Part shown: piece after piece, positions 1 to 64,000 of the stretch
Layout: every line of letters starts with the position of its first letter
Numbering within the stretch: the stretch's first letter is position 1
Assembly: GCA_017539105.1 (NCBI GenBank)
Contig: JAFYHQ010000014.1
Coordinates: 62,001 to 126,000 of the forward strand
Direction: 5' to 3'
DNA from: Erysipelotrichaceae bacterium
Lineage (GTDB): Bacteria > Bacillota_I > Bacilli_A > Erysipelotrichales > Erysipelotrichaceae
DNA length: 64,000 bases
Translations under genes and position numbers: made by a program
The notes under the pieces: generated by a model
The model's database searches: none
The model's input: the letters and a program-made list of their open reading frames with translations, nothing else
Told to the model about the DNA's origin: nothing

Positions 1-46
1 AACTGGCATTTTCAGTGAAAAAATGCTTTTCGTGTTTCTATTTCAA

Positions 47-92
47 TTTCGGCACCTGACGGTGCTGTGTCGGCTCTGACGGTGTGCCGAAA
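47..92. repeat. Inverted repeat with nested direct repeat
   Basis: A perfect 9-bp inverted repeat (TTTCGGCAC at 47-55, GTGCCGAAA at 84-92) encloses two copies of CTGACGGTG (56-64 and 78-86 approximately). It lies beyond the operon terminator, with no gene over it. Function unknown; a protein-binding or replication site is possible. Confidence 0.6.
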
Positions 93-122
93 CCAAATGC
101 TAACGGAAACATTTTCTTACAA

Positions 123-172
123 TAAAAAAATCGCACACAGAAGGGCTTAAACTGCCAAAATCTGTGTGCGAT
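123..172 (-). terminator. Rho-independent terminator of the element operon
   Basis: A perfect 12-bp stem (ATCGCACACAGA at 130-141, TCTGTGTGCGAT at 161-172) is followed on the minus strand by a run of seven T. It lies 30 bases after the stop of the gene at 202-678 and closes the left minus-strand operon. Confidence 0.9.
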
Positions 173-201
173 ATTCGTATAGGGTTTTTGGAAACAACCG
201 C

Positions 202-678
202 TTATCTTTTCTTGTTGGAAAACATATCATCAATTATCTTGCCGATAGATTGCCCTAATGCTTTGCCAAAGCGTTCGCCAAGTTTGGTGGCTCAATGTTT
301 CTTATGACTTGCTCTCTTGTGATTTACATTGTAAGAGCCAATTTCGTTGATGCTGTTAAAGATATCATAAGCGCTTTCTTCTATCATTTCGCTAACATCT
401 TCTTCTACTCAACGCACGATATCTGTTTGTATCTCGTTGAGTGCTTGCGTTGATGCTTCAATCAGTGTCTTTTCTAACGCTTGCTTGTTAAATATATAAC
501 GGTCTCGCTTCGGTTCTATTCTCAATGGGTAGCCGAGGTCATCCAATCGGTGAATATAACTGTCTATCAGTTCTTCGCGTGAAGTTATGTATTCGTATTT
601 GATTGTTCCGTTGCCTGATTGCCCCAATTGCTTTTTGAGGTTGTGTTGATGATGTGCCATTTTATCGCTGACGTTCAT
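202..678 (-). CDS. Element protein of unknown function, TGA read as Trp (158 aa)
   Basis: Under the standard code this frame stops at a TGA at 409-411, leaving a short protein. Reading that TGA and a second one (292-294) as Trp extends it to a TAA at 202-204, giving 158 residues followed at once by a strong terminator. The start at 676-678 is chosen because AAGGAG precedes it by nine bases; it overlaps the previous gene by 17 bases. The middle is acidic and helical (WVEEDVSEMIEESAYD). The tail is an amphipathic glycine-rich helix (GERFGKALGQSIGKIIDDMF). I do not recognise the family. Confidence 0.7.
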
Positions 679-886
679 TTCTGTAAAACTCCTTGATATA
701 TACATCTAATTTGTATCGGCTCTCATAGCCAAGTTTTGTGACTCCTGATAGTCAATTATAAAAAGACGTTTCCTTGATGCCGATTGCGGATGCGATATCT
801 TTGTATCTTACATCGCTGCCTCATTTAAGAAACCGGCATTCTCCTCTTAATCTTTCTTGTTCTTCTTTAATAGGTGGTAAGCACAT
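662..886 (-). CDS. Small helix-turn-helix protein, TGA read as Trp (74 aa)
   Basis: This gene is invisible under the standard code because TGA occurs at codons 22 and 45. Read as Trp it gives 74 residues containing YKDIASAIGIKETSFYNWL, a classic helix-turn-helix of phage and plasmid regulators, in which a tryptophan at the Y-N-W-L position is typical. GGAG stands 7 bases before the ATG at 884-886, and it ends in TAA at 662-664. Probably a DNA-binding regulator of the element. The 117 bases upstream hold no start codon and are probably a leader. Confidence 0.75.
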
Positions 887-1003
887 AATTATTTCTCCTT
901 TCTGTGCGGGGGTGAGTTTCAGGACAACACAACAAAGTCGTTGATAATTGCTCGTTGGTGCTCCAAACTGCTTCCCAAAGTATTTTTTATTGATTATGAA
1001 GTA

Positions 1004-1495
1004 TTAGAAGACAAACTCTTCTGCTGGATGAAAAGAGAGGGGCTCAACGTTGTCGTTGAGGCACTCTCCTTTATTTATCTTTGTATTGTTCGTTATATTG
1101 TTTCTATGCTGATTTTCGCACGTCTCTTGTTCGGTTTCCGTATAAGAAGGTGTGCGAATATCGTATAGTTCTTTGGCTGATGGTGTGCGGTTTTCGCACC
1201 CCTGATATATGCTCTTCTGGTGGATGACGTTTTCATCAAAATCTATGAAACCTTTTTCTTTGAGCTCTCGTAGCCCATCGTGAAAGGTTGTTCTTTTGAT
1301 GCCCCATTTGTGTTTGGCATCAGCAGGTGATATGTCCCACAAGATGCCGTCTTTATTCTTCAAAAGATAGCATCACACTTTGAAACCCGAGCCGTTTAAT
1401 ACCGAGCAGGCATAAGCCATTTCTTCTTCGCCATAAATAAGATAGATGCCTGATATCTTCTTATCTATTCTTACTGTTCTTTGATTTTGATACAT
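1004..1495 (-). CDS. Helix-turn-helix protein, replication-initiator-like, TGA read as Trp (163 aa)
   Basis: Starts at ATG 1493-1495 inside the end of the DUF5659 gene and ends at TAA 1004-1006. Codon 41 is TGA (1373-1375). As Trp it gives SGFKVWCYLLKNKDGILWDI, the conserved segment found before a winged helix (AKHKWGIKRTTFHDGLREL, about residues 59-77) in small plasmid and phage initiator or regulator proteins. Two other tryptophans use TGG. The C-terminal third is polar, Asn- and Glu-rich and probably unstructured. Standard-code reading would begin only after the TGA and lose the first helix. Likely a DNA-binding initiator or regulator. Confidence 0.72.
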
Positions 1496-1682
1496 AGCCA
1501 TTGCGTTCAAACCTCACTATCTTATTAACTTCTCTTCTTAATTCTTCACTGTCTTCAAAATAGAAGACGTGAAACTCTGGCTTATTTTTGTTTCTGCCTG
1601 TGCCGATACATTTATAACCTCGGCTTTCAAGTTCTTTCGCCAATCACAAGGCGCATATTGTGTAGTTTGTATTTTGATACAT
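1461..1682 (-). CDS. DUF5659-like protein, TGA read as Trp (73 aa)
   Basis: ATG at 1680-1682 follows AAAGGAG with good spacing. Codon 13 is TGA (1644-1646); as Trp it gives TICALWLAKELESRGYKCIG, matching the DUF5659 pattern of a helix, then Gly-Tyr/Phe, a strand and F-x-F-x-D-S-E-E-L (seen as VFYFEDSEELRREV, about residues 44-57). Family members are small proteins of phages and conjugative elements with no assigned function. It overlaps the next gene by 35 bases, and both begin with the same residues, MYQN. The stop is TAA. Confidence 0.72.
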
Positions 1683-1744
1683 TTTTCTTACTCCTTTCAA
1701 ATTATCTACATAATAATTTTCCTCATATTTTTTATGAAACACAA

Positions 1745-1772
1745 ATTATACGCATTAAAGAAAAAAGCCCAA
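1745..1772 (-). promoter_or_regulatory. Probable promoter for the DUF5659/HTH operon
   Basis: On the minus strand TATAAT (1745-1750) lies 16 bases after TTGGGC (1767-1772). The -35 overlaps the terminator of the upstream gene. The leader to the ATG at 1682 is about 55 bases and carries AAAGGAG. Confidence 0.5.
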
Positions 1773-1801
1773 TCAGTATTTCTTTTTTCTACTGGTCGGG
1801 C
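1759..1801 (-). terminator. Rho-independent terminator after the 63-aa gene
   Basis: A 12-bp stem with one mismatch (1767-1778 with 1790-1801, including one G-T pair) is followed on the minus strand by TTTTTT. It separates the 1831-2940 genes from the recoded DUF5659 operon. Confidence 0.75.
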
Positions 1802-1830
1802 GTTATGTAAAGAGAAGTATTGTCATTATT

Positions 1831-2022
1831 CTATGCCGTGTATATTGGCTCCTGATGAGGCGCAATCCACATTTGAAAGAGTTTGCCATTAGATAGTTCA
1901 ACGGTGATTGTGTGCTTACAGAACGGTTGCTTGCGTGCTGTTTCCATCAGCAGTTCTTGTGCTTTGAAGATTGCTTCAATATCATTTGATGCTTTTGTTT
2001 TGATAATTGTTCTTGTTTTCAT
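1831..2022 (-). CDS. Small element protein of unknown function (63 aa)
   Basis: A short beta-alpha-beta-like protein with TIIKTKASNDIEAIFKAQEL and a C-terminal VELSNGKLFQMWIAP. It has one TGG tryptophan and ends in TAG. AAAGGA precedes the ATG, and the gap to the upstream gene is 16 bases, so it is probably co-transcribed with the two genes before it and then terminated at 1759-1801. Not recognised. Confidence 0.7.
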   Translation of the reverse strand: MKTRTIIKTKASNDIEAIFKAQELLMETARKQPFCKHTITVELSNGKLFQMWIAPHQEPIYTA

Positions 2023-2038
2023 ATTTTTAATCCTTTCA

Positions 2039-2509
2039 TTAACTTAATTTAGTGGGAAACTTGCCGGCTGATTTCTTGGCTTCAAATACAGGGGCGTTGT
2101 TTGCCAAATCAGCAGTGCGGATGCGTTCAAGAGTATCAAATGGTGATTTGTAATCTGGAACCTCCGAGATGAACCACTCTTTCGCAAACTGATAGCGGTG
2201 TCTGCTGTCAGGAACAACGAGAACCTTGTTATTGAACTCATCAAGTAATTCTTTGCCATTTGGAAGCATTGATAATACGTGTCTCATATAATCGTAAGTC
2301 AAACCTTTTGAACGTCTGGAAGAGGTGATTTTTCTACCGCTTTCTTCACAAATCTCAATCTGTGGGAAATCGTTCTGAACCTGTAAAATCAGTTTGTATT
2401 CTTGTGAGCCGATTGCTTCTGCTCTCTGAGCGAACTTGTGATTTACAATCATCCGATTGTTAGCCCAATCAAGCCGATAACCGAGCCTTACGTTTTCTCT
2501 TACTGCCAT
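2039..2509 (-). CDS. Element protein, paralogue of the upstream gene (156 aa)
   Basis: Unrecognised family. It shares with the 2509-2940 product the pattern L-T-Y-x3-M-x2-x-L-S-M/L-L-P-N, then an acidic or polar segment, then Y-Q-x2-K-x-W-F-I (residues about 70-115). The two genes are probably an old tandem duplication. Its ATG overlaps the upstream TAA by one base (TAATG), which suggests translational coupling. Only TGG tryptophans are used; the stop is TAA. Confidence 0.75.
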   Translation of the reverse strand: MAVRENVRLGYRLDWANNRMIVNHKFAQRAEAIGSQEYKLILQVQNDFPQIEICEESGRKITSSRRSKGLTYDYMRHVLSMLPNGKELLDEFNNKVLVVPDSRHRYQFAKEWFISEVPDYKSPFDTLERIRTADLANNAPVFEAKKSAGKFPTKLS

Positions 2510-2940
2510 TATGCGATAGCCTCACTTTCAACTACTTCATTGCTGTCATATAATCCAGCATCAATATCTTTCTGTAATAAGTTCATATCGTTATCATAAG
2601 CGTTTTCAATGAACCATTTCTTTACGTACTGATAAGGGCTTGAAGTAATTAAGGATAACTTCCTCTGATATTCAAACTGTCCTAATAATACTTCGGCATT
2701 TGGGAGCAGGGAGAGATGATTTTCCATCTTCTTGTAAGTCAGGTGTCTGTTATTGACTTTTCTGTTAGCGTTTTTCTTATTTGTTCTTGAAACCAATCTT
2801 ACGACTTCTGGATTTTCAGCTTTGAACTTTTTCCAGAGATGATACTCGGTTGTGCCGTAAGTTAATGCTTTGTTTAAGAATGCTCTTGAAACGATAGCTT
2901 CTTCCTGATTTAATGCGTTGATTTTGATTGTGTTTGTCAT
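2509..2940 (-). CDS. First gene of the element operon, paralogue of the next gene (143 aa)
   Basis: A basic protein with many Asn and Lys residues in the centre (SRTNKKNANRKVNNRHLTYK), followed by the motif shared with its neighbour (LLPNAEVLL and YQYVKKWFI). GTAGAGG precedes the ATG. It starts the minus-strand operon from the intergenic region it shares with the divergent integrase. Function unknown; the basic centre could bind nucleic acid. Confidence 0.75.
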   Translation of the reverse strand: MTNTIKINALNQEEAIVSRAFLNKALTYGTTEYHLWKKFKAENPEVVRLVSRTNKKNANRKVNNRHLTYKKMENHLSLLPNAEVLLGQFEYQRKLSLITSSPYQYVKKWFIENAYDNDMNLLQKDIDAGLYDSNEVVESEAIA

Positions 2941-3052
2941 AATTTTTTACCTCTACTTTCTTTCTATATTTTTAATGTTTTATGACTGTGTAGGTTTTTT
3001 TCTTTTCTGTTTCACCTTACACTTATATAATACCTTTATTAGAAAAAGTCGG

Positions 3053-3082
3053 TTGTCTATAAATATACAGTTGATTTATAAT
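3053..3082 (+). promoter_or_regulatory. Integrase promoter
   Basis: TTGTCT (3053-3058), 18 bases, then TATAAT (3077-3082). The integrase GTG start lies about 50 bases downstream. The 193-base region 2941-3133 also has to hold the promoter of the divergent operon, which I could not fix to a single -10. Confidence 0.65.
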
Positions 3083-3133
3083 GAAAGAAAGTTGATGGTT
3101 TGTTCTTTGAAATAGGTATGAGCGGTAAATAAT

Positions 3134-4231
3134 GTGTCAATTCATAAAGACAAAAAAAGAAATACTTGGTATGTAAAATACAACAACAAAACCAAGAGGG
3201 GCTTTACTTCAAAGAAGGAAGCGCAGAACTATGAAATGTTATTAAAATCAGGAAAAGGGCAACCGCAAACAAAGATACAAGAATACGAGTTCTCATTTAT
3301 TGCTGATGACTTCTTAAAATACAAGAAAAATGATATTGAGTATTCCTCATATTCTCTTTACGAGGGAATTGTGAATAATACCATCAAGCCTTATTTTGAA
3401 AACAAGATAATCAACAGCATCAAAGAACTTGACTGTAAAGGATTTAGGGATGCTGTTTCACTACTGGATTGTTCGGCAAGAAGGAAAAATAAGATACTTC
3501 AACTTTGTAAAAATATCTTTCAGTATGCTACGGATTATTATGAGTTATCTTCTAATCCCTCATTAGTGATGAAACCATTTAATTACAAAATGGAAGAAAA
3601 GATAAGCAGTAAAAAGAAAGAATTGTGCATTTGGAATAACGATGATTTCAACAAGTTTATTAATTGCGTTCTTGATGAAGATTACAAAGCACTGTTTCTT
3701 GTTTTATATCTAACAGGTTTAAGGTTGGGTGAAGCATTGGCGCTGACATACAATGATATTGATGAATACAGTTTATCAATCACCAAATCCCAAACAAAGA
3801 TAACTGAAAATGGTACTTACGAAATTAAAGCACCGAAAAACGTTTCAAGTATCAGGGATGTATCAATCAACAAATCTTTATATTTCTACCTTCTGGCAAG
3901 AAAAAAGGAGGAGATGAATAAACCTGATTTTATGTCCTCTTGGTTTGTATTCGGCGGAAAAGACCCACTACCTCGCACCAGCATTGAACGCGTCAAAAAC
4001 AAAGCAGTCAAAGAAGCCGGTGTGAAGAAGATACGGCTTCACGATTTCAGGCATTCGCACGCTTCAAATCTTATTGGTGAAGGAATGGATATTGTGGCAG
4101 TATCAAAACGATTAGGCCATAGCAATATTGAAATGACATTGAACTGTTATACGCATTTGTTGAAGAAAAACGATGATGATTTGACGGAGTATTTAGAAAA
4201 ATCTTCTCACAACCTTCTCACAAAAAGTTGA
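3134..4231 (+). CDS. int: Tyrosine recombinase / integrase (365 aa)
   Basis: Phage-type site-specific integrase. An N-terminal Arm DNA-binding segment (SIHKDKKRNTWYVKYNNKTK), a SAM-like core-binding domain (about 60-160), then the catalytic domain with the first Arg in TGLRLGEALAL, H-x-x-R in RLHDFRHSHASNLI, a later Gly-His (KRLGHSNIEMT) and Tyr in LNCYTHLLKK. The start is GTG; a four-codon ORF (3118-3132) ends just before it. All three tryptophans are TGG and the frame stops at TGA (4229-4231), unlike the rest of the element. If TGA were Trp it would gain seven residues and end at TAA 4250-4252. It faces the tRNA-Thr 3' end, the likely target. Confidence 0.93.
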   Translation: MSIHKDKKRNTWYVKYNNKTKRGFTSKKEAQNYEMLLKSGKGQPQTKIQEYEFSFIADDFLKYKKNDIEYSSYSLYEGIVNNTIKPYFENKIINSIKELDCKGFRDAVSLLDCSARRKNKILQLCKNIFQYATDYYELSSNPSLVMKPFNYKMEEKISSKKKELCIWNNDDFNKFINCVLDEDYKALFLVLYLTGLRLGEALALTYNDIDEYSLSITKSQTKITENGTYEIKAPKNVSSIRDVSINKSLYFYLLARKKEEMNKPDFMSSWFVFGGKDPLPRTSIERVKNKAVKEAGVKKIRLHDFRHSHASNLIGEGMDIVAVSKRLGHSNIEMTLNCYTHLLKKNDDDLTEYLEKSSHNLLTKS

Positions 4232-4330
4232 ATAATGATGAAAAGTTGTTAAGAATTGTTGATTTGAATTAAACCGTAATGTTTCAAAAAGCCTTATTTT
4301 AAAGCATAATCTTATATTATAAGGTAAAAT

Positions 4331-4355
4331 AAAACACCGTTCTTGACGGCGTTTT
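4331..4355. terminator. Terminator between integrase and tRNA genes
   Basis: Stem AAAACACCGT (4331-4340) with ACGGCGTTTT (4346-4355). On the minus strand the single mismatch becomes a G-U pair and a T-rich run follows, so it best serves the tRNA transcript. The plus strand also has a T tract and could stop integrase transcription. Confidence 0.75.
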
Positions 4356-4364
4356 CTTTTTAAC

Positions 4365-4400
4365 TGGTGCCAACTACAGGAATCGAACCCGTAACCTACT
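4365..4400. other. Candidate attachment site (tRNA-Thr 3' half)
   Basis: The integrase gene points at the 3' end of this tRNA, the classic target of tyrosine integrases. The matching direct repeat should lie left of base 1. This is a prediction from layout; the exact crossover is unknown. Confidence 0.4.
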
Positions 4401-4440
4401 GATTACAAATCAGTTGCTCTACCTATTGCGCTAAGTTGGC
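4365..4440 (-). tRNA. tRNA-Thr (anticodon TGT)
   Basis: A 76-base cloverleaf on the minus strand. Acceptor GCCAACT pairs with AGTTGGC, with A73 and an encoded CCA. The anticodon arm is ACTGA-TTTGTAA-TCAGT (anticodon TGT) and the T loop is GGTTCGATTCC. It reads ACA threonine codons and is co-transcribed with tRNA-Val. Confidence 0.97.
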
Positions 4441-4449
4441 AGATCCCAA

Positions 4450-4525
4450 TGGTGGAGACTACAGGGCTCGAACCTGTGACCCCCTGCTTGTAAGGCAGGT
4501 GCTCTCCCAACTGAGCTAAGTCTCC
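4450..4525 (-). tRNA. tRNA-Val (anticodon TAC)
   Basis: A 76-base cloverleaf on the minus strand. Acceptor GGAGACT pairs with AGTCTCC, with A73 and an encoded CCA. The anticodon loop is CTTACAA (anticodon TAC). Nine bases separate it from tRNA-Thr. Confidence 0.97.
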
Positions 4526-4678
4526 AAGGATTGCTTACTAATTCTATCATGGTGATATCTTATTAGTCAAACAAAATCCGTATTCGCATTTACGGAAGAT
4601 TCTGTATATATTTTTGGCTGGTCTCATCTTTTAATAACTGATATGTTATGATTAAGTGGTACAGATAAGGAGGATCTT

Positions 4679-6334
4679 ATGAATATTGAAGAGAAACTGC
4701 TTCAGACGATCAGCGAAACGGTAAAAGGCTTGTATTCGATCGATCCTGAAGAAGGTATGGTCATGATCGAAATACCGAAAGACAACAATAATGGCGATTA
4801 TTCGACCAATATTGCCATGCGTCTTACCAAGGTCCTCAGACGTCGTCCGCAAGAGATCGCTCAGGAGATGAAAACGGAGCTTGAGAAGCGTTTGGATGAT
4901 ATACAGAAAATCGAGATTGCGGGACCGGGTTTCATCAACTTCTGGTTCAATAAAGATGCGATTGCCAATGTGATCAATACGGTGCTGGAAAGAGGCGCGG
5001 AATACGGTCATTCCAATGCCGGAAAAGGACTGAAAGTCCTGGAAGAATATGTTAGCGCCAACCCGACCGGTCCGTTGCATTGCGGCCATGCGCGTGGCGC
5101 CTGCTGGGGAGATTCCTGCGTCAGGATCATGAATGCGGCAGGATATGATGCCACCAGGGAATACTATATCAATGATGCCGGTGCACAGATGATGAATCTG
5201 GGCAAATCGCTGCTTGGCAGATACAGGGAGCTGTTCGGCTTGGATTTCACGCTTCCGGAAGATGGCTACCATGGACCGGATGTGATCGAGATCGCGAAAG
5301 AGATCAAAGAGAAATATGGCGATAAGTTCCTGAAGATGGAAGAAGAGGAAGCCGTACTGGAACTCAAGGAAATCGGGAAAGAGTTGGAACTGGCGCGGAT
5401 CAGAAAAGATCTGGAGTATTATGGCTGTGAATTTGATTCCTGGATTTCCGAGCAGTGGATCACGGATCAGGGGATGGTCGACAAAGCGATCGAGAAGATG
5501 CAGTCGATGGGACTGCTCTATGAGAAAGATGGAGCGATCTGGTTTGAAGCGACCAGATATGGCGATGACAAGGACAGGGTCCTGAAGAAATCGGATGGCT
5601 ACTATACCTATATGACACCGGATATCGCCAATCATATCTACAAGTATGAGCGCGGCTATGAACTGCTGGTGAATATCTGGGGTGCCGATCATCATGGCTA
5701 TATTCCAAGAATGAAGGCCGCCATGGAAGCGCTGGGCTATCCAAGAGAGAATTTGCAGGTCGATCTGTGTCAGATGGTAAGGATGATCGAGAATGGCAAA
5801 GAAGTGAAAATGTCCAAGCGTACCGGGAATGCGATCACGTTAAGGGAACTGATCGATGATATCGGGGTGGATTGCGCAAGATATTTCTTCCTGTCCAAAG
5901 CATTGGATACCCATCTGGATTTTGATCTCACTTTGGCTAGAACGAAGTCCAATGACAATCCTGTCTATTATGCGCAGTACGCATATGCAAGGATCTGTTC
6001 CGTATTGAAACAGGCAGAGAAACCTTTCACGAAACAGAAAAGCTATACATTGCTGAATCATCCGAAGGAAGTGGATCTGATGAAGCATATCAATACCTTT
6101 ACCGATGTCGTTGCGGATGCCGCGGAGACCAGAAGCCCGAACAAGATCTGCAACTATATCCAGAAGCTTGCGACGTACTTCCATTCGTTCTATGGCGCCT
6201 GCAAGATCAATGATCCGAAGAACCCGGAACTGACGAATGAACGTCTGGCGCTATCGGAAGCCACCAGGATCACGCTGGCGAATGCCTTGTATCTTCTGGG
6301 TGTCAGCGCGCCGGAAGTCATGGCAAAGGATTAA
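4679..6334 (+). CDS. argS: Arginyl-tRNA synthetase
   Basis: Charges tRNA-Arg with arginine in the cytoplasm. 551 residues, normal for the family. The N-terminal additional domain (about 1-110) is followed by the class I signature HCGH (134-137, in SANPTGPLHCGHARG) and the KMSK loop (KMSKRTGNAI, about 380), then the helical anticodon-binding domain to the C-terminus. AAGGAGG stands 5 bases before the ATG. No T-box leader is visible in the 150 bases upstream. It sits next to the arginine deiminase operon and a tRNA-Arg gene, a local cluster of arginine functions. Confidence 0.98.
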   Translation: MNIEEKLLQTISETVKGLYSIDPEEGMVMIEIPKDNNNGDYSTNIAMRLTKVLRRRPQEIAQEMKTELEKRLDDIQKIEIAGPGFINFWFNKDAIANVINTVLERGAEYGHSNAGKGLKVLEEYVSANPTGPLHCGHARGACWGDSCVRIMNAAGYDATREYYINDAGAQMMNLGKSLLGRYRELFGLDFTLPEDGYHGPDVIEIAKEIKEKYGDKFLKMEEEEAVLELKEIGKELELARIRKDLEYYGCEFDSWISEQWITDQGMVDKAIEKMQSMGLLYEKDGAIWFEATRYGDDKDRVLKKSDGYYTYMTPDIANHIYKYERGYELLVNIWGADHHGYIPRMKAAMEALGYPRENLQVDLCQMVRMIENGKEVKMSKRTGNAITLRELIDDIGVDCARYFFLSKALDTHLDFDLTLARTKSNDNPVYYAQYAYARICSVLKQAEKPFTKQKSYTLLNHPKEVDLMKHINTFTDVVADAAETRSPNKICNYIQKLATYFHSFYGACKINDPKNPELTNERLALSEATRITLANALYLLGVSAPEVMAKD

Positions 6335-6349
6335 CACAAAACCAAAAGA

Positions 6350-6374
6350 AAACTATAAGCAATGCTTATAGTTT
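6350..6374. terminator. Bidirectional terminator between argS and arcC
   Basis: An 11-bp stem (6350-6360 with 6364-6374), loop AAT, with T runs on both strands. It serves the convergent argS and arc transcripts. Confidence 0.9.
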
Positions 6375-6396
6375 TTTCATGTTATCAGGTATCCCA

Positions 6397-7323
6397 CTAT
6401 GCGCGGATGATCGTTCCGGTCCTGCCCTGAAGCGCATCCTTCGCCTTCTCCAGGGAAGTGATCAGCGTACGTCCGCCTGTCTTCTTTACGAATTCCATGC
6501 AGGCTTCGACTTTCGGAAGCATGCTTCCGGTGCCGAACTGTCCTTCCTTCATATAGTTTTCCGCTTCTTCAAGCGTCAGTTCATCCAGATCGATCTGCTT
6601 CTCTGTTCCATAGTTCAGAGAAACCTTTTCGACATTCGTCAGGATGATCAGCATGTCTGCGCCGACATCCAGTGCCAGCCTGGTACAGGCACGGTCTTTG
6701 TCGATGACGGCAGCGATGCCTTCATAGCGTCCATCCTTCTTTATCACAGGAATGCCTCCCCCGCCGACTGTAATGACGATGGTATCCTGCGCCACGAGCT
6801 TCCTGACAGCTTCCAGTTCAACGATCGCCAGCGGAATGGGTGAAGCGACGATACGGCGGTATCCTTTCGGGAATTCCTTGAACGTGTATCCCGTCTTGCG
6901 AGCGATTTCCTGTGCTTCTTCATTGCTGTAATAGGAACCGATCGGCTTGGTCGGATCCTGGAAAGCACTATCGTTTTCATCGACCTCGATCTGCGTTACG
7001 ATCGTGGCGACATCTTTCGGGATATTCCTTTCTCTCAGTTCATTCTGCAGTGCCTGCTGCAGGTGATAGCCGATATAGCTTTGCGTGATAGCGACACATT
7101 CCGTAAACGGCATTGCCGGGGTCATTCCCTGCTGCTCCGACGTATCGAACGCAAGATTCACCATGCCTACCTGCGGGCCATTGCCATGTCCCACAACGAC
7201 ATCATAGCCTTCTTCCACCAGATCGGCGATGGTCGAAGCTGTCTTTTTTACCAGTTCAAGCTGCTCCTTGGGAGTGCTGCCTAACGCATTTCCTCCCAGA
7301 GCGATCACAAGTCTTTTTCCCAT
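6397..7323 (-). CDS. arcC: Carbamate kinase
   Basis: Transfers phosphate from carbamoyl phosphate to ADP, the ATP-yielding last step of arginine deimination. 308 residues of the amino acid kinase fold: N-terminal LVIALGGNALG, GHGNGPQVG (about 45-53), GGGGIPVI (about 180-187), DKDRACTRLALDVGAD and C-terminal GTGSMLPKVEACMEF. It is the third gene of the operon, one base after arcB. Confidence 0.97.
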   Translation of the reverse strand: MGKRLVIALGGNALGSTPKEQLELVKKTASTIADLVEEGYDVVVGHGNGPQVGMVNLAFDTSEQQGMTPAMPFTECVAITQSYIGYHLQQALQNELRERNIPKDVATIVTQIEVDENDSAFQDPTKPIGSYYSNEEAQEIARKTGYTFKEFPKGYRRIVASPIPLAIVELEAVRKLVAQDTIVITVGGGGIPVIKKDGRYEGIAAVIDKDRACTRLALDVGADMLIILTNVEKVSLNYGTEKQIDLDELTLEEAENYMKEGQFGTGSMLPKVEACMEFVKKTGGRTLITSLEKAKDALQGRTGTIIRA

Positions 7324-7324
7324 A

Positions 7325-8317
7325 TTATTTCAACGTCGCATACATGACGGCTTTGATCGTATGCATCCTGTTCTCTGCTTCATCAAATACCTTGGACTGT
7401 TTCGATTCGAATACTTCATCAGCAACTTCCATTTCCGTTACACCGAATTTCTTGGCGATCTCTGCGCCGATCGTGGTATTCGTATCATGGAAGGAAGGAA
7501 GACAATGCATGAAGATGGCATGTTCATCGGCATTTGCCATGACTTCCTTGGTCACGCGGTAAGGTTCCAAGAGACCGATCCTCTCGGTCCATACTTCATC
7601 CGGCTCTCCCATGGAAACCCAGATATCGGTATACACAACATGCGCTCCCTTGCTTCCTTCTTTGACGTCATCCGTCAGCGTTACCGTCGAACCATTCTCT
7701 TTCGCAATCTTCTTGCAGGTCTCTACCAGCTCCTCATCCGGCATCTGTTTTGCCGGTCCGCAGGCTACGAAATCGATCCCCAGCTTCGCACAAACCACCA
7801 TCAGCGAATTGGCGACATTATTCCTGGCATCCCCCATGAATACCAGCTTCTTGCCTCGCATATCCCCGAAATTCTCTTCCGCAGTCATGATATCCGCCAG
7901 CATCTGCGTCGGATGGAACTGCGTCGTCAGACCGTTCCATACCGGAACGCCTGATTTTTCTGCCAGTTCTTCTACGATCGACTGATCGAAACCTCTGTAC
8001 TCGATACCGTCATACATTCTTCCCAATACTCTTGCGGTATCTTCCAGGGATTCCTTCTTGCCCATCTGCGAGGAACCCGGATCCAGATAGGTGACACCCA
8101 TGCCCAGGTCTCTTCCGGCAACCTCGAAGGAACAGCGCGTTCTGGTCGATGTCTTTTCAAACAACAGAACGATCTGTTTCCCCTTCAGATAATCATGAGG
8201 AACGCCATTCCGTTTCAGATTCTTAAATTCTTTCGCTAAATCAATAAGATAACGGATCTCCTCCGGAGTAAAATCCAACAGTTTCAAAAAACTGCGTCCG
8301 CTTAAGTTAATACCCAT
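7325..8317 (-). CDS. arcB: Ornithine carbamoyltransferase, catabolic
   Basis: Splits citrulline with phosphate into ornithine and carbamoyl phosphate. 330 residues with the carbamoyl phosphate motif [12 protein letters not shown] (STRTR at 57-61) and the ornithine-binding HCLP at 271-274. Its place between arcA and arcC argues for the catabolic role; the fold is the same as biosynthetic ArgF. A ribosome site AAGGAGG lies upstream. Confidence 0.96.
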
Positions 8318-8342
8318 TCATCTATCCTCCTTATTCGAATGT

Positions 8343-9584
8343 TCAGTCTTCTCTGATCAGAGGCATGGACATACATCTCGGTCCGCCGCGGCCTCTGGAT
8401 AATTCCGCGCTGGGAATCGTAATGACATTCAGCCCCTGATCACGCAGAATCGCGTTGGTGATGTCATTCCGTTCGTAGCACACGATCGTACCCGGAGCGA
8501 TGCATAACGTATTCGAGCCGTCATTCCACTGTTCCCTGGCAGCGGCGATCATGTCATCGCCTCCGCAGTTGATCAGTTTCACATCTTCGACTCCGGTATA
8601 TTTCTCGAGGATATGTTCAAGGGTATCCTCAAGACGTTTGATATCGAGATCATCCGGATTGTGGTCTGCCTTGTGAGGAGGTTTAATCTCAAATACCTCC
8701 AACGGACCGATGATAGCAGGATGTACCGTGTATTTATCTTCATCGATCCTGGTGAATACCGTATCCAGATGCATGAATGCACGGGAAGACGGGATCTTGA
8801 AGGCCAGTACGGTGCGGATCTTGCAGCCAGGATCATTGAACAGATTCCTCGATACCGTTTCGATCGCATCCGGTGACGTTCTCTGGGAAATGCCGATCGC
8901 AAGAACGGTGTCTGTCAGGTTGAAGACATCTCCTCCTTCGATACTTGCGTGCAGATCGCGGTCATAGTAGCGTTTCACCATGCCGGCAAAATCCGGATGG
9001 TAACGGAAAATGTAGTCGGCATAGATCGTTTCCCTTCTTCTGGTCGGATATCTCATTCTGTTCAGGAAGATACCCTCGCCGACCGAAGCGAACGGATCTC
9101 TCTGGAAATAAAGGTTCGGCATCGGATCAACGATCAGGTCATCTTCCGGCGCTACCCTGTCCTGCAAAGAATATTTCTTGGCGCTTTCGCCGATTTCTTT
9201 CAATGTGATCCCTTCCATCGTCTTCAGTACCAGTTCTTTGCCATGGAAGTTCTCCACCATATACCTGTAAAGCTTATCCTGCCATCTTTTGGTACGGATA
9301 TCGCCTTCTTCCAGCCACTGATACAGAAACGGTTCTACCAGCTTGGGATTCTGTTCCAGTATTTCCGTCATCAGATCTTCCAGATAGACGACTTCAACGC
9401 CATGATCTCTTAATGACTGGGCAAAGGCGTCATGTTCTTCCTGAGCGACTTTCAGGAAAGGAATATCATCGAACAGCAGTTCCTGCAGGCGATCCGGCGT
9501 GATGCTGAGCAGTTCTTTTCCCGGCCGATGAAGCAGAACTTTTTTGAGCGGTTTTATTTCACTGGTGACGTGAATGCCTTTCAT
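8343..9584 (-). CDS. arcA: Arginine deiminase
   Basis: Hydrolyses arginine to citrulline and ammonia. 413 residues from the ATG at 9582-9584, chosen because GAAGGGAG lies just upstream; an in-frame extension to 9638 lacks a ribosome site. Motifs: [51 protein letters not shown] (catalytic His) and [13 protein letters not shown] with the nucleophile Cys404. First gene of the arcABC operon. No arginine antiporter gene is present nearby. Confidence 0.97.
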
Positions 9585-9830
9585 AAATCTCCCTTCTGTT
9601 ATGATAAGACGGATACTGCATAAGCAAATGATATCCATCGTTTGTTTACACTATCATTGTATCAACTTCGGCTCATATAGTCAGTTCAAAACGATAAGAT
9701 TTCCTTAAAAAAGAACGTTTTTCCTATTCAAGAATGAATCGCGTTTCTAAGAAAGCGAACCGATTCAAATGATCAATTCTCTTTAAATATTTGAAATAAT
9801 TCGGAAATAGTGCTATTGTGATAGAGCGAT
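9585..9830. promoter_or_regulatory. Intergenic control region of arcA and tRNA-Arg
   Basis: A 246-base region between divergent units. For arcA, CTGACT and TACAAT spaced by 17 bases form a plausible minus-strand promoter near 9657-9685. For tRNA-Arg, TTGAAA (9791-9796), 17 bases, TATTGT (9814-9819) lies 11 bases before the tRNA. An imperfect inverted repeat, TGAATCG with CGATTCA, at about 9735-9766 may be an operator. I do not see a clear ArgR box. Confidence 0.5.
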
Positions 9831-9907
9831 GTGCCTATAGCTCAACTGGATAGAGTGTTTGGCTACGAACCAAAAGGTTGCGAGTTCAAGTCTTGCTAGG
9901 CACGCCA
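9831..9907 (+). tRNA. tRNA-Arg (anticodon ACG)
   Basis: A 77-base cloverleaf. Acceptor GTGCCTA pairs with TAGGCAC, with G73 and an encoded CCA. The anticodon arm is TTTGG-CTACGAA-CCAAA (anticodon ACG, read as ICG), decoding CGU, CGC and CGA. Confidence 0.97.
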
Positions 9908-9917
9908 TGGAATAGGA

Positions 9918-9943
9918 ACTATCTCTTAAGGAGATAGTTTTTT
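9918..9943 (+). terminator. Terminator of tRNA-Arg
   Basis: An 8-bp stem ACTATCTC with GAGATAGT, loop of 5 bases, followed by a T run; 10 bases after the tRNA. Confidence 0.9.
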
Positions 9944-10005
9944 ATGCCTATCCTTTCTGAATATAAGAGACATGTTACAATGATAAAGAAAAACGGAGGT
10001 TTGTT

Positions 10006-10659
10006 ATGTTCGCACAAATCAATGATCAGAATCTATATTATGAAGTCAAAGGCGAAGGAAGACCGCTGCTGATGATTCATGGCAATACCGAGGATCATAC
10101 GATCTTCAATGAAGCGGCAGAAGTACTGAAGGAACACTTTACGGTTTATCTTCTGGATTCCAGGGGACATGGCCAAAGCGGAAAAGTCAAAGAGATCCAT
10201 TATGAACAGATGGCGGATGATGTCGCAGAATTCCTGAAACAGCTGGATCTGCATGATGCGGTCTATTACGGTTTTTCCGATGGAGGCATCATCGGACTGC
10301 TTCTGGCAAGCAGGACGGATCGGGTCAGTCAGATGATCCTCAGCGGTACGAATATTACTCCGGATGGAGTCGTTCCCTGGCTGAGAAAACTGGTCAAGGT
10401 GCTCTATTTCTTTAGCAGAGATCCAAGGATGAAGATGGTTCTGGAAGAACCGCATATCAGCCCTGAAGAACTTCAAGCCATCAAAATTAAAACAACTGTT
10501 GTCGCAGGTGAAAAGGATGCGGTTACTTACGAAGAGACCAAAATCATCGCCGACAACATTCCGGATGCCAAGCTGATCATCATTCCGGGAGCGGGGCATG
10601 GAAGCTATATCGTTCATAAGGCGGAGATCGCGGATCTGATCCTTGAGGAAACAAAATAA
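10006..10659 (+). CDS. Alpha/beta hydrolase
   Basis: 217 residues of the alpha/beta hydrolase fold. Oxyanion region MIHGNTEDH (about 24-32), DSRGHGQSG, nucleophile elbow GFSDGG (Ser near 93), a late Asp in GEKDAVT and His in GAGHGSY. Substrate unknown; a small-molecule esterase or peptidase-like role is usual. CGGAGG lies before the ATG. First gene of a three-gene plus-strand operon (3 and 9 base gaps). The cap domain is short. Confidence 0.88.
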   Translation: MFAQINDQNLYYEVKGEGRPLLMIHGNTEDHTIFNEAAEVLKEHFTVYLLDSRGHGQSGKVKEIHYEQMADDVAEFLKQLDLHDAVYYGFSDGGIIGLLLASRTDRVSQMILSGTNITPDGVVPWLRKLVKVLYFFSRDPRMKMVLEEPHISPEELQAIKIKTTVVAGEKDAVTYEETKIIADNIPDAKLIIIPGAGHGSYIVHKAEIADLILEETK

Positions 10660-10662
10660 AGA

Positions 10663-11121
10663 ATGAGTAGAAACGTTTTTGAATATGTGATACTGAAGGA
10701 CAAGCCTGAACTCAAAGAGATTGCGGCAGAATGGTTCCATGCCAAGTGGGACGTATCCAAAGAAGCTTATCTGGAATGCATGAATGATTATCTTGAGGAT
10801 AAAACGCCAAATGGCTGGTATCTGTGCCTGAAAGACGATAAGATCATCGGCGGTCTGGGAGTCATCGATAATGATTTCCATGACCGGAAAGATCTGACTC
10901 CTAATGTCTGTGCGGTCTATGTGGAAGAAGAGTATCGCGGACAAGGCATTGCGGGACAGCTGCTGGATCTCGCTGTTGAAGATATGCGTAGAAAAGGCAT
11001 CAGTCCGTTGTATCTTCTTACCGATCATATCGGTTTCTATGAACGTTACGGATGGGAATTTTGCTGTATGGCACAGGGTGAAGGCGAAGACAAGCCAGCC
11101 AGGATCTATATCCATCATTGA
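10663..11121 (+). CDS. GNAT-family N-acetyltransferase
   Basis: 152 residues. The acetyl-CoA binding core is VCAVYVEEEYRGQGIAGQLL (about 83-102), with the R-G-Q-G-I-A loop, followed by LYLLTDHIGFYERYGWEF typical of motif B. Substrate not predictable. It starts three bases after the hydrolase stop and ends in TGA nine bases before the next ATG, which is direct evidence that TGA is a stop in this chromosome. Confidence 0.9.
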   Translation: MSRNVFEYVILKDKPELKEIAAEWFHAKWDVSKEAYLECMNDYLEDKTPNGWYLCLKDDKIIGGLGVIDNDFHDRKDLTPNVCAVYVEEEYRGQGIAGQLLDLAVEDMRRKGISPLYLLTDHIGFYERYGWEFCCMAQGEGEDKPARIYIHH

Positions 11122-11130
11122 GGAAAAGGA

Positions 11131-11931
11131 ATGCTGATAAAGATTGGAAAATACAGCTGTTCCGAAGTATGGGATGGCGTTTTCTATAAGACACTATCTG
11201 ATTATCCGAAAATCAGCGACTGGGAGATCCAGTCCGTTTTGGATTTCATCCGTTACGAAGAAAAAAACGGAAGGACCTGTCAGATCGAAGCTCCGGACAG
11301 CATTCTTGGATCCATTGAAAAGTATCGTAATCATGATCATCAACGTATCGCTCCTACGAACCTGATACAGGAATGTACAGCATGTCCCATCGATAAAGGA
11401 TGCAAAACCGATCTGGTCTGTCATACCTCTCCTTTGGAGAATGCGCTACAGATCCTCGATTGCGGAAGTCTGCTTTCTCCGGTCAAAACACGGAACATGA
11501 CAGCTGCAGAACTGCAGAAAGAAGCACGCAACGCCGCAAACGATCCTGCAGACTACTTCGACTGCATCATGTTCAGCTGGGGCAACTGTCAGGCGGGAGA
11601 CCGGCTGGTCATGGAGCGGAAGCTGGGACGTTTTCCCGAAGAGAAGGAACTGGGCCCGGGATTCACTCCGGGAGTGCGTTTTTTCTTTCGCTATGATGAA
11701 CTGATCAAACATCCCGATGTGATATTCGATGGCGTTCTTCCTTTAAGAATCAGAAATAAAGTCATCCTGAAAGATTGGGTCCATGCCATCATCGTTCCTG
11801 TCGTATATCGCAATAAACTGGAACCACATCTGTCCGAAGAACTTCGAAACAAAGTCCATTATCTCGATCATGAAGGAATGAACATCTGGGAATGGTCCCA
11901 TTTCATCTATTCCTATCTTCAGGAATCATAA
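11131..11931 (+). CDS. Cysteine-rich protein of unknown function, weak ADP-ribosyltransferase resemblance (266 aa)
   Basis: I do not recognise the family with confidence. A cysteine cluster ECTACPIDKGC followed by VCH (four Cys spaced 2, 5 and 5, about 81-96) could bind metal. Directly after it, HTSPLENALQILDCGSLLS resembles the H-x-T/S ... I-L-x-x-G start of DarT/DUF4433-like ADP-ribosyltransferase folds; this is inference only. The C-terminal half is rich in aromatic residues (MFSWGNCQAGDRLVMERKLG). Co-transcribed with a hydrolase and a GNAT enzyme; no signal peptide or membrane segment. Confidence 0.6.
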   Translation: MLIKIGKYSCSEVWDGVFYKTLSDYPKISDWEIQSVLDFIRYEEKNGRTCQIEAPDSILGSIEKYRNHDHQRIAPTNLIQECTACPIDKGCKTDLVCHTSPLENALQILDCGSLLSPVKTRNMTAAELQKEARNAANDPADYFDCIMFSWGNCQAGDRLVMERKLGRFPEEKELGPGFTPGVRFFFRYDELIKHPDVIFDGVLPLRIRNKVILKDWVHAIIVPVVYRNKLEPHLSEELRNKVHYLDHEGMNIWEWSHFIYSYLQES

Positions 11932-11960
11932 AAGTTGAATCTGATGAATAAATCCAAACG

Positions 11961-11986
11961 AAAAGCACAGTTCGATCTGTGCTTTT
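11961..11986. terminator. Bidirectional terminator
   Basis: A perfect 10-bp stem AAAAGCACAG (11961-11970) with CTGTGCTTTT (11977-11986) between the convergent 11131 and plsY transcripts. Confidence 0.92.
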
Positions 11987-12009
11987 ATCATCTTTTCAGT
12001 AATCTGTTA

Positions 12010-12639
12010 TTATGCTTTCTTTTTGTTCAGTTTATTCCTGATCGCACCGAGGACATCGGTCTTTTCCGTCGTTCCATCTTTGATCCCGGCAATGAAATTC
12101 CAATGCAGTTTCACCGCCAGCAATCCAAGGATCAGCGACATGATAGCGACTTCATAGTCTTTCAATACGAACATGATGATTGCAAATACCAGTGGCGGAA
12201 CCGGACCGGCCAGATTCAAATACTGTGTCAGAAGCACTACGATCGCCCCTGCGAGATCCGAAACCGCACCCCAGAGGAAACTGTATATCACGATCATGAT
12301 ACAGGTCGTAGCGACACCTTTGCCGCCCTTGAATTTACGCCAGAATGGGAAACAGTGACCGATCGTCGCACCGAATCCCGCAAAGAACATGATACTCCTA
12401 TCTGCTTCCGGAAAGAGATAACGTGCCAGAAACATGGCGATCAGGCACTTGGAAACATCGCCGATCACGGTGAGCAGTCCGGGGACGAACCCAAGATGGA
12501 TCATCATGTTGGCCATGCCCGGATTTCCTTCTCCTATTTCTGAGGCACCTTTTCCTGTGTATTTTTTGGCGACAAGTTCAGCGGTCAGAAAACAGCCTAA
12601 GAAATAACCAATAACACAGCTGATCAGTTTTTCTTTCAT
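12010..12639 (-). CDS. plsY: PlsY-family glycerol-3-phosphate acyltransferase
   Basis: Membrane enzyme that moves acyl groups from acyl phosphate to glycerol 3-phosphate. 209 residues with about five hydrophobic segments. Family motifs: EGNPGMAN (usual GNPGATN), GDVSKCLIA (usual DxxKG) and GHCFPFWRKFKGGKGVAT. The Asn-to-Met and Gly-to-Cys changes make it a divergent member. G-rich ribosome site before the ATG, 23 bases after lpdA's upstream neighbour unit; it ends the glycine cleavage operon but is unrelated in function. Confidence 0.88.
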   Translation of the reverse strand: MKEKLISCVIGYFLGCFLTAELVAKKYTGKGASEIGEGNPGMANMMIHLGFVPGLLTVIGDVSKCLIAMFLARYLFPEADRSIMFFAGFGATIGHCFPFWRKFKGGKGVATTCIMIVIYSFLWGAVSDLAGAIVVLLTQYLNLAGPVPPLVFAIIMFVLKDYEVAIMSLILGLLAVKLHWNFIAGIKDGTTEKTDVLGAIRNKLNKKKA

Positions 12640-12662
12640 ACTAATTCCCCCCCAAAATCTAT

Positions 12663-13997
12663 TTATTTCGCGACATCCCAGAGCATCTCGCTGATGGTCG
12701 GATGAGGATGTACGACTTCTGCAAATTGGCTTATTGTCATCTTCTTCTGAACGGCGATCGCCAGTTCCGCGATCAGTTCCGTTGCATGCATACAGACAAG
12801 CTGTCCGCCGATGATCGTTTCATTTTCATCGACGATTAGTTTTACGAATCCGCTTTCGCTGTTTTCGATCAGGCTCTTTCCGTTGGCGCCGGTAAGATAC
12901 TTTCTGGTGGCATAACTGATGCCTGCATCCTTTGCCTGCTGCTCGGAGATCCCTACCGCGGCGATTTCCGGTTCGGTATAGATCCCGCTTGGAATGACGC
13001 TCGGGTCATGAGACGGCTCTTTCCCTAAAAGAAGATCCACCACATTCTCGCCTTGAGCTTCCGCTACATGTGCCAGCTGTATATTTCCGGAACGGGCATC
13101 ACCGATCACATAGATATTCGGAATGTTTGTCCTTCCGTTTTCATCCGCTACGATACCGCGGTTGATTTCCAGACCGGCATCTTCAAGCAGAGATACATTC
13201 GCTTTGCGACCGGTCACGATCAGAACCTGTCTGGCAGATATGCACTGTTCCTCGCCTTTCTTGTCTGTATACGTAACCTGTTTCATCTGATCTTCCGAAG
13301 AGATCTTCCTGACTTGCGCGGAACAGATGACTTCGATTTCTTTTTTCTTAAAGAACATTGCCAGTCTTTGTCCGAGTTCCTTATCCAGATTCGGCAAGAG
13401 ATGGTCGAACATCTCGATGATCGTGATCTTGCAGCCGAGACTGCTTAAAGCATCGGCGATCTCGACCCCGATAACGCCGCCGCCGATAATCACGAGACTT
13501 TCCGGCAATGGATGATTTCCTTCCAATATGTCATCGGAAGTGATGCAGAATTCGATTCCTTCGATCGGAGGTTTTGCGACAACGGAACCGGTTGCCAGAA
13601 TGATATTTTCCGCTTCATATTCATTTCCTTCACAGGAAACATGATGGGCATTCAATAGTTTTGCTTCACCGAAAACGATTTCGACTTTATTCTTCTGAAG
13701 AGACTTCTGTATGCCTTCTCTTAAGGTATCCGTCACTTCGTTCTTGCGTTTCAGAATATCCGCATAGACATAACCGATAGAACTGCAATGGATCCCATAG
13801 ATTTCGGCTTCCTTCATTTTCTTGAACGTTTCAGCGGAAGAAATCAGAGATTTCATCGGAATGCATCCGCGGTTGAGACAGGTCCCGCCCAGTTTGTTCC
13901 TTTCAAACAGAATGGTTTTCAGACCTGAAGCGGCTGCTTTGTTGGCAGCGGTATAACCGCCCGGTCCTCCGCCGATGATCGCTACATCATAGTTCAT
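12663..13997 (-). CDS. lpdA: Dihydrolipoamide dehydrogenase (glycine cleavage L protein)
   Basis: FAD enzyme reoxidising dihydrolipoyl GcvH with NAD+. 444 residues: N-terminal GGGPGGYTAA FAD site, redox disulfide in GGTCLNRGCIPMKS (Cys40, Cys45), NAD site VIIGGGVIGVEIADAL, and C-terminal HPHPTISEMLWD with the catalytic His. It overlaps lplA by four bases. Its place in the gcv operon makes glycine cleavage the likely partner; no pyruvate dehydrogenase is nearby. Confidence 0.96.
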   Translation of the reverse strand: MNYDVAIIGGGPGGYTAANKAAASGLKTILFERNKLGGTCLNRGCIPMKSLISSAETFKKMKEAEIYGIHCSSIGYVYADILKRKNEVTDTLREGIQKSLQKNKVEIVFGEAKLLNAHHVSCEGNEYEAENIILATGSVVAKPPIEGIEFCITSDDILEGNHPLPESLVIIGGGVIGVEIADALSSLGCKITIIEMFDHLLPNLDKELGQRLAMFFKKKEIEVICSAQVRKISSEDQMKQVTYTDKKGEEQCISARQVLIVTGRKANVSLLEDAGLEINRGIVADENGRTNIPNIYVIGDARSGNIQLAHVAEAQGENVVDLLLGKEPSHDPSVIPSGIYTEPEIAAVGISEQQAKDAGISYATRKYLTGANGKSLIENSESGFVKLIVDENETIIGGQLVCMHATELIAELAIAVQKKMTISQFAEVVHPHPTISEMLWDVAK

Positions 13998-14953
13998 AAT
14001 TCATCCTCCGATAATAAAGAAATGATATCATCTTCTATCTGATTTGTGGGAATTATTTCGCTGATTCTTTTCCCCGGCATCGTTTTCAGCAAGGATTCGA
14101 TGCTGTCGGTATCCAGGGAATCCGTATAGATTTCCGGATCGGTGATCACATCGTCCTGCAGATCATAATGAAGCTGTATCGTACCCCAGGGGAAACGCGC
14201 TTCTTTCCGGTATGTGTGTTCCTTGCGGACACCGTAGCGCCAGACATCGTTCGCAAACTTCTCTTCCAGCAGAGCGATCTCATCGGAATCCAAGGTTCCT
14301 TCTTTCAGTTCCTTTACAGGCAGGTTATATACTCTGCCGAATGCTCTGATCAGGGAATCTTCCAGTTCTTCCACCGTCAGGTCTTTTCTGATATCCCGAA
14401 GATTGATCACTCTCGACCGGACTGAATCGACTCCCTTATCCTGCAGTTTCAGCATGGATACATGCAGGTATCTGGAAAGATCGTCTGCATTCACATCCAG
14501 CATCAATGTCCCGTGATGGAAACAGCGGTCCTTGTGCCTGTAGTAGGCATGACCGGAAAACTTCCGTCCCTCGATCAGCAGGTCGTTGCGTCCGTTGCGT
14601 TCTGCGGAAAAGCCCAGGTCTTTCATCGCTTGCAGGATCACTTCCGTCTGTGTAGCAACATCATAGTTTTTCTTATGAGCCAGAAAAGTAAAATTCAGAT
14701 TCCCGTCATCATGGTAAACGGCTCCCCCGCCGGAAAGCCTGCGGGCCAGATGGCCAAAATCCCGTTCCAACGCTTCGATATTGCATTCATTATATGCATT
14801 CTGGTTCTTGCCGATCACGACAGTTCGCTCATTCTGCCACAGATATAAAATGACCTCATGATCAGACACATGATCAAGTAAAAATTCTTCCAGAGCCTGG
14901 TTGTGATATGGGACTCTGGAAGAAGAAATTATCATATATGCTTCAGTCAGCAT
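13994..14953 (-). CDS. lplA: Lipoate-protein ligase A
   Basis: Adenylates lipoate and attaches it to a lysine of acceptor proteins, here presumably GcvH Lys64. 319 residues: catalytic domain with RRLSGGGAVYHDDGNLNFTF (about 72-91), GRNDLLIEGRKFSGHAYYR (lysine region), and a C-terminal accessory domain (about 245-319). The ATG overlaps the gcvPB stop by seven bases. No lipoate biosynthesis genes (lipA, lipB) are in the window, so scavenging is likely. Confidence 0.95.
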   Translation of the reverse strand: MLTEAYMIISSSRVPYHNQALEEFLLDHVSDHEVILYLWQNERTVVIGKNQNAYNECNIEALERDFGHLARRLSGGGAVYHDDGNLNFTFLAHKKNYDVATQTEVILQAMKDLGFSAERNGRNDLLIEGRKFSGHAYYRHKDRCFHHGTLMLDVNADDLSRYLHVSMLKLQDKGVDSVRSRVINLRDIRKDLTVEELEDSLIRAFGRVYNLPVKELKEGTLDSDEIALLEEKFANDVWRYGVRKEHTYRKEARFPWGTIQLHYDLQDDVITDPEIYTDSLDTDSIESLLKTMPGKRISEIIPTNQIEDDIISLLSEDEL

Positions 14954-16383
14954 TCTTTCTGATAACGCAGGATCGGATTACGGGCAGCTTCCGTTTCGTT
15001 CGGTCTGCCTATCGGCTGATCATGCGGAGCAGAATGCAGATATTCCGGATCTTCATGCGCGAGTTCATAGAGCTTCGTATAGACAGCGATGGCGTTGTCG
15101 ATGACCTCTTTGCTTTCGGTTTCGGTCGGCTCAAACATCAGCGCTTCATGAACGATCAGCGGGAAATACATTGTCGGAGGATGGACGCCATAGTCCAGAG
15201 AGGCTTTGGCGATGTCCATCGCGGAAACACCTGTCTCTTTCTTCAGCCCTTCCAGACATAAGACGAACTCATGCATACAGGTCCTTTCGTAGGCGACATC
15301 GTAGCACTTCTTGAGGGCGTTCATCATATAGTTGGCATTCAGTACGGCTTTGCCGCTGGATGCGATGATGCCTTCCCTTCCTAAGGTCAGGATATAAGTC
15401 AACGCTTTCACGATGACCAGGAAGTTTCCGTAATAGCTTCTGACTCTTCCTAAGGAATGTTCCGCATTATGGAGCACATATCTGTCCCCTTCCTTTTTGA
15501 CTGTTTCCATCGGCAGATATTCCTTCAGGAACTCTTTGCATCCAACCGGACCGCTGCCCGGACCACCGCCGCCATGAGGAGTGCCAAACGTCTTGTGCAG
15601 ATTCAGGTGGATACAGTCGAAGCCCATATCGCCTGGTCTGACTCTGCCCATGATCGCATTCAGGTTGGCGCCATCGTAATAGCACAAGCCTCCCGCTTCA
15701 TGGATGATCTTGGTAATCTCTAATATATTCGGGTCAAATAAACCTAAGGTATTCGGATTCGTCAGCATCAGTCCTGCCGTATCCTTGCCTACAACTTTCC
15801 GTAATTCATCCAAATCGACGCCTCCGTCCGCATTGGAAGGAACGTTGATGACCTTGAAACCAGCCATGACGGCGCTTGCCGGATTGGTGCCATGCGCGGA
15901 ATCCGGAACGATGATGTTGACTCTTTCCTCATCATGACGGGCCTGATGGTACCTTCTGATAAGCAATAATCCTGTGTATTCGCCATGGGCGCCTGCCGCA
16001 GGCTGCAGACTCATGCCATCCATGCCTGTGATCTCACATAACAGTTCCTGGGTACGGTACAGCACTTCCAGAGACCCCTGGATGCTGTCTTCGCCCTGCA
16101 ACGGATGGACATCGGTAAAGTCACGCAAGGATGCCATTTCTTCATCGATACGCGGGTTGTATTTCATCGTACAGGAACCTAACGGATAGAATCCGTCATT
16201 GACACCGAACGTCTGTTTGCACAGTTCGGTATAATGTCTGCTCAGATCGACTTCGCTCAATTCAGGAAGACCCGGTTTTTCTTTACGAAGATACTTGTCT
16301 TCCAGTTCATAGCTCCTGACATCGCAATCAGGAATCAGATCCAGTTTCTTGTTTTCTGAGCTCAATTCAAATAACAGTTTCAT
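14947..16383 (-). CDS. gcvPB: Glycine dehydrogenase (decarboxylating) subunit 2
   Basis: C-terminal half of the split P protein; binds pyridoxal phosphate and decarboxylates glycine onto lipoyl GcvH. 478 residues, with the PLP lysine in HLNLHKTFGTPHGGGGPGSG (about residue 260) and upstream GFYPLGSCTMKYNPR. The ATG overlaps the gcvPA stop by one base, and it ends in TGA overlapping lplA. The split form is usual in Firmicutes. Confidence 0.97.
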   Translation of the reverse strand: MKLLFELSSENKKLDLIPDCDVRSYELEDKYLRKEKPGLPELSEVDLSRHYTELCKQTFGVNDGFYPLGSCTMKYNPRIDEEMASLRDFTDVHPLQGEDSIQGSLEVLYRTQELLCEITGMDGMSLQPAAGAHGEYTGLLLIRRYHQARHDEERVNIIVPDSAHGTNPASAVMAGFKVINVPSNADGGVDLDELRKVVGKDTAGLMLTNPNTLGLFDPNILEITKIIHEAGGLCYYDGANLNAIMGRVRPGDMGFDCIHLNLHKTFGTPHGGGGPGSGPVGCKEFLKEYLPMETVKKEGDRYVLHNAEHSLGRVRSYYGNFLVIVKALTYILTLGREGIIASSGKAVLNANYMMNALKKCYDVAYERTCMHEFVLCLEGLKKETGVSAMDIAKASLDYGVHPPTMYFPLIVHEALMFEPTETESKEVIDNAIAVYTKLYELAHEDPEYLHSAPHDQPIGRPNETEAARNPILRYQKEC

Positions 16384-17687
16384 CAGATCACCTCCCGGAT
16401 CGCTTTGATCAGATGATCGATCTCTTCTTTGTCATTCAGTTCGGTCGCACACCAAAGGATCTTGTCATCTTTGATTAGACCGATCAGGATCCCTTTCTCT
16501 TTCAGTTTCTTCTCCAATACGACAGGATCGATCGGAGAATCAGTCAGGAACTCGTGGAAGAACGGTTCCTCATTGACCGCTTTGAAACCGATGGAAGCCA
16601 GGGATTCTTTCAGATAATGCGCATGATCGTAGCAGTTCTTTGCGACTTTGTGCAATCCTTCCGGACCGACTGCCGCCAGATAGACCGATGCGGTCATCGC
16701 ACACAATGCTTCGTTGGAACAGATGTTGCTGGAAGCTTTCTCACGGCGGATGTGCTGTTCACGGGCCTGCAGGGTCAGAACGAAACATCTTCTTCCTTCG
16801 TGATCCGTAGTCTGTCCGACGATACGTCCGGGGAGCTTTCTTGTGAGTTCCTTTGTCGTAGCCATGAAACCCAGATAAGGTCCGCCAAAGGAAAGAGGCA
16901 TACCCAAAGGCTGTCCCTCGCCTACCGCGATATCGACACCAAGTTCACCCGGAGACTTCAGAAGTCCCAGGGAAATCGGATTGACGCTCTCGATCACTTT
17001 GATCTTCTTTTCATGAGCGATACTGACGATCTCTTCGACATCTTCGATGATGCCGTAATAGTTCGGACTCTGTACCAGCACGCATGCGGTGTTCTCATTG
17101 ATGAGATCTGCCAGTTTCGTTGCATCTGTCTTATAGAGATCATCCGTTACCGTGATTCTGACATTACGTGATTCACCATAGGTTCTGATGACTTCCAGAA
17201 CGCGCGGATCGATCGTATTGGAAACCAACGCTTCTGTCTTGTTCTTATCGATCGTCATGAACACGGCTTCCGCAGCAGCGACCGCGCCATCATAAACGGA
17301 TGCATTCGAAACATCCAGTCCGGTCAGTTCGCAGATCTGCGTCTGATATTCGAAAATGGACTGCAGCACGCCCTGAGAGATCTCTGCCTGATACGGGGTA
17401 TAGGCAGTCAGGAATTCTTCCTTGGTAACGATTCCCTTGACGATCGCAGGAATGTAGTGGCGGTAAGCACCTGCTCCGCGGAACAAAGAATCATAGACTT
17501 TATTCTGAGCAGCGATCTTCTTCATCGCTGAAGCGACTGCCATTTCCGGTTTCCCCTCAGGGATATGCAGTTCTTTCAGACGGACATTGGAAGGCACATC
17601 CTCATAGAGCGCATCGATCGACTCCTTGCCGATCGATTGCAGCATCTCTTTCTGGATGGAAACTGTATCAGGGATATAATTGCCCAT
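16383..17687 (-). CDS. gcvPA: Glycine dehydrogenase (decarboxylating) subunit 1
   Basis: N-terminal, PLP-fold half of the split P protein that pairs with GcvPB. 434 residues, normal length. Recognisable segments: FRGAGAYRHYIPAIV, TAYTPYQAEISQGVLQSIFE, SNASVYDGAVAAAEA and GGPYLGFMATT. It lies two bases after gcvH and is translationally tied to gcvPB. Confidence 0.97.
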   Translation of the reverse strand: MGNYIPDTVSIQKEMLQSIGKESIDALYEDVPSNVRLKELHIPEGKPEMAVASAMKKIAAQNKVYDSLFRGAGAYRHYIPAIVKGIVTKEEFLTAYTPYQAEISQGVLQSIFEYQTQICELTGLDVSNASVYDGAVAAAEAVFMTIDKNKTEALVSNTIDPRVLEVIRTYGESRNVRITVTDDLYKTDATKLADLINENTACVLVQSPNYYGIIEDVEEIVSIAHEKKIKVIESVNPISLGLLKSPGELGVDIAVGEGQPLGMPLSFGGPYLGFMATTKELTRKLPGRIVGQTTDHEGRRCFVLTLQAREQHIRREKASSNICSNEALCAMTASVYLAAVGPEGLHKVAKNCYDHAHYLKESLASIGFKAVNEEPFFHEFLTDSPIDPVVLEKKLKEKGILIGLIKDDKILWCATELNDKEEIDHLIKAIREVI

Positions 17688-17689
17688 GA

Positions 17690-18070
17690 TCAGCCTTCCT
17701 GTTCGCAGTGTTCAGCGTAAGCCGCGGCATCCAGCAGTTCTTCGAATTCCGTCACATCGGCGACTTTGATCAGCCATGCAGCATACGGATCTTCATTGAC
17801 CAGAGCCGGATTATCAACGACTTCTTCGTTGACTTCAACGACTTTGCCTGTAACCGGTGAATACACATCGCTGACTGCCTTGACGGATTCGATATCTCCC
17901 AAGGATTCTCCTGCCGTTACTTCATCATCGACAGCTGGCAGATTCACGAATACGACATCGCCTAAAGCGTCCTGCGCAAAATCGGTCAGACCGACGACAT
18001 AGACGCCGTCTTCTTCTTTCAGCCACTCATGGGTTTTCGCATATTTCAATTCTTCGGGATTTTTAAACAT
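17690..18070 (-). CDS. gcvH: Glycine cleavage system H protein
   Basis: Carrier whose lipoylated lysine shuttles the aminomethyl group between P, T and L proteins. 126 residues from the ATG at 18068-18070, set by AAGGAGG eight bases upstream. The lipoylation site is GDIESVKAVSDV with Lys64. The C-terminal tail (LDAAAYAEHCEQEG) is acidic. Confidence 0.96.
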   Translation of the reverse strand: MFKNPEELKYAKTHEWLKEEDGVYVVGLTDFAQDALGDVVFVNLPAVDDEVTAGESLGDIESVKAVSDVYSPVTGKVVEVNEEVVDNPALVNEDPYAAWLIKVADVTEFEELLDAAAYAEHCEQEG

Positions 18071-18094
18071 TTTTTCTTCCTCCTTCAACAATGT

Positions 18095-19186
18095 TTATTT
18101 CTTCGTATAGAAAGGCAAAGGTACGACCTTCGCTTTCAGTCTTCTGCCGCGGACATCGACTTCGACGACCGTATCCAACGCGCTGTATTTTACCGGAATG
18201 AGTGCCATCGCGATCGATGTCTGAAGCAACGGCGAATAAGTGCCGCTGGTCGTATGACCGATCAGTTCATCGTTGAGATAGATATCCTGGTGTTCTCTCA
18301 ATACACCCTTGTCAATGATCTCGAGACCGACTCTTGTCAGCATCTCCTGACCGCGTTCTTTTATTCTCAGCAGAGCTTCTTTGCCTATGAATTCTTCTTT
18401 GTCAGGTTTGATCGCAAAATCCAGTGCCGCTTCGATCGGCGAGATGGTCTCGCTCAGTTCATGTCCATACAAAGGCATTGCCGCCTCCAGACGCAAAGTA
18501 TCACGCGCTCCCAGTCCGCAAGGGATCAGGCCATATTTCTCACCTTTCTCAAGGAGAAGTCTCCACAGTTTTACGATATTCTCGTTTGCAGTATAAATCT
18601 CATAGCCATTCTCTCCGGTATAGCCTGTAAATGAAATCATGCAGTCCATCCCTTCGATCTCGACATGTTCGATGGCGGTGTAATACTTCTGCGGAATGCT
18701 TTCTTCCGGCAGCAGTTCCAGCATCACTTCTTTCGCTCTGGGGCCCTGCAAAGCCACCTGTGCGACGGAATCCGAGATATCCTCGATCACAGTACCTTCC
18801 AGGATATTCTCCTTCATGTGAGCGAAATCCTTGTGTCTGTTCGAGGCATTGACCACGACATAGTAGTAGTCTTCCGCAAACTTGTAGACAAGAAGGTCAT
18901 CGACCGTTCCCCCGTCTGCATAGCACATCGGTGAATAACGGACTTTGCCTAAAGACATCTTGCTGTAATCATTCGTTAAAAGATGATTCAGGCTCTGTGT
19001 CGCGGTTTCTCCCTTAAACGTGATTTCTCCCATATGTGAGACATCAAAAAGCCCGCAGGCCTGACGCACGGCAAGATGCTCCTTGATGACACTCTCATAC
19101 TGAACCGGCAGAAGATAGCCGGCAAAAGGAACGATCTTGCCTTTCAATGAAACATGTTCATCATAAAGCGGTGTTTTTAATTCCAT
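18095..19186 (-). CDS. gcvT: Aminomethyltransferase (glycine cleavage T protein)
   Basis: Transfers the one-carbon unit from aminomethyl-GcvH to tetrahydrofolate, releasing ammonia. 363 residues. N-terminal GLFDVSHMGEI, middle YTGENGYEIY, catalytic Asp region GLGARDTLRLEAAMPLYGHE, C-terminal TSGTYSPLLQTSIAMALI. First gene of the operon. The leader (19187-19260) shows a possible TAAAAT -10 but no glycine riboswitch, which is often found before gcvT in Firmicutes. Confidence 0.97.
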   Translation of the reverse strand: MELKTPLYDEHVSLKGKIVPFAGYLLPVQYESVIKEHLAVRQACGLFDVSHMGEITFKGETATQSLNHLLTNDYSKMSLGKVRYSPMCYADGGTVDDLLVYKFAEDYYYVVVNASNRHKDFAHMKENILEGTVIEDISDSVAQVALQGPRAKEVMLELLPEESIPQKYYTAIEHVEIEGMDCMISFTGYTGENGYEIYTANENIVKLWRLLLEKGEKYGLIPCGLGARDTLRLEAAMPLYGHELSETISPIEAALDFAIKPDKEEFIGKEALLRIKERGQEMLTRVGLEIIDKGVLREHQDIYLNDELIGHTTSGTYSPLLQTSIAMALIPVKYSALDTVVEVDVRGRRLKAKVVPLPFYTKK

Positions 19187-19336
19187 AGCCCTACCCTTTC
19201 CATATAAAAAACTATCGTTTGTATTGAATTATCTGAAAGATGTAATACATGATTACTTTCATCATCCGACTACTATCATTTTAACATATCCGTTCCTTAT
19301 AAGAATATGCAGAAACAGGTTTCCTGAAAAACTTTT

Positions 19337-19368
19337 AGGAATTTTCTGATTTCCTGTGAATAATGTAT
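19337..19368 (+). promoter_or_regulatory. 32-bp conserved motif, copy 1
   Basis: AGGAA, nine bases, TTCCT, then GTGAATAATGTAT. The same 32-base layout recurs at 57753-57784 and, inverted, at 59729-59760. AGGAA-N9-TTCCT is an inverted repeat; AATAAT could be a -10. The ribosome site of the 48-aa ORF touches its end, so it may instead be part of an mRNA leader. Confidence 0.65.
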
Positions 19369-19379
19369 AGGAGGAAAAA

Positions 19380-19526
19380 ATGAACATCCTGAACAAAAGA
19401 GATACGACAAACATCCTGTGTCTGCTGATCAGCGTGATCTCGCTTCTGATCAGCCTTTCTCTGACCATCCTGGTCGATGAACTGGAACAGACGCAGCTTC
19501 TGGCAAATATCATCGCATTATGGTGA
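19380..19526 (+). CDS. Small membrane peptide (48 aa)
   Basis: A perfect AGGAGG stands six bases before the ATG. The peptide has one hydrophobic segment (ILCLLISVISLLISLSLTIL, about 12-31) followed by an acidic stretch and a short hydrophobic tail ending in Trp. It is not part of any larger gene and lies between gcvT and the DUF885 lipoprotein. Its upstream motif is shared with another hydrophobic-peptide locus at 57753-57918 and with an XRE gene. Could be a toxin-like or regulatory peptide; no family recognised. Confidence 0.6.
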   Translation: MNILNKRDTTNILCLLISVISLLISLSLTILVDELEQTQLLANIIALW

Positions 19527-19628
19527 TTTCTGTACCGATCCGCATATCCCTTGTCTTTTACGGACCATGATAAATTCTTTGTTCATACACTATTGCTACC
19601 ATTCGCGGACGACACAGATTCATACAAA

Positions 19629-19656
19629 AAAACTGATGGCTTCTGCCATCAGTTTT
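19629..19656. terminator. Bidirectional terminator
   Basis: A perfect 12-bp stem AAAACTGATGGC (19629-19640) with GCCATCAGTTTT (19645-19656), loop TTCT, T-rich on both sides. Serves the small peptide and the DUF885 gene. Confidence 0.9.
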
Positions 19657-19659
19657 GTT

Positions 19660-21483
19660 CTATCTGTTTGCTTCGATGTATTCGTCTACGGCTTCTTCCA
19701 GGATATTGAACGGAAGCGGGCCGTTCTTCAGCAATGATTCATGATAAGCGACATAATCGAATCTGTCTCCCAAAAGGCCTTTCGCTTTATCGCAGAGCGT
19801 CATGAACGAAGAAGCGCCTAAGCCATAGGTACAGTAGACGCCAGGCATCTCGATCAGGAACTCCATCGCCTGTTTCGCATCGTTTTTATCAAAGCTCATC
19901 AGCAGCGATTCTTTCTCGAAATAGTCGGCGATATCCTGCGCCGTATAGCCATAATAATTCGTCATCAGATCCATCAGAGAATAATAGAAGAAATACCACG
20001 CATCTTCGATGAATAATCCCATGGCTGCATAGTCATTGTCGACACCGCTGAAACGATAAGCGTAATACTGCGCATCGACCGCCCAGCCTTCGGTATAACC
20101 GCCGAAACCGATGACGCTGCGAAAATTGTGCGGATCGGTACGATGATAGTAGACATGCTGGTAAAGATGTCCCGGGAAACCCTCGTGCGAAAGCGTGCCA
20201 TAGGTTTCGAAACCGCCGATCATATTGTTCGGATTGGTGCGGATGATATTCTGGTTGGAATTGTCGATCGGAGATGGCCAGTAATATGCGATTGCGGTAG
20301 CCGGCGCCGTATCGGGATCCAGTTCCTGGATATCGTATTCGACATCGCCCAGATCAGGATAGTAGACATTCAGATGGGTACGCAGATATTCCAGACAGTC
20401 GCGGTTGACCAGTTCCAGATTTTCATTCAGCCCGTTCATCGCTTCCTGCAGAATGGAATAGGCAGTCTCGTCATAGAAACAGCTCACATAAGTCGCTTCC
20501 AGCATGGAGATGTTGTCTTTCAGTTCCTGGAACACATCGTCGATCGGCTGGTTGTTGCTGGCGACAAGATAATAGGTCAGTTCCGCATAATCCTTGTTCA
20601 GCTTGTATAACGCATAGTTTTCGGTCTTCTCTTTGCCACGATACTTTTCGACTTCCTTGCTGACTTTCTCATAGGCAGGAAGCACTTCATTCAGAACGAT
20701 TTCACGGTTCTTCTGTCTGTAGCTTTCTTTTTGCGAATCGGAAAGGAAACCGAGATCTTCCATTCTTTCATCGAACGTCGTGATCAGGGCGTTGTCTTCT
20801 TTCTTATTCAGCATGCCTTCGCAGGTATCCTCGGTATAGTCGATCCAAGGATCGATCATGCCCAGGCCATCCTTGCTTTGTTTCTCCGTGTATTTCAAAG
20901 CATCATCGAAGTAACGGTCCACATCCGCAAGACAAGTCATGTAGTCTTCCACAGATTCTTCATCATAGAAAGTATAATCCGTAAAATTGCTGATCAGATT
21001 CTCTGCCAGGTTGGAACCGGATGAGAACAGGAAATTGTAAGGATAATATGCATAGCTTGCCAAAGTCTCATAAAGAGAATATTCCAGCGCTTCGTAATCG
21101 TACTGCTGACGGTAAGACAGCGTATCATAGTCGAAACTCTGAAGCTCTTCAAGCTGACTTTCCATGTAGTTGAAATCCTCCTGAGGGAATCCATAACTGA
21201 TCTCGCCAAGATCGACCGGAGGCTTTTCGATCCCATATTTCCGATAATCGACGACACTGAAATGCATCGTCATAAAATCCGATCCCATTCCTTCGGTGAA
21301 TACTTTATCCAGGAAGGCATCGAAGTCTTTGTTGTCTTGACGGCTTGTCATATCTTTCGGACGCGTTTCATAATTGCGTATCTTTGCCAGATACTTCGGT
21401 CCATTTTCATTGATTACGATTTTTTTACTTGTACAAGATACCAGCAATAATCCCAGTATCAGCAGTGTCAACAATTTCTTCAT
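19660..21483 (-). CDS. DUF885 lipoprotein, probable zinc peptidase (607 aa)
   Basis: An N-terminal lipoprotein signal (LTLLILGLLLVSC, lipobox Cys17) places it outside the membrane. The rest is the DUF885 fold: helix-rich N half, then LSHEGFPGHLYQHVYYHR (about 432-449), the metal-binding H-E-G-x-P-G-H of this family, and GFGGYTEGWAVDAQYYAYRF with the second Glu ligand region. Family members are thought to be metallopeptidases; substrate unknown. Confidence 0.88.
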   Translation of the reverse strand: MKKLLTLLILGLLLVSCTSKKIVINENGPKYLAKIRNYETRPKDMTSRQDNKDFDAFLDKVFTEGMGSDFMTMHFSVVDYRKYGIEKPPVDLGEISYGFPQEDFNYMESQLEELQSFDYDTLSYRQQYDYEALEYSLYETLASYAYYPYNFLFSSGSNLAENLISNFTDYTFYDEESVEDYMTCLADVDRYFDDALKYTEKQSKDGLGMIDPWIDYTEDTCEGMLNKKEDNALITTFDERMEDLGFLSDSQKESYRQKNREIVLNEVLPAYEKVSKEVEKYRGKEKTENYALYKLNKDYAELTYYLVASNNQPIDDVFQELKDNISMLEATYVSCFYDETAYSILQEAMNGLNENLELVNRDCLEYLRTHLNVYYPDLGDVEYDIQELDPDTAPATAIAYYWPSPIDNSNQNIIRTNPNNMIGGFETYGTLSHEGFPGHLYQHVYYHRTDPHNFRSVIGFGGYTEGWAVDAQYYAYRFSGVDNDYAAMGLFIEDAWYFFYYSLMDLMTNYYGYTAQDIADYFEKESLLMSFDKNDAKQAMEFLIEMPGVYCTYGLGASSFMTLCDKAKGLLGDRFDYVAYHESLLKNGPLPFNILEEAVDEYIEANR

Positions 21484-21517
21484 ATCCGCACCTCTGAAAA
21501 TATTATAATATAAATGT

Positions 21518-21955
21518 ATGCTGACCGATAATATGAACTTGAGACAGATGATCGACTTTCAGCCCAACGAAGAAGACATGGCTCTGCTGGATCTGGATGT
21601 CGTCGTCTATGCCAAAGCATCGATCGTTTCCTTGACAAAACAGGATAACTATGACTTTATCCGTTTTCTGTTTACCGAACAGGATTTCAATATCTTCTTT
21701 AAAGAATATGAAAAGACCGTTTTCTATGATTTCGATGGAACCCGTATCCATGGAGAGAAATTCGTAACGGTCTTTGAACTGTATTCGCTCTATAATTTTA
21801 CGAATACTTCCGAGTATCTGAAGGAAGTACTGGGAACATATACCCACGAAGCCGACGTGATCATCGACTTGTATACGCATGATGACGAAGCCTATCGCTT
21901 ATCCAATCTGGAAGGCATCGTCAAACTGGAAAAGATGGGAGATATCCGGCTTTAA
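21518..21955 (+). CDS. Protein of unknown function (145 aa)
   Basis: An acidic, soluble protein with no signal or membrane segment and no motif I recognise (DLDVVVYAKASIVSL, NFTNTSEYLKEVLGTY). TATAAT at 21504-21509 lies only eight bases before the ATG and there is no ribosome site, so the mRNA may be leaderless; a second ATG five codons later is possible. Converges on pcrA with a 4-base overlap. Confidence 0.65.
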   Translation: MLTDNMNLRQMIDFQPNEEDMALLDLDVVVYAKASIVSLTKQDNYDFIRFLFTEQDFNIFFKEYEKTVFYDFDGTRIHGEKFVTVFELYSLYNFTNTSEYLKEVLGTYTHEADVIIDLYTHDDEAYRLSNLEGIVKLEKMGDIRL

Positions 21956-24093
21956 GAATATTCTTCTTTTTTCTTTTTTCTTAAGGAAGGATGGCTTCCC
22001 AGGATCTTTTTGATCCCGTAAGGATGTTTAAAGGCGATTTCCAGGATTCCGGATTCTTCTTTCAAAACGACGCCTTCTCCGAATGTATCATGAATGACGA
22101 TATCTCCATTCCTGTACCTGTTGTCGACAGGTTTTTCTTTTCTTCGTTCGATGATGATATCATCGTCAAAGATCAGGGAATGTCTTTCTTTCGGTTTTTC
22201 ATCGATATGGTCGATATATGCATCATCGATTTCGCTGATGAATCTGGATTGGATCTTGGAAGACTGGATGACATAGGAAAAGCTGTTGGATTCCGTCAGA
22301 TAGAGCAGTTTCTTGGCTCTTGTGTAGGCCACATAGGCAAGACGCCGTTCTTCTTCGAGACCTTTCTGTCCTTCCGCAAGCGTCCGTTCCGAAGGAAAGA
22401 TCCCTTCGGATAAGCCAATCACAAAGACGACTTCGAATTCCAGACCTTTTGCGGAATGAATCGTACACAGACTTACGACATCGTCGACCTCCATGGAAGC
22501 GCGGTCGGTATACAATGCGATCATCTGCAGATAGTCATCCAGGGTGGATTCGGGATAATCTTCGGAATACTGCTTGATGTCATCGAGCAGGGATTTGACG
22601 TTCTCCAGACGTTCCGTCTCCCCTTCGTTCTCCAGCATCATCCGGTAACCCGAATCGTCCAATACTTCCTGCAGAAGAAGCTCCAGATCGATCTCATTCA
22701 TATCGTTCTTCCACTTTTCGACCATTTTCACGAAACCGTTCAGGACTTCCTTGCTTTTCGGATACAACCCTTCTTTGATCACATCATACATGCTCAGGTT
22801 ACGCTCGTTTGCGATCGCCTGGATCGCGTCGATCGTCTTGGTTCCGATGCTTCGTCTCGGCGTATTGATGATACGGATAAAGGCCAGATCGTCGTTTCTG
22901 GTGATCATTCTTAAATAGGCCAGGATATCTTTGACTTCTTTGCGTTCATAGAATCGCAGTCCGCCATAGATCACATAATGGACCCGATTGTCGATCAGCA
23001 CTTTTTCGATTTCTCTGGAAAGATAGTTTGCCCGATATAGGACAGCCATATCCCGGTAGTTGTAGCCATCGTCATGCAGTTTCATAATCTGGTTGACCAC
23101 ATAGTTGGCTTCCGAAATCTCGCTGTTGCAGCTCTTATGGATGATCTTGGCGCCATCGCCGTTCTTGGAGTAGAGTCTCTTTTCGACTCTGGCGAGATTA
23201 TTCTTGATGACGCTGTTTGCTCCCGAAAGGATATTGTTGGTGGAACGGTAATTCTGATCGAGAATGATGGTCTTGGTGTCGGGGTAATCCTTGTCCATAT
23301 TGACGATGATATTGATATCCGCTCCTCGCCAGGTGAAGATCGTCTGATCGGGATCGCCGACCACATAAAGATTGTCATGACAGGCCGCCAGCTGCCGGAT
23401 CAGAAGATACTGTTCCTTATCCACATCCTGGAATTCATCCACATGGATGTAATGAAAACGGGAGGACCATTTCTCTTTGATATTCGGGAATTTCTTGAAC
23501 AGTCTGGTCGTAAACAGGATCAGGTCATCGAAGTCCAGGGCATACATGTCTTTGAGACGTTTGTCGTAGTATTCATAGACTTTTGCCTTATTCACGATTC
23601 TCGGTTCCCCATAGCTGAATGTCATTGCCTGTACGGGGTCGATGTGCTGGTACTTCATATCGGCAATGTAATCAAGACAGGTTCCGTAAGGGTAATCGGA
23701 CTTGCTGATGCCGATCTGTTTATACGCTTCTTTTAATACCTGCTTCTGGTCATCCGCATCGATGACCGTAAAGTTCTTCGGATAATTTAATGCCACGATA
23801 TCTTCCGAAAGAATGCGCATGCATAAAGAGTGTATCGTTGAGATATGACATCCTGTTCCGTCATCGCCCAGCATGTCGTTGATCCTGTTTTTCATTTCCC
23901 GGGCTGCTTTGTTGGTAAAAGTGATCGCCAGGATATGATAGGGTCTCACATTCTTCTTCTCGATCAGATAAGCGATGCGCATGGTTAAAACCCGGGTCTT
24001 GCCTGAGCCTGCGCCGGCAATGATCCGGATGTGATTGGCGTCGTCGATGACGGCTTGTTTCTGGTTTTCGTTGAGATCGGAATATCGGATCAT
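21952..24093 (-). CDS. pcrA: ATP-dependent DNA helicase PcrA/UvrD
   Basis: Superfamily 1 3'-5' helicase for repair and replication-fork restart. 713 residues: Walker A AGAGSGKTRVL (GAGSGKT at 27-33), motif II DEFQDVDKEQ, motif III VGDPDQTIFTWRGADI, motif IV region QNYRSTNNIL, motif V SAKGLEFEVVFVIG and VI YVAYTRAKKLLYLT. The C-terminus ends in a Tudor-like segment (GDIVIHDTFGEGVVL) known in PcrA for RNA polymerase contact. One base after the upstream gene. Confidence 0.96.
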   Translation of the reverse strand: MIRYSDLNENQKQAVIDDANHIRIIAGAGSGKTRVLTMRIAYLIEKKNVRPYHILAITFTNKAAREMKNRINDMLGDDGTGCHISTIHSLCMRILSEDIVALNYPKNFTVIDADDQKQVLKEAYKQIGISKSDYPYGTCLDYIADMKYQHIDPVQAMTFSYGEPRIVNKAKVYEYYDKRLKDMYALDFDDLILFTTRLFKKFPNIKEKWSSRFHYIHVDEFQDVDKEQYLLIRQLAACHDNLYVVGDPDQTIFTWRGADINIIVNMDKDYPDTKTIILDQNYRSTNNILSGANSVIKNNLARVEKRLYSKNGDGAKIIHKSCNSEISEANYVVNQIMKLHDDGYNYRDMAVLYRANYLSREIEKVLIDNRVHYVIYGGLRFYERKEVKDILAYLRMITRNDDLAFIRIINTPRRSIGTKTIDAIQAIANERNLSMYDVIKEGLYPKSKEVLNGFVKMVEKWKNDMNEIDLELLLQEVLDDSGYRMMLENEGETERLENVKSLLDDIKQYSEDYPESTLDDYLQMIALYTDRASMEVDDVVSLCTIHSAKGLEFEVVFVIGLSEGIFPSERTLAEGQKGLEEERRLAYVAYTRAKKLLYLTESNSFSYVIQSSKIQSRFISEIDDAYIDHIDEKPKERHSLIFDDDIIIERRKEKPVDNRYRNGDIVIHDTFGEGVVLKEESGILEIAFKHPYGIKKILGSHPSLRKKKKEEYS

Positions 24094-24094
24094 C

Positions 24095-25192
24095 TTAATA
24101 CTTGCGTGTTTTCGCTAAATAATAGTTCTTATAGTTTTTATCATCCGTGACATCTTTGACAACTCTGATGTAATCAGGAAGAACGACAGATTCCTGTCCG
24201 TTGTCCGCAACTGCCAGGATGCCTTTCGTCTTGTCGAAATCATAGACATCGAGCTTATAGAACAGATCATCGATGATAAAAGAATAACGCATCTTGTCGG
24301 TCATTTCGATGCTGTGATCGATCTGACGCTGATAGTCGCTGTACTGTCTCTGAGTCAGTACCCGGTCGGTCTTGATCCGTTCATGGGTGGACAGATAATT
24401 GGCTTCGGAATAGGTATAGAGCACATCATCGCCGATGTGTCTTTCTCTGATCCTCTTCTCGTAGCCATCGTCGCTTAAGAGATAGTACTGGATGATATGG
24501 GCATCGGAATAATTGGCTTCCTGCGCGACACGAGCCAGCAGATCCTCGTCCACTTCGATGAGATACTTGTGATACTTCTCGATCGGATAGGCATCGCCGA
24601 GATATTCGAAGACCGACTGTATCGCTTTCAGCATCTTGACTTCAAAGATATCCTCGTTGCCGATGATGACCCGGTTCGGATGATCCTTCCAGGCTTCCAG
24701 AGCAAGATCGTCCGCTCTTCTGGCTTCTTCGATCGTCTCGTATCTCGCGGTATTGTTCGCAAAAGTATAAGCCTCTTCCTTGCCCTTGGCGCTTGTTACG
24801 AGGTGGACGACCATATCGTAGCGGCCGTTGATCTCTTCCGGTTTCATGTCGAATTCCTTAAGGATCTCACGGAACGCTTCTTCGCCGACATAAGACATGT
24901 CATCAAAAAGACCCCGGTCGATGAACACGATCACCTTGTCTCCGCTCATTTCCTGCGCCGCTTTCAGACAAAGTTCTTCTTTCTTCAGCTGCAAAGCGAT
25001 ACAGTACTTCTGGAATTCATACATCCCCAGTGTCGCCGGAGAGATGCCTCCGGAAATCAGATCGGTCGCAGACTCGTTATCGACAATCACCCGATAGCCG
25101 CGTTCCGCAAAAATCTGTCTCGCTTTTGAAGTAAATGTCGTCTTCCCGGAACAAGGTCCGCCTGTAAATACGATGCGTTTAATCGATTTCAT
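24095..25192 (-). CDS. P-loop NTPase with C-terminal CYTH-like domain, Ttd14-like
   Basis: 365 residues. N-terminal P-loop IVFTGGPCSGKTTFTSKA (about 7-24) followed by a NadR/AAA_28-type core with FIDRGLFDDMSYVGEE. The C-terminal half (about 200-365) has IQYYLLSDDGYEKRIRERHI and alternating charged strands like a CYTH/triphosphate tunnel domain. This pairing is known in eukaryotic Ttd14-type proteins and some bacteria; nucleotide or lipid ligands are possible. It overlaps the Nudix gene by 14 bases, pointing to nucleotide metabolism. Confidence 0.78.
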   Translation of the reverse strand: MKSIKRIVFTGGPCSGKTTFTSKARQIFAERGYRVIVDNESATDLISGGISPATLGMYEFQKYCIALQLKKEELCLKAAQEMSGDKVIVFIDRGLFDDMSYVGEEAFREILKEFDMKPEEINGRYDMVVHLVTSAKGKEEAYTFANNTARYETIEEARRADDLALEAWKDHPNRVIIGNEDIFEVKMLKAIQSVFEYLGDAYPIEKYHKYLIEVDEDLLARVAQEANYSDAHIIQYYLLSDDGYEKRIRERHIGDDVLYTYSEANYLSTHERIKTDRVLTQRQYSDYQRQIDHSIEMTDKMRYSFIIDDLFYKLDVYDFDKTKGILAVADNGQESVVLPDYIRVVKDVTDDKNYKNYYLAKTRKY

Positions 25193-25751
25193 ACATCATC
25201 CTCAACTTTTGATTTAACTTGCTGTAAATATTGTCCACGAACCACTTTTCCGTGGATCGTTCCAACGCTTCATCCAATGAGAACCAGGCCACACTGGCGT
25301 TCTCGTCTTCTTTTATTATCAGTTCATCCCGTTCATCTGCCTGCAGAAGATAGGTCACATTCAGATGCATATGGGTCGGCACATAGATGCCTTTCCGGTA
25401 ATGGGAATCGACGGATAGCACTTCCAAAGAGAAGATCTCTTCGCTGAGAGCTTTCACGTGTTCTATTCCGGATTCTTCCTTCACTTCTTTCAAAGCCACG
25501 CGCAGGCAGTCCTCATCCCCATCGCAGTGACCTCCCAGCCAGGACCAGGAATCATAGATCCTGTGGTATGCCATCAGGACTTTACTGAAATCCTGATTGA
25601 CCACCCAGGCGGATGCCGTCATATGCGCGATCTCGTTCTCGCGGAAGAAGGCATTCTCATAGGTATCCAGAAAGGAAAGAATGTTTCTTTGATCCTTCTC
25701 TTCCTGGATATTGAAAGGCTTGTAATGGCTGATCTGATCATAGATATTCAC
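25179..25751 (-). CDS. Nudix hydrolase (190 aa)
   Basis: Hydrolyses nucleoside diphosphate derivatives. The Nudix box is GGHCDGDEDCLRVALKEVKE followed by ESGIE (about 73-97), with a TASAWVVN strand before it. The start is GTG (25749-25751). TAAAAT lies exactly six bases before it and no ribosome site is present, so translation is probably leaderless. A leading helix segment of about 40 residues is typical of the YfcD-like group. Exact substrate unknown. Confidence 0.9.
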   Translation of the reverse strand: MNIYDQISHYKPFNIQEEKDQRNILSFLDTYENAFFRENEIAHMTASAWVVNQDFSKVLMAYHRIYDSWSWLGGHCDGDEDCLRVALKEVKEESGIEHVKALSEEIFSLEVLSVDSHYRKGIYVPTHMHLNVTYLLQADERDELIIKEDENASVAWFSLDEALERSTEKWFVDNIYSKLNQKLRMMYEID

Positions 25752-25757
25752 ATACTT

Positions 25758-25781
25758 ATTTTACACCAAGCATGTTAAAAT
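25758..25781. promoter_or_regulatory. Back-to-back -10 boxes of two leaderless genes
   Basis: TAAAAT on the minus strand (25758-25763) and TAAAAT on the plus strand (25776-25781) each stand exactly six bases before a start codon (GTG 25751, ATG 25788). The whole intergenic space is 36 bases, with no room for leaders. Confidence 0.7.
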
Positions 25782-25787
25782 TTAGTT

Positions 25788-26651
25788 ATGATTATAAGCG
25801 ACTCATTGAAAGGCTATGAACTGCTGGATGCCGGCGATAAGATGAAGCTGGAAAACTGGAATGGCATCCTTCTGGCTCGCCCCGATCCGATGGCTTTGTG
25901 GCCCAAAAACAAGCCGGAACTATGGGAGAAAGCGGATGCGTATTATGTCCGTTCTTCGAGCGGCGGAGGCCACTGGGAGTACCGGAAACAGTTCAAGAAC
26001 GCCTGGAATATCAGTTATAAAGATCTCCTGTTCAAGGTCTCTCCGACCAATTTCAAGCATACCGGTCTGTTCCCGGAACAGAGCGCGAACTGGGATCTGA
26101 TCTATGATCGCATATCGAAACGGCCGGGATGCAAGGTCCTGAATCTTTTTGCGTATACGGGAGCGGCGACCATGGTGGCAGCGAAGGCCGGCGCAGAAGA
26201 AGTCGTGCATCTGGATGCTTCCAAGGGGATCAACGACTGGGCCAAGGAGAATATGAAACTGTCCCATCTGGAAGACAAGACGATACGGTTCATCGTCGAT
26301 GATGCCTTGAAATTCACTGCCAGAGAAATAAGAAGAGGGAGAAAATATGATGCCATCATCATGGATCCTCCTTCCTATGGAAGAGGCCCGGACAATGAAC
26401 TGTTCAAGTTTGAAGACAAGATCAATCCGCTGATTGAAAATGCGCTGCAGCTGTTCAGCGACGAACCTTTGTTCTTTATCATAAATACTTATACGACCGG
26501 TTATTCCGCGACCGTCATGCATAATACGTTGAGAACGAATCTGGAGCAGCATGGTCTCAAAGGAGTGGTACAGGCCGATGAGATCGGCATTCCGATCAAA
26601 GATTCCGATCTGGTTCTGCCATGCGGACAGACGACAAGATGGCTGCCATGA
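25788..26651 (+). CDS. Class I SAM-dependent rRNA-type methyltransferase
   Basis: 287 residues of the RlmI-like group that methylate rRNA bases. SAM site VLNLFAYTGAATMVAAKAGA (about 117-136) with acidic LDAS after it; catalytic IIMDPPSYGRGP (about 190-201). It lacks the N-terminal PUA domain of RlmI. It ends in TGA overlapping the next start (ATGA). Probable leaderless mRNA. Target base cannot be fixed. Confidence 0.9.
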   Translation: MIISDSLKGYELLDAGDKMKLENWNGILLARPDPMALWPKNKPELWEKADAYYVRSSSGGGHWEYRKQFKNAWNISYKDLLFKVSPTNFKHTGLFPEQSANWDLIYDRISKRPGCKVLNLFAYTGAATMVAAKAGAEEVVHLDASKGINDWAKENMKLSHLEDKTIRFIVDDALKFTAREIRRGRKYDAIIMDPPSYGRGPDNELFKFEDKINPLIENALQLFSDEPLFFIINTYTTGYSATVMHNTLRTNLEQHGLKGVVQADEIGIPIKDSDLVLPCGQTTRWLP

Positions 26652-27289
26652 AAGTGCTCTATGAAGACAACCACCTCTTAGTGGTAGAAAAGCCTGTCAA
26701 TATTCCGATGCAGGCGGACAGTTCGAAAGATGAAGATCTTTTAAGCATGGCCAAGAGCTATATCAAAGAGAAATACAACAAGCCAGGCGAGGTCTATCTG
26801 GGTCTGGTACATCGTCTGGATCGTCCCGTAGGCGGCGTGTGCGTTTTTGCACGTACTTCCAAGGCGGCCGGACGTTTAAGCAGACAGGTCCAGGATCATA
26901 CCTTCAAAAAGACTTATCTTGCGGTCGTCGAAGATCATGGCTTGAAGGATCAGGATCATTTCGAAGACTGTCTTCTCAAAGATGAACGGCGCAATATCGT
27001 CAGGATCGACCCCAAAGGAAAACTTGCTTCCCTGGATTATGAGGTACTGAAAAGAAAAGATGATCTGGCTCTGGTGAAAGTATATCTTCATACCGGAAGA
27101 TCCCATCAGATACGGGTACAGTTCGCGAGCCGCAATCATCCGTTGTGGGGCGATCAGAAATACAACAAAAACGCGATCCCGAACAGACAGATCGCATTAT
27201 GGTCCTATGAATTGAGTTTCCATCACCCTGTTACGGACGAAGTCATGGTATTCAACAGTCCGATCGACCGTTATCCTTTCAGCATCTAG
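26648..27289 (+). CDS. RluA-family pseudouridine synthase
   Basis: Isomerises uridine in rRNA or tRNA. 213 residues from the ATG that overlaps the upstream TGA; in-frame ATGs at 26621 and 26639 exist. Catalytic Asp in LVHRLDRPVGGVCVF (about 55-69; usual HRLDxxTSG), then TYLAVVE and HTGRSHQIRVQF. No S4 domain. Coupled to the rRNA methyltransferase, so rRNA is a likely substrate. Confidence 0.92.
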   Translation: MKVLYEDNHLLVVEKPVNIPMQADSSKDEDLLSMAKSYIKEKYNKPGEVYLGLVHRLDRPVGGVCVFARTSKAAGRLSRQVQDHTFKKTYLAVVEDHGLKDQDHFEDCLLKDERRNIVRIDPKGKLASLDYEVLKRKDDLALVKVYLHTGRSHQIRVQFASRNHPLWGDQKYNKNAIPNRQIALWSYELSFHHPVTDEVMVFNSPIDRYPFSI

Positions 27290-28518
27290 TTGTTCTTTTT
27301 GTAAGCCAAAGATTCATCACTCAAGAAAAGCTGCAAAGCTTTTTTAAAATTATCGACATTTTCAATCTCGGAATAACATCCCGTGAATACGCCTTCATCC
27401 GCAAAGATCGCGGTCGGATAGCTGACCAGTCCGAATTTCAGAAGATCCGCAGGTACTCTGGCAAGACTGGAAACGACCGGAGCATCGAAGCTTACGTCCA
27501 TATGTCTTAAGGCCGCACTGGAAGATTCCAGTCCTTCCATCAGGATGACCACATAGTCATAGTTTTCATCGCTGTGAATCAGTTCATTGATGAATTCCAC
27601 TTCCTCCGTTTCGCTGTTATCCCTGAGATAGGTATAGATAAAGACGGTTTTCTTCTCCTGATAAGAAGTGAAGTCTTTCACTTCGTCGATATACGTGGAG
27701 TTACTGTTTGCGCCATATTTCTTATAATCGATCGCTTTGCCAATCATCGACAGCGTCAGTTCCCTGGTCTTGCCGTCATGATCAAGCTCGGATAGTTTCT
27801 TACGATTCTCTTCGCTTAGCGATGCTTCGACATCGTCCATGCTGCGATTGATGCTTAAAAGATCTTCCCCTTTCTCTGTCACGAGCTCGGAACGTCTGAT
27901 CTTATCGACAAAACCGATCTCATAGACCGCAGGCAGCGTTTCCATTTCCATCTCTCCCGCATTGACGAAACTGACTTTGCCCTGATCGTAAGCGATCAGC
28001 GTCGGATAGACCTTCACATGCAGGGTGTCAGTAATATACTTACGGAAATCATCATCGCGGGAAATGACAGTGAGCTTCTCCGGAATCTCCAGATCCTGTT
28101 GAGCATACAGGCTGATGATTTCTTCCTTTGTTCCTACATTGAAATACTGTACGAATGCGGCATCCTCATATTCCAGTATCTCGTTGACATAAGACAACTG
28201 ATTCTGGCAATGGCCGCAGTTCACGGAAACGATTTCCAGCCATACTTTTTCGTGTTCATCGAAACGGAACGGATTGCCATTGATATCAGTCAGCGTTCCA
28301 TCATAGGCATCCTGAAACAGCATCTGGAACTGGTAATTCTGATAGTAGGAGCCATTGTTTGCTTCCTGTAGCCGGTCCTGCAGCTTTGCGTCGATTTCAT
28401 CAAAAAGCAATACATCTTTCATCGCTTCGATGTATTCTTTATCGTCAGGTTCTATTGTTTCCGTTTTCGTACAGGATAAGCACAAAAGCAGAATAAGTAG
28501 CAGCAGTTTCTTGAACAT
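27286..28518 (-). CDS. Thioredoxin-like lipoprotein (410 aa)
   Basis: Lipoprotein signal LLLLILLLCLSC (Cys16). The thioredoxin-fold part (about 85-200) has VWLEIVSVNCGHCQNQL, a C-G-H-C redox motif, and a cis-Pro region VKVYPTLIAY. The second half (about 205-410) is predicted soluble, with a second weaker thioredoxin-like end (VSYPTAIFADEGVF). Likely an extracytoplasmic disulfide or redox protein. Its TAG is directly convergent with the RluA gene, overlapping by four bases; it follows the patatin gene without a gap. Confidence 0.8.
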   Translation of the reverse strand: MFKKLLLLILLLCLSCTKTETIEPDDKEYIEAMKDVLLFDEIDAKLQDRLQEANNGSYYQNYQFQMLFQDAYDGTLTDINGNPFRFDEHEKVWLEIVSVNCGHCQNQLSYVNEILEYEDAAFVQYFNVGTKEEIISLYAQQDLEIPEKLTVISRDDDFRKYITDTLHVKVYPTLIAYDQGKVSFVNAGEMEMETLPAVYEIGFVDKIRRSELVTEKGEDLLSINRSMDDVEASLSEENRKKLSELDHDGKTRELTLSMIGKAIDYKKYGANSNSTYIDEVKDFTSYQEKKTVFIYTYLRDNSETEEVEFINELIHSDENYDYVVILMEGLESSSAALRHMDVSFDAPVVSSLARVPADLLKFGLVSYPTAIFADEGVFTGCYSEIENVDNFKKALQLFLSDESLAYKKNN

Positions 28519-29367
28519 CTATTTCAGCAAAGCCAGTATGGCTTCTTTATTGTTTTCCATATCCGCATAGCCCAGATCATACAAGGCTTCCAGTTCCTCT
28601 TTCGAACCGCCAAGTCTTGTGACCTTAGAATGTTTCGAAGGATAGACATAGATCGCTTTCTTCTCTTCGACCAGTCCTTTAATCATATCGATCTGTTTCT
28701 GGTAATTCAGATGACGGATCTTGTAGTCATAAGAGATATTTTCGCACTGGGGATAAGTACGTTTCATTACCTGTACCACGAAATCCTTGGCAGGTTTGCG
28801 GACAAAGTCGCCCGGTTTGGTGGTGATGATCAGATAATTCTCGCAGTCGTCATTGACTGCTTCTTCGATCGGAATCATATCGGTGATCCCGCCATCCAGA
28901 AGATGTCTGCCATGGCTTTCAAATACTTTGCCTAAAATAGGCAGTGAAGTTGAAGCCTTCAGTTCCTGCATCGTGATCTCCTGTACGGGCAGATATTCGG
29001 TCTTTCCGTCTTCCAGGACATAGACGCCGATCTTGGCGTCTGTCTTGACGTCTTTCAAAGGAGAAATATCGTAGCTTAATTCCTTCGACATGATGACATC
29101 GAACAGGAACTCGTAATCCACGATGTGTCCGCATCTTAGCAATGGCTTCAGACCGACGATACGCTTATCGGTAATGCCGTTGGTTGAAAAATACTTCAGA
29201 TTCTCTTTGGAACCCATCAGATAGGTCGACAGATAAACGGCTCCGGTCGAAATGCCGTAAGCATTATCAAAAGAGATTCCATTATCGATCAGCCATGACA
29301 AGGCTCCGGCGGTATATGCGCCACGCAGGCCTCCGCCTTCCAGTACCAGTGCTGTTTTCTTTTTCAT
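28519..29367 (-). CDS. Patatin-like phospholipase
   Basis: 282 residues. Oxyanion hole LVLEGGGLRGAYTAGAL (about 7-23), nucleophile elbow GISTGAV (Ser near 41) and the catalytic Asp in LLDGGITDMIP. Intracellular, no signal peptide; similar to bacterial RssA/YlbK-like proteins. TAAAAT stands exactly six bases before the ATG (29374-29379), though a weak AAGGA lies further up. Confidence 0.93.
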   Translation of the reverse strand: MKKKTALVLEGGGLRGAYTAGALSWLIDNGISFDNAYGISTGAVYLSTYLMGSKENLKYFSTNGITDKRIVGLKPLLRCGHIVDYEFLFDVIMSKELSYDISPLKDVKTDAKIGVYVLEDGKTEYLPVQEITMQELKASTSLPILGKVFESHGRHLLDGGITDMIPIEEAVNDDCENYLIITTKPGDFVRKPAKDFVVQVMKRTYPQCENISYDYKIRHLNYQKQIDMIKGLVEEKKAIYVYPSKHSKVTRLGGSKEELEALYDLGYADMENNKEAILALLK

Positions 29368-29405
29368 GTTTTCATTTTATTCCTTAATATAACGGGAATC
29401 AATCA

Positions 29406-30242
29406 TCAGTCGGCAATGATGATCGCGATCATGACCAGCACGCAGCCGAAGATCTCTCTTACGGTCATCGCCTGATGCAGCAAAAGCCAGCCAAACAGTG
29501 CGGCAAACACGGATTCAAAACTCATCAGAAGCGATGCCACGCCGGGATCGAGATCCTTCTGATAGACCGTCTGTACCGTCATGGCGAAAGCCCCTGCCAC
29601 AAAGACGATATACAGAATGGACAGCCAGGAGACAGGAGACAATGCCGGAAAAGGCCTCTCACGGCACAATGCCACGACTGCCGCCATGATTGCAACCGTA
29701 GTCTGAGAGACCAAGCTTAAGACCAATCCATCGCTGTGTTCCACAAACTCATCGATCATAATGATCTGAACCGCAAAACAGACCGCGCAAAGCAGCAGAT
29801 AGATATCCCCGATACTGAAACGGAAATCCTCCGTGATGCAAAGGAAATAAAGACCGGTCAGAGCGATCAGGATCGCCAGGATCATCTTGCGGGAGATCTT
29901 CTTGCCCCGCAAAAGCTGAATCACCGGTACGAACACGATATACAGGACCGTAAGAAAACCTGCTTTGGCAGTTCCCGAGAGTTCGATGCCCTTCTGCTGA
30001 AGCGCGCAGCCGGCAAAACAGAAACAGCCGATCAGAAGACCTTCCAGAATCGCTTTTCCGGTGAAACGGCGTTTCATGATCATGATCAGAGGCAATAAGA
30101 AAATACCGCCGATGCCTTTAAAGAAAACGATCGTATACGTTCCCAGATCAGCGGCAGAAATGCTTTGAATGCTGTAACCCAAGCCCCACATCATGGTGGC
30201 AATCATCAGCATGAAGGAGGCAAACAGTTCTTTACGACGCAT
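29406..30242 (-). CDS. EamA/DMT-family transporter
   Basis: 278 residues with ten predicted membrane segments in two EamA repeats. Substrate unknown; metabolite or amino acid export is common. ATG at 30240-30242 or GTG just before it. There is no ribosome site, and the start follows directly after the terminator of the upstream gene, so expression is probably low or by read-through. Confidence 0.9.
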   Translation of the reverse strand: MRRKELFASFMLMIATMMWGLGYSIQSISAADLGTYTIVFFKGIGGIFLLPLIMIMKRRFTGKAILEGLLIGCFCFAGCALQQKGIELSGTAKAGFLTVLYIVFVPVIQLLRGKKISRKMILAILIALTGLYFLCITEDFRFSIGDIYLLLCAVCFAVQIIMIDEFVEHSDGLVLSLVSQTTVAIMAAVVALCRERPFPALSPVSWLSILYIVFVAGAFAMTVQTVYQKDLDPGVASLLMSFESVFAALFGWLLLHQAMTVREIFGCVLVMIAIIIAD

Positions 30243-30250
30243 CACAGGTA

Positions 30251-30276
30251 AAAAAGATAGCCTGAGCTATCTTTTT
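30251..30276 (-). terminator. Terminator after GlsB-like gene
   Basis: An 11-bp stem AAAAAGATAGC (30251-30261) with GCTATCTTTTT (30266-30276), followed by T on the minus strand. Confidence 0.85.
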
Positions 30277-30512
30277 TATTTCTTGATCATGCGGTACAGG
30301 CATACGACGATGCAGGAACCGACAACAGATGAGATCAGATATCCTAATGTGCTGCTTGCCGTGAAGCCGATCAGTCCGAAGACCAATCCACCGACGAAAC
30401 CGCCGACGACACCTAACAGGACATAGACATACCAAGGTCCGCTTGCCTTCATCAGAAGACTTGCAACGTATCCGATCAGACCGCTTGTAACTAAACCGAG
30501 AATCAGATCCAT
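30276..30512 (-). CDS. GlsB/YeaQ/YmgE-family small membrane protein (78 aa)
   Basis: Three glycine-rich membrane helices (LLGVVGGFVGGLVFGLIG in the middle) and a short basic tail. Length and Gly pattern are those of the transglycosylase-associated GlsB/YeaQ family, often stress-linked in Firmicutes. GGAGGTG lies before the ATG. Monocistronic with its own terminator. Confidence 0.9.
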   Translation of the reverse strand: MDLILGLVTSGLIGYVASLLMKASGPWYVYVLLGVVGGFVGGLVFGLIGFTASSTLGYLISSVVGSCIVVCLYRMIKK

Positions 30513-30562
30513 AGTAACACCTCCAATTTACATAAATAGATTATATAACACTTTTATTCACA

Positions 30563-31384
30563 TTAAAAGGCAGAAGCGACGACAGCGATATATAAGCCCA
30601 AAAGGAAAGTCAGGCCATTGGCAATCAGCGTATAGAAGAAGGTCTTCAGCTTCCTGTGTCCCTTGAAGTTGATCAGATAGACCGCCAGCTCGATGATGAA
30701 TACCGCCAGTTCCATGGCCGGATAGACAAAGACCCATACCAGCAGTCCCGAATAATAATCCAGCAGAAGCATGATTCCGTTCAGCAGGAACTGCGTCAGG
30801 ATATTCGTGAAGACGATCGTCTTCAGTTCTTTCTTTTTGCGGTAGCCAAACAGCAAAGCCAGTACGACTTCGATGACGATGGTTGCGACCATGCGGATCA
30901 GGAAGCTGATCACATAGCGGGTGATGTGATAATCCTCGACGACATTCAGTTCAGAACCGCTCAGATCGATCTTGTAGTAGCTATCGAACGCTTCCCGTTC
31001 GATGACATCGCTGACCCGCAAAGTGTCGCCATCATAGACGGCGATATGGAACTGTTCCGGAGGATAATAGCCCCATTTGAATTCATCATCTTCCGAGCAT
31101 TCGCTGACAAAATCGCAGAAGTACAAGCCGGTTGCCTGCGCATACTCGTAGAACGCGACATAAGCCGGACGCACATCGACTTCCTGGCTGTCGATCAATT
31201 CCGCTGTGACAGCGCTCCAGGGACCCGTAAACTCTTCCGTGCCAAGCAGGGTCACGTAATACGGATGATCCGGAGCATTTTCAAAAGAAATATTGACCGA
31301 AGGCTTTGGACCCATATCGGCAGAAACCGGACGGCAAGTCAGGCTAAGAAACAGGATCGTAAATAGAATAAATAGTTTTTTCAT
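30563..31384 (-). CDS. Secreted-domain membrane protein of unknown function (273 aa)
   Basis: A signal peptide (FILFTILFLSLTCRPVSA) is followed by MGPKPSVNISFENAPDHPYY, an outside domain of about 135 residues, then four membrane helices (about 150-270). The Met-Gly-Pro-Lys-Pro start is seen in a poorly known Firmicutes family. The ATG overlaps the upstream stop (ATGA). Confidence 0.75.
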   Translation of the reverse strand: MKKLFILFTILFLSLTCRPVSADMGPKPSVNISFENAPDHPYYVTLLGTEEFTGPWSAVTAELIDSQEVDVRPAYVAFYEYAQATGLYFCDFVSECSEDDEFKWGYYPPEQFHIAVYDGDTLRVSDVIEREAFDSYYKIDLSGSELNVVEDYHITRYVISFLIRMVATIVIEVVLALLFGYRKKKELKTIVFTNILTQFLLNGIMLLLDYYSGLLVWVFVYPAMELAVFIIELAVYLINFKGHRKLKTFFYTLIANGLTFLLGLYIAVVASAF

Positions 31385-31584
31385 GACTGGAACCGATAGA
31401 TGATCGCCATCAGGAAGCTTCCCATCAGATAAGCCAGGGAACAGGCGATGACATAATACAGAACCTGAGCAGGCAATACTTTGCCTTTTTTCAGGAAACG
31501 GTTGAAATCCAAAGCGCTCAAACCGTAAAGACTCAGTACGAAACAGACCAGATAGACCAATACTCTCAGATAGAAATCAAGCAT
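31381..31584 (-). CDS. DUF1146 family membrane protein (67 aa)
   Basis: Two membrane helices separated by ALDFNRFLKKGKVLPAQVLY, the DUF1146/YwzB signature, usually near ATP synthase or cell-wall genes. Start at ATG 31582-31584, preceded by GGGGAA; it overlaps the nagA end by 8 bases. It ends with TGA inside the next ATG. Confidence 0.85.
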   Translation of the reverse strand: MLDFYLRVLVYLVCFVLSLYGLSALDFNRFLKKGKVLPAQVLYYVIACSLAYLMGSFLMAIIYRFQS

Positions 31585-32713
31585 AGACAGATTTTCCCCT
31601 GACATAGACATCCTTGATGTTGAGATCGTCATCCATGATCACGATATCCGCGTATTTTCCTTTTTCTAGCGTTCCGAAACGTTTGTCCAGACCATAGAAA
31701 CGGAACGCGTTCAGACTGGAATACAACAAGAGATCCGTATATTTCGCTCCCAGACGATATAAGACTTTCATCTCATCGTTGATGGATACGACGCTTCCGG
31801 CAAAATGACCGTCATCGGTCATGAAGACCGTACCTTTCTTGAAACATTTCTTGGACATGAATTCATATTCCCCGTCCGGAAGATTTCTGGCTATGCTGGA
31901 ATCCGTTACCAGCATGATCAGATTCCTGTCGATATTGTTGAGGACCAGCTTCAGGACATTCTCCTTGACATGATTCCCATCGGTGATCAGTTCGACCTGC
32001 CATTTGTTCATGAACGCACAGTTGACCAGCGTGATATCCCTGTGATGCAGACCACGCATCGCGTTGAACAGATGCGTAAAGCCGTCCACGTTTTCATCCA
32101 GGTCTTCATAGACCGCGTCGCTGTGTCCGCACATGACTTTGATTCCATGTTCATGCAGAAGACGGCCGATTTCTTTCGCACCTTCCAGTTCATAGGCGAT
32201 CGTCATCTGCCTGATCCTTGAACTGAGAGACAGGAATTCTTCCACAAGTCCGACATCGGGTTTCAGGAAACCGTGTCCGTTGCCTACGCCGATATGTTTC
32301 AGGCTCATGAAAGGACCTTCCACATGGAATCCTTCAAAACGGGCATAGTTCCCTTTTTCCTCTTCAAAACGGGACAGCTGTCTTATGAAATCCTGAGAAT
32401 TCAGATCATAAGACAAGGAAGCCAGATAACTGGTCGTGCCATCCAAGGCAAATTCATGAGATATCTTATCCATATCTTCCTGATCGGCATCATCAAAGCT
32501 CATGCCATTGATCCCATGCGTATGGGTATCGAAAAACCCGGGCATGACAAGCAGACCATGAAGATCTATCGTTTCAACATCTTCCATTTCCGGAAGATGA
32601 CCGCTTTGCGGATAGACATCGCTGATCGTTTCGCCATCGACCAGCAAAGAGCCGTCGATGAACTCGCGGTTGCCATCGATGACAAGATGCGCATGTTTCA
32701 GCAGGAGTTTCAT
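31577..32713 (-). CDS. nagA: N-acetylglucosamine-6-phosphate deacetylase, paralogue 1
   Basis: Removes acetate from GlcNAc-6-P. 378 residues of the amidohydrolase fold: metal site DTHTHGINGM (about 59-68), FHVEGPFM (Glu ligand), MCGHSDAVYED, FTHLFNAMRGLHHRD, DGNHVKENV and VTDSSIARN (catalytic Asp). A second nagA lies at 43012-44151 and is clearly different in sequence. The ATG overlaps the pyrophosphatase stop (TGATG). Confidence 0.9.
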   Translation of the reverse strand: MKLLLKHAHLVIDGNREFIDGSLLVDGETISDVYPQSGHLPEMEDVETIDLHGLLVMPGFFDTHTHGINGMSFDDADQEDMDKISHEFALDGTTSYLASLSYDLNSQDFIRQLSRFEEEKGNYARFEGFHVEGPFMSLKHIGVGNGHGFLKPDVGLVEEFLSLSSRIRQMTIAYELEGAKEIGRLLHEHGIKVMCGHSDAVYEDLDENVDGFTHLFNAMRGLHHRDITLVNCAFMNKWQVELITDGNHVKENVLKLVLNNIDRNLIMLVTDSSIARNLPDGEYEFMSKKCFKKGTVFMTDDGHFAGSVVSINDEMKVLYRLGAKYTDLLLYSSLNAFRFYGLDKRFGTLEKGKYADIVIMDDDLNIKDVYVRGKSVYA

Positions 32714-34329
32714 CACTTTGCTCCTAAAGCGTTGATCAGCCCAGGCAGAAGCTGTTTCTTTCTTGATACCAGTCCTTCTACGAAACCATCCTTATTGATG
32801 CTGAACGTCTCCTTTACGACACGTTTTCTTGCGCCGGCAGAAAGGACATAAGAACCGGAACCATTCGGGTTCGTCAGCATGATGGCCATCAGATCATAAC
32901 CGCCTGTCTTGCAAGAATCTTCCATGTATCGGCTGAGATCATTCTTCAATGCATCATATTCTTCTTTCGATTTGCATACCGCCTGTGACAATCCGACTTT
33001 GTTTCCTTCGATATTGAATTCTTTGAAATCGTTGTATACGATCTCGATCTGCCGCTTGTTCAATAACGATTCGCTGTGTTCGATCATGCCCTTCGACAGC
33101 TGCTCCGCAGTGACTCCGGATATCTTTTCCAGTTTCTTCGCTGTTTCGATATCGACAGAAGTCGTTGTCGGTGATTTGAAATTCATCGTATCTGAAATGA
33201 TTGCTCCTAACAGGATGCCTGCCAGATTTTTATTCATCTTCTTTTCGTCATCAAAGAACTTGTTGGCAACAATGGTCGCTGTCGCTCCTACCGGCATGGT
33301 TGTGATATTGATCGGATTATCCGATTCGAAGCCGCCGAAACGGTGATGATCCACGATCTCGGTAACGACACCTTCATCGATATCATCAATGGCCTGTTTC
33401 TTTTCGTTATGATCAACCAGAATAAACTGTTTACGCTGATAATTGAACAGATGGTAACGGGAAATCGCGCCTACGACTTTTCCTTCGTTATCTAGTACCG
33501 GATAGGATCTGTGACGGGATTTGGTGATCTTCTTGCTGGCTTCATCAACGGTATCGTTGATATTGAAGTAATCGATCTTTTCCTTCGGGATCATGATCTG
33601 TTCGATGGTCGGAGTCTGATAGATCAGACGGGTAATGAATAATGGCGTGAGTTCCGTCGTCACGATGGTCGCTTCCGCGTCTCTGGCTATCGACAGGATC
33701 TGTCTTGAAATCGGCGAAGAAGTGCAAACCACCAGCATCGTCGCTCCCAGTTCCAGGCAGTACTGCAGCTTGTCGTCTTCGTTTCTTAACAGAACGATAC
33801 TGTCATCTTCTACGTTGGATTTCAGGCTTGGGAACATATGCATCTTTCCGGAGAGTTTATGCGTTCCTCTGAGTACCAACGTGCCATTCAAAGTCTTGAC
33901 GATGTCATCGATTTCGATCGTCTTGATGATCGAAGCAAGCTCTTCGTCGGTCTTGGTCCACATATAGGTCAGATCATCCAAAGTGACGATTCCTTCCAGA
34001 TGTTTCTTCTTGTTGACAACGATCAGACCTCTGTTCTTCAGCTTGATGACTTTATCCAACGCTTCTTTCATCGTCATTTCTTTATAAGCAAGTGCCGCTT
34101 TATCCATTTCGATTTCTTTCAGAATTGATTTTGCCGTATAAAGACGTTCCGGATCATCGAAACCGAAACGTTCCAGAAGATATTCCGTTTCCGCGCTGAC
34201 CGAACCGACACGGGATGCGATCGCATTGACTCCATACAGTTTCTTATATTCGGCATAAGCGATTGCCGACACGATAGCATCTGTATCGGGATTCTTGTGT
34301 CCTACGACATATACGGGTTGTTTCTTCAT
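32713..34329 (-). CDS. ppaC: Family II inorganic pyrophosphatase with CBS-DRTGG insert
   Basis: Mn-dependent PPase with an adenine-nucleotide sensing insert. 538 residues against about 310 for the plain enzyme. N-terminal DHH part with YVVGHKNPDTDAIVSAIAYA, first CBS half (about 72-125), DRTGG-like region (about 125-240), second CBS half (about 245-300), then FILVDHNEKKQ and IVDHHRFGG, and the DHHA2 domain with SAGARKRVVKETF. CBS insertion is known to make the enzyme AMP-inhibited and ATP- or diadenosine-activated. Four-base overlap with the TsaC gene. Confidence 0.95.
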   Translation of the reverse strand: MKKQPVYVVGHKNPDTDAIVSAIAYAEYKKLYGVNAIASRVGSVSAETEYLLERFGFDDPERLYTAKSILKEIEMDKAALAYKEMTMKEALDKVIKLKNRGLIVVNKKKHLEGIVTLDDLTYMWTKTDEELASIIKTIEIDDIVKTLNGTLVLRGTHKLSGKMHMFPSLKSNVEDDSIVLLRNEDDKLQYCLELGATMLVVCTSSPISRQILSIARDAEATIVTTELTPLFITRLIYQTPTIEQIMIPKEKIDYFNINDTVDEASKKITKSRHRSYPVLDNEGKVVGAISRYHLFNYQRKQFILVDHNEKKQAIDDIDEGVVTEIVDHHRFGGFESDNPINITTMPVGATATIVANKFFDDEKKMNKNLAGILLGAIISDTMNFKSPTTTSVDIETAKKLEKISGVTAEQLSKGMIEHSESLLNKRQIEIVYNDFKEFNIEGNKVGLSQAVCKSKEEYDALKNDLSRYMEDSCKTGGYDLMAIMLTNPNGSGSYVLSAGARKRVVKETFSINKDGFVEGLVSRKKQLLPGLINALGAK

Positions 34330-34931
34330 TGCAGTACCTCCATGATTTCACTGATACCGAGCTGTCCTTCTCTAAGTACCTTTATTTCTTCTTCACTGAC
34401 ATCGATGATGGTGCTGGCGGTATCGGCCAGGGCGTCTTCACAGACGATTCCATCGATCTTTCCTTTGAGACAGTCATAAACGTCTTTCCATTGACGCAGG
34501 GATGGTTCTCCGCTGATGTTTGCGCTGGTCACCATCAGGGGCTTGCCGATGGTGGCGATCAGATCCAGGATGAAAGAATCTTCCGGAACACGGATGCCGA
34601 TCGTAGGAAAACCGTTGGTGACATAATCAGGCAGTTCTTCTTTCTTCTTAAAAACGACCGTCAGAGCACCCGGAGTGAATCGTTCTATGATCTTGCGCGC
34701 ATCCTCATTCACTTGAGCATATTCTTCGATCATCGTCAGGCTGTCGCACATCATCGGCAGAGGTTTATTGAAACTTCTGCCTTTGGCTTCATAGATCTTT
34801 GTCATGGCTTTCTCATCCATCATGCAGCCCAAGCCAAAAACGGTATCCGTAGGAAAAGCCAAAATCCCCCCTGCAATCAATATCTTGATTATTTTATCTT
34901 TATCCATCTTTGTAAGTCGGATGGTTTTCAT
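34326..34931 (-). CDS. tsaC: Threonylcarbamoyl-AMP synthase (TsaC/Sua5/YrdC)
   Basis: Makes threonylcarbamoyl-AMP for t6A modification of tRNAs. 201 residues: GGILAFPTDTVFGLGCM (about 16-32), KGRSFNKPLPMM, GIRVPED, LMVTSANISGEPSL. YrdC domain only. ATG 34929-34931 follows TATAAT by exactly six bases with no ribosome site, so probably leaderless. First gene of a tsaC-ppaC-nagA-DUF1146 operon. Confidence 0.93.
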   Translation of the reverse strand: MKTIRLTKMDKDKIIKILIAGGILAFPTDTVFGLGCMMDEKAMTKIYEAKGRSFNKPLPMMCDSLTMIEEYAQVNEDARKIIERFTPGALTVVFKKKEELPDYVTNGFPTIGIRVPEDSFILDLIATIGKPLMVTSANISGEPSLRQWKDVYDCLKGKIDGIVCEDALADTASTIIDVSEEEIKVLREGQLGISEIMEVLQ

Positions 34932-34966
34932 GTGTCTATTATATCGTAAATATCCAGGAAACAAAA

Positions 34967-35006
34967 ATGAATCACGATCAGACCCAAGGGATCTTCCATG
35001 ATTCAT
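34967..35006 (-). terminator. Terminator after the repeat protein gene
   Basis: ATGAATCA (34967-34974) pairs with TGATTCAT (34999-35006), and the inner GATCCC/GGGTC bases extend the hairpin. TTTTTG follows on the minus strand. Confidence 0.8.
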
Positions 35007-35018
35007 CCGTGAAAGAAA

Positions 35019-35357
35019 TCAGCGCAAGATCGCGATTACCGCCATCAGCATCCTTCTGTCGAGATAGCCATCAATCACATATGCCCATGTTCCATTCGCA
35101 TAATTGATCCTGTTTCCATCGATCTTATAGATCCAGTGTCCGGATGCATCGGATACATATGTTCCATCAAACCGATAGAGCCACTGGCCATTTGCGTAAT
35201 TGATGCGGTCTCCGTCGATACGATACTGCCATTTGCCATAGGCATCGCACACATAATCGCCATCGACTCTGTACAGCCATCCGCCATAGGCATCATTGAT
35301 GCGATCTCCGTCGATACGAAGATACCACGTGCCATCGCTTCGATTGATTCTAGTCAT
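35019..35357 (-). CDS. 16-residue repeat protein, beta-flower-like (112 aa)
   Basis: Five and a half tandem copies of a 16-residue unit, consensus W-x-Y-R-I-D-G-D-x-I-x-x-A-x-G-x (for example WQYRIDGDRINYANGQ), one short strand pair per unit. The pattern recalls 4-fold beta-flower proteins. No signal peptide. Ends in a hydrophobic tail (LMAVIAIL). It lies 3 bases after the MATE gene. Function unknown; DNA repeats here are coding, not an array. Confidence 0.75.
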   Translation of the reverse strand: MTRINRSDGTWYLRIDGDRINDAYGGWLYRVDGDYVCDAYGKWQYRIDGDRINYANGQWLYRFDGTYVSDASGHWIYKIDGNRINYANGTWAYVIDGYLDRRMLMAVIAILR

Positions 35358-35360
35358 GTT

Positions 35361-36719
35361 CTATCGTTTCACCTCCCGCAGGCCATGTTCAAGCACCCAT
35401 GCGGAACTGTAGAAATAAAGGGTTGCCAGTATGCCTGCCATCGAATGACCGAACGCGGTCGCACAATAGAGGATATGCACATCATAGAACAGTTTCAGTC
35501 CGATCGTCACAAACAGGATCTTGCAGATGCACTGACCGAAAATCGCGATATACATCGGATAACGAACATTCCCTGCTCCGCGGCACGCTCCGTTATAGAT
35601 ATGAGAATAATTGATGAAGAAGATCCCGAACAACGCAAACCTGACCATGTTCGTGCCATAATAGACCGCTTCCTGGTTATCGCTGAAACGGGATACCAGC
35701 ATAGGAGCCAGGATCCAGATGATCGCAATCGACAGGACTGTAAAGATCGTCGCGATACGCGCGCTCTCCCTGATCGATTCCCGGACTCTGTCATACTTCT
35801 TGGCACCCAGATTCTGCGCTACCAGAGACATGGTCGCATTGGACACGGAAACGGAAAACAGCTGGGCCCAGTTGGCAACCTTTTCGCCTACCCCGATTCC
35901 CGCAATGACCGGATATGGGAATTCATTGACTCTGGACTGAACCAGGATGGATCCGATCGCAATCAGCATGTTCTGGAATCCTGCCGGAATACCCAGTCTG
36001 CAGATCTCAAGAATGGTCTGAAAACTGAATTCGATGTTCCTGAAATCAAAATCCACTCCCTCATACGTCAGCATCAGCCGCAATGCCAGAGCATCCATCG
36101 TAAACTGAGAAACGATGGTTGCGATCGCCATTCCGATCACGTTGAGATGGAACACTCTGACAAGCAGAACGCCTAAGGCGATATTGATGATGGAACTGAT
36201 GACGGAATAGTACAGCTGGTGTTTCGTATCGCCGAAACTGCGCAGGATGAAGAAACACATCTGATAGGTCAGCACCGCGGTATTGCCTAAAAAATAGACT
36301 CTGAGATATTCATAGGCATCCTTGTAGATATCGCCGGTAATGTTGCAGATCTTCATCAGGAATGGCAGAAACAGCTCGGACAGCACCGTAATGATGATGC
36401 CGCCGACAATGCCAAATACGATCGCGGTATCCAAAGTCTTTTTCAGATTATGGGAATCTTTCGCTCCATAGTATTTCGCGATCAGGATCCCCGCTCCCAT
36501 ACCCAAGCCATAGAAAGCATAATTGAAGGCGTTGCACAGCCAGGTCGTGGCACTGACAGCACTCAAGGCTTTCAAGGAAACATAATTGCCCACGATCAAA
36601 GAATTGGTAATGTTATACAGCTCCGTAAAAATCATCGATATGAAAATCGGCCACGAGAAGCTGAATATCAGTCGCGGAATATTTCCTTCAGTCAGTGATG
36701 TCAGTTTGGTTTTTGCCAT
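35361..36719 (-). CDS. MATE-family efflux transporter
   Basis: 452 residues and twelve membrane helices in two MatE halves; N-terminal LIFSFSWPIFISMIFTELYN and GMGAGILIAKYYGAKD are typical of the DinF/MatE-type Na+ or H+ driven exporters. Substrate unknown. Its ATG overlaps the SIS-gene stop by one base (TAATG). Confidence 0.94.
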   Translation of the reverse strand: MAKTKLTSLTEGNIPRLIFSFSWPIFISMIFTELYNITNSLIVGNYVSLKALSAVSATTWLCNAFNYAFYGLGMGAGILIAKYYGAKDSHNLKKTLDTAIVFGIVGGIIITVLSELFLPFLMKICNITGDIYKDAYEYLRVYFLGNTAVLTYQMCFFILRSFGDTKHQLYYSVISSIINIALGVLLVRVFHLNVIGMAIATIVSQFTMDALALRLMLTYEGVDFDFRNIEFSFQTILEICRLGIPAGFQNMLIAIGSILVQSRVNEFPYPVIAGIGVGEKVANWAQLFSVSVSNATMSLVAQNLGAKKYDRVRESIRESARIATIFTVLSIAIIWILAPMLVSRFSDNQEAVYYGTNMVRFALFGIFFINYSHIYNGACRGAGNVRYPMYIAIFGQCICKILFVTIGLKLFYDVHILYCATAFGHSMAGILATLYFYSSAWVLEHGLREVKR

Positions 36720-37468
36720 TACAGGTTCCTTATCCGATAAAAGTATTTCTCTACCAGTTTATCATTATGATCGGCACAGTTTTCATCCATAAACGCCAGA
36801 TGCCCGTTGTAGTAGACATCAGGTTCAAAGCCCCGCTGTACCAGCAGCTCAACCATTTGCGTCAGGATCGCGTTCTGCAGATAGATATTGGGAATGGTAG
36901 AAGTCGAACCGACTTTCATCTGAAAGTTCTCAATTTCCACAGCCGCATCCCCGATCAGGGAACAGTTGTCCAGCACGATATCTGCGACATCTTTCAGTTT
37001 GACGCCATCCTTGTGTTTCGTTTTAAGATAATCGGAGTATTCCACCGCGGTGATTGCGATCACGGGGATCCCTTTTTCTTTTGCCCGGATCGCCGCATCC
37101 ACAGGCGCGATATTGTTTCCGGAATTGGAGACGATGATCATGCAGTCATTGTCAGTGATGCGGTGATAATCGACGATCAGAGAACCGATCCCGTAGGTGT
37201 TTTCAACGAAATAGGATTTCGTGATCTCCTGGTTGCCTGTCGCGGATGGTTCCAGCAAAGCGCAGTAGTTTGCCGGAGTCGCCGCCCGCCAGAATGCGTC
37301 ATCCACCACCAGATGGGAATGACCCGTACCGAAGCCATAGATGATGCCGCCCTTCTCTGTCGTGTCTGCCAGAATGGCCGCAGCCTTCATGATATTGTCC
37401 TGCTGCGTCGTTTTTACTTTCTCTACGACTTCATTCAATATTTCAAAATACTTTTCCCAAGCGTTCAT
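36719..37468 (-). CDS. SIS-domain sugar-phosphate protein (UPF0309-like)
   Basis: 249 residues. Sugar isomerase fold: IIYGFGTGHSHLVVDD (about 42-57), CMIIVSNSGNNIAPVDAAI (Ser/Asn sugar-phosphate loop), IPVIAIT. C-terminal motif ENFQMKVGSTSTIPNIYLQN is characteristic of the UPF0309 group, likely aldose/ketose phosphate isomerases. In an operon with a dehydrogenase and MATE exporter; the amino-sugar genes nearby suggest that substrate class. Confidence 0.88.
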   Translation of the reverse strand: MNAWEKYFEILNEVVEKVKTTQQDNIMKAAAILADTTEKGGIIYGFGTGHSHLVVDDAFWRAATPANYCALLEPSATGNQEITKSYFVENTYGIGSLIVDYHRITDNDCMIIVSNSGNNIAPVDAAIRAKEKGIPVIAITAVEYSDYLKTKHKDGVKLKDVADIVLDNCSLIGDAAVEIENFQMKVGSTSTIPNIYLQNAILTQMVELLVQRGFEPDVYYNGHLAFMDENCADHNDKLVEKYFYRIRNL

Positions 37469-37478
37469 ATTTTCCTCG

Positions 37479-38483
37479 TTAATAACTGTTCCAATCGAAT
37501 ACGATACTGTTTGTCTGATCCTTGTTGTACATCAGATCATAATATGCCTGCTGGCAGTCTTTCGGATCGATGATCCTTGTGATCATCTTTGTGACATCGA
37601 TATCGTTCTTTAACAGATCGCAGGCGATCCGGAAATTGCGTAGCATATTGTCATTGCTTCCCGGCACCGGTGCAACATTGACCGTCTTGTTGAACGCGCC
37701 GATGACCCGGATGTCTTTCATGTGGATATTCGACAACAACGGCATAAGATCCGTCTCATAGCTCTGTCTGGGAGAGCCTAAAAGAAGAACCTGTCCGTAA
37801 CTGTGTACGGCAGCCACGGTATTGACGATCACATTTGCCAGACCAGTCACATCCACACAGATATCGATTCCTTCCGGATACTGTTCCTTCAATGCTTGGA
37901 GCTGATCCTTGTCACTGATGACGTATTCCACGCCCATAGTCTTAGCCAGCTGACAGCGGTTTTCCACAATATCCAGACCGACGACATCACAGCCCATCTT
38001 CTTATACAGCAATGCCGTCAGGATGCCGATATTCCCTAAACCGAAGACCGCCACGCGATCGCCCAGTTTCACTTCCGTCAGATTGACACCCTGTATTGCA
38101 ACCAATAACAGATTGATTGCCGTGGCACGGATCGGATCGAGATCTTCCGGAAGCCTGAGGATCATCGGACCCTGAACATCATTCCCATTCTGCCAGCGTA
38201 CCATTGAAGCATGCGGCGCATTTACGAAGACCCGTTCTCCGACATTTGCATCGATATCTTTTCCTTTGGAAATGATCTTCCCCACCATGCAGTAACCAGG
38301 CTTCACGGGATACTTGAATCCCTGTTTCAAAGCAAACGCTCTGGACAGTTCCGTTCCTGCGGAAATCATCGAATACTCCGCCTTGATGACGGCTTCGTTA
38401 TCCTTCAGATCCTTCGTATCGATCTCTTCGCTGTTGAGATGGGATTCCCCGATCCCTGTCAGTTCCACATAATCACTCTTCAT
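37479..38483 (-). CDS. Zinc-type (MDR) alcohol/polyol dehydrogenase
   Basis: 334 residues of the medium-chain dehydrogenase family. N-terminal GroES-like part with MISAGTELSRA and KPGYCMVGKI; Rossmann motif VAVFGLGNIGILTA (about 155-168). The structural-zinc Cys cluster is missing and the catalytic Cys is not obvious, as in the L-threonine/bacteriochlorophyllide-like branch. ATG 38481-38483 chosen from GGAG seven bases upstream; it overlaps the upstream gene by 11 bases. Substrate unknown, probably a sugar. Confidence 0.85.
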   Translation of the reverse strand: MKSDYVELTGIGESHLNSEEIDTKDLKDNEAVIKAEYSMISAGTELSRAFALKQGFKYPVKPGYCMVGKIISKGKDIDANVGERVFVNAPHASMVRWQNGNDVQGPMILRLPEDLDPIRATAINLLLVAIQGVNLTEVKLGDRVAVFGLGNIGILTALLYKKMGCDVVGLDIVENRCQLAKTMGVEYVISDKDQLQALKEQYPEGIDICVDVTGLANVIVNTVAAVHSYGQVLLLGSPRQSYETDLMPLLSNIHMKDIRVIGAFNKTVNVAPVPGSNDNMLRNFRIACDLLKNDIDVTKMITRIIDPKDCQQAYYDLMYNKDQTNSIVFDWNSY

Positions 38484-39048
38484 GTTTTTCTCCATAGATC
38501 GTGACATCGAGTCCCGTATCTCTGATGTAGATTTCTTCCTTGTATTTTGAAACGAGATAACTCACATAGATATCGCCCGCGCATCCGCCGATATTGGTCA
38601 CCTGCAGCAGAATCAAAGGCCAGTACAGTGTCTCATGAAACAGGATCAGCAGCACCGTAAAGAACAGCGTCCACAGCACAAGCGGAGCCAACGCGATCGC
38701 GATATATGCCTTGGCGCTGAAATAATCCTTCTTGCTTCCTGCGTAGGCATAAAGTCCGGTAAAGCCATATTTCACTTCCTGACCGCCTAAATGTTTCATT
38801 ACAATGCCATGGGTCAGTTCATGCAGGATCATATATACGATCAAAGCGACAAAAGTCAGGATACTGACGGTCAGATCGATGATGATCAGATCCAAATCAA
38901 ACGGCTTTATGATAAAAGCGATCGCAAAGAGCACGATATATAAAACGACAGCCAAAACGTTCACGACAAGCAGTGTTTTCTTATCGCTCTGCAGATTCAG
39001 CTGTCTGATTTCTTTGAATCCATCCGGTAATTCCGTTATACAAGACAT
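38473..39048 (-). CDS. DUF3267 membrane metalloprotease-like protein
   Basis: 191 residues, four to five membrane helices. YMILHELTHGIVMKHLGGQE carries the H-E-x-x-H zinc motif inside the membrane region, as in DUF3267 proteins, probably site-2-protease relatives. ATG at 39046-39048 fits the AAGGAG site better than the one two codons earlier. Confidence 0.85.
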   Translation of the reverse strand: MSCITELPDGFKEIRQLNLQSDKKTLLVVNVLAVVLYIVLFAIAFIIKPFDLDLIIIDLTVSILTFVALIVYMILHELTHGIVMKHLGGQEVKYGFTGLYAYAGSKKDYFSAKAYIAIALAPLVLWTLFFTVLLILFHETLYWPLILLQVTNIGGCAGDIYVSYLVSKYKEEIYIRDTGLDVTIYGEKHEE

Positions 39049-39126
39049 ACGCATCTCCTTACTATATACATAATCTTTTATGATCTACATTCATCTTAAC
39101 ATATGTTTTCATCATATAATTATGTC

Positions 39127-39831
39127 ATGACCAACAATGTAATCATCGAAGTATGCATCGGGAACATCACTGATGCCTTGACTGCAAGCAGGTATCCGAT
39201 CGATCGGATCGAATTGAATAGCGCTTTGGAACTGGGAGGACTGTCTCCTTCTCTGGAAACGATCAGGACCCTGAAGGAAAAGACAGAAGTTCCTCTCTGC
39301 TGCATGTGCAGACCCCGGGGCGGGGATTTCTGTTACGATGAACTGGAATATGAAACGATGCTGAAAGATGCCCGGAACATGCTGGAAACAGGCGCAGATG
39401 GGATCGTATTCGGTTTCCTGACAAAAGACAAAGAAATCGACATCGGACGCACGAAAACAATGAGCGAGCTGATTCATTCCTATCGCAAGGAAGCGATCTT
39501 TCATAAAGCCTTCGATGAGCTGGAAGATCTTGACAAAGGAGCCCAGATCCTGATCGGCTGTCAGATCGATCGGATCCTGACAAGCGGGAAATGCGTCTAT
39601 CCCGAGATCCTGGAAGGATGCAGAAGGATCGCAGAACTGAATCAGAAATACCGCGGCACGATACAGTTTCTCCCGGGCGGAGGCGTCCGTATCGAAAACG
39701 TGCAGGATGTCTTGCGTATCAGCCAAAGCGGACAGGTACATATGACTTCCAAGAAACAGTCCGATGGCGGTTATATCTGTTTCGATGAAGAACAGTTTCA
39801 GAGGATCCTGAAAGAAATCGAGTCTTTATAA
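39127..39831 (+). CDS. cutC: CutC-family protein
   Basis: 234 residues, TIM-barrel CutC family. VIIEVCIGNI start, ELNSALELGGLSPS, CMCRPRGGDFCY, GADGIVFGFL, FHKAFDE and LTSGKC are all family motifs. Named for copper homeostasis, but the biochemical role is not settled. TATAAT (39115-39120) lies six bases before the ATG; probably leaderless. Confidence 0.93.
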   Translation: MTNNVIIEVCIGNITDALTASRYPIDRIELNSALELGGLSPSLETIRTLKEKTEVPLCCMCRPRGGDFCYDELEYETMLKDARNMLETGADGIVFGFLTKDKEIDIGRTKTMSELIHSYRKEAIFHKAFDELEDLDKGAQILIGCQIDRILTSGKCVYPEILEGCRRIAELNQKYRGTIQFLPGGGVRIENVQDVLRISQSGQVHMTSKKQSDGGYICFDEEQFQRILKEIESL

Positions 39832-39861
39832 TATACGTCATAAGTAATCTATAATAATACT

Positions 39862-40377
39862 GTGAAGATCAAGATGAAAAAGCTGAGTGCCTATCGTAAG
39901 TTAAAGCTGATCGCTTTGCTGATTTTTGTGTCTGTTTCGGGATATCAGCTGATGAATCTGACGATCCATATGAATGATTATGAGATCATTCAGGCTGCAT
40001 ATACGAAGAAATACGAAGTCGTCTATCTCTATGACATGGATGGCGATACCGCGGTATTTGCCTTGGATGGCAAAGAAGTGACCTGCCGTTTTCTGGCTGT
40101 CGACTGTCCGGAACACGGCGATGAAGGCTATGACGATTCCTGCAGTTTTACAAAAAAACAGTTAAGCAATGCCCGTAAGATCGTGCTGGAACTGGACCCT
40201 CATTCCGAGGAATATGACAGGTATGACCGTCTGCTTGCCTGGGTCTGGGTCGATGATGAACTGCTGCAGGCAAAACTGATACGCTATGGCCATGCAAGCA
40301 TCAGCTATCTGTTTGGGAATTATCTTTATACCGATCAGCTGTATCGGATCGAGAAAAAAGCGAAAAAAGATCAGTAA
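39862..40377 (+). CDS. Staphylococcal-nuclease-like protein, membrane anchored
   Basis: 171 residues. One N-terminal membrane segment (LIALLIFVSVSGYQLM) then an SNase domain: VYLYDMDGDTAVF (calcium Asp), CRFLAVDCPEHGD (Arg), and YDRYDRLLAWVWVDDELLQ. The catalytic Glu of the classic enzyme is not clear, so activity is uncertain. Start is GTG with TATAAT (39850-39855) six bases upstream; no ribosome site. Confidence 0.85.
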   Translation: MKIKMKKLSAYRKLKLIALLIFVSVSGYQLMNLTIHMNDYEIIQAAYTKKYEVVYLYDMDGDTAVFALDGKEVTCRFLAVDCPEHGDEGYDDSCSFTKKQLSNARKIVLELDPHSEEYDRYDRLLAWVWVDDELLQAKLIRYGHASISYLFGNYLYTDQLYRIEKKAKKDQ

Positions 40378-40429
40378 ACTGTGACCTTTGATCAATTGAT
40401 TACGAGTAGATGTGTGGAAGGAGGAAAAG

Positions 40430-40999
40430 ATGGAGGATCTGAAAATCATAGAACTATATTGGAACAGGGATGAAGAAGCCATCAGGGAAACGCAGAACAA
40501 GTATGGAAACTACTGTTACTCGATCGCCTACAATATCCTCTATAACAATGAAGATGCCCAGGAGATCGTCAACGATACCTGCAAAGCGACCTGGGATGCC
40601 ATTCCCCCTGCACATCCGCAGAATCTGAGTACCTTTATCGGCAAGATCACAAGAAATCTGTCCATCAACCGGTTGCGTTATCTGAAAGCGGATAAACGCG
40701 GCGGCGGAGAAGTCGCCTTATCGTTTGATGAACTGGAAGGATGTATCGCCGATACGGAATTTGTTCATGAGGATCAGGATAACAGCGAATTGACGGAAAG
40801 CATCGACCGTTTCCTGGCAACCTTGAAAAAGGAACAGAGACAGATGTTCGTATGCCGTTACTGGTATTTTGATCCTGTCGAAGAGATCGCTGTACGGTTC
40901 AACTGCAGCGACAGCAAAGTCAAGATGAGTCTCAAACGGACAAGAGAAAAACTGAAAGCTCATCTCATCAAGGAAGGAGTAATCAATGAAAACAAATAA
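40430..40999 (+). CDS. ECF-type RNA polymerase sigma factor
   Basis: 189 residues. Region 2: SIAYNILYNNEDAQEIVNDT; linker with KADKRGGGE; region 4: LKKEQRQMFVCRYWYFDPVE then SDSKVKMSLKRTREKLK (HTH). ATG set by AAGGAGG at 40419-40425. It overlaps the DUF4349 gene by 14 bases, the usual arrangement of an ECF factor and its membrane regulator. Confidence 0.93.
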   Translation: MEDLKIIELYWNRDEEAIRETQNKYGNYCYSIAYNILYNNEDAQEIVNDTCKATWDAIPPAHPQNLSTFIGKITRNLSINRLRYLKADKRGGGEVALSFDELEGCIADTEFVHEDQDNSELTESIDRFLATLKKEQRQMFVCRYWYFDPVEEIAVRFNCSDSKVKMSLKRTREKLKAHLIKEGVINENK

Positions 41000-42071
41000 A
41001 CTGATCGATGCCATCGGCAATATCGATGATCATTATGTAGAGGAAGCACACAAGACAAAGGAACGCAGTCGTTTTGCGATCAGCTGGCCGACAGTCCGAA
41101 AGGTCGCGGTAGCTTTTGGCTGTTTCCTTCTGGCAGTGACACTGCTGCCGAATATGTTCTCACATGCAAATAGCGCAGATAAAAGCGACAGCGGCGGAGG
41201 AACGTATTATGACAATTCGATGTATTACGAGGGAATGAACAGCGGCACATCGAGCTATAAGCCTTCTTATGATGCTCCAAGCGCTATGGTCAGCGATGAA
41301 GAAGCCTCATATATGGCGGAACCGGGAGACAGCAGCTACAGCAACAATTACAGTAACACGAATAATGGCACAAATTCTGAACCGGATCTCGTTACCTCGG
41401 ACAAGAAGATGATCGTCAGCGCCAACATGTCTGCGGAGACCCAGGATCTCGATGCGACCATCGCAAACCTGACTTCTCAGGTTTCTGCATACGAGGGATA
41501 CATCCAGAGGTCCTCGACCTACACCAGGGGAAGCACCAGAGTCTATGAAGCGACTTACCGCATTCCTGCCGCAAAGTATCAGGCTTTCCTTGAATCCATC
41601 CAGGATGCAGGCAACGTATTGAACTACTTCGAAGAAACCGAAGATATCACCAATACCTACACCGATATCGAAGCCCGTCTGAATACCTTGAAAGCGCAGG
41701 AAGAAAGAGTCATGGAACTCTACAAGCAGGCCGAATCGATCGAAGATCTGATGAATATCGAAGAAAGACTCTCAGACCTGCGTTACCAGATCGAATACTA
41801 CGAAGCGCAGATCCGCAATTATGATCTCCTGGTAGCATATTCCACTTTATCGATTTCTGTCAGCGAAACGAAAGTCTACACTCCGACAAGCACCAGCTTC
41901 CTGACCAGACTGGGGAATGCCTTCCGTAATGGCTGGCAGAACTGCCTGGATAATGTCGGCGACTTCCTGATCGATGTCGTATACAATATCTGGACCATCC
42001 TGTTCCTGGCGGTACTGGGATTTGTCGGATACAGAGTATACAGACATATCAGAAACAAGAGAAACGGTTAA
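40986..42071 (+). CDS. DUF4349 membrane protein, probable anti-sigma partner
   Basis: 361 residues. N-terminal cytoplasmic segment, membrane helix (VRKVAVAFGCFLLAVTLLP, about 36-54), a Ser/Tyr/Gly-rich linker (65-135), a DUF4349 domain with coiled coil (TQDLDATIANLTSQVSAYEG, and YKQAESIEDLMNIEERLSDL), then a second membrane helix and basic tail. DUF4349 proteins sit next to ECF sigma genes and are thought to hold the factor at the membrane. Confidence 0.88.
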   Translation: MKTNKLIDAIGNIDDHYVEEAHKTKERSRFAISWPTVRKVAVAFGCFLLAVTLLPNMFSHANSADKSDSGGGTYYDNSMYYEGMNSGTSSYKPSYDAPSAMVSDEEASYMAEPGDSSYSNNYSNTNNGTNSEPDLVTSDKKMIVSANMSAETQDLDATIANLTSQVSAYEGYIQRSSTYTRGSTRVYEATYRIPAAKYQAFLESIQDAGNVLNYFEETEDITNTYTDIEARLNTLKAQEERVMELYKQAESIEDLMNIEERLSDLRYQIEYYEAQIRNYDLLVAYSTLSISVSETKVYTPTSTSFLTRLGNAFRNGWQNCLDNVGDFLIDVVYNIWTILFLAVLGFVGYRVYRHIRNKRNG

Positions 42072-42094
42072 ACCATCATTCACATAACCGAAAC

Positions 42095-42116
42095 AAAAGA
42101 GCCTCACGGCTCTTTT
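42095..42116. terminator. Bidirectional terminator
   Basis: A 9-bp stem AAAAGAGCC (42095-42103) with GGCTCTTTT (42108-42116) between convergent genes; the stop of the minus-strand gene lies in the hairpin. Confidence 0.88.
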
Positions 42117-43008
42117 AATATCGGATCATTTCATCGATCTGGTCTTCATTCACGATGATCAGTCTGTCTTTCACCACGGTAAGCTTTATTTCTTTCTCTT
42201 CTGTTTCATAGATCGCATACCAGGAAGAATCCAGATCATTCAGATTCTCATGAACGATCTTTTTCAGACTGTAATCCTCCCCCATATAAGACAGACCATC
42301 CTCGAAATAATACATATTCAGATAAGTGCCATTCTCTTTATTATCCCAGAATCCCCGAAGCAGTTCCTGTATCTCTTCCTCCGTGTTGTCGATCTCTTTT
42401 CCGGTATAGATCCTGCTGCTTTCATCATCGGTATCCGTCAACAGATAGGTTTCGATCAGTCTGCTTTCGTCTTTGTTTGAGGTGACATCATCTCTCAGTT
42501 TCTGCAGGATCGGATATCCTTCTTTCGGGATCTTATCGTCATAACTGATGGTAAAACTCGTCTGCTTGTATCCTCCGATCGCGGAGTTGTCATAAAGCAG
42601 ATAGACATAGCTGCTGGACGCATCCAGCGCGATCATTTCTTCATCGAACGGAAGATCTTCCCAGGCAGGAAGATTGTATTCCCGGATATACTCGCTCATC
42701 CTGTCCATGATCGTTTCATCCGCTACGGAATACTTGTTTACCCGGATCGGCAGGGACCGGTCTGCAGTGATCTCTTCGACATAGACCGGAACGCCATTCT
42801 CCAGTCTGATATAACGTTTCTGATGCGTATCTTCCATGCCGCCCATGGTGTTGAATGACACTTCCAGAAGACGGTCATATTCTTTTTCGATTTTCTGCAA
42901 GTCGGCTACTGTGATCTCTTTTTCTTTCTTATCAAAAAGCTTCCGTCCAAACATGACGATTCCTCCTGTGATGAACAGACATAATAAGATGATGATGCCC
43001 TTCTTCAC
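42115..43008 (-). CDS. Membrane-anchored protein of unknown function (297 aa)
   Basis: GTG start directly after nagA. One N-terminal membrane segment (IIILLCLFITGGIVMFG), then an acidic extracellular domain rich in Tyr and Asp (ETYLLTDTDDESSRIYTGKE). No family recognised. Gap of three bases to nagA suggests one transcript. Confidence 0.7.
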   Translation of the reverse strand: MKKGIIILLCLFITGGIVMFGRKLFDKKEKEITVADLQKIEKEYDRLLEVSFNTMGGMEDTHQKRYIRLENGVPVYVEEITADRSLPIRVNKYSVADETIMDRMSEYIREYNLPAWEDLPFDEEMIALDASSSYVYLLYDNSAIGGYKQTSFTISYDDKIPKEGYPILQKLRDDVTSNKDESRLIETYLLTDTDDESSRIYTGKEIDNTEEEIQELLRGFWDNKENGTYLNMYYFEDGLSYMGEDYSLKKIVHENLNDLDSSWYAIYETEEKEIKLTVVKDRLIIVNEDQIDEMIRY

Positions 43009-43011
43009 AAT

Positions 43012-44151
43012 TTACAGCTGCGCAACGCCTTTGCAGTAAGTCTGATGGATACGGTAATCATCTTCCAGAACGACGATATCCGCATCGAAACCGGTCAGGA
43101 TACGGCCCTTATGATCATCCATGCCGACATAACGCATTGGATTGATCGTACAGGAATCGATTGCATATTCAAACGGAACCAAGGCTTTCTCTACGAGGAT
43201 ACGCAAGCCGTCGTTGATCTTCAACGTCGAACCGGCAAGCTGTTTCCTGCCTGTCGAAATATGTGCCGAACCATCCGGATAGATCTCGATATCCTGACCG
43301 CCGAAATCGAAATGCGTTCCCGGTTCGAAACCCTTGCACATGAGAGCATCCGAGATCATGATCCCATATCCCTGTTTCTCGCGGAAGAAGATATTCAAAG
43401 CAGCCAGCGTGGAATGATTGCCATCGCAGATGCATTCCGCATAAGTGTCATGGAAACGGAACGCCGCGCCTACTGCGCCATTCTCTCTGTGATTCAGACC
43501 TGTCATGCCATTGTAGGTATGCGTGAAACCTTTCGCCCCGTTGGCGATCGCCATCAGCGCCGTTTCATAATCCGTATCGGAATGTCCCAAAGAAACGCAT
43601 ACGTCTGTTTCCGCGCAGTATTTCGTTAACGTGAAATCTTCATCGTGTTCCGGCGCAAGCGTGATGATCTTGATCAGATTGTCGCAGGCATCCTGATATT
43701 CTTTGAATTCTTCGATCGTGCCTTTGACGATATATTCTTCCGGCTGGGCGCCTTTGTATTTGACATCCAGATAAGGTCCCTCGAAATGGATGCCCAGTAT
43801 TTCCGCACCTTCCGGATTCTCTTTCTTGACTTCGTTGACTTCCGCTACGGCTTTCTTCAAGGTATCATGTCCCTGCGTCAGGGTCGTCGGGAAAACGCCG
43901 CAGACGCCCTCCAGAGGCAGATCCTTGAGCCATTTCTTCAAGCCATCCTTTCCTCCTGCCGTCGTATCATAGCCATGGTAGCCATGCGTATGGATATCAT
44001 AGAAACCCGGAACGATCCTGAGATCGCCATAATCCTTGTCAACCTCTTTTGTTCCATATGGATAGATTCCCTTTATTACACCATCTTCAATTTCAACCTG
44101 TGCCTGGGAAAAAGTGCTGGCCAGATATACTCTCTTGCTTTGAATGATCAT
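43012..44151 (-). CDS. nagA: N-acetylglucosamine-6-phosphate deacetylase, paralogue 2
   Basis: 379 residues. YDIHTHGYHGYDTTAGG (metal His pair), FEGPYLDVKYKGAQPEEYI, SLGHSDTDYETALM, FTHTYNGMTGLNHRENG, ICDGNHS and MISDALMCKG (catalytic Asp). These closely follow the canonical Firmicutes NagA, more so than the copy at 31577-32713. ATG 44149-44151 is preceded by AGAGGTG; longer in-frame starts lack a ribosome site. Confidence 0.94.
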   Translation of the reverse strand: MIIQSKRVYLASTFSQAQVEIEDGVIKGIYPYGTKEVDKDYGDLRIVPGFYDIHTHGYHGYDTTAGGKDGLKKWLKDLPLEGVCGVFPTTLTQGHDTLKKAVAEVNEVKKENPEGAEILGIHFEGPYLDVKYKGAQPEEYIVKGTIEEFKEYQDACDNLIKIITLAPEHDEDFTLTKYCAETDVCVSLGHSDTDYETALMAIANGAKGFTHTYNGMTGLNHRENGAVGAAFRFHDTYAECICDGNHSTLAALNIFFREKQGYGIMISDALMCKGFEPGTHFDFGGQDIEIYPDGSAHISTGRKQLAGSTLKINDGLRILVEKALVPFEYAIDSCTINPMRYVGMDDHKGRILTGFDADIVVLEDDYRIHQTYCKGVAQL

Positions 44152-44191
44152 ATTCTTCACCTCTAGTTTTATCATAGCACAAGAATCAGTG

Positions 44192-44197
44192 TATAAT
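44192..44197 (+). promoter_or_regulatory. -10 box of a leaderless gene, divergent from nagA
   Basis: TATAAT six bases before the ATG at 44204. On the minus strand the same 52-base gap holds TGCTATGAT, an extended -10 that can serve nagA. Confidence 0.6.
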
Positions 44198-44203
44198 TTA
44201 GTT

Positions 44204-44740
44204 ATGCCTAAGAATAACATTAAACCGAAAGACCTCGTCGGTCTATTCATTTATCAGGACCCGAAAAAAGGAACGATCTGGTATGATTTCATAACGAAAC
44301 GGACATTCGTGATCACCAGTAGCGATGTCAAGACCTATATGATCTATACTTCGATGTTTTCTGTCTGCATCCTTGCCGCATTCGCATGCATGTCGATCTT
44401 TTCTTTGAACTACGTGGATACTCTGATCGTGTTTGTCGTACTGATGCTTCTGTCGATGATCTTATTCAGGATCTTCTATTTCTATAAACTCACGGAAATC
44501 GAGGGATACAAGCTTCCGAAAAGAGACGATATCGTCACTGCCATGGCAAACAATTATTCCAAGACAAGGCTGACCGTCCTGATCTTCCTGCTGCTGGCTT
44601 TGGCCATCCTGATGCCATTCTACGCGATCAGCGAAAACATGACAAAGATCAACCGTTACGGCAGCTTCGCACTCTCGGGAATTGCCGTCATCGGAATCAT
44701 CATCTCGATACTGGCACTGATAAAACAGAAAAACGACTGA
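44204..44740 (+). CDS. Four-helix membrane protein of unknown function (178 aa)
   Basis: The cytoplasmic start has LVGLFIYQDPKKGTIWYDFI, then two membrane helices (about 50-90), a polar loop, and two more (about 125-173). No family recognised. The ATG is set by TATAAT six bases upstream; a 20-residue in-frame extension would start inside the promoter. Ends in TGA before a terminator. Confidence 0.7.
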   Translation: MPKNNIKPKDLVGLFIYQDPKKGTIWYDFITKRTFVITSSDVKTYMIYTSMFSVCILAAFACMSIFSLNYVDTLIVFVVLMLLSMILFRIFYFYKLTEIEGYKLPKRDDIVTAMANNYSKTRLTVLIFLLLALAILMPFYAISENMTKINRYGSFALSGIAVIGIIISILALIKQKND

Positions 44741-44756
44741 TTCTAAAATAGCACTC

Positions 44757-44783
44757 AAAAAGCTCACCGATTGGTGAGCTTTT
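44757..44783. terminator. Bidirectional terminator
   Basis: An 11-12 bp stem AAAAAGCTCACC (44757-44768) with GGTGAGCTTTT (44773-44783), between the membrane protein gene and eno. Confidence 0.92.
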
Positions 44784-44803
44784 CATATGTTTCTTTGTTC
44801 TGA

Positions 44804-46114
<1,311 letters not shown>

Positions 46115-46864
46115 CTATTTAGTAGCGTCAATTATTTCCTTGAATGAATCGACTTTAAGTGAAGCACCACCGATCAAAGCGCCATCGATATCTTCACAAG
46201 CCATATATTCTCTGATATTGTCCGGTTTGACCGAACCGCCATACTGAACTCTTACGGATTCAGCAGTCGCTTCATCATAGAGATTCTTAACCGTTTCACG
46301 GACAAGCTTGCAGCAGTCTTCCGCGATCTCTTTGGTAGCGGATTTGCCTGTACCGATCGCCCAGATCGGTTCATAAGCGATGACCATTCTGGCGACTTCG
46401 TCAGCATCCAGCCCGGCCAATGATCCGGCCAGCTGCGTCTTGATCACATCAGCCGTCTTGCCTTCATCATATTCTGCTTCCGTTTCACCGATGCACAGGA
46501 TCGGGATGATGTTGTCAGCGAACAGTCTCTTGCACTTCAGAGCACAGTGTTCATCTGTTTCGTTGTAGTACGTTCTTCTCTCGGAATGTCCGATGATGCA
46601 GTAGGTAATGCCTACTTCCTTCAGCATCGGCACGGATACTTCACCGGTATAAGCGCCGGAATCCTTCTCGTTGCAGTTTTCGGCAGCGATGATCAGATTC
46701 TTCGCGTTCTTCACACATACGTCCAGATCGACATACGGTGCGCCTACGCCATAATCCGCATTCTCTTCACCGGTCAGCACTTCTTCGATGCCCTTCATGA
46801 ATTCCAAAGCTTCCGAAGGAGTCTTATTCATTTTCCAGTTCCCAACAATAATAGGTTTTCTCAT
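46115..46864 (-). CDS. tpiA: Triosephosphate isomerase
   Basis: 249 residues: IVGNWKMNKT (Asn9, Lys11), ITYCIIGHSERRTYYNETDE (electrophilic His), VIAYEPIWAIGTGKSAT (catalytic Glu) and YGGSVKPDNI. Twelve bases before eno, ten after pgk; SD AGGAG before the ATG. Confidence 0.98.
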   Translation of the reverse strand: MRKPIIVGNWKMNKTPSEALEFMKGIEEVLTGEENADYGVGAPYVDLDVCVKNAKNLIIAAENCNEKDSGAYTGEVSVPMLKEVGITYCIIGHSERRTYYNETDEHCALKCKRLFADNIIPILCIGETEAEYDEGKTADVIKTQLAGSLAGLDADEVARMVIAYEPIWAIGTGKSATKEIAEDCCKLVRETVKNLYDEATAESVRVQYGGSVKPDNIREYMACEDIDGALIGGASLKVDSFKEIIDATK

Positions 46865-46873
46865 TTCGTCTCC

Positions 46874-48094
46874 TTATTTCTCGTCAATGATATCGACACC
46901 AGGCAGGCCATTGCCTTCCAGGAATTCCAGGGAAGCGCCGCCGCCTGTCGAAACATGGCTCACTTTATCGGCATAACCCAGCTGCTTGATGGCTGCTGCG
47001 GAATCTCCACCGCCGATGATCGTGGTCGCATCGGTCTCTGCCAGAGCTTTCGCTACCGCATTGGTACCGGCAGCCAGCGTCGGATTCTCGAAGACACCCA
47101 TCGGTCCGTTCCAAACGACTGTCTTGGCTGTCTTGACTTTATCCGCAAACAGTTCTGCCGTCTTCGGTCCGATATCCAGGCCCTGCTTGTCTGCAGGGAT
47201 ATGATCGACATCGACGGCTTCCGTTTCGATCGGTCCATCGATCGGATCCGGGAAATGATCTGCTACAACGGTATCGATCGGCAGCAATAATTCTTTGCCT
47301 AAAGAAACCGCTTTATCCAACATTTCTTTGCAGTAATCCAGTTTCTCATCATCGACTAAAGAATCACCAATTTCCTTGCCCTGCGCCTTCAGGAAGGTAT
47401 AAGCCATACCGCCACCGATAATCAGCGTATCGCACTTTTCAAGCAGGTTGTTGATGACCTTCAGTTTATCCGCAACCTTGGCACCGCCTAAGATTCCGAC
47501 AAACGGTCTGACAGGATTCTCGACAGCATCGCCCAGGAATTTCAACTCTTTTTCTACCAAAAAACCAGCTGCACTTGGCAAATGGGTCGGAATGCCTACC
47601 GTTGAAGCATGCGCTCTGTGTACGGAACCGAAAGCATCCTCCACAAACAGATCGCCTAACGATGCCCAGTATGCGCCGAGCTCCGGATCATTCTTGGATT
47701 CACCCTTCTCATAACGGGTATTCTGCATCAGGACGACTTCGCCTTCCTTCATTTCAGCGATCGCATTCTCCAGCGCTTCGCCTCTGGTCGCATTCACGAA
47801 AATGACCTTGTTGTCAGGCAGATATTCCTGCAGCTTCGCAGCTACGATGGACATATCGTTCTTCTTCTTTGCTTCGGCGATTTCTTCTTCCGTCTTCTTG
47901 TAGTCGACCTTGCCTAAATGCGACAGAAGAATGACTTTCGCGTTGTTTTCCAGCAAATACCTGATCGTCGGCAATGCCGCAACGATACGGTTGTCATCCG
48001 TAATGACTTCACCCTTATGTGGTACGTTGAAATCAACTCTGACGATGACTTTCTTACCACCAACCTCTAAATCTGTAACTAGCTTTTTAGCCAT
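46874..48094 (-). CDS. pgk: Phosphoglycerate kinase
   Basis: 406 residues. [68 protein letters not shown] and the ATP-loop [13 protein letters not shown]. First gene of the glycolytic operon; gapdh, which usually precedes it, is absent from the window. Confidence 0.98.
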
Positions 48095-48185
48095 AGTAAA
48101 ACTCCCTTCTTAATACATAATCATTATAACATCACTGCTTTAAAATATAGATATATTCTAGGATACAAAATAAAGAAAAAGGCGA

Positions 48186-48323
48186 TCATTTTTCGTCTTT
48201 GTCGCCTTCTTCGTTTTTCTTTTTTCTGCCGCCTGTTTCTTCGATGCCATAGATCTTGCATTTCTCGGCATATTCCTTTTCGGCAGCATTCAATTCTTTC
48301 AGAATTTCTTCGAGATCTCTCAT
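48186..48323 (-). CDS. Small highly charged protein (45 aa)
   Basis: ATG at 48321-48323 follows GTGAGGT, and TAGAAT with an extended TG (TGCTAGAAT) lies just upstream. The product is a Glu/Lys-rich helix (MRDLEEILKELNAAEKEYAE) with one Cys and a basic tail. Composition and signals support a real small gene; function unknown. A weak hairpin (GGCGA with TCGCC then TTTTT) overlaps the stop and may terminate it. Confidence 0.65.
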   Translation of the reverse strand: MRDLEEILKELNAAEKEYAEKCKIYGIEETGGRKKKNEEGDKDEK

Positions 48324-48376
48324 ATTCTTACCTCACAACATTTCTAATTCTAGCACAATTATCTTAAAATAGAAGT

Positions 48377-48973
48377 ATGTATCTGCAAGATGATCTGACA
48401 AACACTTTGGTCATTGAAAAATCCCGTTTCATCTGTTACATGAAGCATGTGAAAAGCGAGGAAGAATACCGGGATTTTCTCAATGAGATCAGAAAGAAAC
48501 ACTATGATGCGACCCATGTATGCAGCGCTTTGGTCTGTCACAATGTACAGCGTTCCAGCGATGACGGGGAACCTGCAGGTACTGCGGGATCGCCGATATT
48601 GAATGTGCTTGTGAGAAACAACCTGGATGAGACCTGCGCTCTGGTCGTCAGGTATTTCGGGGGAATCAAGCTTGGGGCAGGCGGGCTGATCAGAGCCTAT
48701 GGAAACAGCGTGTCGCGCTGTCTGGAGAATGCCGTGCTGCTGGAAGATGTGGAATATGGCAGATACAGGCTCGTTCTGGACTATGAGACTGCCAATAAGA
48801 TCGATCATTTCTTAAGAAACAACACGATCGATCTTAAGACGGAATACGATGTGGATGTGACTTATACGTTCGCGATCGGAAACGGAGATGTCCTGAACAG
48901 GATAAGCGAATACACAAAAGGACTGAAACCGGAATATATTGGCAAACAAATGATCGCAACTGTAGTAAAATAA
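48377..48973 (+). CDS. YigZ/IMPACT-family protein
   Basis: 198 residues. N-terminal IMPACT domain with KHYDATHVCSALVC, SDDGEPAGTAGSPILNVL and VRYFGGIKLGAGGLIRAYG, then the C-terminal DUF1949 domain. Linked in other bacteria to translation stress; activity undefined. TAAAAT (48365-48370) lies six bases before the ATG, probably leaderless. Confidence 0.93.
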   Translation: MYLQDDLTNTLVIEKSRFICYMKHVKSEEEYRDFLNEIRKKHYDATHVCSALVCHNVQRSSDDGEPAGTAGSPILNVLVRNNLDETCALVVRYFGGIKLGAGGLIRAYGNSVSRCLENAVLLEDVEYGRYRLVLDYETANKIDHFLRNNTIDLKTEYDVDVTYTFAIGNGDVLNRISEYTKGLKPEYIGKQMIATVVK

Positions 48974-48977
48974 TAAT

Positions 48978-49319
48978 ATGAATATCCTGAAAACATTATA
49001 TATAACGATTTATCTGATACTGATCGCCGTGATCGCATATTTTCTGGTCCGGCTTTTTGTCTCTGTCAGGAAAATGATGAAAGGCATCGATACCGCATCC
49101 GTTGGAATCGGGCATATTCAGAAGAATATGGATACCGTCAATGAGAAACTGGATGTCATCAAAAAGAGCTCTGCCGCCTGGGAATTCTTTGCGGCATGGA
49201 TCATCATTTTAAAGATCATCAAGGAAACGTTAAAGAATAATGAAGATGATAATCTGAGCCGTTCGTTTAGAAAGGCGCTGATTCATAATACAAGGAAACT
49301 ATCTTCAATCAAACTATAG
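48978..49319 (+). CDS. Small membrane protein with coiled coil (113 aa)
   Basis: One N-terminal membrane helix (LYITIYLILIAVIAYFLVRL), then a heptad-like region (GIGHIQKNMDTVNEKLDVIK) and a second hydrophobic patch (WEFFAAWIIILKIIK). Basic tail. DUF948-like in layout but not certain. TAAAAT (48966-48971) six bases before the ATG overlaps the end of the previous gene. Confidence 0.75.
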   Translation: MNILKTLYITIYLILIAVIAYFLVRLFVSVRKMMKGIDTASVGIGHIQKNMDTVNEKLDVIKKSSAAWEFFAAWIIILKIIKETLKNNEDDNLSRSFRKALIHNTRKLSSIKL

Positions 49320-49337
49320 TGATATAAGGAGGAAAAT

Positions 49338-50093
49338 ATGGGCTATAAGTTAGTATTGGTCAGACACGGCGAGAGTGAATGGAACAAGCTGAATCTGTTC
49401 ACGGGATGGACCGATGTCGAGCTGAGCGAGACAGGTGTCGAGGAAGCGAAAAAAGGCGGACAGCTTCTGAAAGATGCGGGATTCAAGTTTGATGTGTGCT
49501 ATACCTCTTATCTGAAGAGAGCGATCCATACCGCATATAATATTCTGGAACAGATGGATCAGGAATGGATCGAAATGATCAAGCACTGGCGTCTGAATGA
49601 GAGACACTATGGCGCTTTGCAGGGTCTGAACAAGGCAGAAACGGCAGAGAAATACGGACAGGAGCAGGTCACCTTATGGCGCCGTTCCTATGACGTACAG
49701 CCGCCTGCACTGGAAGAAGACGACAAGCGCAATCCTGCCAACCAGGAAGCCTACAAGAATGTCGACAAGAAGGATCTTCCATTGACCGAATGTCTGAAAG
49801 ACTGCGTCGCCAGAGTCGTGCCTTACTATGAAGAAGTCATCAAACCGGATATGAGATCCGGCAGACAGGTCCTGGTCGTAGCTCATGGCAATTCCTTGCG
49901 TTCGCTGGTCAAATACCTTGACAACATCTCCGATGACGAGATCGTAGGATTGAACATCCCTACCGGTGTTCCATTGGTCTATGAACTGGATGATGAATTC
50001 CAGCCGGTAAATCACTACTATCTGGGCGATCAGGAAGAACTGGCAGCCAAGATCAATGCGGTAGCCAATCAGGCAAACGCCAAGAAAGCATAA
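49338..50093 (+). CDS. gpmA: 2,3-bisphosphoglycerate-dependent phosphoglycerate mutase
   Basis: Interconverts 3- and 2-phosphoglycerate. 251 residues: [20 protein letters not shown] with His10, [32 protein letters not shown], and [17 protein letters not shown] with the second His. AAGGAGG precedes the ATG. Close to but divergent from the pgk-tpiA-eno operon. Confidence 0.97.
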
Positions 50094-50097
50094 CAGA

Positions 50098-50119
50098 AAA
50101 CGGGGAGAACTCCCCGTTT
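50098..50119 (+). terminator. Terminator after gpmA
   Basis: A perfect 9-bp stem AAACGGGGA with TCCCCGTTT, loop GAAC, then TGTTTT. A second hairpin (AAGCCGA-GCGA-TCGGCTT, 50130-50147) followed by TTT backs it up. Confidence 0.92.
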
Positions 50120-50148
50120 GTTTTATCTCAAGCCGAGCGATCGGCTTT

Positions 50149-50907
50149 TTAAAAGCCTTCTTTCAGTCTTGCGGTAAAAGTCTTATTGATGTGTTCGTTC
50201 TGCAGCGCAGAGATACTGATATAACTGTTTTGGATCGCGATATAGTCGATCGAAAGATCATCCGAAGCATCCATCAGCCGTTCCGGAGAGGTGCTGAGAC
50301 GGACATAGGTCTTTCCGTTCTTTTCATACAGGGACATCTTATCCTGATAGATGACGTCAAGGGTCTTGTCGCAGACTCTGATTCCCTTGATTTCTTCTTC
50401 AGGAACACAAGGGATGTTGACGTTCAGGACATAGTTTCCTTTGTCTTCTCTTTCGTAATAGCGTCTGACGATGTCTGTTCCCAATCTGGCGGCGGTCGAG
50501 AAATCTTTGACGGTAAAGCTGTTCAGGCTCAAGGCGACAGACGGGATCTTATGAATAAACGCTTCCCTGGCTGCGGCAATCGTGCCTGAATAGATGATAT
50601 CCGTGGAAAGATTGGGACCCTTATTGATTCCGGAAACGACAAGATCGATCTTCTTGCCGACAAGAAAATCGCAGCCCAGATGTACGCAATCGACCGGTGT
50701 TCCCCACAAAGCAAACGATTTTTTCGCTCCCGGCATTTCTTTCTCTTCAAAACGTAAAAGACCGCTTAAGGTCATCTTATGAGAATATGCGCTGCACTGA
50801 CTGTTGGGAGCGACCACATAGACATCCCCCAGGGATGCCAGTTCCTTGACGATCGCCTTCAGGCCTGCGGCCTTGATTCCGTCATCATTCGTTACCAGAA
50901 TGTTCAT
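50149..50907 (-). CDS. surE: 5'/3'-nucleotidase SurE
   Basis: Survival protein SurE, a divalent-metal nucleotidase. 252 residues from the ATG at 50905-50907 set by GAGGAAC: MNILVTNDDGIKAAGLKAI (Asp pair), VVAPNSQCSAYSHKMTL, GTPVDCVHLG, VSGINKGPNLSTDIIYSGTI. It overlaps the HAD gene by 23 bases, so both are co-translated. Confidence 0.95.
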   Translation of the reverse strand: MNILVTNDDGIKAAGLKAIVKELASLGDVYVVAPNSQCSAYSHKMTLSGLLRFEEKEMPGAKKSFALWGTPVDCVHLGCDFLVGKKIDLVVSGINKGPNLSTDIIYSGTIAAAREAFIHKIPSVALSLNSFTVKDFSTAARLGTDIVRRYYEREDKGNYVLNVNIPCVPEEEIKGIRVCDKTLDVIYQDKMSLYEKNGKTYVRLSTSPERLMDASDDLSIDYIAIQNSYISISALQNEHINKTFTARLKEGF

Positions 50908-51580
50908 ACTGTTCCTCTTTCGCCAGGATATCCAGAACTTCCGGCAGTCTGGAAATCCGATATCCCTGATAGTATTTCGAAGGACGCTGATAGTCTGCCA
51001 CAAACCATACCGGAAGCATTCCTGCCCGTACCGCTCCCAGGATATCGGTCGAAAAGACATCGCCGATCATCATGCATTCTTCACATCTTACGCCCAGTTC
51101 TTTCGCGACCATCTCATAGATCTCCGGTTCCGGTTTCTGATAATCGTAATCCCCGGAAACGAAGATTTCATCGAAATATTCCGCCAAAGGCAATGCATCG
51201 ATCTTGTCATGCTGGGATTTCGAATCGCCATTGGACAAGATCGCCATCTTGTATTTCCCTTTCAAGGCATCCAGTGTTTCAAGGACCCCTTCTCCCAGCA
51301 CGGCATAGGCATGCATCTCATCGTAATAGTATCGCGTAAAGTCTTTCTCAAAGGTTTCTGGAAGATAGTATCCATACTTCTCTCTGAAAGCCAGCAGTCT
51401 TCCCCTGACCGGGATCGTGCCATTGCAGTCGAATGTCAGCAGATCCTGCAGGACCGCCTCATATTCCATCGCATCAAAGTCTTTGAAATAGGGTCTCAGA
51501 TAATACTCAAAGACCCCATAAGCATTCATCATACGATTCGATAACGTACCGTCAAAATCAAAGATCAGCGCCTTGATCAT
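50885..51580 (-). CDS. HAD-superfamily hydrolase
   Basis: 231 residues. Motif I IFDFDGTLSN (Asp8, Asp10), motif II AILSNGDSKS, Lys in QKPEPEIYEM, motif IV GDVFSTDILGAVRAGM. Cap domain C1 type, alpha-helical. Likely a phosphatase of sugars or nucleotides; the surE overlap suggests nucleotide pools. Confidence 0.9.
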   Translation of the reverse strand: MIKALIFDFDGTLSNRMMNAYGVFEYYLRPYFKDFDAMEYEAVLQDLLTFDCNGTIPVRGRLLAFREKYGYYLPETFEKDFTRYYYDEMHAYAVLGEGVLETLDALKGKYKMAILSNGDSKSQHDKIDALPLAEYFDEIFVSGDYDYQKPEPEIYEMVAKELGVRCEECMMIGDVFSTDILGAVRAGMLPVWFVADYQRPSKYYQGYRISRLPEVLDILAKEEQYEHSGNE

Positions 51581-51782
51581 CCGTCTCCTCCGCCTTCTTT
51601 ATGATCTTCTTGCACTTGCGTTCAAATACCGGCCTCTCCAGCATGATGACATTCCCGCAGGCTTCACATTTGATCTTGATATCGACACCCATGCGCACGA
51701 TCTTAAAATTCCTTGATCTTTTCTCGCAAGGATGTTCCTTCTTCATTTGTACGATATCATTTAATCCGTAGTTTTCTACCAT
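51558..51782 (-). CDS. DUF951 family protein (74 aa)
   Basis: Starts YGLNDIVQMKKEHPCEKRSR and has CEACGNVIMLERPVFER. The Cys pair (C-x2-C) and the HPC motif fit the small DUF951 family, possibly a zinc-binding nucleic acid protein. It overlaps both neighbours (dtd by 7, HAD gene by 23 bases). Confidence 0.9.
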   Translation of the reverse strand: MVENYGLNDIVQMKKEHPCEKRSRNFKIVRMGVDIKIKCEACGNVIMLERPVFERKCKKIIKKAEETDDQGADL

Positions 51783-52225
51783 AATTCTTCACTATCCAAC
51801 AGGATGGTCACCGGACCATCGTTCACCAGAGAGATCCGCATATCCGCTCCGAAGATCCCTTCTTCGACTTCAAGATCCATCTCTCTGAGACACCGATTGA
51901 AATATTCATACAGATGTTTCGCTTCTTCGCCTTTCAGGGCATCGATAAAACTCGGACGATTGCCCTTCGAACAATCCGCCAGCAAAGTGAACTGCGAGAT
52001 CGACAGGATCTGTCCCTGAACATCATAGATGGAACGGTTGATCTTGCCATCCCCGTCATCGAAGATACGCAGCTTGCTTAATTTCTCTGCCATCTTCCGG
52101 GCAATGGCTTCATCATCGTTTACACCAAAACCGACCAGTACCATGTAGCCCTGATCGATCGCTCCGGTCGTCCGTCCATCGACGACACAGTCTGCTTGAG
52201 TGACTCTCTGTACGACCAGTTTCAT
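51776..52225 (-). CDS. dtd: D-aminoacyl-tRNA deacylase
   Basis: Removes D-amino acids (and glycine) mischarged on tRNA. 149 residues with QGQILSISQFTLLAD (catalytic SQFTL) and SLVNDGPVTILLDS (the G-P cis-motif). Its ATG overlaps the potD stop by one base. Confidence 0.96.
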   Translation of the reverse strand: MKLVVQRVTQADCVVDGRTTGAIDQGYMVLVGFGVNDDEAIARKMAEKLSKLRIFDDGDGKINRSIYDVQGQILSISQFTLLADCSKGNRPSFIDALKGEEAKHLYEYFNRCLREMDLEVEEGIFGADMRISLVNDGPVTILLDSEELW

Positions 52226-53286
52226 TATTTCGTGTTCTTCACCTTGACCCAGAGTTCCGAAATGATCTTAAGAACTTCCTCGTTGTTATGGAAGACCTCG
52301 TCATTCTCGTTCTGCTCACGCGGAATATAGGCATCGTTGTCTTCGAAATCATTGCCATCGATGACGATGTCGCGCAGGACTTCTTTATTTGCGGAACAAT
52401 AGCCAACAAAGATCGCATTTTCGAATGCCGCATCGTAATCGGAAATGTAGTTGATGAACTTGTAGGCATTCTCCAGGTTTTTGGCATCCTTGTGGATGAC
52501 CATCGCATCTACGAAGTAGTTGGTCCCCTCTTCCGGAGCGTAGTAGCCCATATCCTCGTTCTCACTCAGAATCAGTGCCGCATCGCCGGAATAGACCATG
52601 CCCATTGCCTTTTCCCCATAGATCAGGCCATCCAGGATCTCATCCGTCACATAGGCAGGATCCATATTCTTGGCGATATCCGCCAGCCATTCATACGCTT
52701 CGTTCAGTTCATCGACATTATCGGTATTCATCGAATAGCCCAAAGCCTTCTCCGCCACCATGAACGCGTCACGGATCGAGTCATACATGTAGATCATGCC
52801 TTTGTATTTGCGGTTACGCAATACTTCCCAGCCTTCGTTGTAGACATCTTCTTCATCGATCAATGTGGTATCGAAACAGATGCCCGCATTGCCCCAGAAG
52901 TATGGAACGGAATAATCGTTGTTCGGATCGAAATCCATGCCCAGTACGGCTTCATCGATATATTCCAGGTTCGGGATCTTGCTTTTATCGAGTTTCTGAA
53001 TCATTTTTTCATTGATCAGACGTTCGATCATATAATCGCTTGGGATGATGATGTCATAGACCGTTCCGCCTAAAAGCTTGGTATACATCGATTCATTGGA
53101 ATCGAAGGTCGTGATATAGAGTTTCACTCCATATTCATATTCAAACTGATCGATGACTTCATCGGAAATATATTCGCCAGGCAAAAAGATATAGAGTTCG
53201 CCGTTCTCGTAATTGTTGGAGAGACAGGAAGTCAATGTCGTCAGCATCAATAGACATACAGATAACACTTTAATAATTTTCTTCAT
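52225..53286 (-). CDS. potD: Spermidine/putrescine-binding lipoprotein
   Basis: Solute-binding part of the polyamine ABC importer. 353 residues; lipoprotein signal LMLTTLTSC (Cys21). PotD-like segments: YIFLPGEYISDEVIDQFEYE, YDIIIPSDYMIERL, VPYFWGNAGICFDTT, MVYSGDAALILSEN. Overlaps potC by 17 bases; last gene of the potABCD set before dtd. Confidence 0.94.
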   Translation of the reverse strand: MKKIIKVLSVCLLMLTTLTSCLSNNYENGELYIFLPGEYISDEVIDQFEYEYGVKLYITTFDSNESMYTKLLGGTVYDIIIPSDYMIERLINEKMIQKLDKSKIPNLEYIDEAVLGMDFDPNNDYSVPYFWGNAGICFDTTLIDEEDVYNEGWEVLRNRKYKGMIYMYDSIRDAFMVAEKALGYSMNTDNVDELNEAYEWLADIAKNMDPAYVTDEILDGLIYGEKAMGMVYSGDAALILSENEDMGYYAPEEGTNYFVDAMVIHKDAKNLENAYKFINYISDYDAAFENAIFVGYCSANKEVLRDIVIDGNDFEDNDAYIPREQNENDEVFHNNEEVLKIISELWVKVKNTK

Positions 53287-54067
53287 GGGCGCTCCTTTTC
53301 TGTCTGATCATTGGAACGAGATTGGAAATGATCAGAATGATCGTGATCGCGGCAACGATGATCGTACTCAGCGCATTGACGCTCGGATTGATACGTTTGG
53401 TCGTGGAATAGACGTAGGTTGAAATATTGTTGATGCCGGGGCCGGTCGTGAAGTAGGAAATCACGAAATCATCGAAAGACATCGTAAAAGCGACCAAAGC
53501 ACCGGAAATGATGCCTTCCCTGATCTGCGGAATGATGACCTTGTACAGGGCCTGGAATGGCGTACAACCAAGATCCAAAGCAGCCTCGGCAATGTTGTCA
53601 TCCAGCTGCCGCAGTTTCGGCATGATCGACAGGATCACATACGGGATACAGAAAATGATATGTGCCAGCAGCAAAGTCCCGAAACCGGTCGGAACATTCA
53701 TCGTCGAGAACAGCAGCATCAATCCGATGGCTGTTACGATATCCGGATTCAGCATCGGCAGGTTGTTTACCTGGGTGACGATGGTCCTGATCAGTTTGGA
53801 AGACTTGCTTAAGCCGATCGCCACGATCGTACCGACGACTGTCGAAACTGCCGTCGCGATCACCGCGATGACCGTGCTGTAATAGATCGATTCCATCATC
53901 GATCTGGTCTTGAACATCTTCTGGTACCAGCGCAAGGAAAAACCGGTAAAGTTCGTCAATGATCTGGAAGCGTTAAACGAAAAGAAGATGACATAAACGA
54001 TCGGCAGATAAAAGAAGGCCATGATCAGCAAAAGATAGATCTTCTCATAAATTTTCTTCTTTTTCAT
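53270..54067 (-). CDS. potC: Polyamine ABC transporter permease
   Basis: 265 residues, six membrane helices. The EAA loop for ATPase contact is AEAALDLGCTPFQALYKVII. SFNASRSLTNFTGFSLRWY after helix 1 is typical of PotC. Overlaps potB by one base. Confidence 0.94.
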   Translation of the reverse strand: MKKKKIYEKIYLLLIMAFFYLPIVYVIFFSFNASRSLTNFTGFSLRWYQKMFKTRSMMESIYYSTVIAVIATAVSTVVGTIVAIGLSKSSKLIRTIVTQVNNLPMLNPDIVTAIGLMLLFSTMNVPTGFGTLLLAHIIFCIPYVILSIMPKLRQLDDNIAEAALDLGCTPFQALYKVIIPQIREGIISGALVAFTMSFDDFVISYFTTGPGINNISTYVYSTTKRINPSVNALSTIIVAAITIILIISNLVPMIRQKRSAHEENY

Positions 54068-54846
54068 CAGATAGCCTCCTTGTCATAATCGAACTTCTTG
54101 GTAAAATACATCGAAATCAGGATGACGATCGTCATGATCAGGCTCACGGCAGAACCGAAATTCCAGTCGCCTGTGGTAACGAAATAGTTTTCGATCAGGT
54201 TACCTACCAGGACATAGGATCCTCCACCTAAGAGCTTCGGAATAAAGAAGCTGGATACCGCAGGCAGGAAGACCAGAGTGATGCCGGAAATGATGCCGGG
54301 AACGCTTAACGGCAAGGTGACTTTCAGAAATGCCGTTTTTTCATCGCAGCCCAAGTCGTTGGCTGCCGTCAGAAGATCCGGATTCATCTTCGATAAGGAA
54401 GTATAGATCTGCAGGATCATGAACGGCAGAAAGTTGTAGACCATGCCGATATAGACTTTCAGTTCCGGAGAGAATGATGTATTCAGCAGGATGCCTCTCC
54501 AGGCATAAGTCCTTACCAGCATATTGATCAGCTGCGGCAATGTCACCAGCAGGACCATGATCTCCTGTTTATCAGGATGCAGCCTGGCAATGAAATAAGC
54601 AGCCGGATATCCTAAAAGGATGCATACGACCGTAGTGATGAATGCCAGTTTGACGGAACGTAACAGGACTTCCATAAAGATGGAGTCCGAAAAGAAACGG
54701 GCGAAATTTTCAAAAGTGAAAATGACCGGAATGACAGAATTGCCCTCTGTTGAAAACGCATAGAATACGATGATCAACATCGGAAGGACGATCAGCAATC
54801 CTGCCCAAACCAGATAGGGATAGACCAGTCTTCTGAAGCTTTTCAT
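54067..54846 (-). CDS. potB: Polyamine ABC transporter permease
   Basis: 259 residues, six membrane helices. EAA-like loop [30 protein letters not shown]-type segment ([15 protein letters not shown]) matches PotB. Overlaps potA by four bases. Confidence 0.94.
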
Positions 54847-56417
54847 CCTACGCTCTTCTCCATGACATGGATATCTTCCGGACCGAAATCGATGGAAACG
54901 AGTTCGCCTTCTTCGTGTTCATCGGTCGTATGGATCTTATAGGTACGTCCTTCCGTAACGAATGTGACTTCGTAAGTACCTTCTTCGATCTCCATCGGAT
55001 CGAATTCGAAACGGACATCGTCGATCTCGACTTCATTTTCCGTTTCCAGATCCCATGCATAAGCATCCGCCCAGTTCTTCAAGTCGACGGAAATCGCCAT
55101 GGATTCTTTGATCTCATCGATCGTCTTGTATACATCGAACGCCTGGATACCGATCTTTTCCTTTTCATCCGCAATGACCTTTGGTTTGACGACATTCACA
55201 TCGGCCTCGATCGAAGTGCCATTCGCCGTCTTAAAGATGACCGGATACCTCCCTGCTTCCGCTTTGATATCATAAACGACTTCGTTGATCGAAATCTCTT
55301 CTTCGCTCTCATCCGCTTTCCAGGCCTGTGCGTTCGCACGCAGAATCAGATCCTGCGGCGTGATCGAATCGACGTCTTCGATATCCATCGAGAAATCGGC
55401 AGCAGACATCTTTTCATTGGCTTCTTCATTATAGACATCCTCGTTGCCTAAAACGTGCAAATGAATCGTCTTCGCAACACCACGTTTCGTTTCGACAATG
55501 ATCTCATAGTGCACGCCCTTAAACAGCACGGAAATGACCTGGCCGTTCATCTTGCCCTGATTCTTTTTCTTGATCGTGATATCTTCCGGACGGATAACCA
55601 CATCGACCGGTTCGTTCTTCTTGAAATCATGATCGACGCATTCAAAATTCTTGTCATCGAAACGGACCAGATAATCCTTCTTCATGATGCCATCCATGAT
55701 ATTGGACTGGCCGATGAAGTTCGCTACATATCTGTTTACCGGTTCATTGTATATTTCGGTAGGCGTACCGATCTGTTCGATATTGCCGTCTTTCATGACC
55801 ACGATCTTATCTGACATCGTCAGCGCTTCTTCCTGGTCATGGGTGACAAAGATGAACGTGATACCGACTTCTTCCTGGATCCGCTTCAGTTCCTGCTGCA
55901 TTTCTTTGCGCAGTTTCGCATCCAAAGCGCTTAACGGCTCATCCAGCAGCAATACATCCGGTTCATTGACCAGTGCTCTTGCGATGGCGACACGCTGCTG
56001 CTGCCCGCCGGAAAGCTGGTCGATCTTCCGTTTCTGAAAACCCTCCAGACCTACCAGTTCCAACATTCTGTTGACTTTCGGTTCGATCAGGTCATTCGAC
56101 ATTTTCTTGATCCTCAGACCGAACGCGACATTCTCATAGACATTCAGATGAGGAAACAGCGCATACTTCTGAAAGACTGTATTGATCGGACGTTTGTAGG
56201 CAGGAACACCGCTGATCTCTTCTCCATTAAAGATCACCGAACCTTCATCCTGTTCCAAAAAACCACCCAATATCCTCAGCAAAGTCGTTTTTCCGCAACC
56301 TGACGGACCTAAGAGTGTCACAAATTCATTCTCAAAAATATCCAGGTTGATTCCTTTCAGGACCACCTGGCCATCGAATTTTTTGACAATATTTCTAAAC
56401 TCAATCAACTTCTCCAC
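54843..56417 (-). CDS. potA: Polyamine ABC transporter ATPase with two Ig-like inserts
   Basis: 524 residues against about 360-380 for usual PotA. ATPase part: [16 protein letters not shown] (Walker A), [15 protein letters not shown] (signature), [34 protein letters not shown] strand set follows (about 260-335), then two degenerate repeats (about 361-410 and 449-500) with A-x-A-x-A-W ... E-I-x-x-V ... G-x-Y-x-V-x-F-x-T, then the last TOBE strand ([11 protein letters not shown]). The repeats resemble Ig-like repeats of surface proteins but sit in the cytoplasm here. GTG start with GGAGGG; TATAAT at 56441-56446. Confidence 0.92.
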
Positions 56418-56478
56418 GATCTAGCCCTCCAAATAAATATATTATAAGTTATTTCGCACATTTTTGATATACAAAAGA

Positions 56479-56502
56479 AAAGCGGAAATCTCTTTCCGCT
56501 TT
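56479..56502 (-). terminator. Terminator after trxA
   Basis: A perfect 10-bp stem AAAGCGGAAA (56479-56488) with TTTCCGCTTT (56493-56502), then a T-rich run on the minus strand. Confidence 0.9.
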
Positions 56503-56527
56503 ATGAATCAATGAATGGTCCTCACAG

Positions 56528-56836
56528 CTACTGCAGCGAATCGTCGATGAATCTCCGGACACCTGTGATATCGGAATAACCCACCATCTTGTTCAGGACT
56601 TCTCCGTCTTTGAAAAGATAGACTGCCGGAATCGACATGATCCCATATTTCTCAGCAAGCTCCATATTGTCATCGACATTGACTTTGATGAAAGTCACAT
56701 CGGGATATTCTTCATCGACCTGATCCAGGACGGGACCAAGCATCTTGCATGGACCGCACCAGTCCGCAAAGAAATCGACCAGCGTCAAGCCTTCTTTTAC
56801 GGTTTCATTGAATTCCTCTGTATTAACGATCTTCAT
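56528..56836 (-). CDS. trxA: Thioredoxin
   Basis: 102 residues, standard single-domain thioredoxin. Redox site FFADWCGPCKMLGP with Cys27 and Cys30, cis-Pro in IMSIPAVYLF. GGAGGTG before the ATG. Cytoplasmic disulfide reductant. Confidence 0.96.
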   Translation of the reverse strand: MKIVNTEEFNETVKEGLTLVDFFADWCGPCKMLGPVLDQVDEEYPDVTFIKVNVDDNMELAEKYGIMSIPAVYLFKDGEVLNKMVGYSDITGVRRFIDDSLQ

Positions 56837-56891
56837 AAAACACCTCCAAGCATATTATCTACGCAATGCCCGAAACTTCCAAGCAAAATGC

Positions 56892-57617
56892 CTATGCAAG
56901 CAGGGATCCGGCAGCCTCGTCAACGATAACTGTCACATTCGGATGTTTCTGCAGGATAGAAGCAGGACAAGCCTCGTCGATCGGTCCATCGATCATATCC
57001 TTCACTGCCTGCGCCTTGTTTACGCCGGTCGCGATCAGGATGATATTTCTTGCTTTCATGATCGTGCCGATACCCTGGGTAACGGCCTGTTTTGGAACCT
57101 TGGTGATATCGTTATCAAAGAAACGGCAGTTGTCCTGTATCGTTGATTCTGCCAAGTCGGTGATATGCGTCAGAGAATCAAATGGCGTTCCCGGTTCGTT
57201 GAATGCGATATGGCCATCGGAACCGATGCCCAGGATCTGAACATCGACCGGATCCTGATCGATCATTTCATCATATTCTCTGGCTTTCTCTTCCAGATCC
57301 TCTCCCAATCCGCACGGGATATGGACGTTGTCTTCCAGGATATCGATGTGATCAAACAGATTGCGATGCATGAACGCATAATAGCTTTCCGGATGCGTGA
57401 TCTCCAGACCTACGTATTCATCCAGATTGAAAGTCTTGATCTCGAGATATGAAGTGCCATTCTCTTCGTGGTCCTTGACCATTCTCGCATAAAGGCCTAA
57501 CGGTGTAGAACCGGTTGCCAGACCCAATACCTTACCGGGCTGCAGATACTGTTTCATCAGCGCAAAAGCCTGATCGGATGCTTCATCGTAATTATGAACT
57601 CTGATAATATTGATCAT
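56892..57617 (-). CDS. nagB: Glucosamine-6-phosphate deaminase
   Basis: Converts GlcN-6-P to fructose-6-P and ammonia, following NagA. 241 residues from ATG 57615-57617: VLGLATGSTPLGLYARM, FNLDEYVGLEITHPESY (catalytic Asp), GIGSDGHIAFNEPGTPFDS, CRFFDNDITKVPKQAVT. A TATAAT box at 57643-57648 precedes it. Not linked to either nagA. Confidence 0.97.
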   Translation of the reverse strand: MINIIRVHNYDEASDQAFALMKQYLQPGKVLGLATGSTPLGLYARMVKDHEENGTSYLEIKTFNLDEYVGLEITHPESYYAFMHRNLFDHIDILEDNVHIPCGLGEDLEEKAREYDEMIDQDPVDVQILGIGSDGHIAFNEPGTPFDSLTHITDLAESTIQDNCRFFDNDITKVPKQAVTQGIGTIMKARNIILIATGVNKAQAVKDMIDGPIDEACPASILQKHPNVTVIVDEAAGSLLA

Positions 57618-57752
57618 TGAACTTCTACCTTCCTTCATCTATATTATAAGTCAGTTTATCTGAGAAATATCATCAATCCAAAGGCTTTTTCCACCCAAAA
57701 ACGAAACAGAAAAGAAATGACATCAGAAACGAAAGATAACTGATTCTTTTTG

Positions 57753-57784
57753 AGGAATTTTCCAGTTTTCTGTGAATAATGTAT
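57753..57784 (+). promoter_or_regulatory. 32-bp conserved motif, copy 2
   Basis: AGGAA, nine bases, TTTCT (one change from the inverted half-site), then GTGAATAATGTAT. Same length and order as copies at 19337 and 59729. It precedes the small ORFs below. Confidence 0.65.
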
Positions 57785-57797
57785 GGAGGATAAATGG

Positions 57798-57914
57798 ATG
57801 TTTTATCTTCTGAAGCTGCGGGCATGTTTAGAGAGATCTTATGGATCACTCAATGATTCTGCGGTTGATCACGGCAACGCTGCAGATCATCGCGATCATT
57901 CTGACTTTACTTAG
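57798..57914 (+). CDS. Possible short ORF (38 aa)
   Basis: ATG lies eight bases after GGAGG (57785-57789), the best spacing in this leader. The first half is hydrophobic and basic (MFYLLKLRACLERSYG), the second rich in His and Asp, which looks like the shadow of the hydrophobic frame below. It may be a leader peptide or not translated. Confidence 0.35.
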   Translation: MFYLLKLRACLERSYGSLNDSAVDHGNAADHRDHSDFT

Positions 57915-57918
57915 CTGA
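57841..57918 (+). CDS. Hydrophobic peptide, candidate type I toxin (25 aa)
   Basis: A 25-residue peptide with one hydrophobic helix (LRLITATLQIIAIILTLLS), ending in TGA. GAGAG lies seven bases before the ATG. Size and composition match toxins of type I toxin-antitoxin systems (Fst/TxpA-like groups). Downstream are direct repeats, a strong hairpin and a convergent promoter, the layout of par-type loci. Confidence 0.45.
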   Translation: MDHSMILRLITATLQIIAIILTLLS

Positions 57919-57930
57919 TAACTAAGTAGC

Positions 57931-58011
57931 AGTCCTTGACATGTCTGCAGCGATTGGAAAGGGTCATCCGGCAAGATGACCCTTTCTTTGGCATGAAGTC
58001 CTTAACATGTC
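57931..58011. repeat. Direct repeats flanking a hairpin
   Basis: AGTCCTTGACATGTC (57931-57945) and AGTCCTTAACATGTC (57997-58011) match in 14 of 15 positions and flank the hairpin at 57957-57986. The first copy contains the palindrome GACATGTC. Such repeats are used for RNA-RNA pairing in Fst-type loci. Confidence 0.6.
57957..57989. terminator. Strong hairpin terminator
   Basis: A perfect 11-bp stem GAAAGGGTCAT with ATGACCCTTTC, loop of 8 bases. T-rich on the plus strand (CTTTCTTT), weaker on the minus strand, and located where convergent transcripts would meet. Confidence 0.85.
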
Positions 58012-58024
58012 CATTTCTATTTTA
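57957..58024 (-). ncRNA. Candidate antisense RNA of the peptide locus
   Basis: On the minus strand TGATAAAAT (extended -10, TAAAAT at 58019-58024) has no gene after it. A transcript from about 58012 to the hairpin end would be near 55-60 bases, carry one direct repeat, and converge on the peptide gene. Inference from layout only. Confidence 0.35.
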
Positions 58025-58050
58025 TCACGGTCTGATCATGAAGTTCTATA

Positions 58051-58581
58051 TCATATGATGATCATCAGATATGCCACTGCCATTCCGATGGCAAGACAGC
58101 AGATGTGCGAAGTCCCATCGACACCCGGAAGAATGGAAATCAGGATCATCGATACGATCGGCCGGACAAAATAAGAAAGGCCTTGCAGTCCGTAATAATA
58201 CATGACAAGCAACAGATAGGCGCCAAGCAGTCCCGAGATCGGTCCGGACGCGCCAAGCGAGAGCGTATAGTCATCATGATTGCCATGGCGGATCAGGATG
58301 GACAGGTATTTGCCTGCCAGCATGGAGATGAAATAGATCGCCAGCATCCGGACACACCCGAAAGCATCTTCGCAGATCGTTCCGATATTGTAGAGGGAGA
58401 TCATATTCGACAGAAAATGATACAGATCCTCATGGGCAAAAGCGCTCGTCAAGAGACGGTAGTATTCCCGATTGACGGAAACGGAATAGTAGGACATAGC
58501 CATTTTGCTGGCATCCAGTTTGTTTGCGCGGATCATGAGAAAGACTAGCGCATTGATCAGAATCAGCAGATATGTGAACAT
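58051..58581 (-). CDS. Rhomboid-family intramembrane serine protease
   Basis: 176 residues, six membrane helices. HEDLYHFLSNMISLYNIG (oxyanion His/Asn), catalytic Ser112 in LGASGPISGLLGA and His159 in TSHICCLAIG. The usual G near the His is replaced by Cys. ATG 58579-58581 chosen because TATAAT lies six bases upstream; longer in-frame starts would lie inside the promoter. Divergent from the CHAP gene, which may be a partner. Confidence 0.85.
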   Translation of the reverse strand: MFTYLLILINALVFLMIRANKLDASKMAMSYYSVSVNREYYRLLTSAFAHEDLYHFLSNMISLYNIGTICEDAFGCVRMLAIYFISMLAGKYLSILIRHGNHDDYTLSLGASGPISGLLGAYLLLVMYYYGLQGLSYFVRPIVSMILISILPGVDGTSHICCLAIGMAVAYLMIII

Positions 58582-58600
58582 AACAAGATTATAAACCATT

Positions 58601-58628
58601 TTGACATTGCAGGAAAAAGTATTATAAT
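58601..58628 (+). promoter_or_regulatory. Promoter of the CHAP gene
   Basis: TTGACA (58601-58606), 16 bases, TATAAT (58623-58628), a near-consensus pair. It lies back to back with the rhomboid -10 (58588-58593). Confidence 0.8.
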
Positions 58629-58642
58629 GGAACAGTTGCTTT

Positions 58643-59452
58643 ATGAAAAAACCTGACTTTAAGCAGCTGTTGCGTTTCAATCTCGGAACCCGTGTTCCTG
58701 ATCATATTCTTCAAAAGTGTTCGATGTTCCTGCTGGTATGTATCACGGTTTTTGTCATGCCGCATATGATCTATGCCTATACCAGAGGCATTCCTGAGGA
58801 TCAGATCGCTGAGGCGGAAATGCAGATGCAGAACTATCAGGAGATCTCTTTGGATATTTTCGCTTCCGAAGAAGAGTTCGTCATCGAAGATCCGACCATT
58901 CATCCGGAATATCACAGCGATTGCAACTATTATCTGTTTTCCGGTTATTATACCCTGGGCCAGAAAATCACCAGCCGGGTCTGGAAACATGCCCAGAGCC
59001 TGTATCGCCAGGGACTGATCCATGGCTCCACCACTTCCTATCAGTGCACTTTGTTTGCCCAGATGTGGTTCTATGATGTCTATGGCTTCAATTCCACCCG
59101 CAACATGTCTTCCGGCAACGGAAAAGATGTCGCCTACCGCGTCTATGCGGCAAATACCTACTATGACGAAGAAGGCAATTTGAAACATTATTTCCGATTA
59201 TCTTCCGAACCTGAAAGCATGAGTATCCTGTCCATCAGCGGCATTTCCAACCCTTATGGACATGTCATGTGCATCGATGAAGTCGATCATGTGAATGGCA
59301 CGATCACTTTCTCGGATGGCAATGTCACGAATCATGGCGATATCCGGATCAGAGTAACGATGACGATCGAAGAATTCAACCGCAAGATCCCCGGATACAA
59401 GATCTATGCTGTTCCGACGGAAGAACTGCTGGAACTGTTGAATAACGACTAG
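58643..59452 (+). CDS. CHAP-like membrane-anchored cysteine hydrolase
   Basis: 269 residues. One membrane helix (CSMFLLVCITVFVMPHMIYA, about 26-45), a linker, then a CHAP-like domain: Cys135 in TSYQCTLFAQMWFYDVYG and His207 in NPYGHVMCIDEV followed by DGN. CHAP enzymes cut peptidoglycan peptides or amides. It is shorter and more divergent than typical members, so target is unclear. Overlaps the convergent XRE gene by four bases. Confidence 0.78.
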   Translation: MKKPDFKQLLRFNLGTRVPDHILQKCSMFLLVCITVFVMPHMIYAYTRGIPEDQIAEAEMQMQNYQEISLDIFASEEEFVIEDPTIHPEYHSDCNYYLFSGYYTLGQKITSRVWKHAQSLYRQGLIHGSTTSYQCTLFAQMWFYDVYGFNSTRNMSSGNGKDVAYRVYAANTYYDEEGNLKHYFRLSSEPESMSILSISGISNPYGHVMCIDEVDHVNGTITFSDGNVTNHGDIRIRVTMTIEEFNRKIPGYKIYAVPTEELLELLNND

Positions 59453-59697
59453 TCATTCCTTGGCGTCAGCTGAAGACGCAGATCCATATCCATGGCATCC
59501 GCCAGACGATTGATGATCGCCAGAGACGGATTGTATACGCCATTCTCGATCTTGCTGATATTGGCCTGATTGATTCCGCTCTTGACCGCAAGCTCCTGCT
59601 GCGTCATCTGACAGGAATTTCTGGCTGTCAGCAAAGCTTTCAAAATCTGACTGTTATGAGACAGTCTTTTTTCTTTCTGGATTCTTTCTTTTTGCAT
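59449..59697 (-). CDS. XRE-family transcriptional regulator (82 aa)
   Basis: HTH_3 domain: MTQQELAVKSGINQANISKI then ENGVYNPSLAIINRLADAM, with basic N-terminal tail. The C-terminus resembles antitoxin-type HigA regulators but no toxin gene is adjacent. AAGGAG precedes the ATG. Its upstream region holds the third copy of the 32-bp motif, so it may regulate itself and the two small-peptide loci. Confidence 0.9.
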   Translation of the reverse strand: MQKERIQKEKRLSHNSQILKALLTARNSCQMTQQELAVKSGINQANISKIENGVYNPSLAIINRLADAMDMDLRLQLTPRND

Positions 59698-59728
59698 GTT
59701 TTTCTTCTCCTTGTAAAAGATATGTTCT

Positions 59729-59760
59729 ATACATTATTCACAGGAAAAGACAAAATTCCT
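59729..59760 (-). promoter_or_regulatory. 32-bp conserved motif, copy 3
   Basis: Read on the minus strand: AGGAA, nine bases, TTCCT, then GTGAATAATGTAT. It ends about 31 bases before the XRE start, so here it can act as a normal promoter or operator. Confidence 0.7.
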
Positions 59761-59763
59761 AAC

Positions 59764-59789
59764 AAAAAATGCAATTTCTTGCATTTTTT
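59764..59789 (-). terminator. Terminator of the kor-suc operon
   Basis: An 11-bp stem AAAAAATGCAA (59764-59774) with TTGCATTTTTT (59779-59789), overlapping the sucD stop by two bases and followed by T-rich sequence on the minus strand. Confidence 0.8.
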
Positions 59790-60690
59790 ATTTCACGATG
59801 CATTTATCAAACAGATCATGTTCCTTCAGGACTTCGATCAGGGTATCGCCGATCTGATCGGAAATCGGCGCAACCCTTACTCCCAGTTCTTTCAAGGCAT
59901 TGATCTTATCCTGAGCGGAACCGCCTTTGCCATTGACGACCGCTCCGGCATGACCCATACGTTTTCCAGGCGGAGCGCTGACACCTCCGATAAACCCTAC
60001 CAGAGGTTTCTTCATATGCTCTTTCGCCCATTCACAGGCGATCTGCTCATCCCGGGAACCGATCTCGCCGATCAGTACGATCGCATAGGTTTCCTCATCC
60101 TCGTTGAATGCTTTCAGAACATCCAGGAAGTCCGTGCCTTTGATCGGATCTCCGCCGATCCCTACGGTCGTGCTCTGGCCGATGCCTTTCTTGGATAACT
60201 GTTTGATCGTCTCATAAGTCAAGGAACCGGAACGGGAGACGATACCGATGTGACCTTTCAGATGAATATCCTGAGGCATGATGCCCAGCTTGCATTCATC
60301 GACGGAGATGATGCCCGGACAGTTCGGACCAACCAGACGGGTACGGGCATTCTGCAGTCTGTCATGGACTCTAACCATATCTAAAGCAGGAATGTTTTCA
60401 GTGATGCATACGACGAGATCCAGATCAGCATCGATCGCTTCAATGATGGAATCTGCTGCGGCGAAAGGCGGCACGAAAATGATGGAAGCGTTCGCTCCGG
60501 TCGCTTCTTTGGCGCTTTTCACATCCGCATAGACTGGAACATCAAAAACCGTGGTACCTGCCTTCTTGGGATTGGTACCGGCAACGATGTTCGTGCCATA
60601 CTTCAGCATCAGTTCGGTATGCAGCTTCCCCTGCGTTCCCGTAATGCCTTGCACGATGACACGCGTATCCTTATTCACAAAGACGGACAT
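59788..60690 (-). CDS. sucD: Succinyl-CoA synthetase alpha subunit
   Basis: Forms ATP (or GTP) from succinyl-CoA. 300 residues from ATG 60688-60690, which overlaps the sucC stop (TGATG) after AAGGAGG. CoA-binding VQGITGTQGKLHTE, GPNCPGIISVDECKLGIMP, IVSRSGSLTYE, and the phosphohistidine in GKRMGHAGAVV. Last gene of the operon. Confidence 0.97.
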   Translation of the reverse strand: MSVFVNKDTRVIVQGITGTQGKLHTELMLKYGTNIVAGTNPKKAGTTVFDVPVYADVKSAKEATGANASIIFVPPFAAADSIIEAIDADLDLVVCITENIPALDMVRVHDRLQNARTRLVGPNCPGIISVDECKLGIMPQDIHLKGHIGIVSRSGSLTYETIKQLSKKGIGQSTTVGIGGDPIKGTDFLDVLKAFNEDEETYAIVLIGEIGSRDEQIACEWAKEHMKKPLVGFIGGVSAPPGKRMGHAGAVVNGKGGSAQDKINALKELGVRVAPISDQIGDTLIEVLKEHDLFDKCIVK

Positions 60691-61859
60691 CAGCAATCCT
60701 CCTTCAGCAGTTCTCTCATCTTCTCGCATGCTTCGATGCAGGAAGATGCAGGATAAATGTTTCCTTTGCAATTCGCAATGTATTCATGCGCTTCCGCGTC
60801 GCCATTTCCTTCGATACGGCAGACGACCGGACCCTGATAGCCTGTTTCCATGATCGCTTCCGTGATGCCTTTGGCAATCAGGTTGGTTCTTGCGATGCCT
60901 CCGAAGATATTGATGATGACACCTTTGATTCCCTTTTCACGGATTAAGAGTTTAAAAGCTTTGTTGGCCCGGACATCATCGACGGAACCTCCCAGATCAA
61001 GGAAATTGGCAGGCTTCCCGCCGGTATAGTTGATTGTATCCATCGTCGACATGCCTAAACCCGCACCATTGCAGATGCAGCCGATGTTGCCTCCCAAAGA
61101 GACATAGGACATGCCTTCATCGGAAGCTTCCGCTTCCAAAGGGTTCTCTTCCAGGATATCTCTGAGTTCCATATTCAACGGCTGACGGAACAGCGCTCCG
61201 GAATCAAAGGATACTTTCGCATCCAGACAGATCGGTTTCTCGTTGCATACCGATAAAGGATTGACCTCCACCAGGCTGCAGTCCCTCTCAACAAACAACT
61301 GGAACATCTGTTTCAGTATCGTTATGAAATCGTCTGCCGTTTCATCCGTAAATCCCAGTTTTCCCGCAAGCGCCGATGCTGCCTCCATATCGACACCTTC
61401 CTTCAGTTCGACAGGCATCCTTAAGATCGCTTCCGGTTTCTTTTCTGCGACTTCCTCGATCTCCATGCCTCCTTCTTTGGAAGCGATAAACACGCACTTC
61501 CCAAGCTTGTTATCGATCAGCAGCGAGAGATAATATTCTTTCTCATGCGGTGTCTGTTTCTCAATGTACAGCTTACGGATCAGTTTCCCTTCCGGACCGC
61601 TTTGTTTCGTATATAAAGTCTTGCCGAACAGTTCTTTGGCCGCATTCACAGCTTCTTCTTTGTTTTCTGCCAGAAGAATGCCCCCTGCCTTGCCGCGGCT
61701 ACCGGTCTGCACCTGTGCCTTGACGACCACTTTCCCTTCAGGAAAATGTTCCTCCATGATCTGTTCGACATCTTTCAGATCAAACGCAGGATAGCCTTCC
61801 GGTACCGGAATCGCATATTCCCGGAACAGCTGTTTTGCCTGATACTCGTGAATGTTCAT
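60690..61859 (-). CDS. sucC: Succinyl-CoA synthetase beta subunit
   Basis: 389 residues. ATP-grasp N-terminal half (MNIHEYQAKQLFREYAIPVP, VVVKAQVQTGSRGKAGGI) and CoA-ligase C half (GAGLGMSTMDTI, NFLDLGGS, IFGGIARTNLIAKGI). Follows korC with a 4-base overlap, tying the synthetase to the ferredoxin oxidoreductase. Confidence 0.97.
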   Translation of the reverse strand: MNIHEYQAKQLFREYAIPVPEGYPAFDLKDVEQIMEEHFPEGKVVVKAQVQTGSRGKAGGILLAENKEEAVNAAKELFGKTLYTKQSGPEGKLIRKLYIEKQTPHEKEYYLSLLIDNKLGKCVFIASKEGGMEIEEVAEKKPEAILRMPVELKEGVDMEAASALAGKLGFTDETADDFITILKQMFQLFVERDCSLVEVNPLSVCNEKPICLDAKVSFDSGALFRQPLNMELRDILEENPLEAEASDEGMSYVSLGGNIGCICNGAGLGMSTMDTINYTGGKPANFLDLGGSVDDVRANKAFKLLIREKGIKGVIINIFGGIARTNLIAKGITEAIMETGYQGPVVCRIEGNGDAEAHEYIANCKGNIYPASSCIEACEKMRELLKEDC

Positions 61860-62383
61860 GGTTCTACCTCGTATCCTGCCTGGAAGGCTTTCAGATTGAT
61901 GTCCAGGATCCTTGCAGGGAGTTTCGTTTTCAGAACGCCAAGCATATCGTCCGGATTTATTTTCAACAGTTTCGTCATGACTCCCAGAGCCACGATATTG
62001 GCACAGATCGCTTTTCCGGTCGTTTCTTTGGCGATCTCGGTCATAGGAACCTTATAGGTATGAGGATGCGTCTCATCGACATCCCTGACCAGTTCGCTGT
62101 CGACCAGAATGATCGTATCCTCATCGATATCTTCCGTATACAGATGATACGACTGTTCCGACATAGCCAGCAGAAGATCCGGACAAGTCACTGCCGGATA
62201 GCATTCTTCTTCGTCCACGATCAATTCGCTGCGGCAGGCACCGCCTCTGGCTTCCGGACCATAGGACTTCAAAAGAACGATCTGCTTATTGTCGATGATT
62301 CCATAGTAATAAGCCATCAGATCTCCGATCAGCATCATTCCTTGCCCGCCGGTTCCGGCAAAACGCAACTGAAAGTTATCCAT
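61856..62383 (-). CDS. korC: 2-oxoacid:ferredoxin oxidoreductase gamma subunit
   Basis: 175 residues from ATG 62381-62383 after GGAGG. LRFAGTGGQGMMLIGDLMA and YGPEARGGACRSELIVDEE are typical of the gamma domain. Overlaps korB by 8 bases. Together with korA and korB forms the 2-oxoglutarate enzyme predicted from sucCD linkage; 2-oxoisovalerate or pyruvate remain possible. Confidence 0.92.
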   Translation of the reverse strand: MDNFQLRFAGTGGQGMMLIGDLMAYYYGIIDNKQIVLLKSYGPEARGGACRSELIVDEEECYPAVTCPDLLLAMSEQSYHLYTEDIDEDTIILVDSELVRDVDETHPHTYKVPMTEIAKETTGKAICANIVALGVMTKLLKINPDDMLGVLKTKLPARILDINLKAFQAGYEVEP

Positions 62384-63206
62384 TCGCTGCCTCCTTCGCT
62401 TTGGCGATGTTCTCCGCATAGATATCGCAATACTCCTTGCGGTTATCCTTGTTCACAAATTCGCCCCAGACGACTTTGTTCTCAAGCTCTTCTTCAGAAA
62501 GACTCTGCGCCTTCTGTATGCTTACCAGGCGATCCTTCCACCTGAGCATCATCTGTCCGGCATCCCCCAGACGGTTCAATCTGCCAAACAGGCTCGGACA
62601 GTCGCTGGCACAATCCACAAAGGACAAGCCATGATGCTGCAGCGCTTTCCGGATCAGTTCCTTCATCTGCAGAGGATAATAAGTAGCCGCTCTTGCGACA
62701 TAAGTCGCGCCTGCGCTCTCCGTCAGCTTGCACAGATCGAAAGGCGGTTCATAGCTGCCATAGACCGAAGTCTTGGTTTGCGAACCGATCGGCGTCGTCG
62801 GCGAATACTGTCCGCCGGTCATGCCATAGTTGGAATTGTTCATGCAGATGATCGTCAGATCGATATTCCTTCTGCACGCATGAATCAGATGGTTCCCGCC
62901 GATACTGGCGCAGTCGCCGTCTCCGGTCAGCACGATCACATGCAGGTCGGGATTCGCCATCTTCAGGCCTGTCGCAAACGCGATCGCTCTTCCGTGATTG
63001 GTATGCATGCAGTCGAAATCCAGATAGTTGACCGCTCTTGAGGAACAGCCGATACCCGAAACAAAGACGACCTTATCCCGATCCACATTCAGTTCATCCA
63101 CGGCTCTTAAGATACTCTGCAGAACGATGCCGTTTCCGCAGCCCGGACACCACATCGTCGGCATCTTATCCAATGCCAGATATTTCGTATAGATATCATT
63201 GTTCAT
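62376..63206 (-). CDS. korB: 2-oxoacid:ferredoxin oxidoreductase beta subunit
   Basis: 276 residues binding thiamine diphosphate. MWCPGCGNGIVLQSI near the start, GIGCSSRAVNYLDFDCMHTNHGRAIAFATG, TPP motif GDGDCASIGGNHLIHACRRN ... NNSNYGMTGGQYSPTTPIG. Overlaps korA by 11 bases. Confidence 0.95.
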   Translation of the reverse strand: MNNDIYTKYLALDKMPTMWCPGCGNGIVLQSILRAVDELNVDRDKVVFVSGIGCSSRAVNYLDFDCMHTNHGRAIAFATGLKMANPDLHVIVLTGDGDCASIGGNHLIHACRRNIDLTIICMNNSNYGMTGGQYSPTTPIGSQTKTSVYGSYEPPFDLCKLTESAGATYVARAATYYPLQMKELIRKALQHHGLSFVDCASDCPSLFGRLNRLGDAGQMMLRWKDRLVSIQKAQSLSEEELENKVVWGEFVNKDNRKEYCDIYAENIAKAKEAANG

Positions 63207-64000
63207 ACTTGTTTGCCTCGATAATCGAATTCAGGATATCGACATCCCGGATCGGGTTGCCATCATAAAGGTTCTTCATGACCAGTTTCTGATTACGGTC
63301 GATATCTTCGGTAACGACCTGGTTCAGCTGGCCGATATTCATTTCCGCCGTGACTACGGCTTTACATACGAGATTGATTTGAGAGAAATCATGATGCGGG
63401 AACGGCCACATCGTGATCGGACGGAACAGTCCTGCCTTGATTCCCATATCCCGGGCTCTGCGGACTGCCGTCTTGGCGCTGCGTGAAGTGATGCCTACCG
63501 ATACCACGATGATATCCGCATCCTCCAGCATATAGCTTTCATACTTCTTGATATGCGCATCATATTCGTCATCGATCTTTGCCATCAGGTGGCCTAAAGT
63601 GATCTGCAGGCCGGTAAGATCCTGATTGCTGATCGGGAAACCGGTCTCATCATGAGTCAGTCCGGAAAAATGCAGATGATAGCCCTGACCGAATGGTGCC
63701 AATGGCTGAACCTTGCTATCCGTATAACGGAAAGGCAGATAGTCTTTCTTGGAACCTTCCGGTAAAGGCCGATCGATCACGTTGATCTCATCAAGAAAAG
63801 GCACATAGATCTTTTCCGACATATGAGCCAGAATCGCATCGTAAAGCAGGATCACCGGCTGACGGTATTTCTCGCTCAGATTGAATGCCCGTATTGTTTC
63901 TGTATAGATCTCTTCCACGGAATTGGGCATGATGACCAGATTCGGATGATCGCCATGGGTTCCCCATTTCGTCTGCATGATATCGGCCTGCGCAGGCAAC
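63196..64000 (-). CDS. korA: 2-oxoacid:ferredoxin oxidoreductase alpha subunit (5' end cut)
   Basis: Only the C-terminal 267 residues are in the window. QTKWGTHGDHPNLVIMPNSV and NLSEKYRQPVILLYDAILAH are the conserved middle of the alpha subunit, followed by the C-terminal domain (VSVGITSRSAKTAVRRARDM, PFPHHDFSQINLVCKAVVTA). A ferredoxin-like delta gene may lie beyond the window edge. Converts 2-oxoacid and CoA to acyl-CoA with reduced ferredoxin. Confidence 0.92.
   Translation of the reverse strand, partial: LPAQADIMQTKWGTHGDHPNLVIMPNSVEEIYTETIRAFNLSEKYRQPVILLYDAILAHMSEKIYVPFLDEINVIDRPLPEGSKKDYLPFRYTDSKVQPLAPFGQGYHLHFSGLTHDETGFPISNQDLTGLQITLGHLMAKIDDEYDAHIKKYESYMLEDADIIVVSVGITSRSAKTAVRRARDMGIKAGLFRPITMWPFPHHDFSQINLVCKAVVTAEMNIGQLNQVVTEDIDRNQKLVMKNLYDGNPIRDVDILNSIIEANKYEQ

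Follow-up and report, generated by a model that had tools for sequence, protein, structure and literature searches.

Stop-codon recoding in prokaryotes is known either genome-wide or in phages, and it usually comes with a suppressor tRNA. Four kinds of described systems come close to the locus reported here, which resembles each of them only in part. First, in gut phages it is the late genes that are stop-codon recoded, with codes 4 and 15 (Borges 2022, as summarised in PMC10136315), and only 35% of TGA-recoded genomes have a suppressor tRNA (PMC10136315). The present locus is similar in that TGA means Trp in one gene set while the rest of the mobile DNA and the host are standard, and in the missing cognate tRNA; however, it is not a phage, and what is recoded in it are genes for replication and regulation. 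Second, standard-code bacteria that keep RF2 show natural readthrough by near-cognate tRNA-Trp(CCA): UGA was read through more often in E. coli with a 4-bp anticodon stem, A24 is a Hirsh-type change (PMC13092985), and in B. subtilis Trp is inserted at UGA with a frequency of about 6% (Lovett 1991, as cited in PMC6316719). The same tRNA features, standard code and RF2 are present here, but those reports concern tRNAs, reporters and a low-level leak, whereas in our case UGA seems to serve a mobile operon as an ordinary codon for Trp. Third, the related Mycoplasmatales use code 4 genome-wide (PMC8629427), with UGA read as Trp at an AT-biased frequency as in our operon, although here this is true of a single operon in a cell that has RF2 and stops at UGA elsewhere. 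Fourth, PICI-like satellites and small integrative elements of Firmicutes share with our element the tyrosine integrase at a tRNA gene, Xre-type regulators, a Rep-like protein and a size of about 8.6 kb, but no packaging genes were recognised in our element. No report of an element with operon-restricted UGA = Trp was found in the literature searched, which excluded most subscription papers.

The window, by which we mean the whole stretch of 64,000 nucleotides that was analysed, lies at G000:C6:62001-126000; G000 is a draft assembly of 2.09 Mb, split into 48 contigs, from an Erysipelotrichaceae host whose closest named relative is Solobacterium sp. UBA3303 (G104). The element is integrated in a tRNA-Thr gene and runs leftwards from it; since a second copy of the tRNA end lies left of the window (Table 1), its length is about 8.6 kb. 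A hairpin insert of 27 bp interrupts this attL copy and may make precise excision difficult. Besides the tyrosine integrase, the element contains two paralogous proteins of unknown family, a 63-aa protein, the four-gene operon with in-frame TGAs (the TGA block), HTH regulators, a serine resolvase, a WYL/WCX regulator and a few small genes; apart from those of the integrase, the resolvase and the regulators, gene functions rest on weak matches. Structure models of two proteins, P0001 and P0002, are of low confidence, and P0001 has no confident fold match. An integrase together with an attachment site in a tRNA gene is what PICI-like elements have, and neither packaging interference nor small terminase genes, traits of such elements, were recognised among the element genes (Pfam, PHROGs). 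In the related element of Erysipelotrichaceae RGIG4604 (G206), a second integrase gene sits at another tRNA-Thr directly left of the element (L015, G206:C9, 11-1294), which suggests tandem integration.

Table 1. Coordinates of the element's features in the window
Feature	Position	Strand	Remarks
Helical protein of unknown function (P0002)	202..705	-	In-frame TGA 409-411 (W99), 292-294 (W138)
Small HTH protein	662..886	-	In-frame TGA 821-823 (W22), 752-754 (W45)
DnaD/O-like replication protein (Rep)	1004..1495	-	PHROG 186, E 8e-8; in-frame TGA 1373-1375 (W41)
DUF5659-like protein	1461..1682	-	In-frame TGA 1644-1646 (W13)
Leader: ribosome site and upstream box (CATAAAAAAT...AAAATTA)	1683..1745	-	Common to window, G104, G206
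Intrinsic terminator between TGA-free genes and TGA block	1758..1806	-	-15.2 kcal/mol, z -4.8; same hairpin and T tract in G104
63-aa protein	1831..2022	-	Without TGA
Element protein of unknown family	2039..2509	-	TGG only
Paralogue of the 2039..2509 gene	2509..2940	-	TGG only
Tyrosine integrase	3134..4231	+	Stop is TGA, likewise in the G104 element
tRNA-Thr(TGT), attachment site (attR side)	4365..4440	-	Second copy of tRNA end at G000:C6:57753-57820, left of window

The first important finding is that UGA is close to certain to mean Trp in the TGA block, as judged from codon and alignment comparisons. A reading of this DNA from its sequence alone (the sequence-only reading) had claimed six in-frame TGAs in four adjacent genes, free of in-frame TAA or TAG, on an element whose seven minus-strand genes in the window all end in TAA or TAG, and translation of the sequence confirmed each of these points: P0002 and the HTH gene have two TGAs apiece, Rep and the DUF5659 gene a single one, and there is no in-frame TAA or TAG in any of the four. 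The +4 base after these TGAs varies, with no context common to them. Searches that read through stops found in-frame TGA in block genes of five related elements from three genera: in P0002 of G104, G206 and G113, and in related Rep and HTH genes of G071 and G081, whose C-terminal TGAs in two genes were left out of the counts as possibly true stops. G120 holds a remnant, and the elements of G112 and G166 have the TGA-free genes in common with ours, with no TGA-coded block seen. All carriers identified in a limited sample of genomes are Erysipelotrichaceae; they are few, and are draft or metagenome assemblies as judged by names or contig counts.

The aligned columns in these elements carry most of the argument. 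HTH W22 is invariant and TGA-coded in all four elements with the HTH gene, and DUF5659 W13 is TGA in three (window, G104, G206). At other columns TGA and TGG replace one another: P0002 W138 is TGA in the window, G104 and G206 and TGG in G113, P0002 W99 is TGA in the window and TGG in G104, and Rep W64 is TGA in two elements and TGG in three, including the window, where W53 is TGG as well. Rep W41 is TGA in two elements, TGG in two and Tyr in one. All four strong matches to the HTH protein contain TGA, whereas most weak matches, which are other HTH proteins, do not. In-frame TGA and TGA/TGG exchange also mark a fifth family of small genes, present in G113 (L039, G113:C70, 8268-8576) and G120 (L263, G120:C39, 1553-1738), where it adjoins the P0002 or HTH gene.

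Selection acts on the block beyond its TGAs. Between the window and G104, dN/dS is about 0.1-0.25 across the four genes, with dS of 0.5-1.3, and it is low both before and after the TGAs (dN and dS after the first TGA run from 0.042 and 0.373 to 0.275 and 1.177), so evolution in the block acts on full-length proteins, with TGA read through. This bears directly on a reading of the genes as pseudogenes, assembly errors or separate short ORFs, which might be prompted by the fact that the named carriers were assembled from metagenomes and the rest have the look of drafts. That reading, to which we give very little credence, is refuted by the recurrence of the TGA columns in independent assemblies, by in-frame stops that are TGA and never TAA or TAG, by constraint that continues downstream, and by TGA/TGG exchange; sequence decay is ruled out by comparison, since relatives retain the same pattern. 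UGA is also the selenocysteine codon in bacteria. That it encodes selenocysteine or some residue other than Trp in the block is less credible still: the residues in the aligned columns are aromatic or are Trp encoded by TGG, with no cysteine at conserved columns, and there are several UGAs per gene.

The second finding is that UGA = Trp is confined to the block operon, which the comparison with the other element genes and the host firmly indicates. TGA makes up 6/8 of the Trp codons in the block of the window (0.75) and 7/10 in that of G104 (0.70), matching the share of A-ending codons for Lys, Glu and Gln (0.70 and 0.68, respectively). Outside the block it accounts for none of the Trp codons (0/20 and 0/9), while A-ending codons stand at 0.73 and 0.70. 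Pooled, TGA:TGG is 13:5 in the block vs 0:29 in the other element genes (Fisher p = 6e-8, a value that is indicative only because codons shared by descent are not independent), and with TGA or TGG held at the same columns in relatives this bears out the claim that TGA falls at Trp sites in a non-random manner. When the count of stops was extended leftwards, as the sequence-only reading had proposed, the HTH_26 and WYL genes were found to end in TGA (TGATAA in the latter), like the integrase; the HTH_26 gene of G104 likewise reaches TGA at its end. Therefore, the element is not recoded as a whole, and of the earlier idea of a recoded integrated element in a standard-code chromosome, the part that stands is TGA = Trp in the block. 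The chromosome does use TGA as a stop, as had been said: over about 500 kb of the genome, it closes 150 of the 452 ORFs that reach 120 aa or more. The RF2 gene is present, and the host thus shows neither disuse of UGA as a stop nor loss of RF2, the marks of genome-wide code 4. Among other host genes with in-frame TGA in about 500 kb, the best candidates outside the element either lacked support or were neighbouring genes whose Pfam domains differed between the two sides; weaker candidates were not all checked.

Could the element come from a code-4 host of the Mollicutes type, with the block as silent cargo in standard-code hosts? The code of the Mycoplasmatales would fit the block, but we regard this as improbable: it is largely refuted by the TGA stops of the integrase, HTH_26 and WYL genes, and all Trp codons outside the block are TGG, all carriers found are Erysipelotrichaceae, and purifying selection is seen between elements at dS of about 1. 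The sequence-only reading had pointed instead to code-4 phages. In-frame TGA at Trp positions is indeed present, but a code-4 phage is not supported, as no phage structural, packaging or lysis genes were recognised in the element (Pfam; PHROGs for the eight genes scanned) and no tRNA-Trp(UCA) was found in it or in two carrier genomes. Moreover, the two proteins scanned against viral contigs, P0001 and P0002, have no relatives there, and the block proteins tried against phage and plasmid records (P0001 in the phage records) have none either.

The boundary between the two meanings of UGA seems to coincide with a transcriptional one. The TGA block is probably a transcription unit of its own, because it is preceded by a conserved terminator and, in three elements, by a conserved box and ribosome site. 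The leader, by consensus match and conservation, is the probable promoter of the block.

How UGA is decoded is the next question. There is no tRNA inside the element (ARAGORN, Rfam), and a tRNA-Trp with a UCA anticodon, for which the sequence-only reading had suggested searching element and genome, was not found: no UCA anticodon was seen among the 61 tRNAs of G000 (two judged by eye) or the 40 of G104 (ARAGORN), both assemblies being less than 90% complete and one G104 tRNA match being truncated at a contig end. A UCA-anticodon pattern run over 273 family genomes gave mostly chance matches, and the eight places chosen from them held no tRNA. In contrast to a cognate tRNA, near-cognate decoding by a tRNA-Trp(CCA) with an unpinned 27-43 pair and/or A24 finds its tRNA in the host, whose tRNA-Trp(CCA) combines A24 with a mismatched uppermost pair of the anticodon stem (U27-C43); because of this, the host can in principle read some UGA as Trp. 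The same combination is found in G104, G113, G071 and G081 (with C9 too in the last two), whereas G206 has a G-U pair at 27-43 with A24, and tRNA-Trp of this kind also occurs in many relatives in which the element was not found. Three features that have each been connected with UGA readthrough, namely C9, A24 and the unpinned 27-43 pair, come together in the tRNA-Trp(CCA) of G071, G081, G101 and G111 (loci L154, L153, L134 and L147, respectively). The host also has a tRNA array of about 13 tRNAs among chromosomal genes (G000:C17:7553-8651, L006) and another of about seven (G000:C6:13679-14222, L002), one of whose members is a further tRNA-Trp(CCA), divergent and with 5 bp in its anticodon stem. 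Everyday UGA readthrough in the host is probably modest, because TGA is a common stop and there is no excess of backup stops after it.

Taken together, we think it rather probable that this is a genetic-code-gated element, whose replication module is translated only when UGA decoding rises, via host tRNA-Trp or a helper tRNA. For the narrower proposal that the host's near-cognate tRNA-Trp(CCA) decodes the block UGAs, and that these act as the gate, we see an even chance. The tRNA-Trp(CCA), with A24 and the unpinned 27-43 pair, would compete with RF2 at the block UGAs, which would form a translational gate on the replication module; output would be low in the quiet integrated state and would increase once UGA-decoding capacity went up, through less RF2 or an invading phage with a tRNA for UGA. 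Against a gate that depends on the host tRNA, several genes have two UGAs and the Rep of G104 has three, and at the B. subtilis readthrough of about 6% their output would be tiny; the relatives with such a tRNA-Trp but no element found, the G-U pair of G206 and the lack of extra backup stops in the host also tell against it. Two or three UGAs per gene therefore favour a condition with strong UGA decoding, which both decoder models can supply.

The other decoder model makes the element a satellite of a UGA-recoded helper phage; the element's induced genes would follow the helper's code and would need tRNA-Trp(UCA) from the phage to be translated. We hold this as a tentative alternative and favour the host-tRNA decoder with the gate. 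The division between standard integration and regulatory genes and recoded induced-type genes resembles phage recoding (Borges 2022, via PMC10136315), the TGA share of Trp codons in the block has reached mutational equilibrium, which is what efficient UGA decoding at every time of need for these genes would predict, and the element is small, with an integrase and a Rep-like gene. However, six TGA-flagged phrog_2 (terminase) places in the 273 family genomes all read as standard code, and no recoded prophage was found in that search. The lack of a UCA tRNA in two carrier metagenome assemblies, of relatives of P0001 and P0002 in viral contigs (and of P0001 in phage records) and of a recognised packaging gene also speaks against a helper, although a lytic helper would be invisible in such data and its absence therefore weighs little.

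Two meanings of UGA, apparently split by transcription unit, occur within a single bacterial element of about 8.6 kb, and this dual meaning has been retained over long divergence with no cognate tRNA found. Since standard gene callers truncate the block proteins, more elements of this type have probably been overlooked. The locus offers a testable case of how standard-code bacteria read UGA as sense, with a bearing on the physiological role of tRNA-Trp with a 4-bp stem and A24 and on genetic-code gating as a layer of control. If the gate proposed here is true, the meaning of UGA would differ between operons of one 8.6-kb element.

Follow-up and report, generated by a model that had tools for sequence, protein, structure and literature searches.

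Putative tryptophan-coding TGA codons are confined to one replication-type operon of a small integrative element in Erysipelotrichaceae

In a small integrative element carried by a standard-code bacterium of the Erysipelotrichaceae, the codon TGA is predicted to be a working tryptophan codon in one four-gene operon, where it behaves like a member of an ordinary two-codon family, and a stop codon elsewhere. The two meanings thus appear to coexist, operon by operon, within a single 9-kb element in one standard-code cell, and this arrangement appears to have lasted over long divergence. The window, that is, the whole 64,000-nucleotide stretch of DNA analyzed here, corresponds to C6:62001-126000 of a 2.09-Mb draft genome (G000). 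Because the 3' end of tRNA-Thr is repeated at C6:57753, the element can be delimited to approximately 8.6 kb (C6:57753-66365); it is cut by the window start, and the window holds its right half only. Both att repeats at a tRNA gene and an integrase are present. From left to right, the element encodes a WYL-type regulator, small genes, a lipoprotein, an HTH gene and a serine recombinase, followed by two more small genes (one HTH), the TGA operon with its four genes, a second operon of three genes (operon 1) and the integrase. The left att copy of tRNA-Thr (L007 17753-17830, C6:57753) is interrupted by a 27-nt palindromic insert (ATGATGCC..GGCATCAT), and a low-GC gene of 490 aa, in which zinc-ribbon-like motifs recur, lies just outside the left end (L007 16111-17583, C6:56111-57583). 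The features of the right half and the two element ends are listed below in window coordinates; G010 denotes the sister element in Solobacterium sp. UBA3303, an Erysipelotrichaceae genome of the same genus as that of the window.

130..174, minus strand: terminator hairpin 3' of the TGA operon, kept in G010
202..660, minus strand: orf205, a 152-aa protein without assigned function, with in-frame TGA at 409-411 (TGG in G010) and 292-294 (TGA in three of the four elements compared, TGG in the fourth)
662..886, minus strand: small HTH-like protein (orf665; profile search and four-element alignment), with in-frame TGA at 821-823 (shared by all four elements) and 752-754
1004..1501, minus strand: DnaD-like/replication HTH protein (phrog_186, 8.2e-8), with in-frame TGA at 1373-1375 and two further Trp codons that are TGG
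1461..1682, minus strand: DUF5659-like protein, encoded by the first TGA-operon gene (PF18903, E 2.9e-4, below the cut-off), with in-frame TGA at 1644-1646 (shared by all three orthologues)
1767..1801, minus strand: terminator-like hairpin with a T-run, separating operon 1 from the TGA operon, kept in G010 in weaker form
1831..2022, minus strand: orf1834, operon 1, TGG only
2039..2509, minus strand: orf2042, operon 1, paralogue-like to orf2512, TGG only, 92% identical in G010
2509..2940, minus strand: orf2512, operon 1, TGG only
3134..4231, plus strand: tyrosine-recombinase integrase, 365 aa, GTG start at 3134, TGA stop at 4229-4231 (Pfam Phage_integrase 7.7e-24; phrog_1 2.4e-62)
4229..4252, plus strand: seven-residue tail added to the integrase if TGA is Trp, not conserved in the sister element
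4365..4440, minus strand: tRNA-Thr (tgt), the integration site and right end of the element, adjoining the integrase
C6:57753, outside the window: partial copy of the tRNA-Thr 3' end, the left end of the element

Gene order and the flanking hairpins suggest that the four TGA genes form one transcript. The putative functions of its products come from weak profile matches (DnaD-like, E 8e-8; DUF5659, below the cut-off); PDB profile searches returned nothing meaningful, and an AlphaFold model of the DnaD-like protein, built from two sequences, had a pLDDT of 39.5 and was set aside. HTH genes are present in the element, and the single match behind the replication-type assignment is the DnaD-like one (phrog_186). 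Among the element proteins scanned against Pfam, PHROGs and NCBIfam, with the left-arm proteins scanned in part, no convincing virion structural or lysis gene was found. Likewise, no terminase, capsid or packaging gene was clearly recognized in the element, whose only terS-like PHROG match is weak (E 0.047).

The distribution of TGA along the element is sharply partitioned. Four of its 16 genes, namely, the DUF5659-like, DnaD-like, small HTH and orf205 genes (window 202-1682, minus strand), contain in-frame TGA, and the other 12, the integrase included, contain none. TGA terminates three genes (the integrase, HTH2 and the WYL regulator), all of them among these 12, and the integrase and HTH2 are TGA-ended in both sister elements; the operon genes end in TAA or TAG only. 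Over four related elements, tryptophan is written with 20 TGA and 10 TGG codons in the operon, a count that takes in an unrelated replication-type gene of the G031 element, versus 0 TGA and 58 TGG codons in all other genes. When alignment columns are counted instead of codons, TGA occupies 11 of the 15 Trp columns in the operon and 0 of 47 elsewhere (p ~3e-9), although such p-values overstate independence because the four elements share ancestry. The partition between the operon and the other genes greatly exceeds what chance would give. With 4 of 16 genes affected, coding density over the whole element is not clearly higher under code 4.

The integrase was the starting point of this work, and the original prediction described its sequence exactly: all three Trp codons are TGG, and the reading frame ends at TGA 4229-4231 under table 11 (365 aa) or, with seven extra residues, at TAA 4250-4252 under table 4 (372 aa). 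The sister integrase in G010 is 64% identical, has four TGG and no TGA codons, and is likewise TGA-ended. Since the residues past the integrase TGA differ between the two sister elements (IMMKSC in the window vs KLFLFD in G010), this TGA is a real stop. In the three related elements together, of which two carry other integrase types, the integrases contain 17 TGG and 0 TGA codons. The comparison along the element and its relatives reveals neither TGA-Trp within an integrase nor an even element-wide codon mix. Taken alone, the absence of TGA from three codons is weak (chance ~0.04 at the TGA rate of the operon). The integrase is not exceptional but is one among many standard-coded genes, and the special part is the operon. 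The proposal that the rest of the element departs from the standard code was mistaken, as 12 of 16 genes lack in-frame TGA, three of these end in TGA, and TGA stands for Trp in one operon only. What endures is the idea of a two-code element, in which the integration genes can be read by the standard code while another module needs TGA as Trp; this holds in three relatives as well, but the integrase has no unique place in it.

By comparing the four elements, the reading of TGA as tryptophan may be evaluated column by column. The G010 element is colinear with that of the window, with in-frame TGA in the same four genes and none elsewhere in the part covered, and the TGA sites are mostly shared. 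A profile search with orf205 led to two further elements, in G612 (another genus) and in G031, both with other integrases. Column 22 of orf665 is TGA in all four elements, column 18 of the DUF5659-like protein is TGA in all three orthologues, and column 132 of orf205 reads TGA, TGA, TGA and TGG across the four. The DnaD-like gene of G010 has three TGA codons and that of G612 has none; in G031 (L186 14789-15343, G031:C70), a replication-type gene that shares no sequence relationship with the DnaD-like gene occupies the same operon position and contains one in-frame TGA. Altogether, three alignment columns exchange TGA and TGG, and the residues found at TGA columns are W, F and Y (often F or Y), with some S, T and Q, and never Cys. 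In the comparison of the window with G010, dN/dS after the first TGA is 0.19, with dS near 1. The exchanges with TGG or aromatic residues and the purifying selection past the TGAs indicate that TGA works as a Trp codon in the operon, and selection downstream of the TGAs implies that the complete proteins are produced at some stage of the life cycle. As the split is common to related elements in other species, the operon genes are, as judged from these sequences, producible only where TGA is read through. In the window and G010 elements, 13/17 operon Trp codons are TGA, a fraction near the proportion of Lys, Glu and Gln codons that end in A (0.68-0.70). Selenocysteine reading was ruled out by the lack of Cys at TGA columns, and a G-to-A bias as the source of the TGAs was ruled out by an A-ending share that is equal inside and outside the operon.

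The host machinery was considered as the reader of these codons. No tRNA was recognizable inside the element of the window or its sister (ARAGORN, Rfam), and no UCA anticodon or TGA-reading tRNA was found in the G000 and G010 genomes, which are 88-89% complete. A search of 147 relatives with a suppressor-tRNA pattern (CTTCAAA plus T-loop), which covers one loop type, gave no tRNA-like match by eye among the matches listed. The host of the window encodes RF2 with a CTTTGAC frameshift site and ends 67 of 164 genes (~41%) with TGA in the 150 kb sampled; none of these 67 genes passed a test for a coding-like extension past TGA, and thus TGA seems not to serve as a Trp codon for the host itself. 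The original prediction placed integration before any TGA-reading tRNA is made. With no recognizable tRNA of the element's own, none found that reads TGA in the two hosts and RF2 present, later production of such a tRNA by the element is not the mechanism. The associated suggestion that code choice acts as a switch may hold in an altered form, between two modules, in which case the trigger must come from outside the element and act on the operon. In both genomes, a 27:43 mismatch (U.C in G000 and C.U in G010) shortens the anticodon stem of the chromosomal tRNA-Trp(CCA) to 4 bp, and the same tRNA carries A24, a base assigned by hand from the sequences. In E. coli, overexpressing a 4-bp-stem tRNA-Trp raised UGA readthrough approximately 2.5-fold, and the same source lists G24A as a change that facilitates it (PMC13092985); for wild-type B. 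subtilis, 6% UGA readthrough is quoted in PMC7918605. This evidence is suggestive, not decisive, because the 4-bp form is the only tRNA-Trp in ~6.5% of standard-code genomes (PMC13092985) and both hosts belong to one genus. Two phage-type tRNA arrays, of 7 and ~13 tRNAs with weak scores, lie in G000 beside the full chromosomal set (C6:13679-14222, L005; C17:7553-8651, L067), and the first of them contributes an additional tRNA-Trp(CCA) whose stem has the normal 5 bp.

Based on the results presented above, our preferred reading, to which we assign a probability of approximately 0.5, is an integrative element with one replication-type operon that depends on UGA decoding, the likeliest reader in the hosts at hand being the chromosomal tRNA-Trp(CCA). 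The operon TGAs would be read in competition with RF2 by this tRNA, whose 4-bp anticodon stem and A24 may promote reading through UGA. The integrase, regulators and cargo would be expressible at all times. The replication-type operon would be kept low, and its output would rise only once the balance tips toward Trp-tRNA and away from RF2, or with the arrival of a suppressor. The tRNA-Trp structures are those of two of the four hosts, G000 and G010, and all four elements come from draft genomes. Several TGAs per gene and a frequency at equilibrium suggest, against leaky host reading, efficient decoding whenever the operon is used; a dedicated suppressor fits these two facts better. Such a tRNA could be absent from the assemblies only, given host genomes that are 88-89% complete. 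We rank the host tRNA-Trp first and a helper-borne suppressor second.

A helper-borne suppressor would make the element a code-gated satellite, whose operon stays silent in ordinary cells and gets translated only if a tRNA-Trp(UCA) is supplied by a TGA-recoded phage or other element, the TGAs acting as a helper sensor. This is a genuine possibility with lower odds than the preferred reading. TGA at mutational equilibrium, with up to three codons per gene, points to efficient reading when needed; the genes needed in the uninfected state are all TGG only; and the element has an integrase, regulators and a replication-type gene without a suppressor tRNA. Code-4 gut phages are known in standard hosts, and the sensing of co-resident phages through recoding has been proposed, as far as the accounts in PMC10136315 and PMC10879173 go. 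However, a large-terminase search of 147 relatives found no TGA-recoded prophage (the matches were either open or, in all but a few cases, had mixed stops, and the three regions inspected, in G095, G101 and G004, are standard-coded), no helper was identified, and the element has no clearly recognized terminase, capsid or packaging gene. The notion of a helper-sensing code lock, in which the replication-type operon is written in another code and translated only after a TGA-recoded phage changes it, while the integrase and regulators always work, is tentative and on balance unlikely. A further and improbable reading is that the operon simply relies on a dedicated UGA suppressor tRNA of the host or of another resident element, one that escaped detection because the assemblies lack it or its structure is unusual. 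The incomplete assemblies, the two phage-type arrays of G000 and the two tRNAs that ARAGORN missed in one of them leave room for it, but the two missed tRNAs are Phe and His by eye, no UCA anticodon was found in G000 or G010, and host genes stop at TGA in the presence of RF2 with its frameshift site. Decay of an operon derived from a TGA-recoded phage or plasmid, with the TGAs as leftovers in dead genes, would agree with the small, functionally unassigned genes and with the existence of TGA-recoded phages as described in PMC10879173; it is very improbable in view of the purifying selection past the TGAs, the lack of TAA, TAG or frameshifts within the genes, and TGA sites that are kept across genera at 35-40% identity while Trp-TGA is gained at new positions. 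Chance or an assembly error, conceivable for a single draft genome, is refuted by the same codons in four separate assemblies.

Compared to known systems, the element resembles the TGA-recoded (code 4) gut phages and prophages of Borges et al. 2022, as relayed second-hand in PMC10136315 and PMC10879173, in that TGA stands for Trp in a standard-code host and recoding is concentrated in one functional module. Many of those genomes also lack their own suppressor tRNA, which PMC10136315 gives for only 35% of TGA-recoded genomes. On the other hand, this element is ~9 kb, has no recognized structural or lysis gene, and combines a recoded replication-type operon with a strictly standard remainder. 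PICI-like phage satellites, in the outline given by PMC13376191, span 7-20 kb and have att repeats at a tRNA gene, an integrase, regulators and a replication-type gene but no structural genes; the element is similar in size, att repeats and integrase, and perhaps in its HTH genes and putative replication-type gene, and differs in having no clearly recognized packaging or terminase gene and no known helper. The 27:43 mismatch in both host genomes checked recalls the 4-bp-stem tRNA-Trp(CCA) that decodes UGA in Blastocrithidia and Zinderia (PMC13092985), except that here the host keeps RF2 and TGA stops and sense use is confined to one mobile operon; A24 also places the host tRNA-Trp outside the strict 'Blastocrithidia-like' class.

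Recoded stops that time phage late genes or the lysis-lysogeny decision have already been published or proposed (Borges et al. 2022, as reported in PMC10136315 and PMC10879173). What is new here is module-wise recoding in a small element without recognized virion genes or a suppressor, found across genera and in hosts whose tRNA-Trp is apparently prone to UGA reading. Two questions become testable, namely, by what means TGA is decoded for recoded phages that lack a suppressor tRNA of their own and whether bacteria retaining RF2 make natural use of the 4-bp-anticodon-stem tRNA-Trp. In practice, gene prediction with table 11 will overlook operons of this kind or cut their genes short.

No relatives of the element were found in the IMG/VR viral contigs, phages or plasmids searched, and the more distant integrase relatives in G014 and G010 C98 belong to other elements. 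G009:C234 (L089 11206-12076) contains only a remnant of the same element family near a tRNA-Gly, comprising an integrase end, the end of g61316 and a resolvase start. In addition, a short contig, G612:C72 (L185), contains the end of the G612 operon once more and represents either an assembly variant or a second copy.
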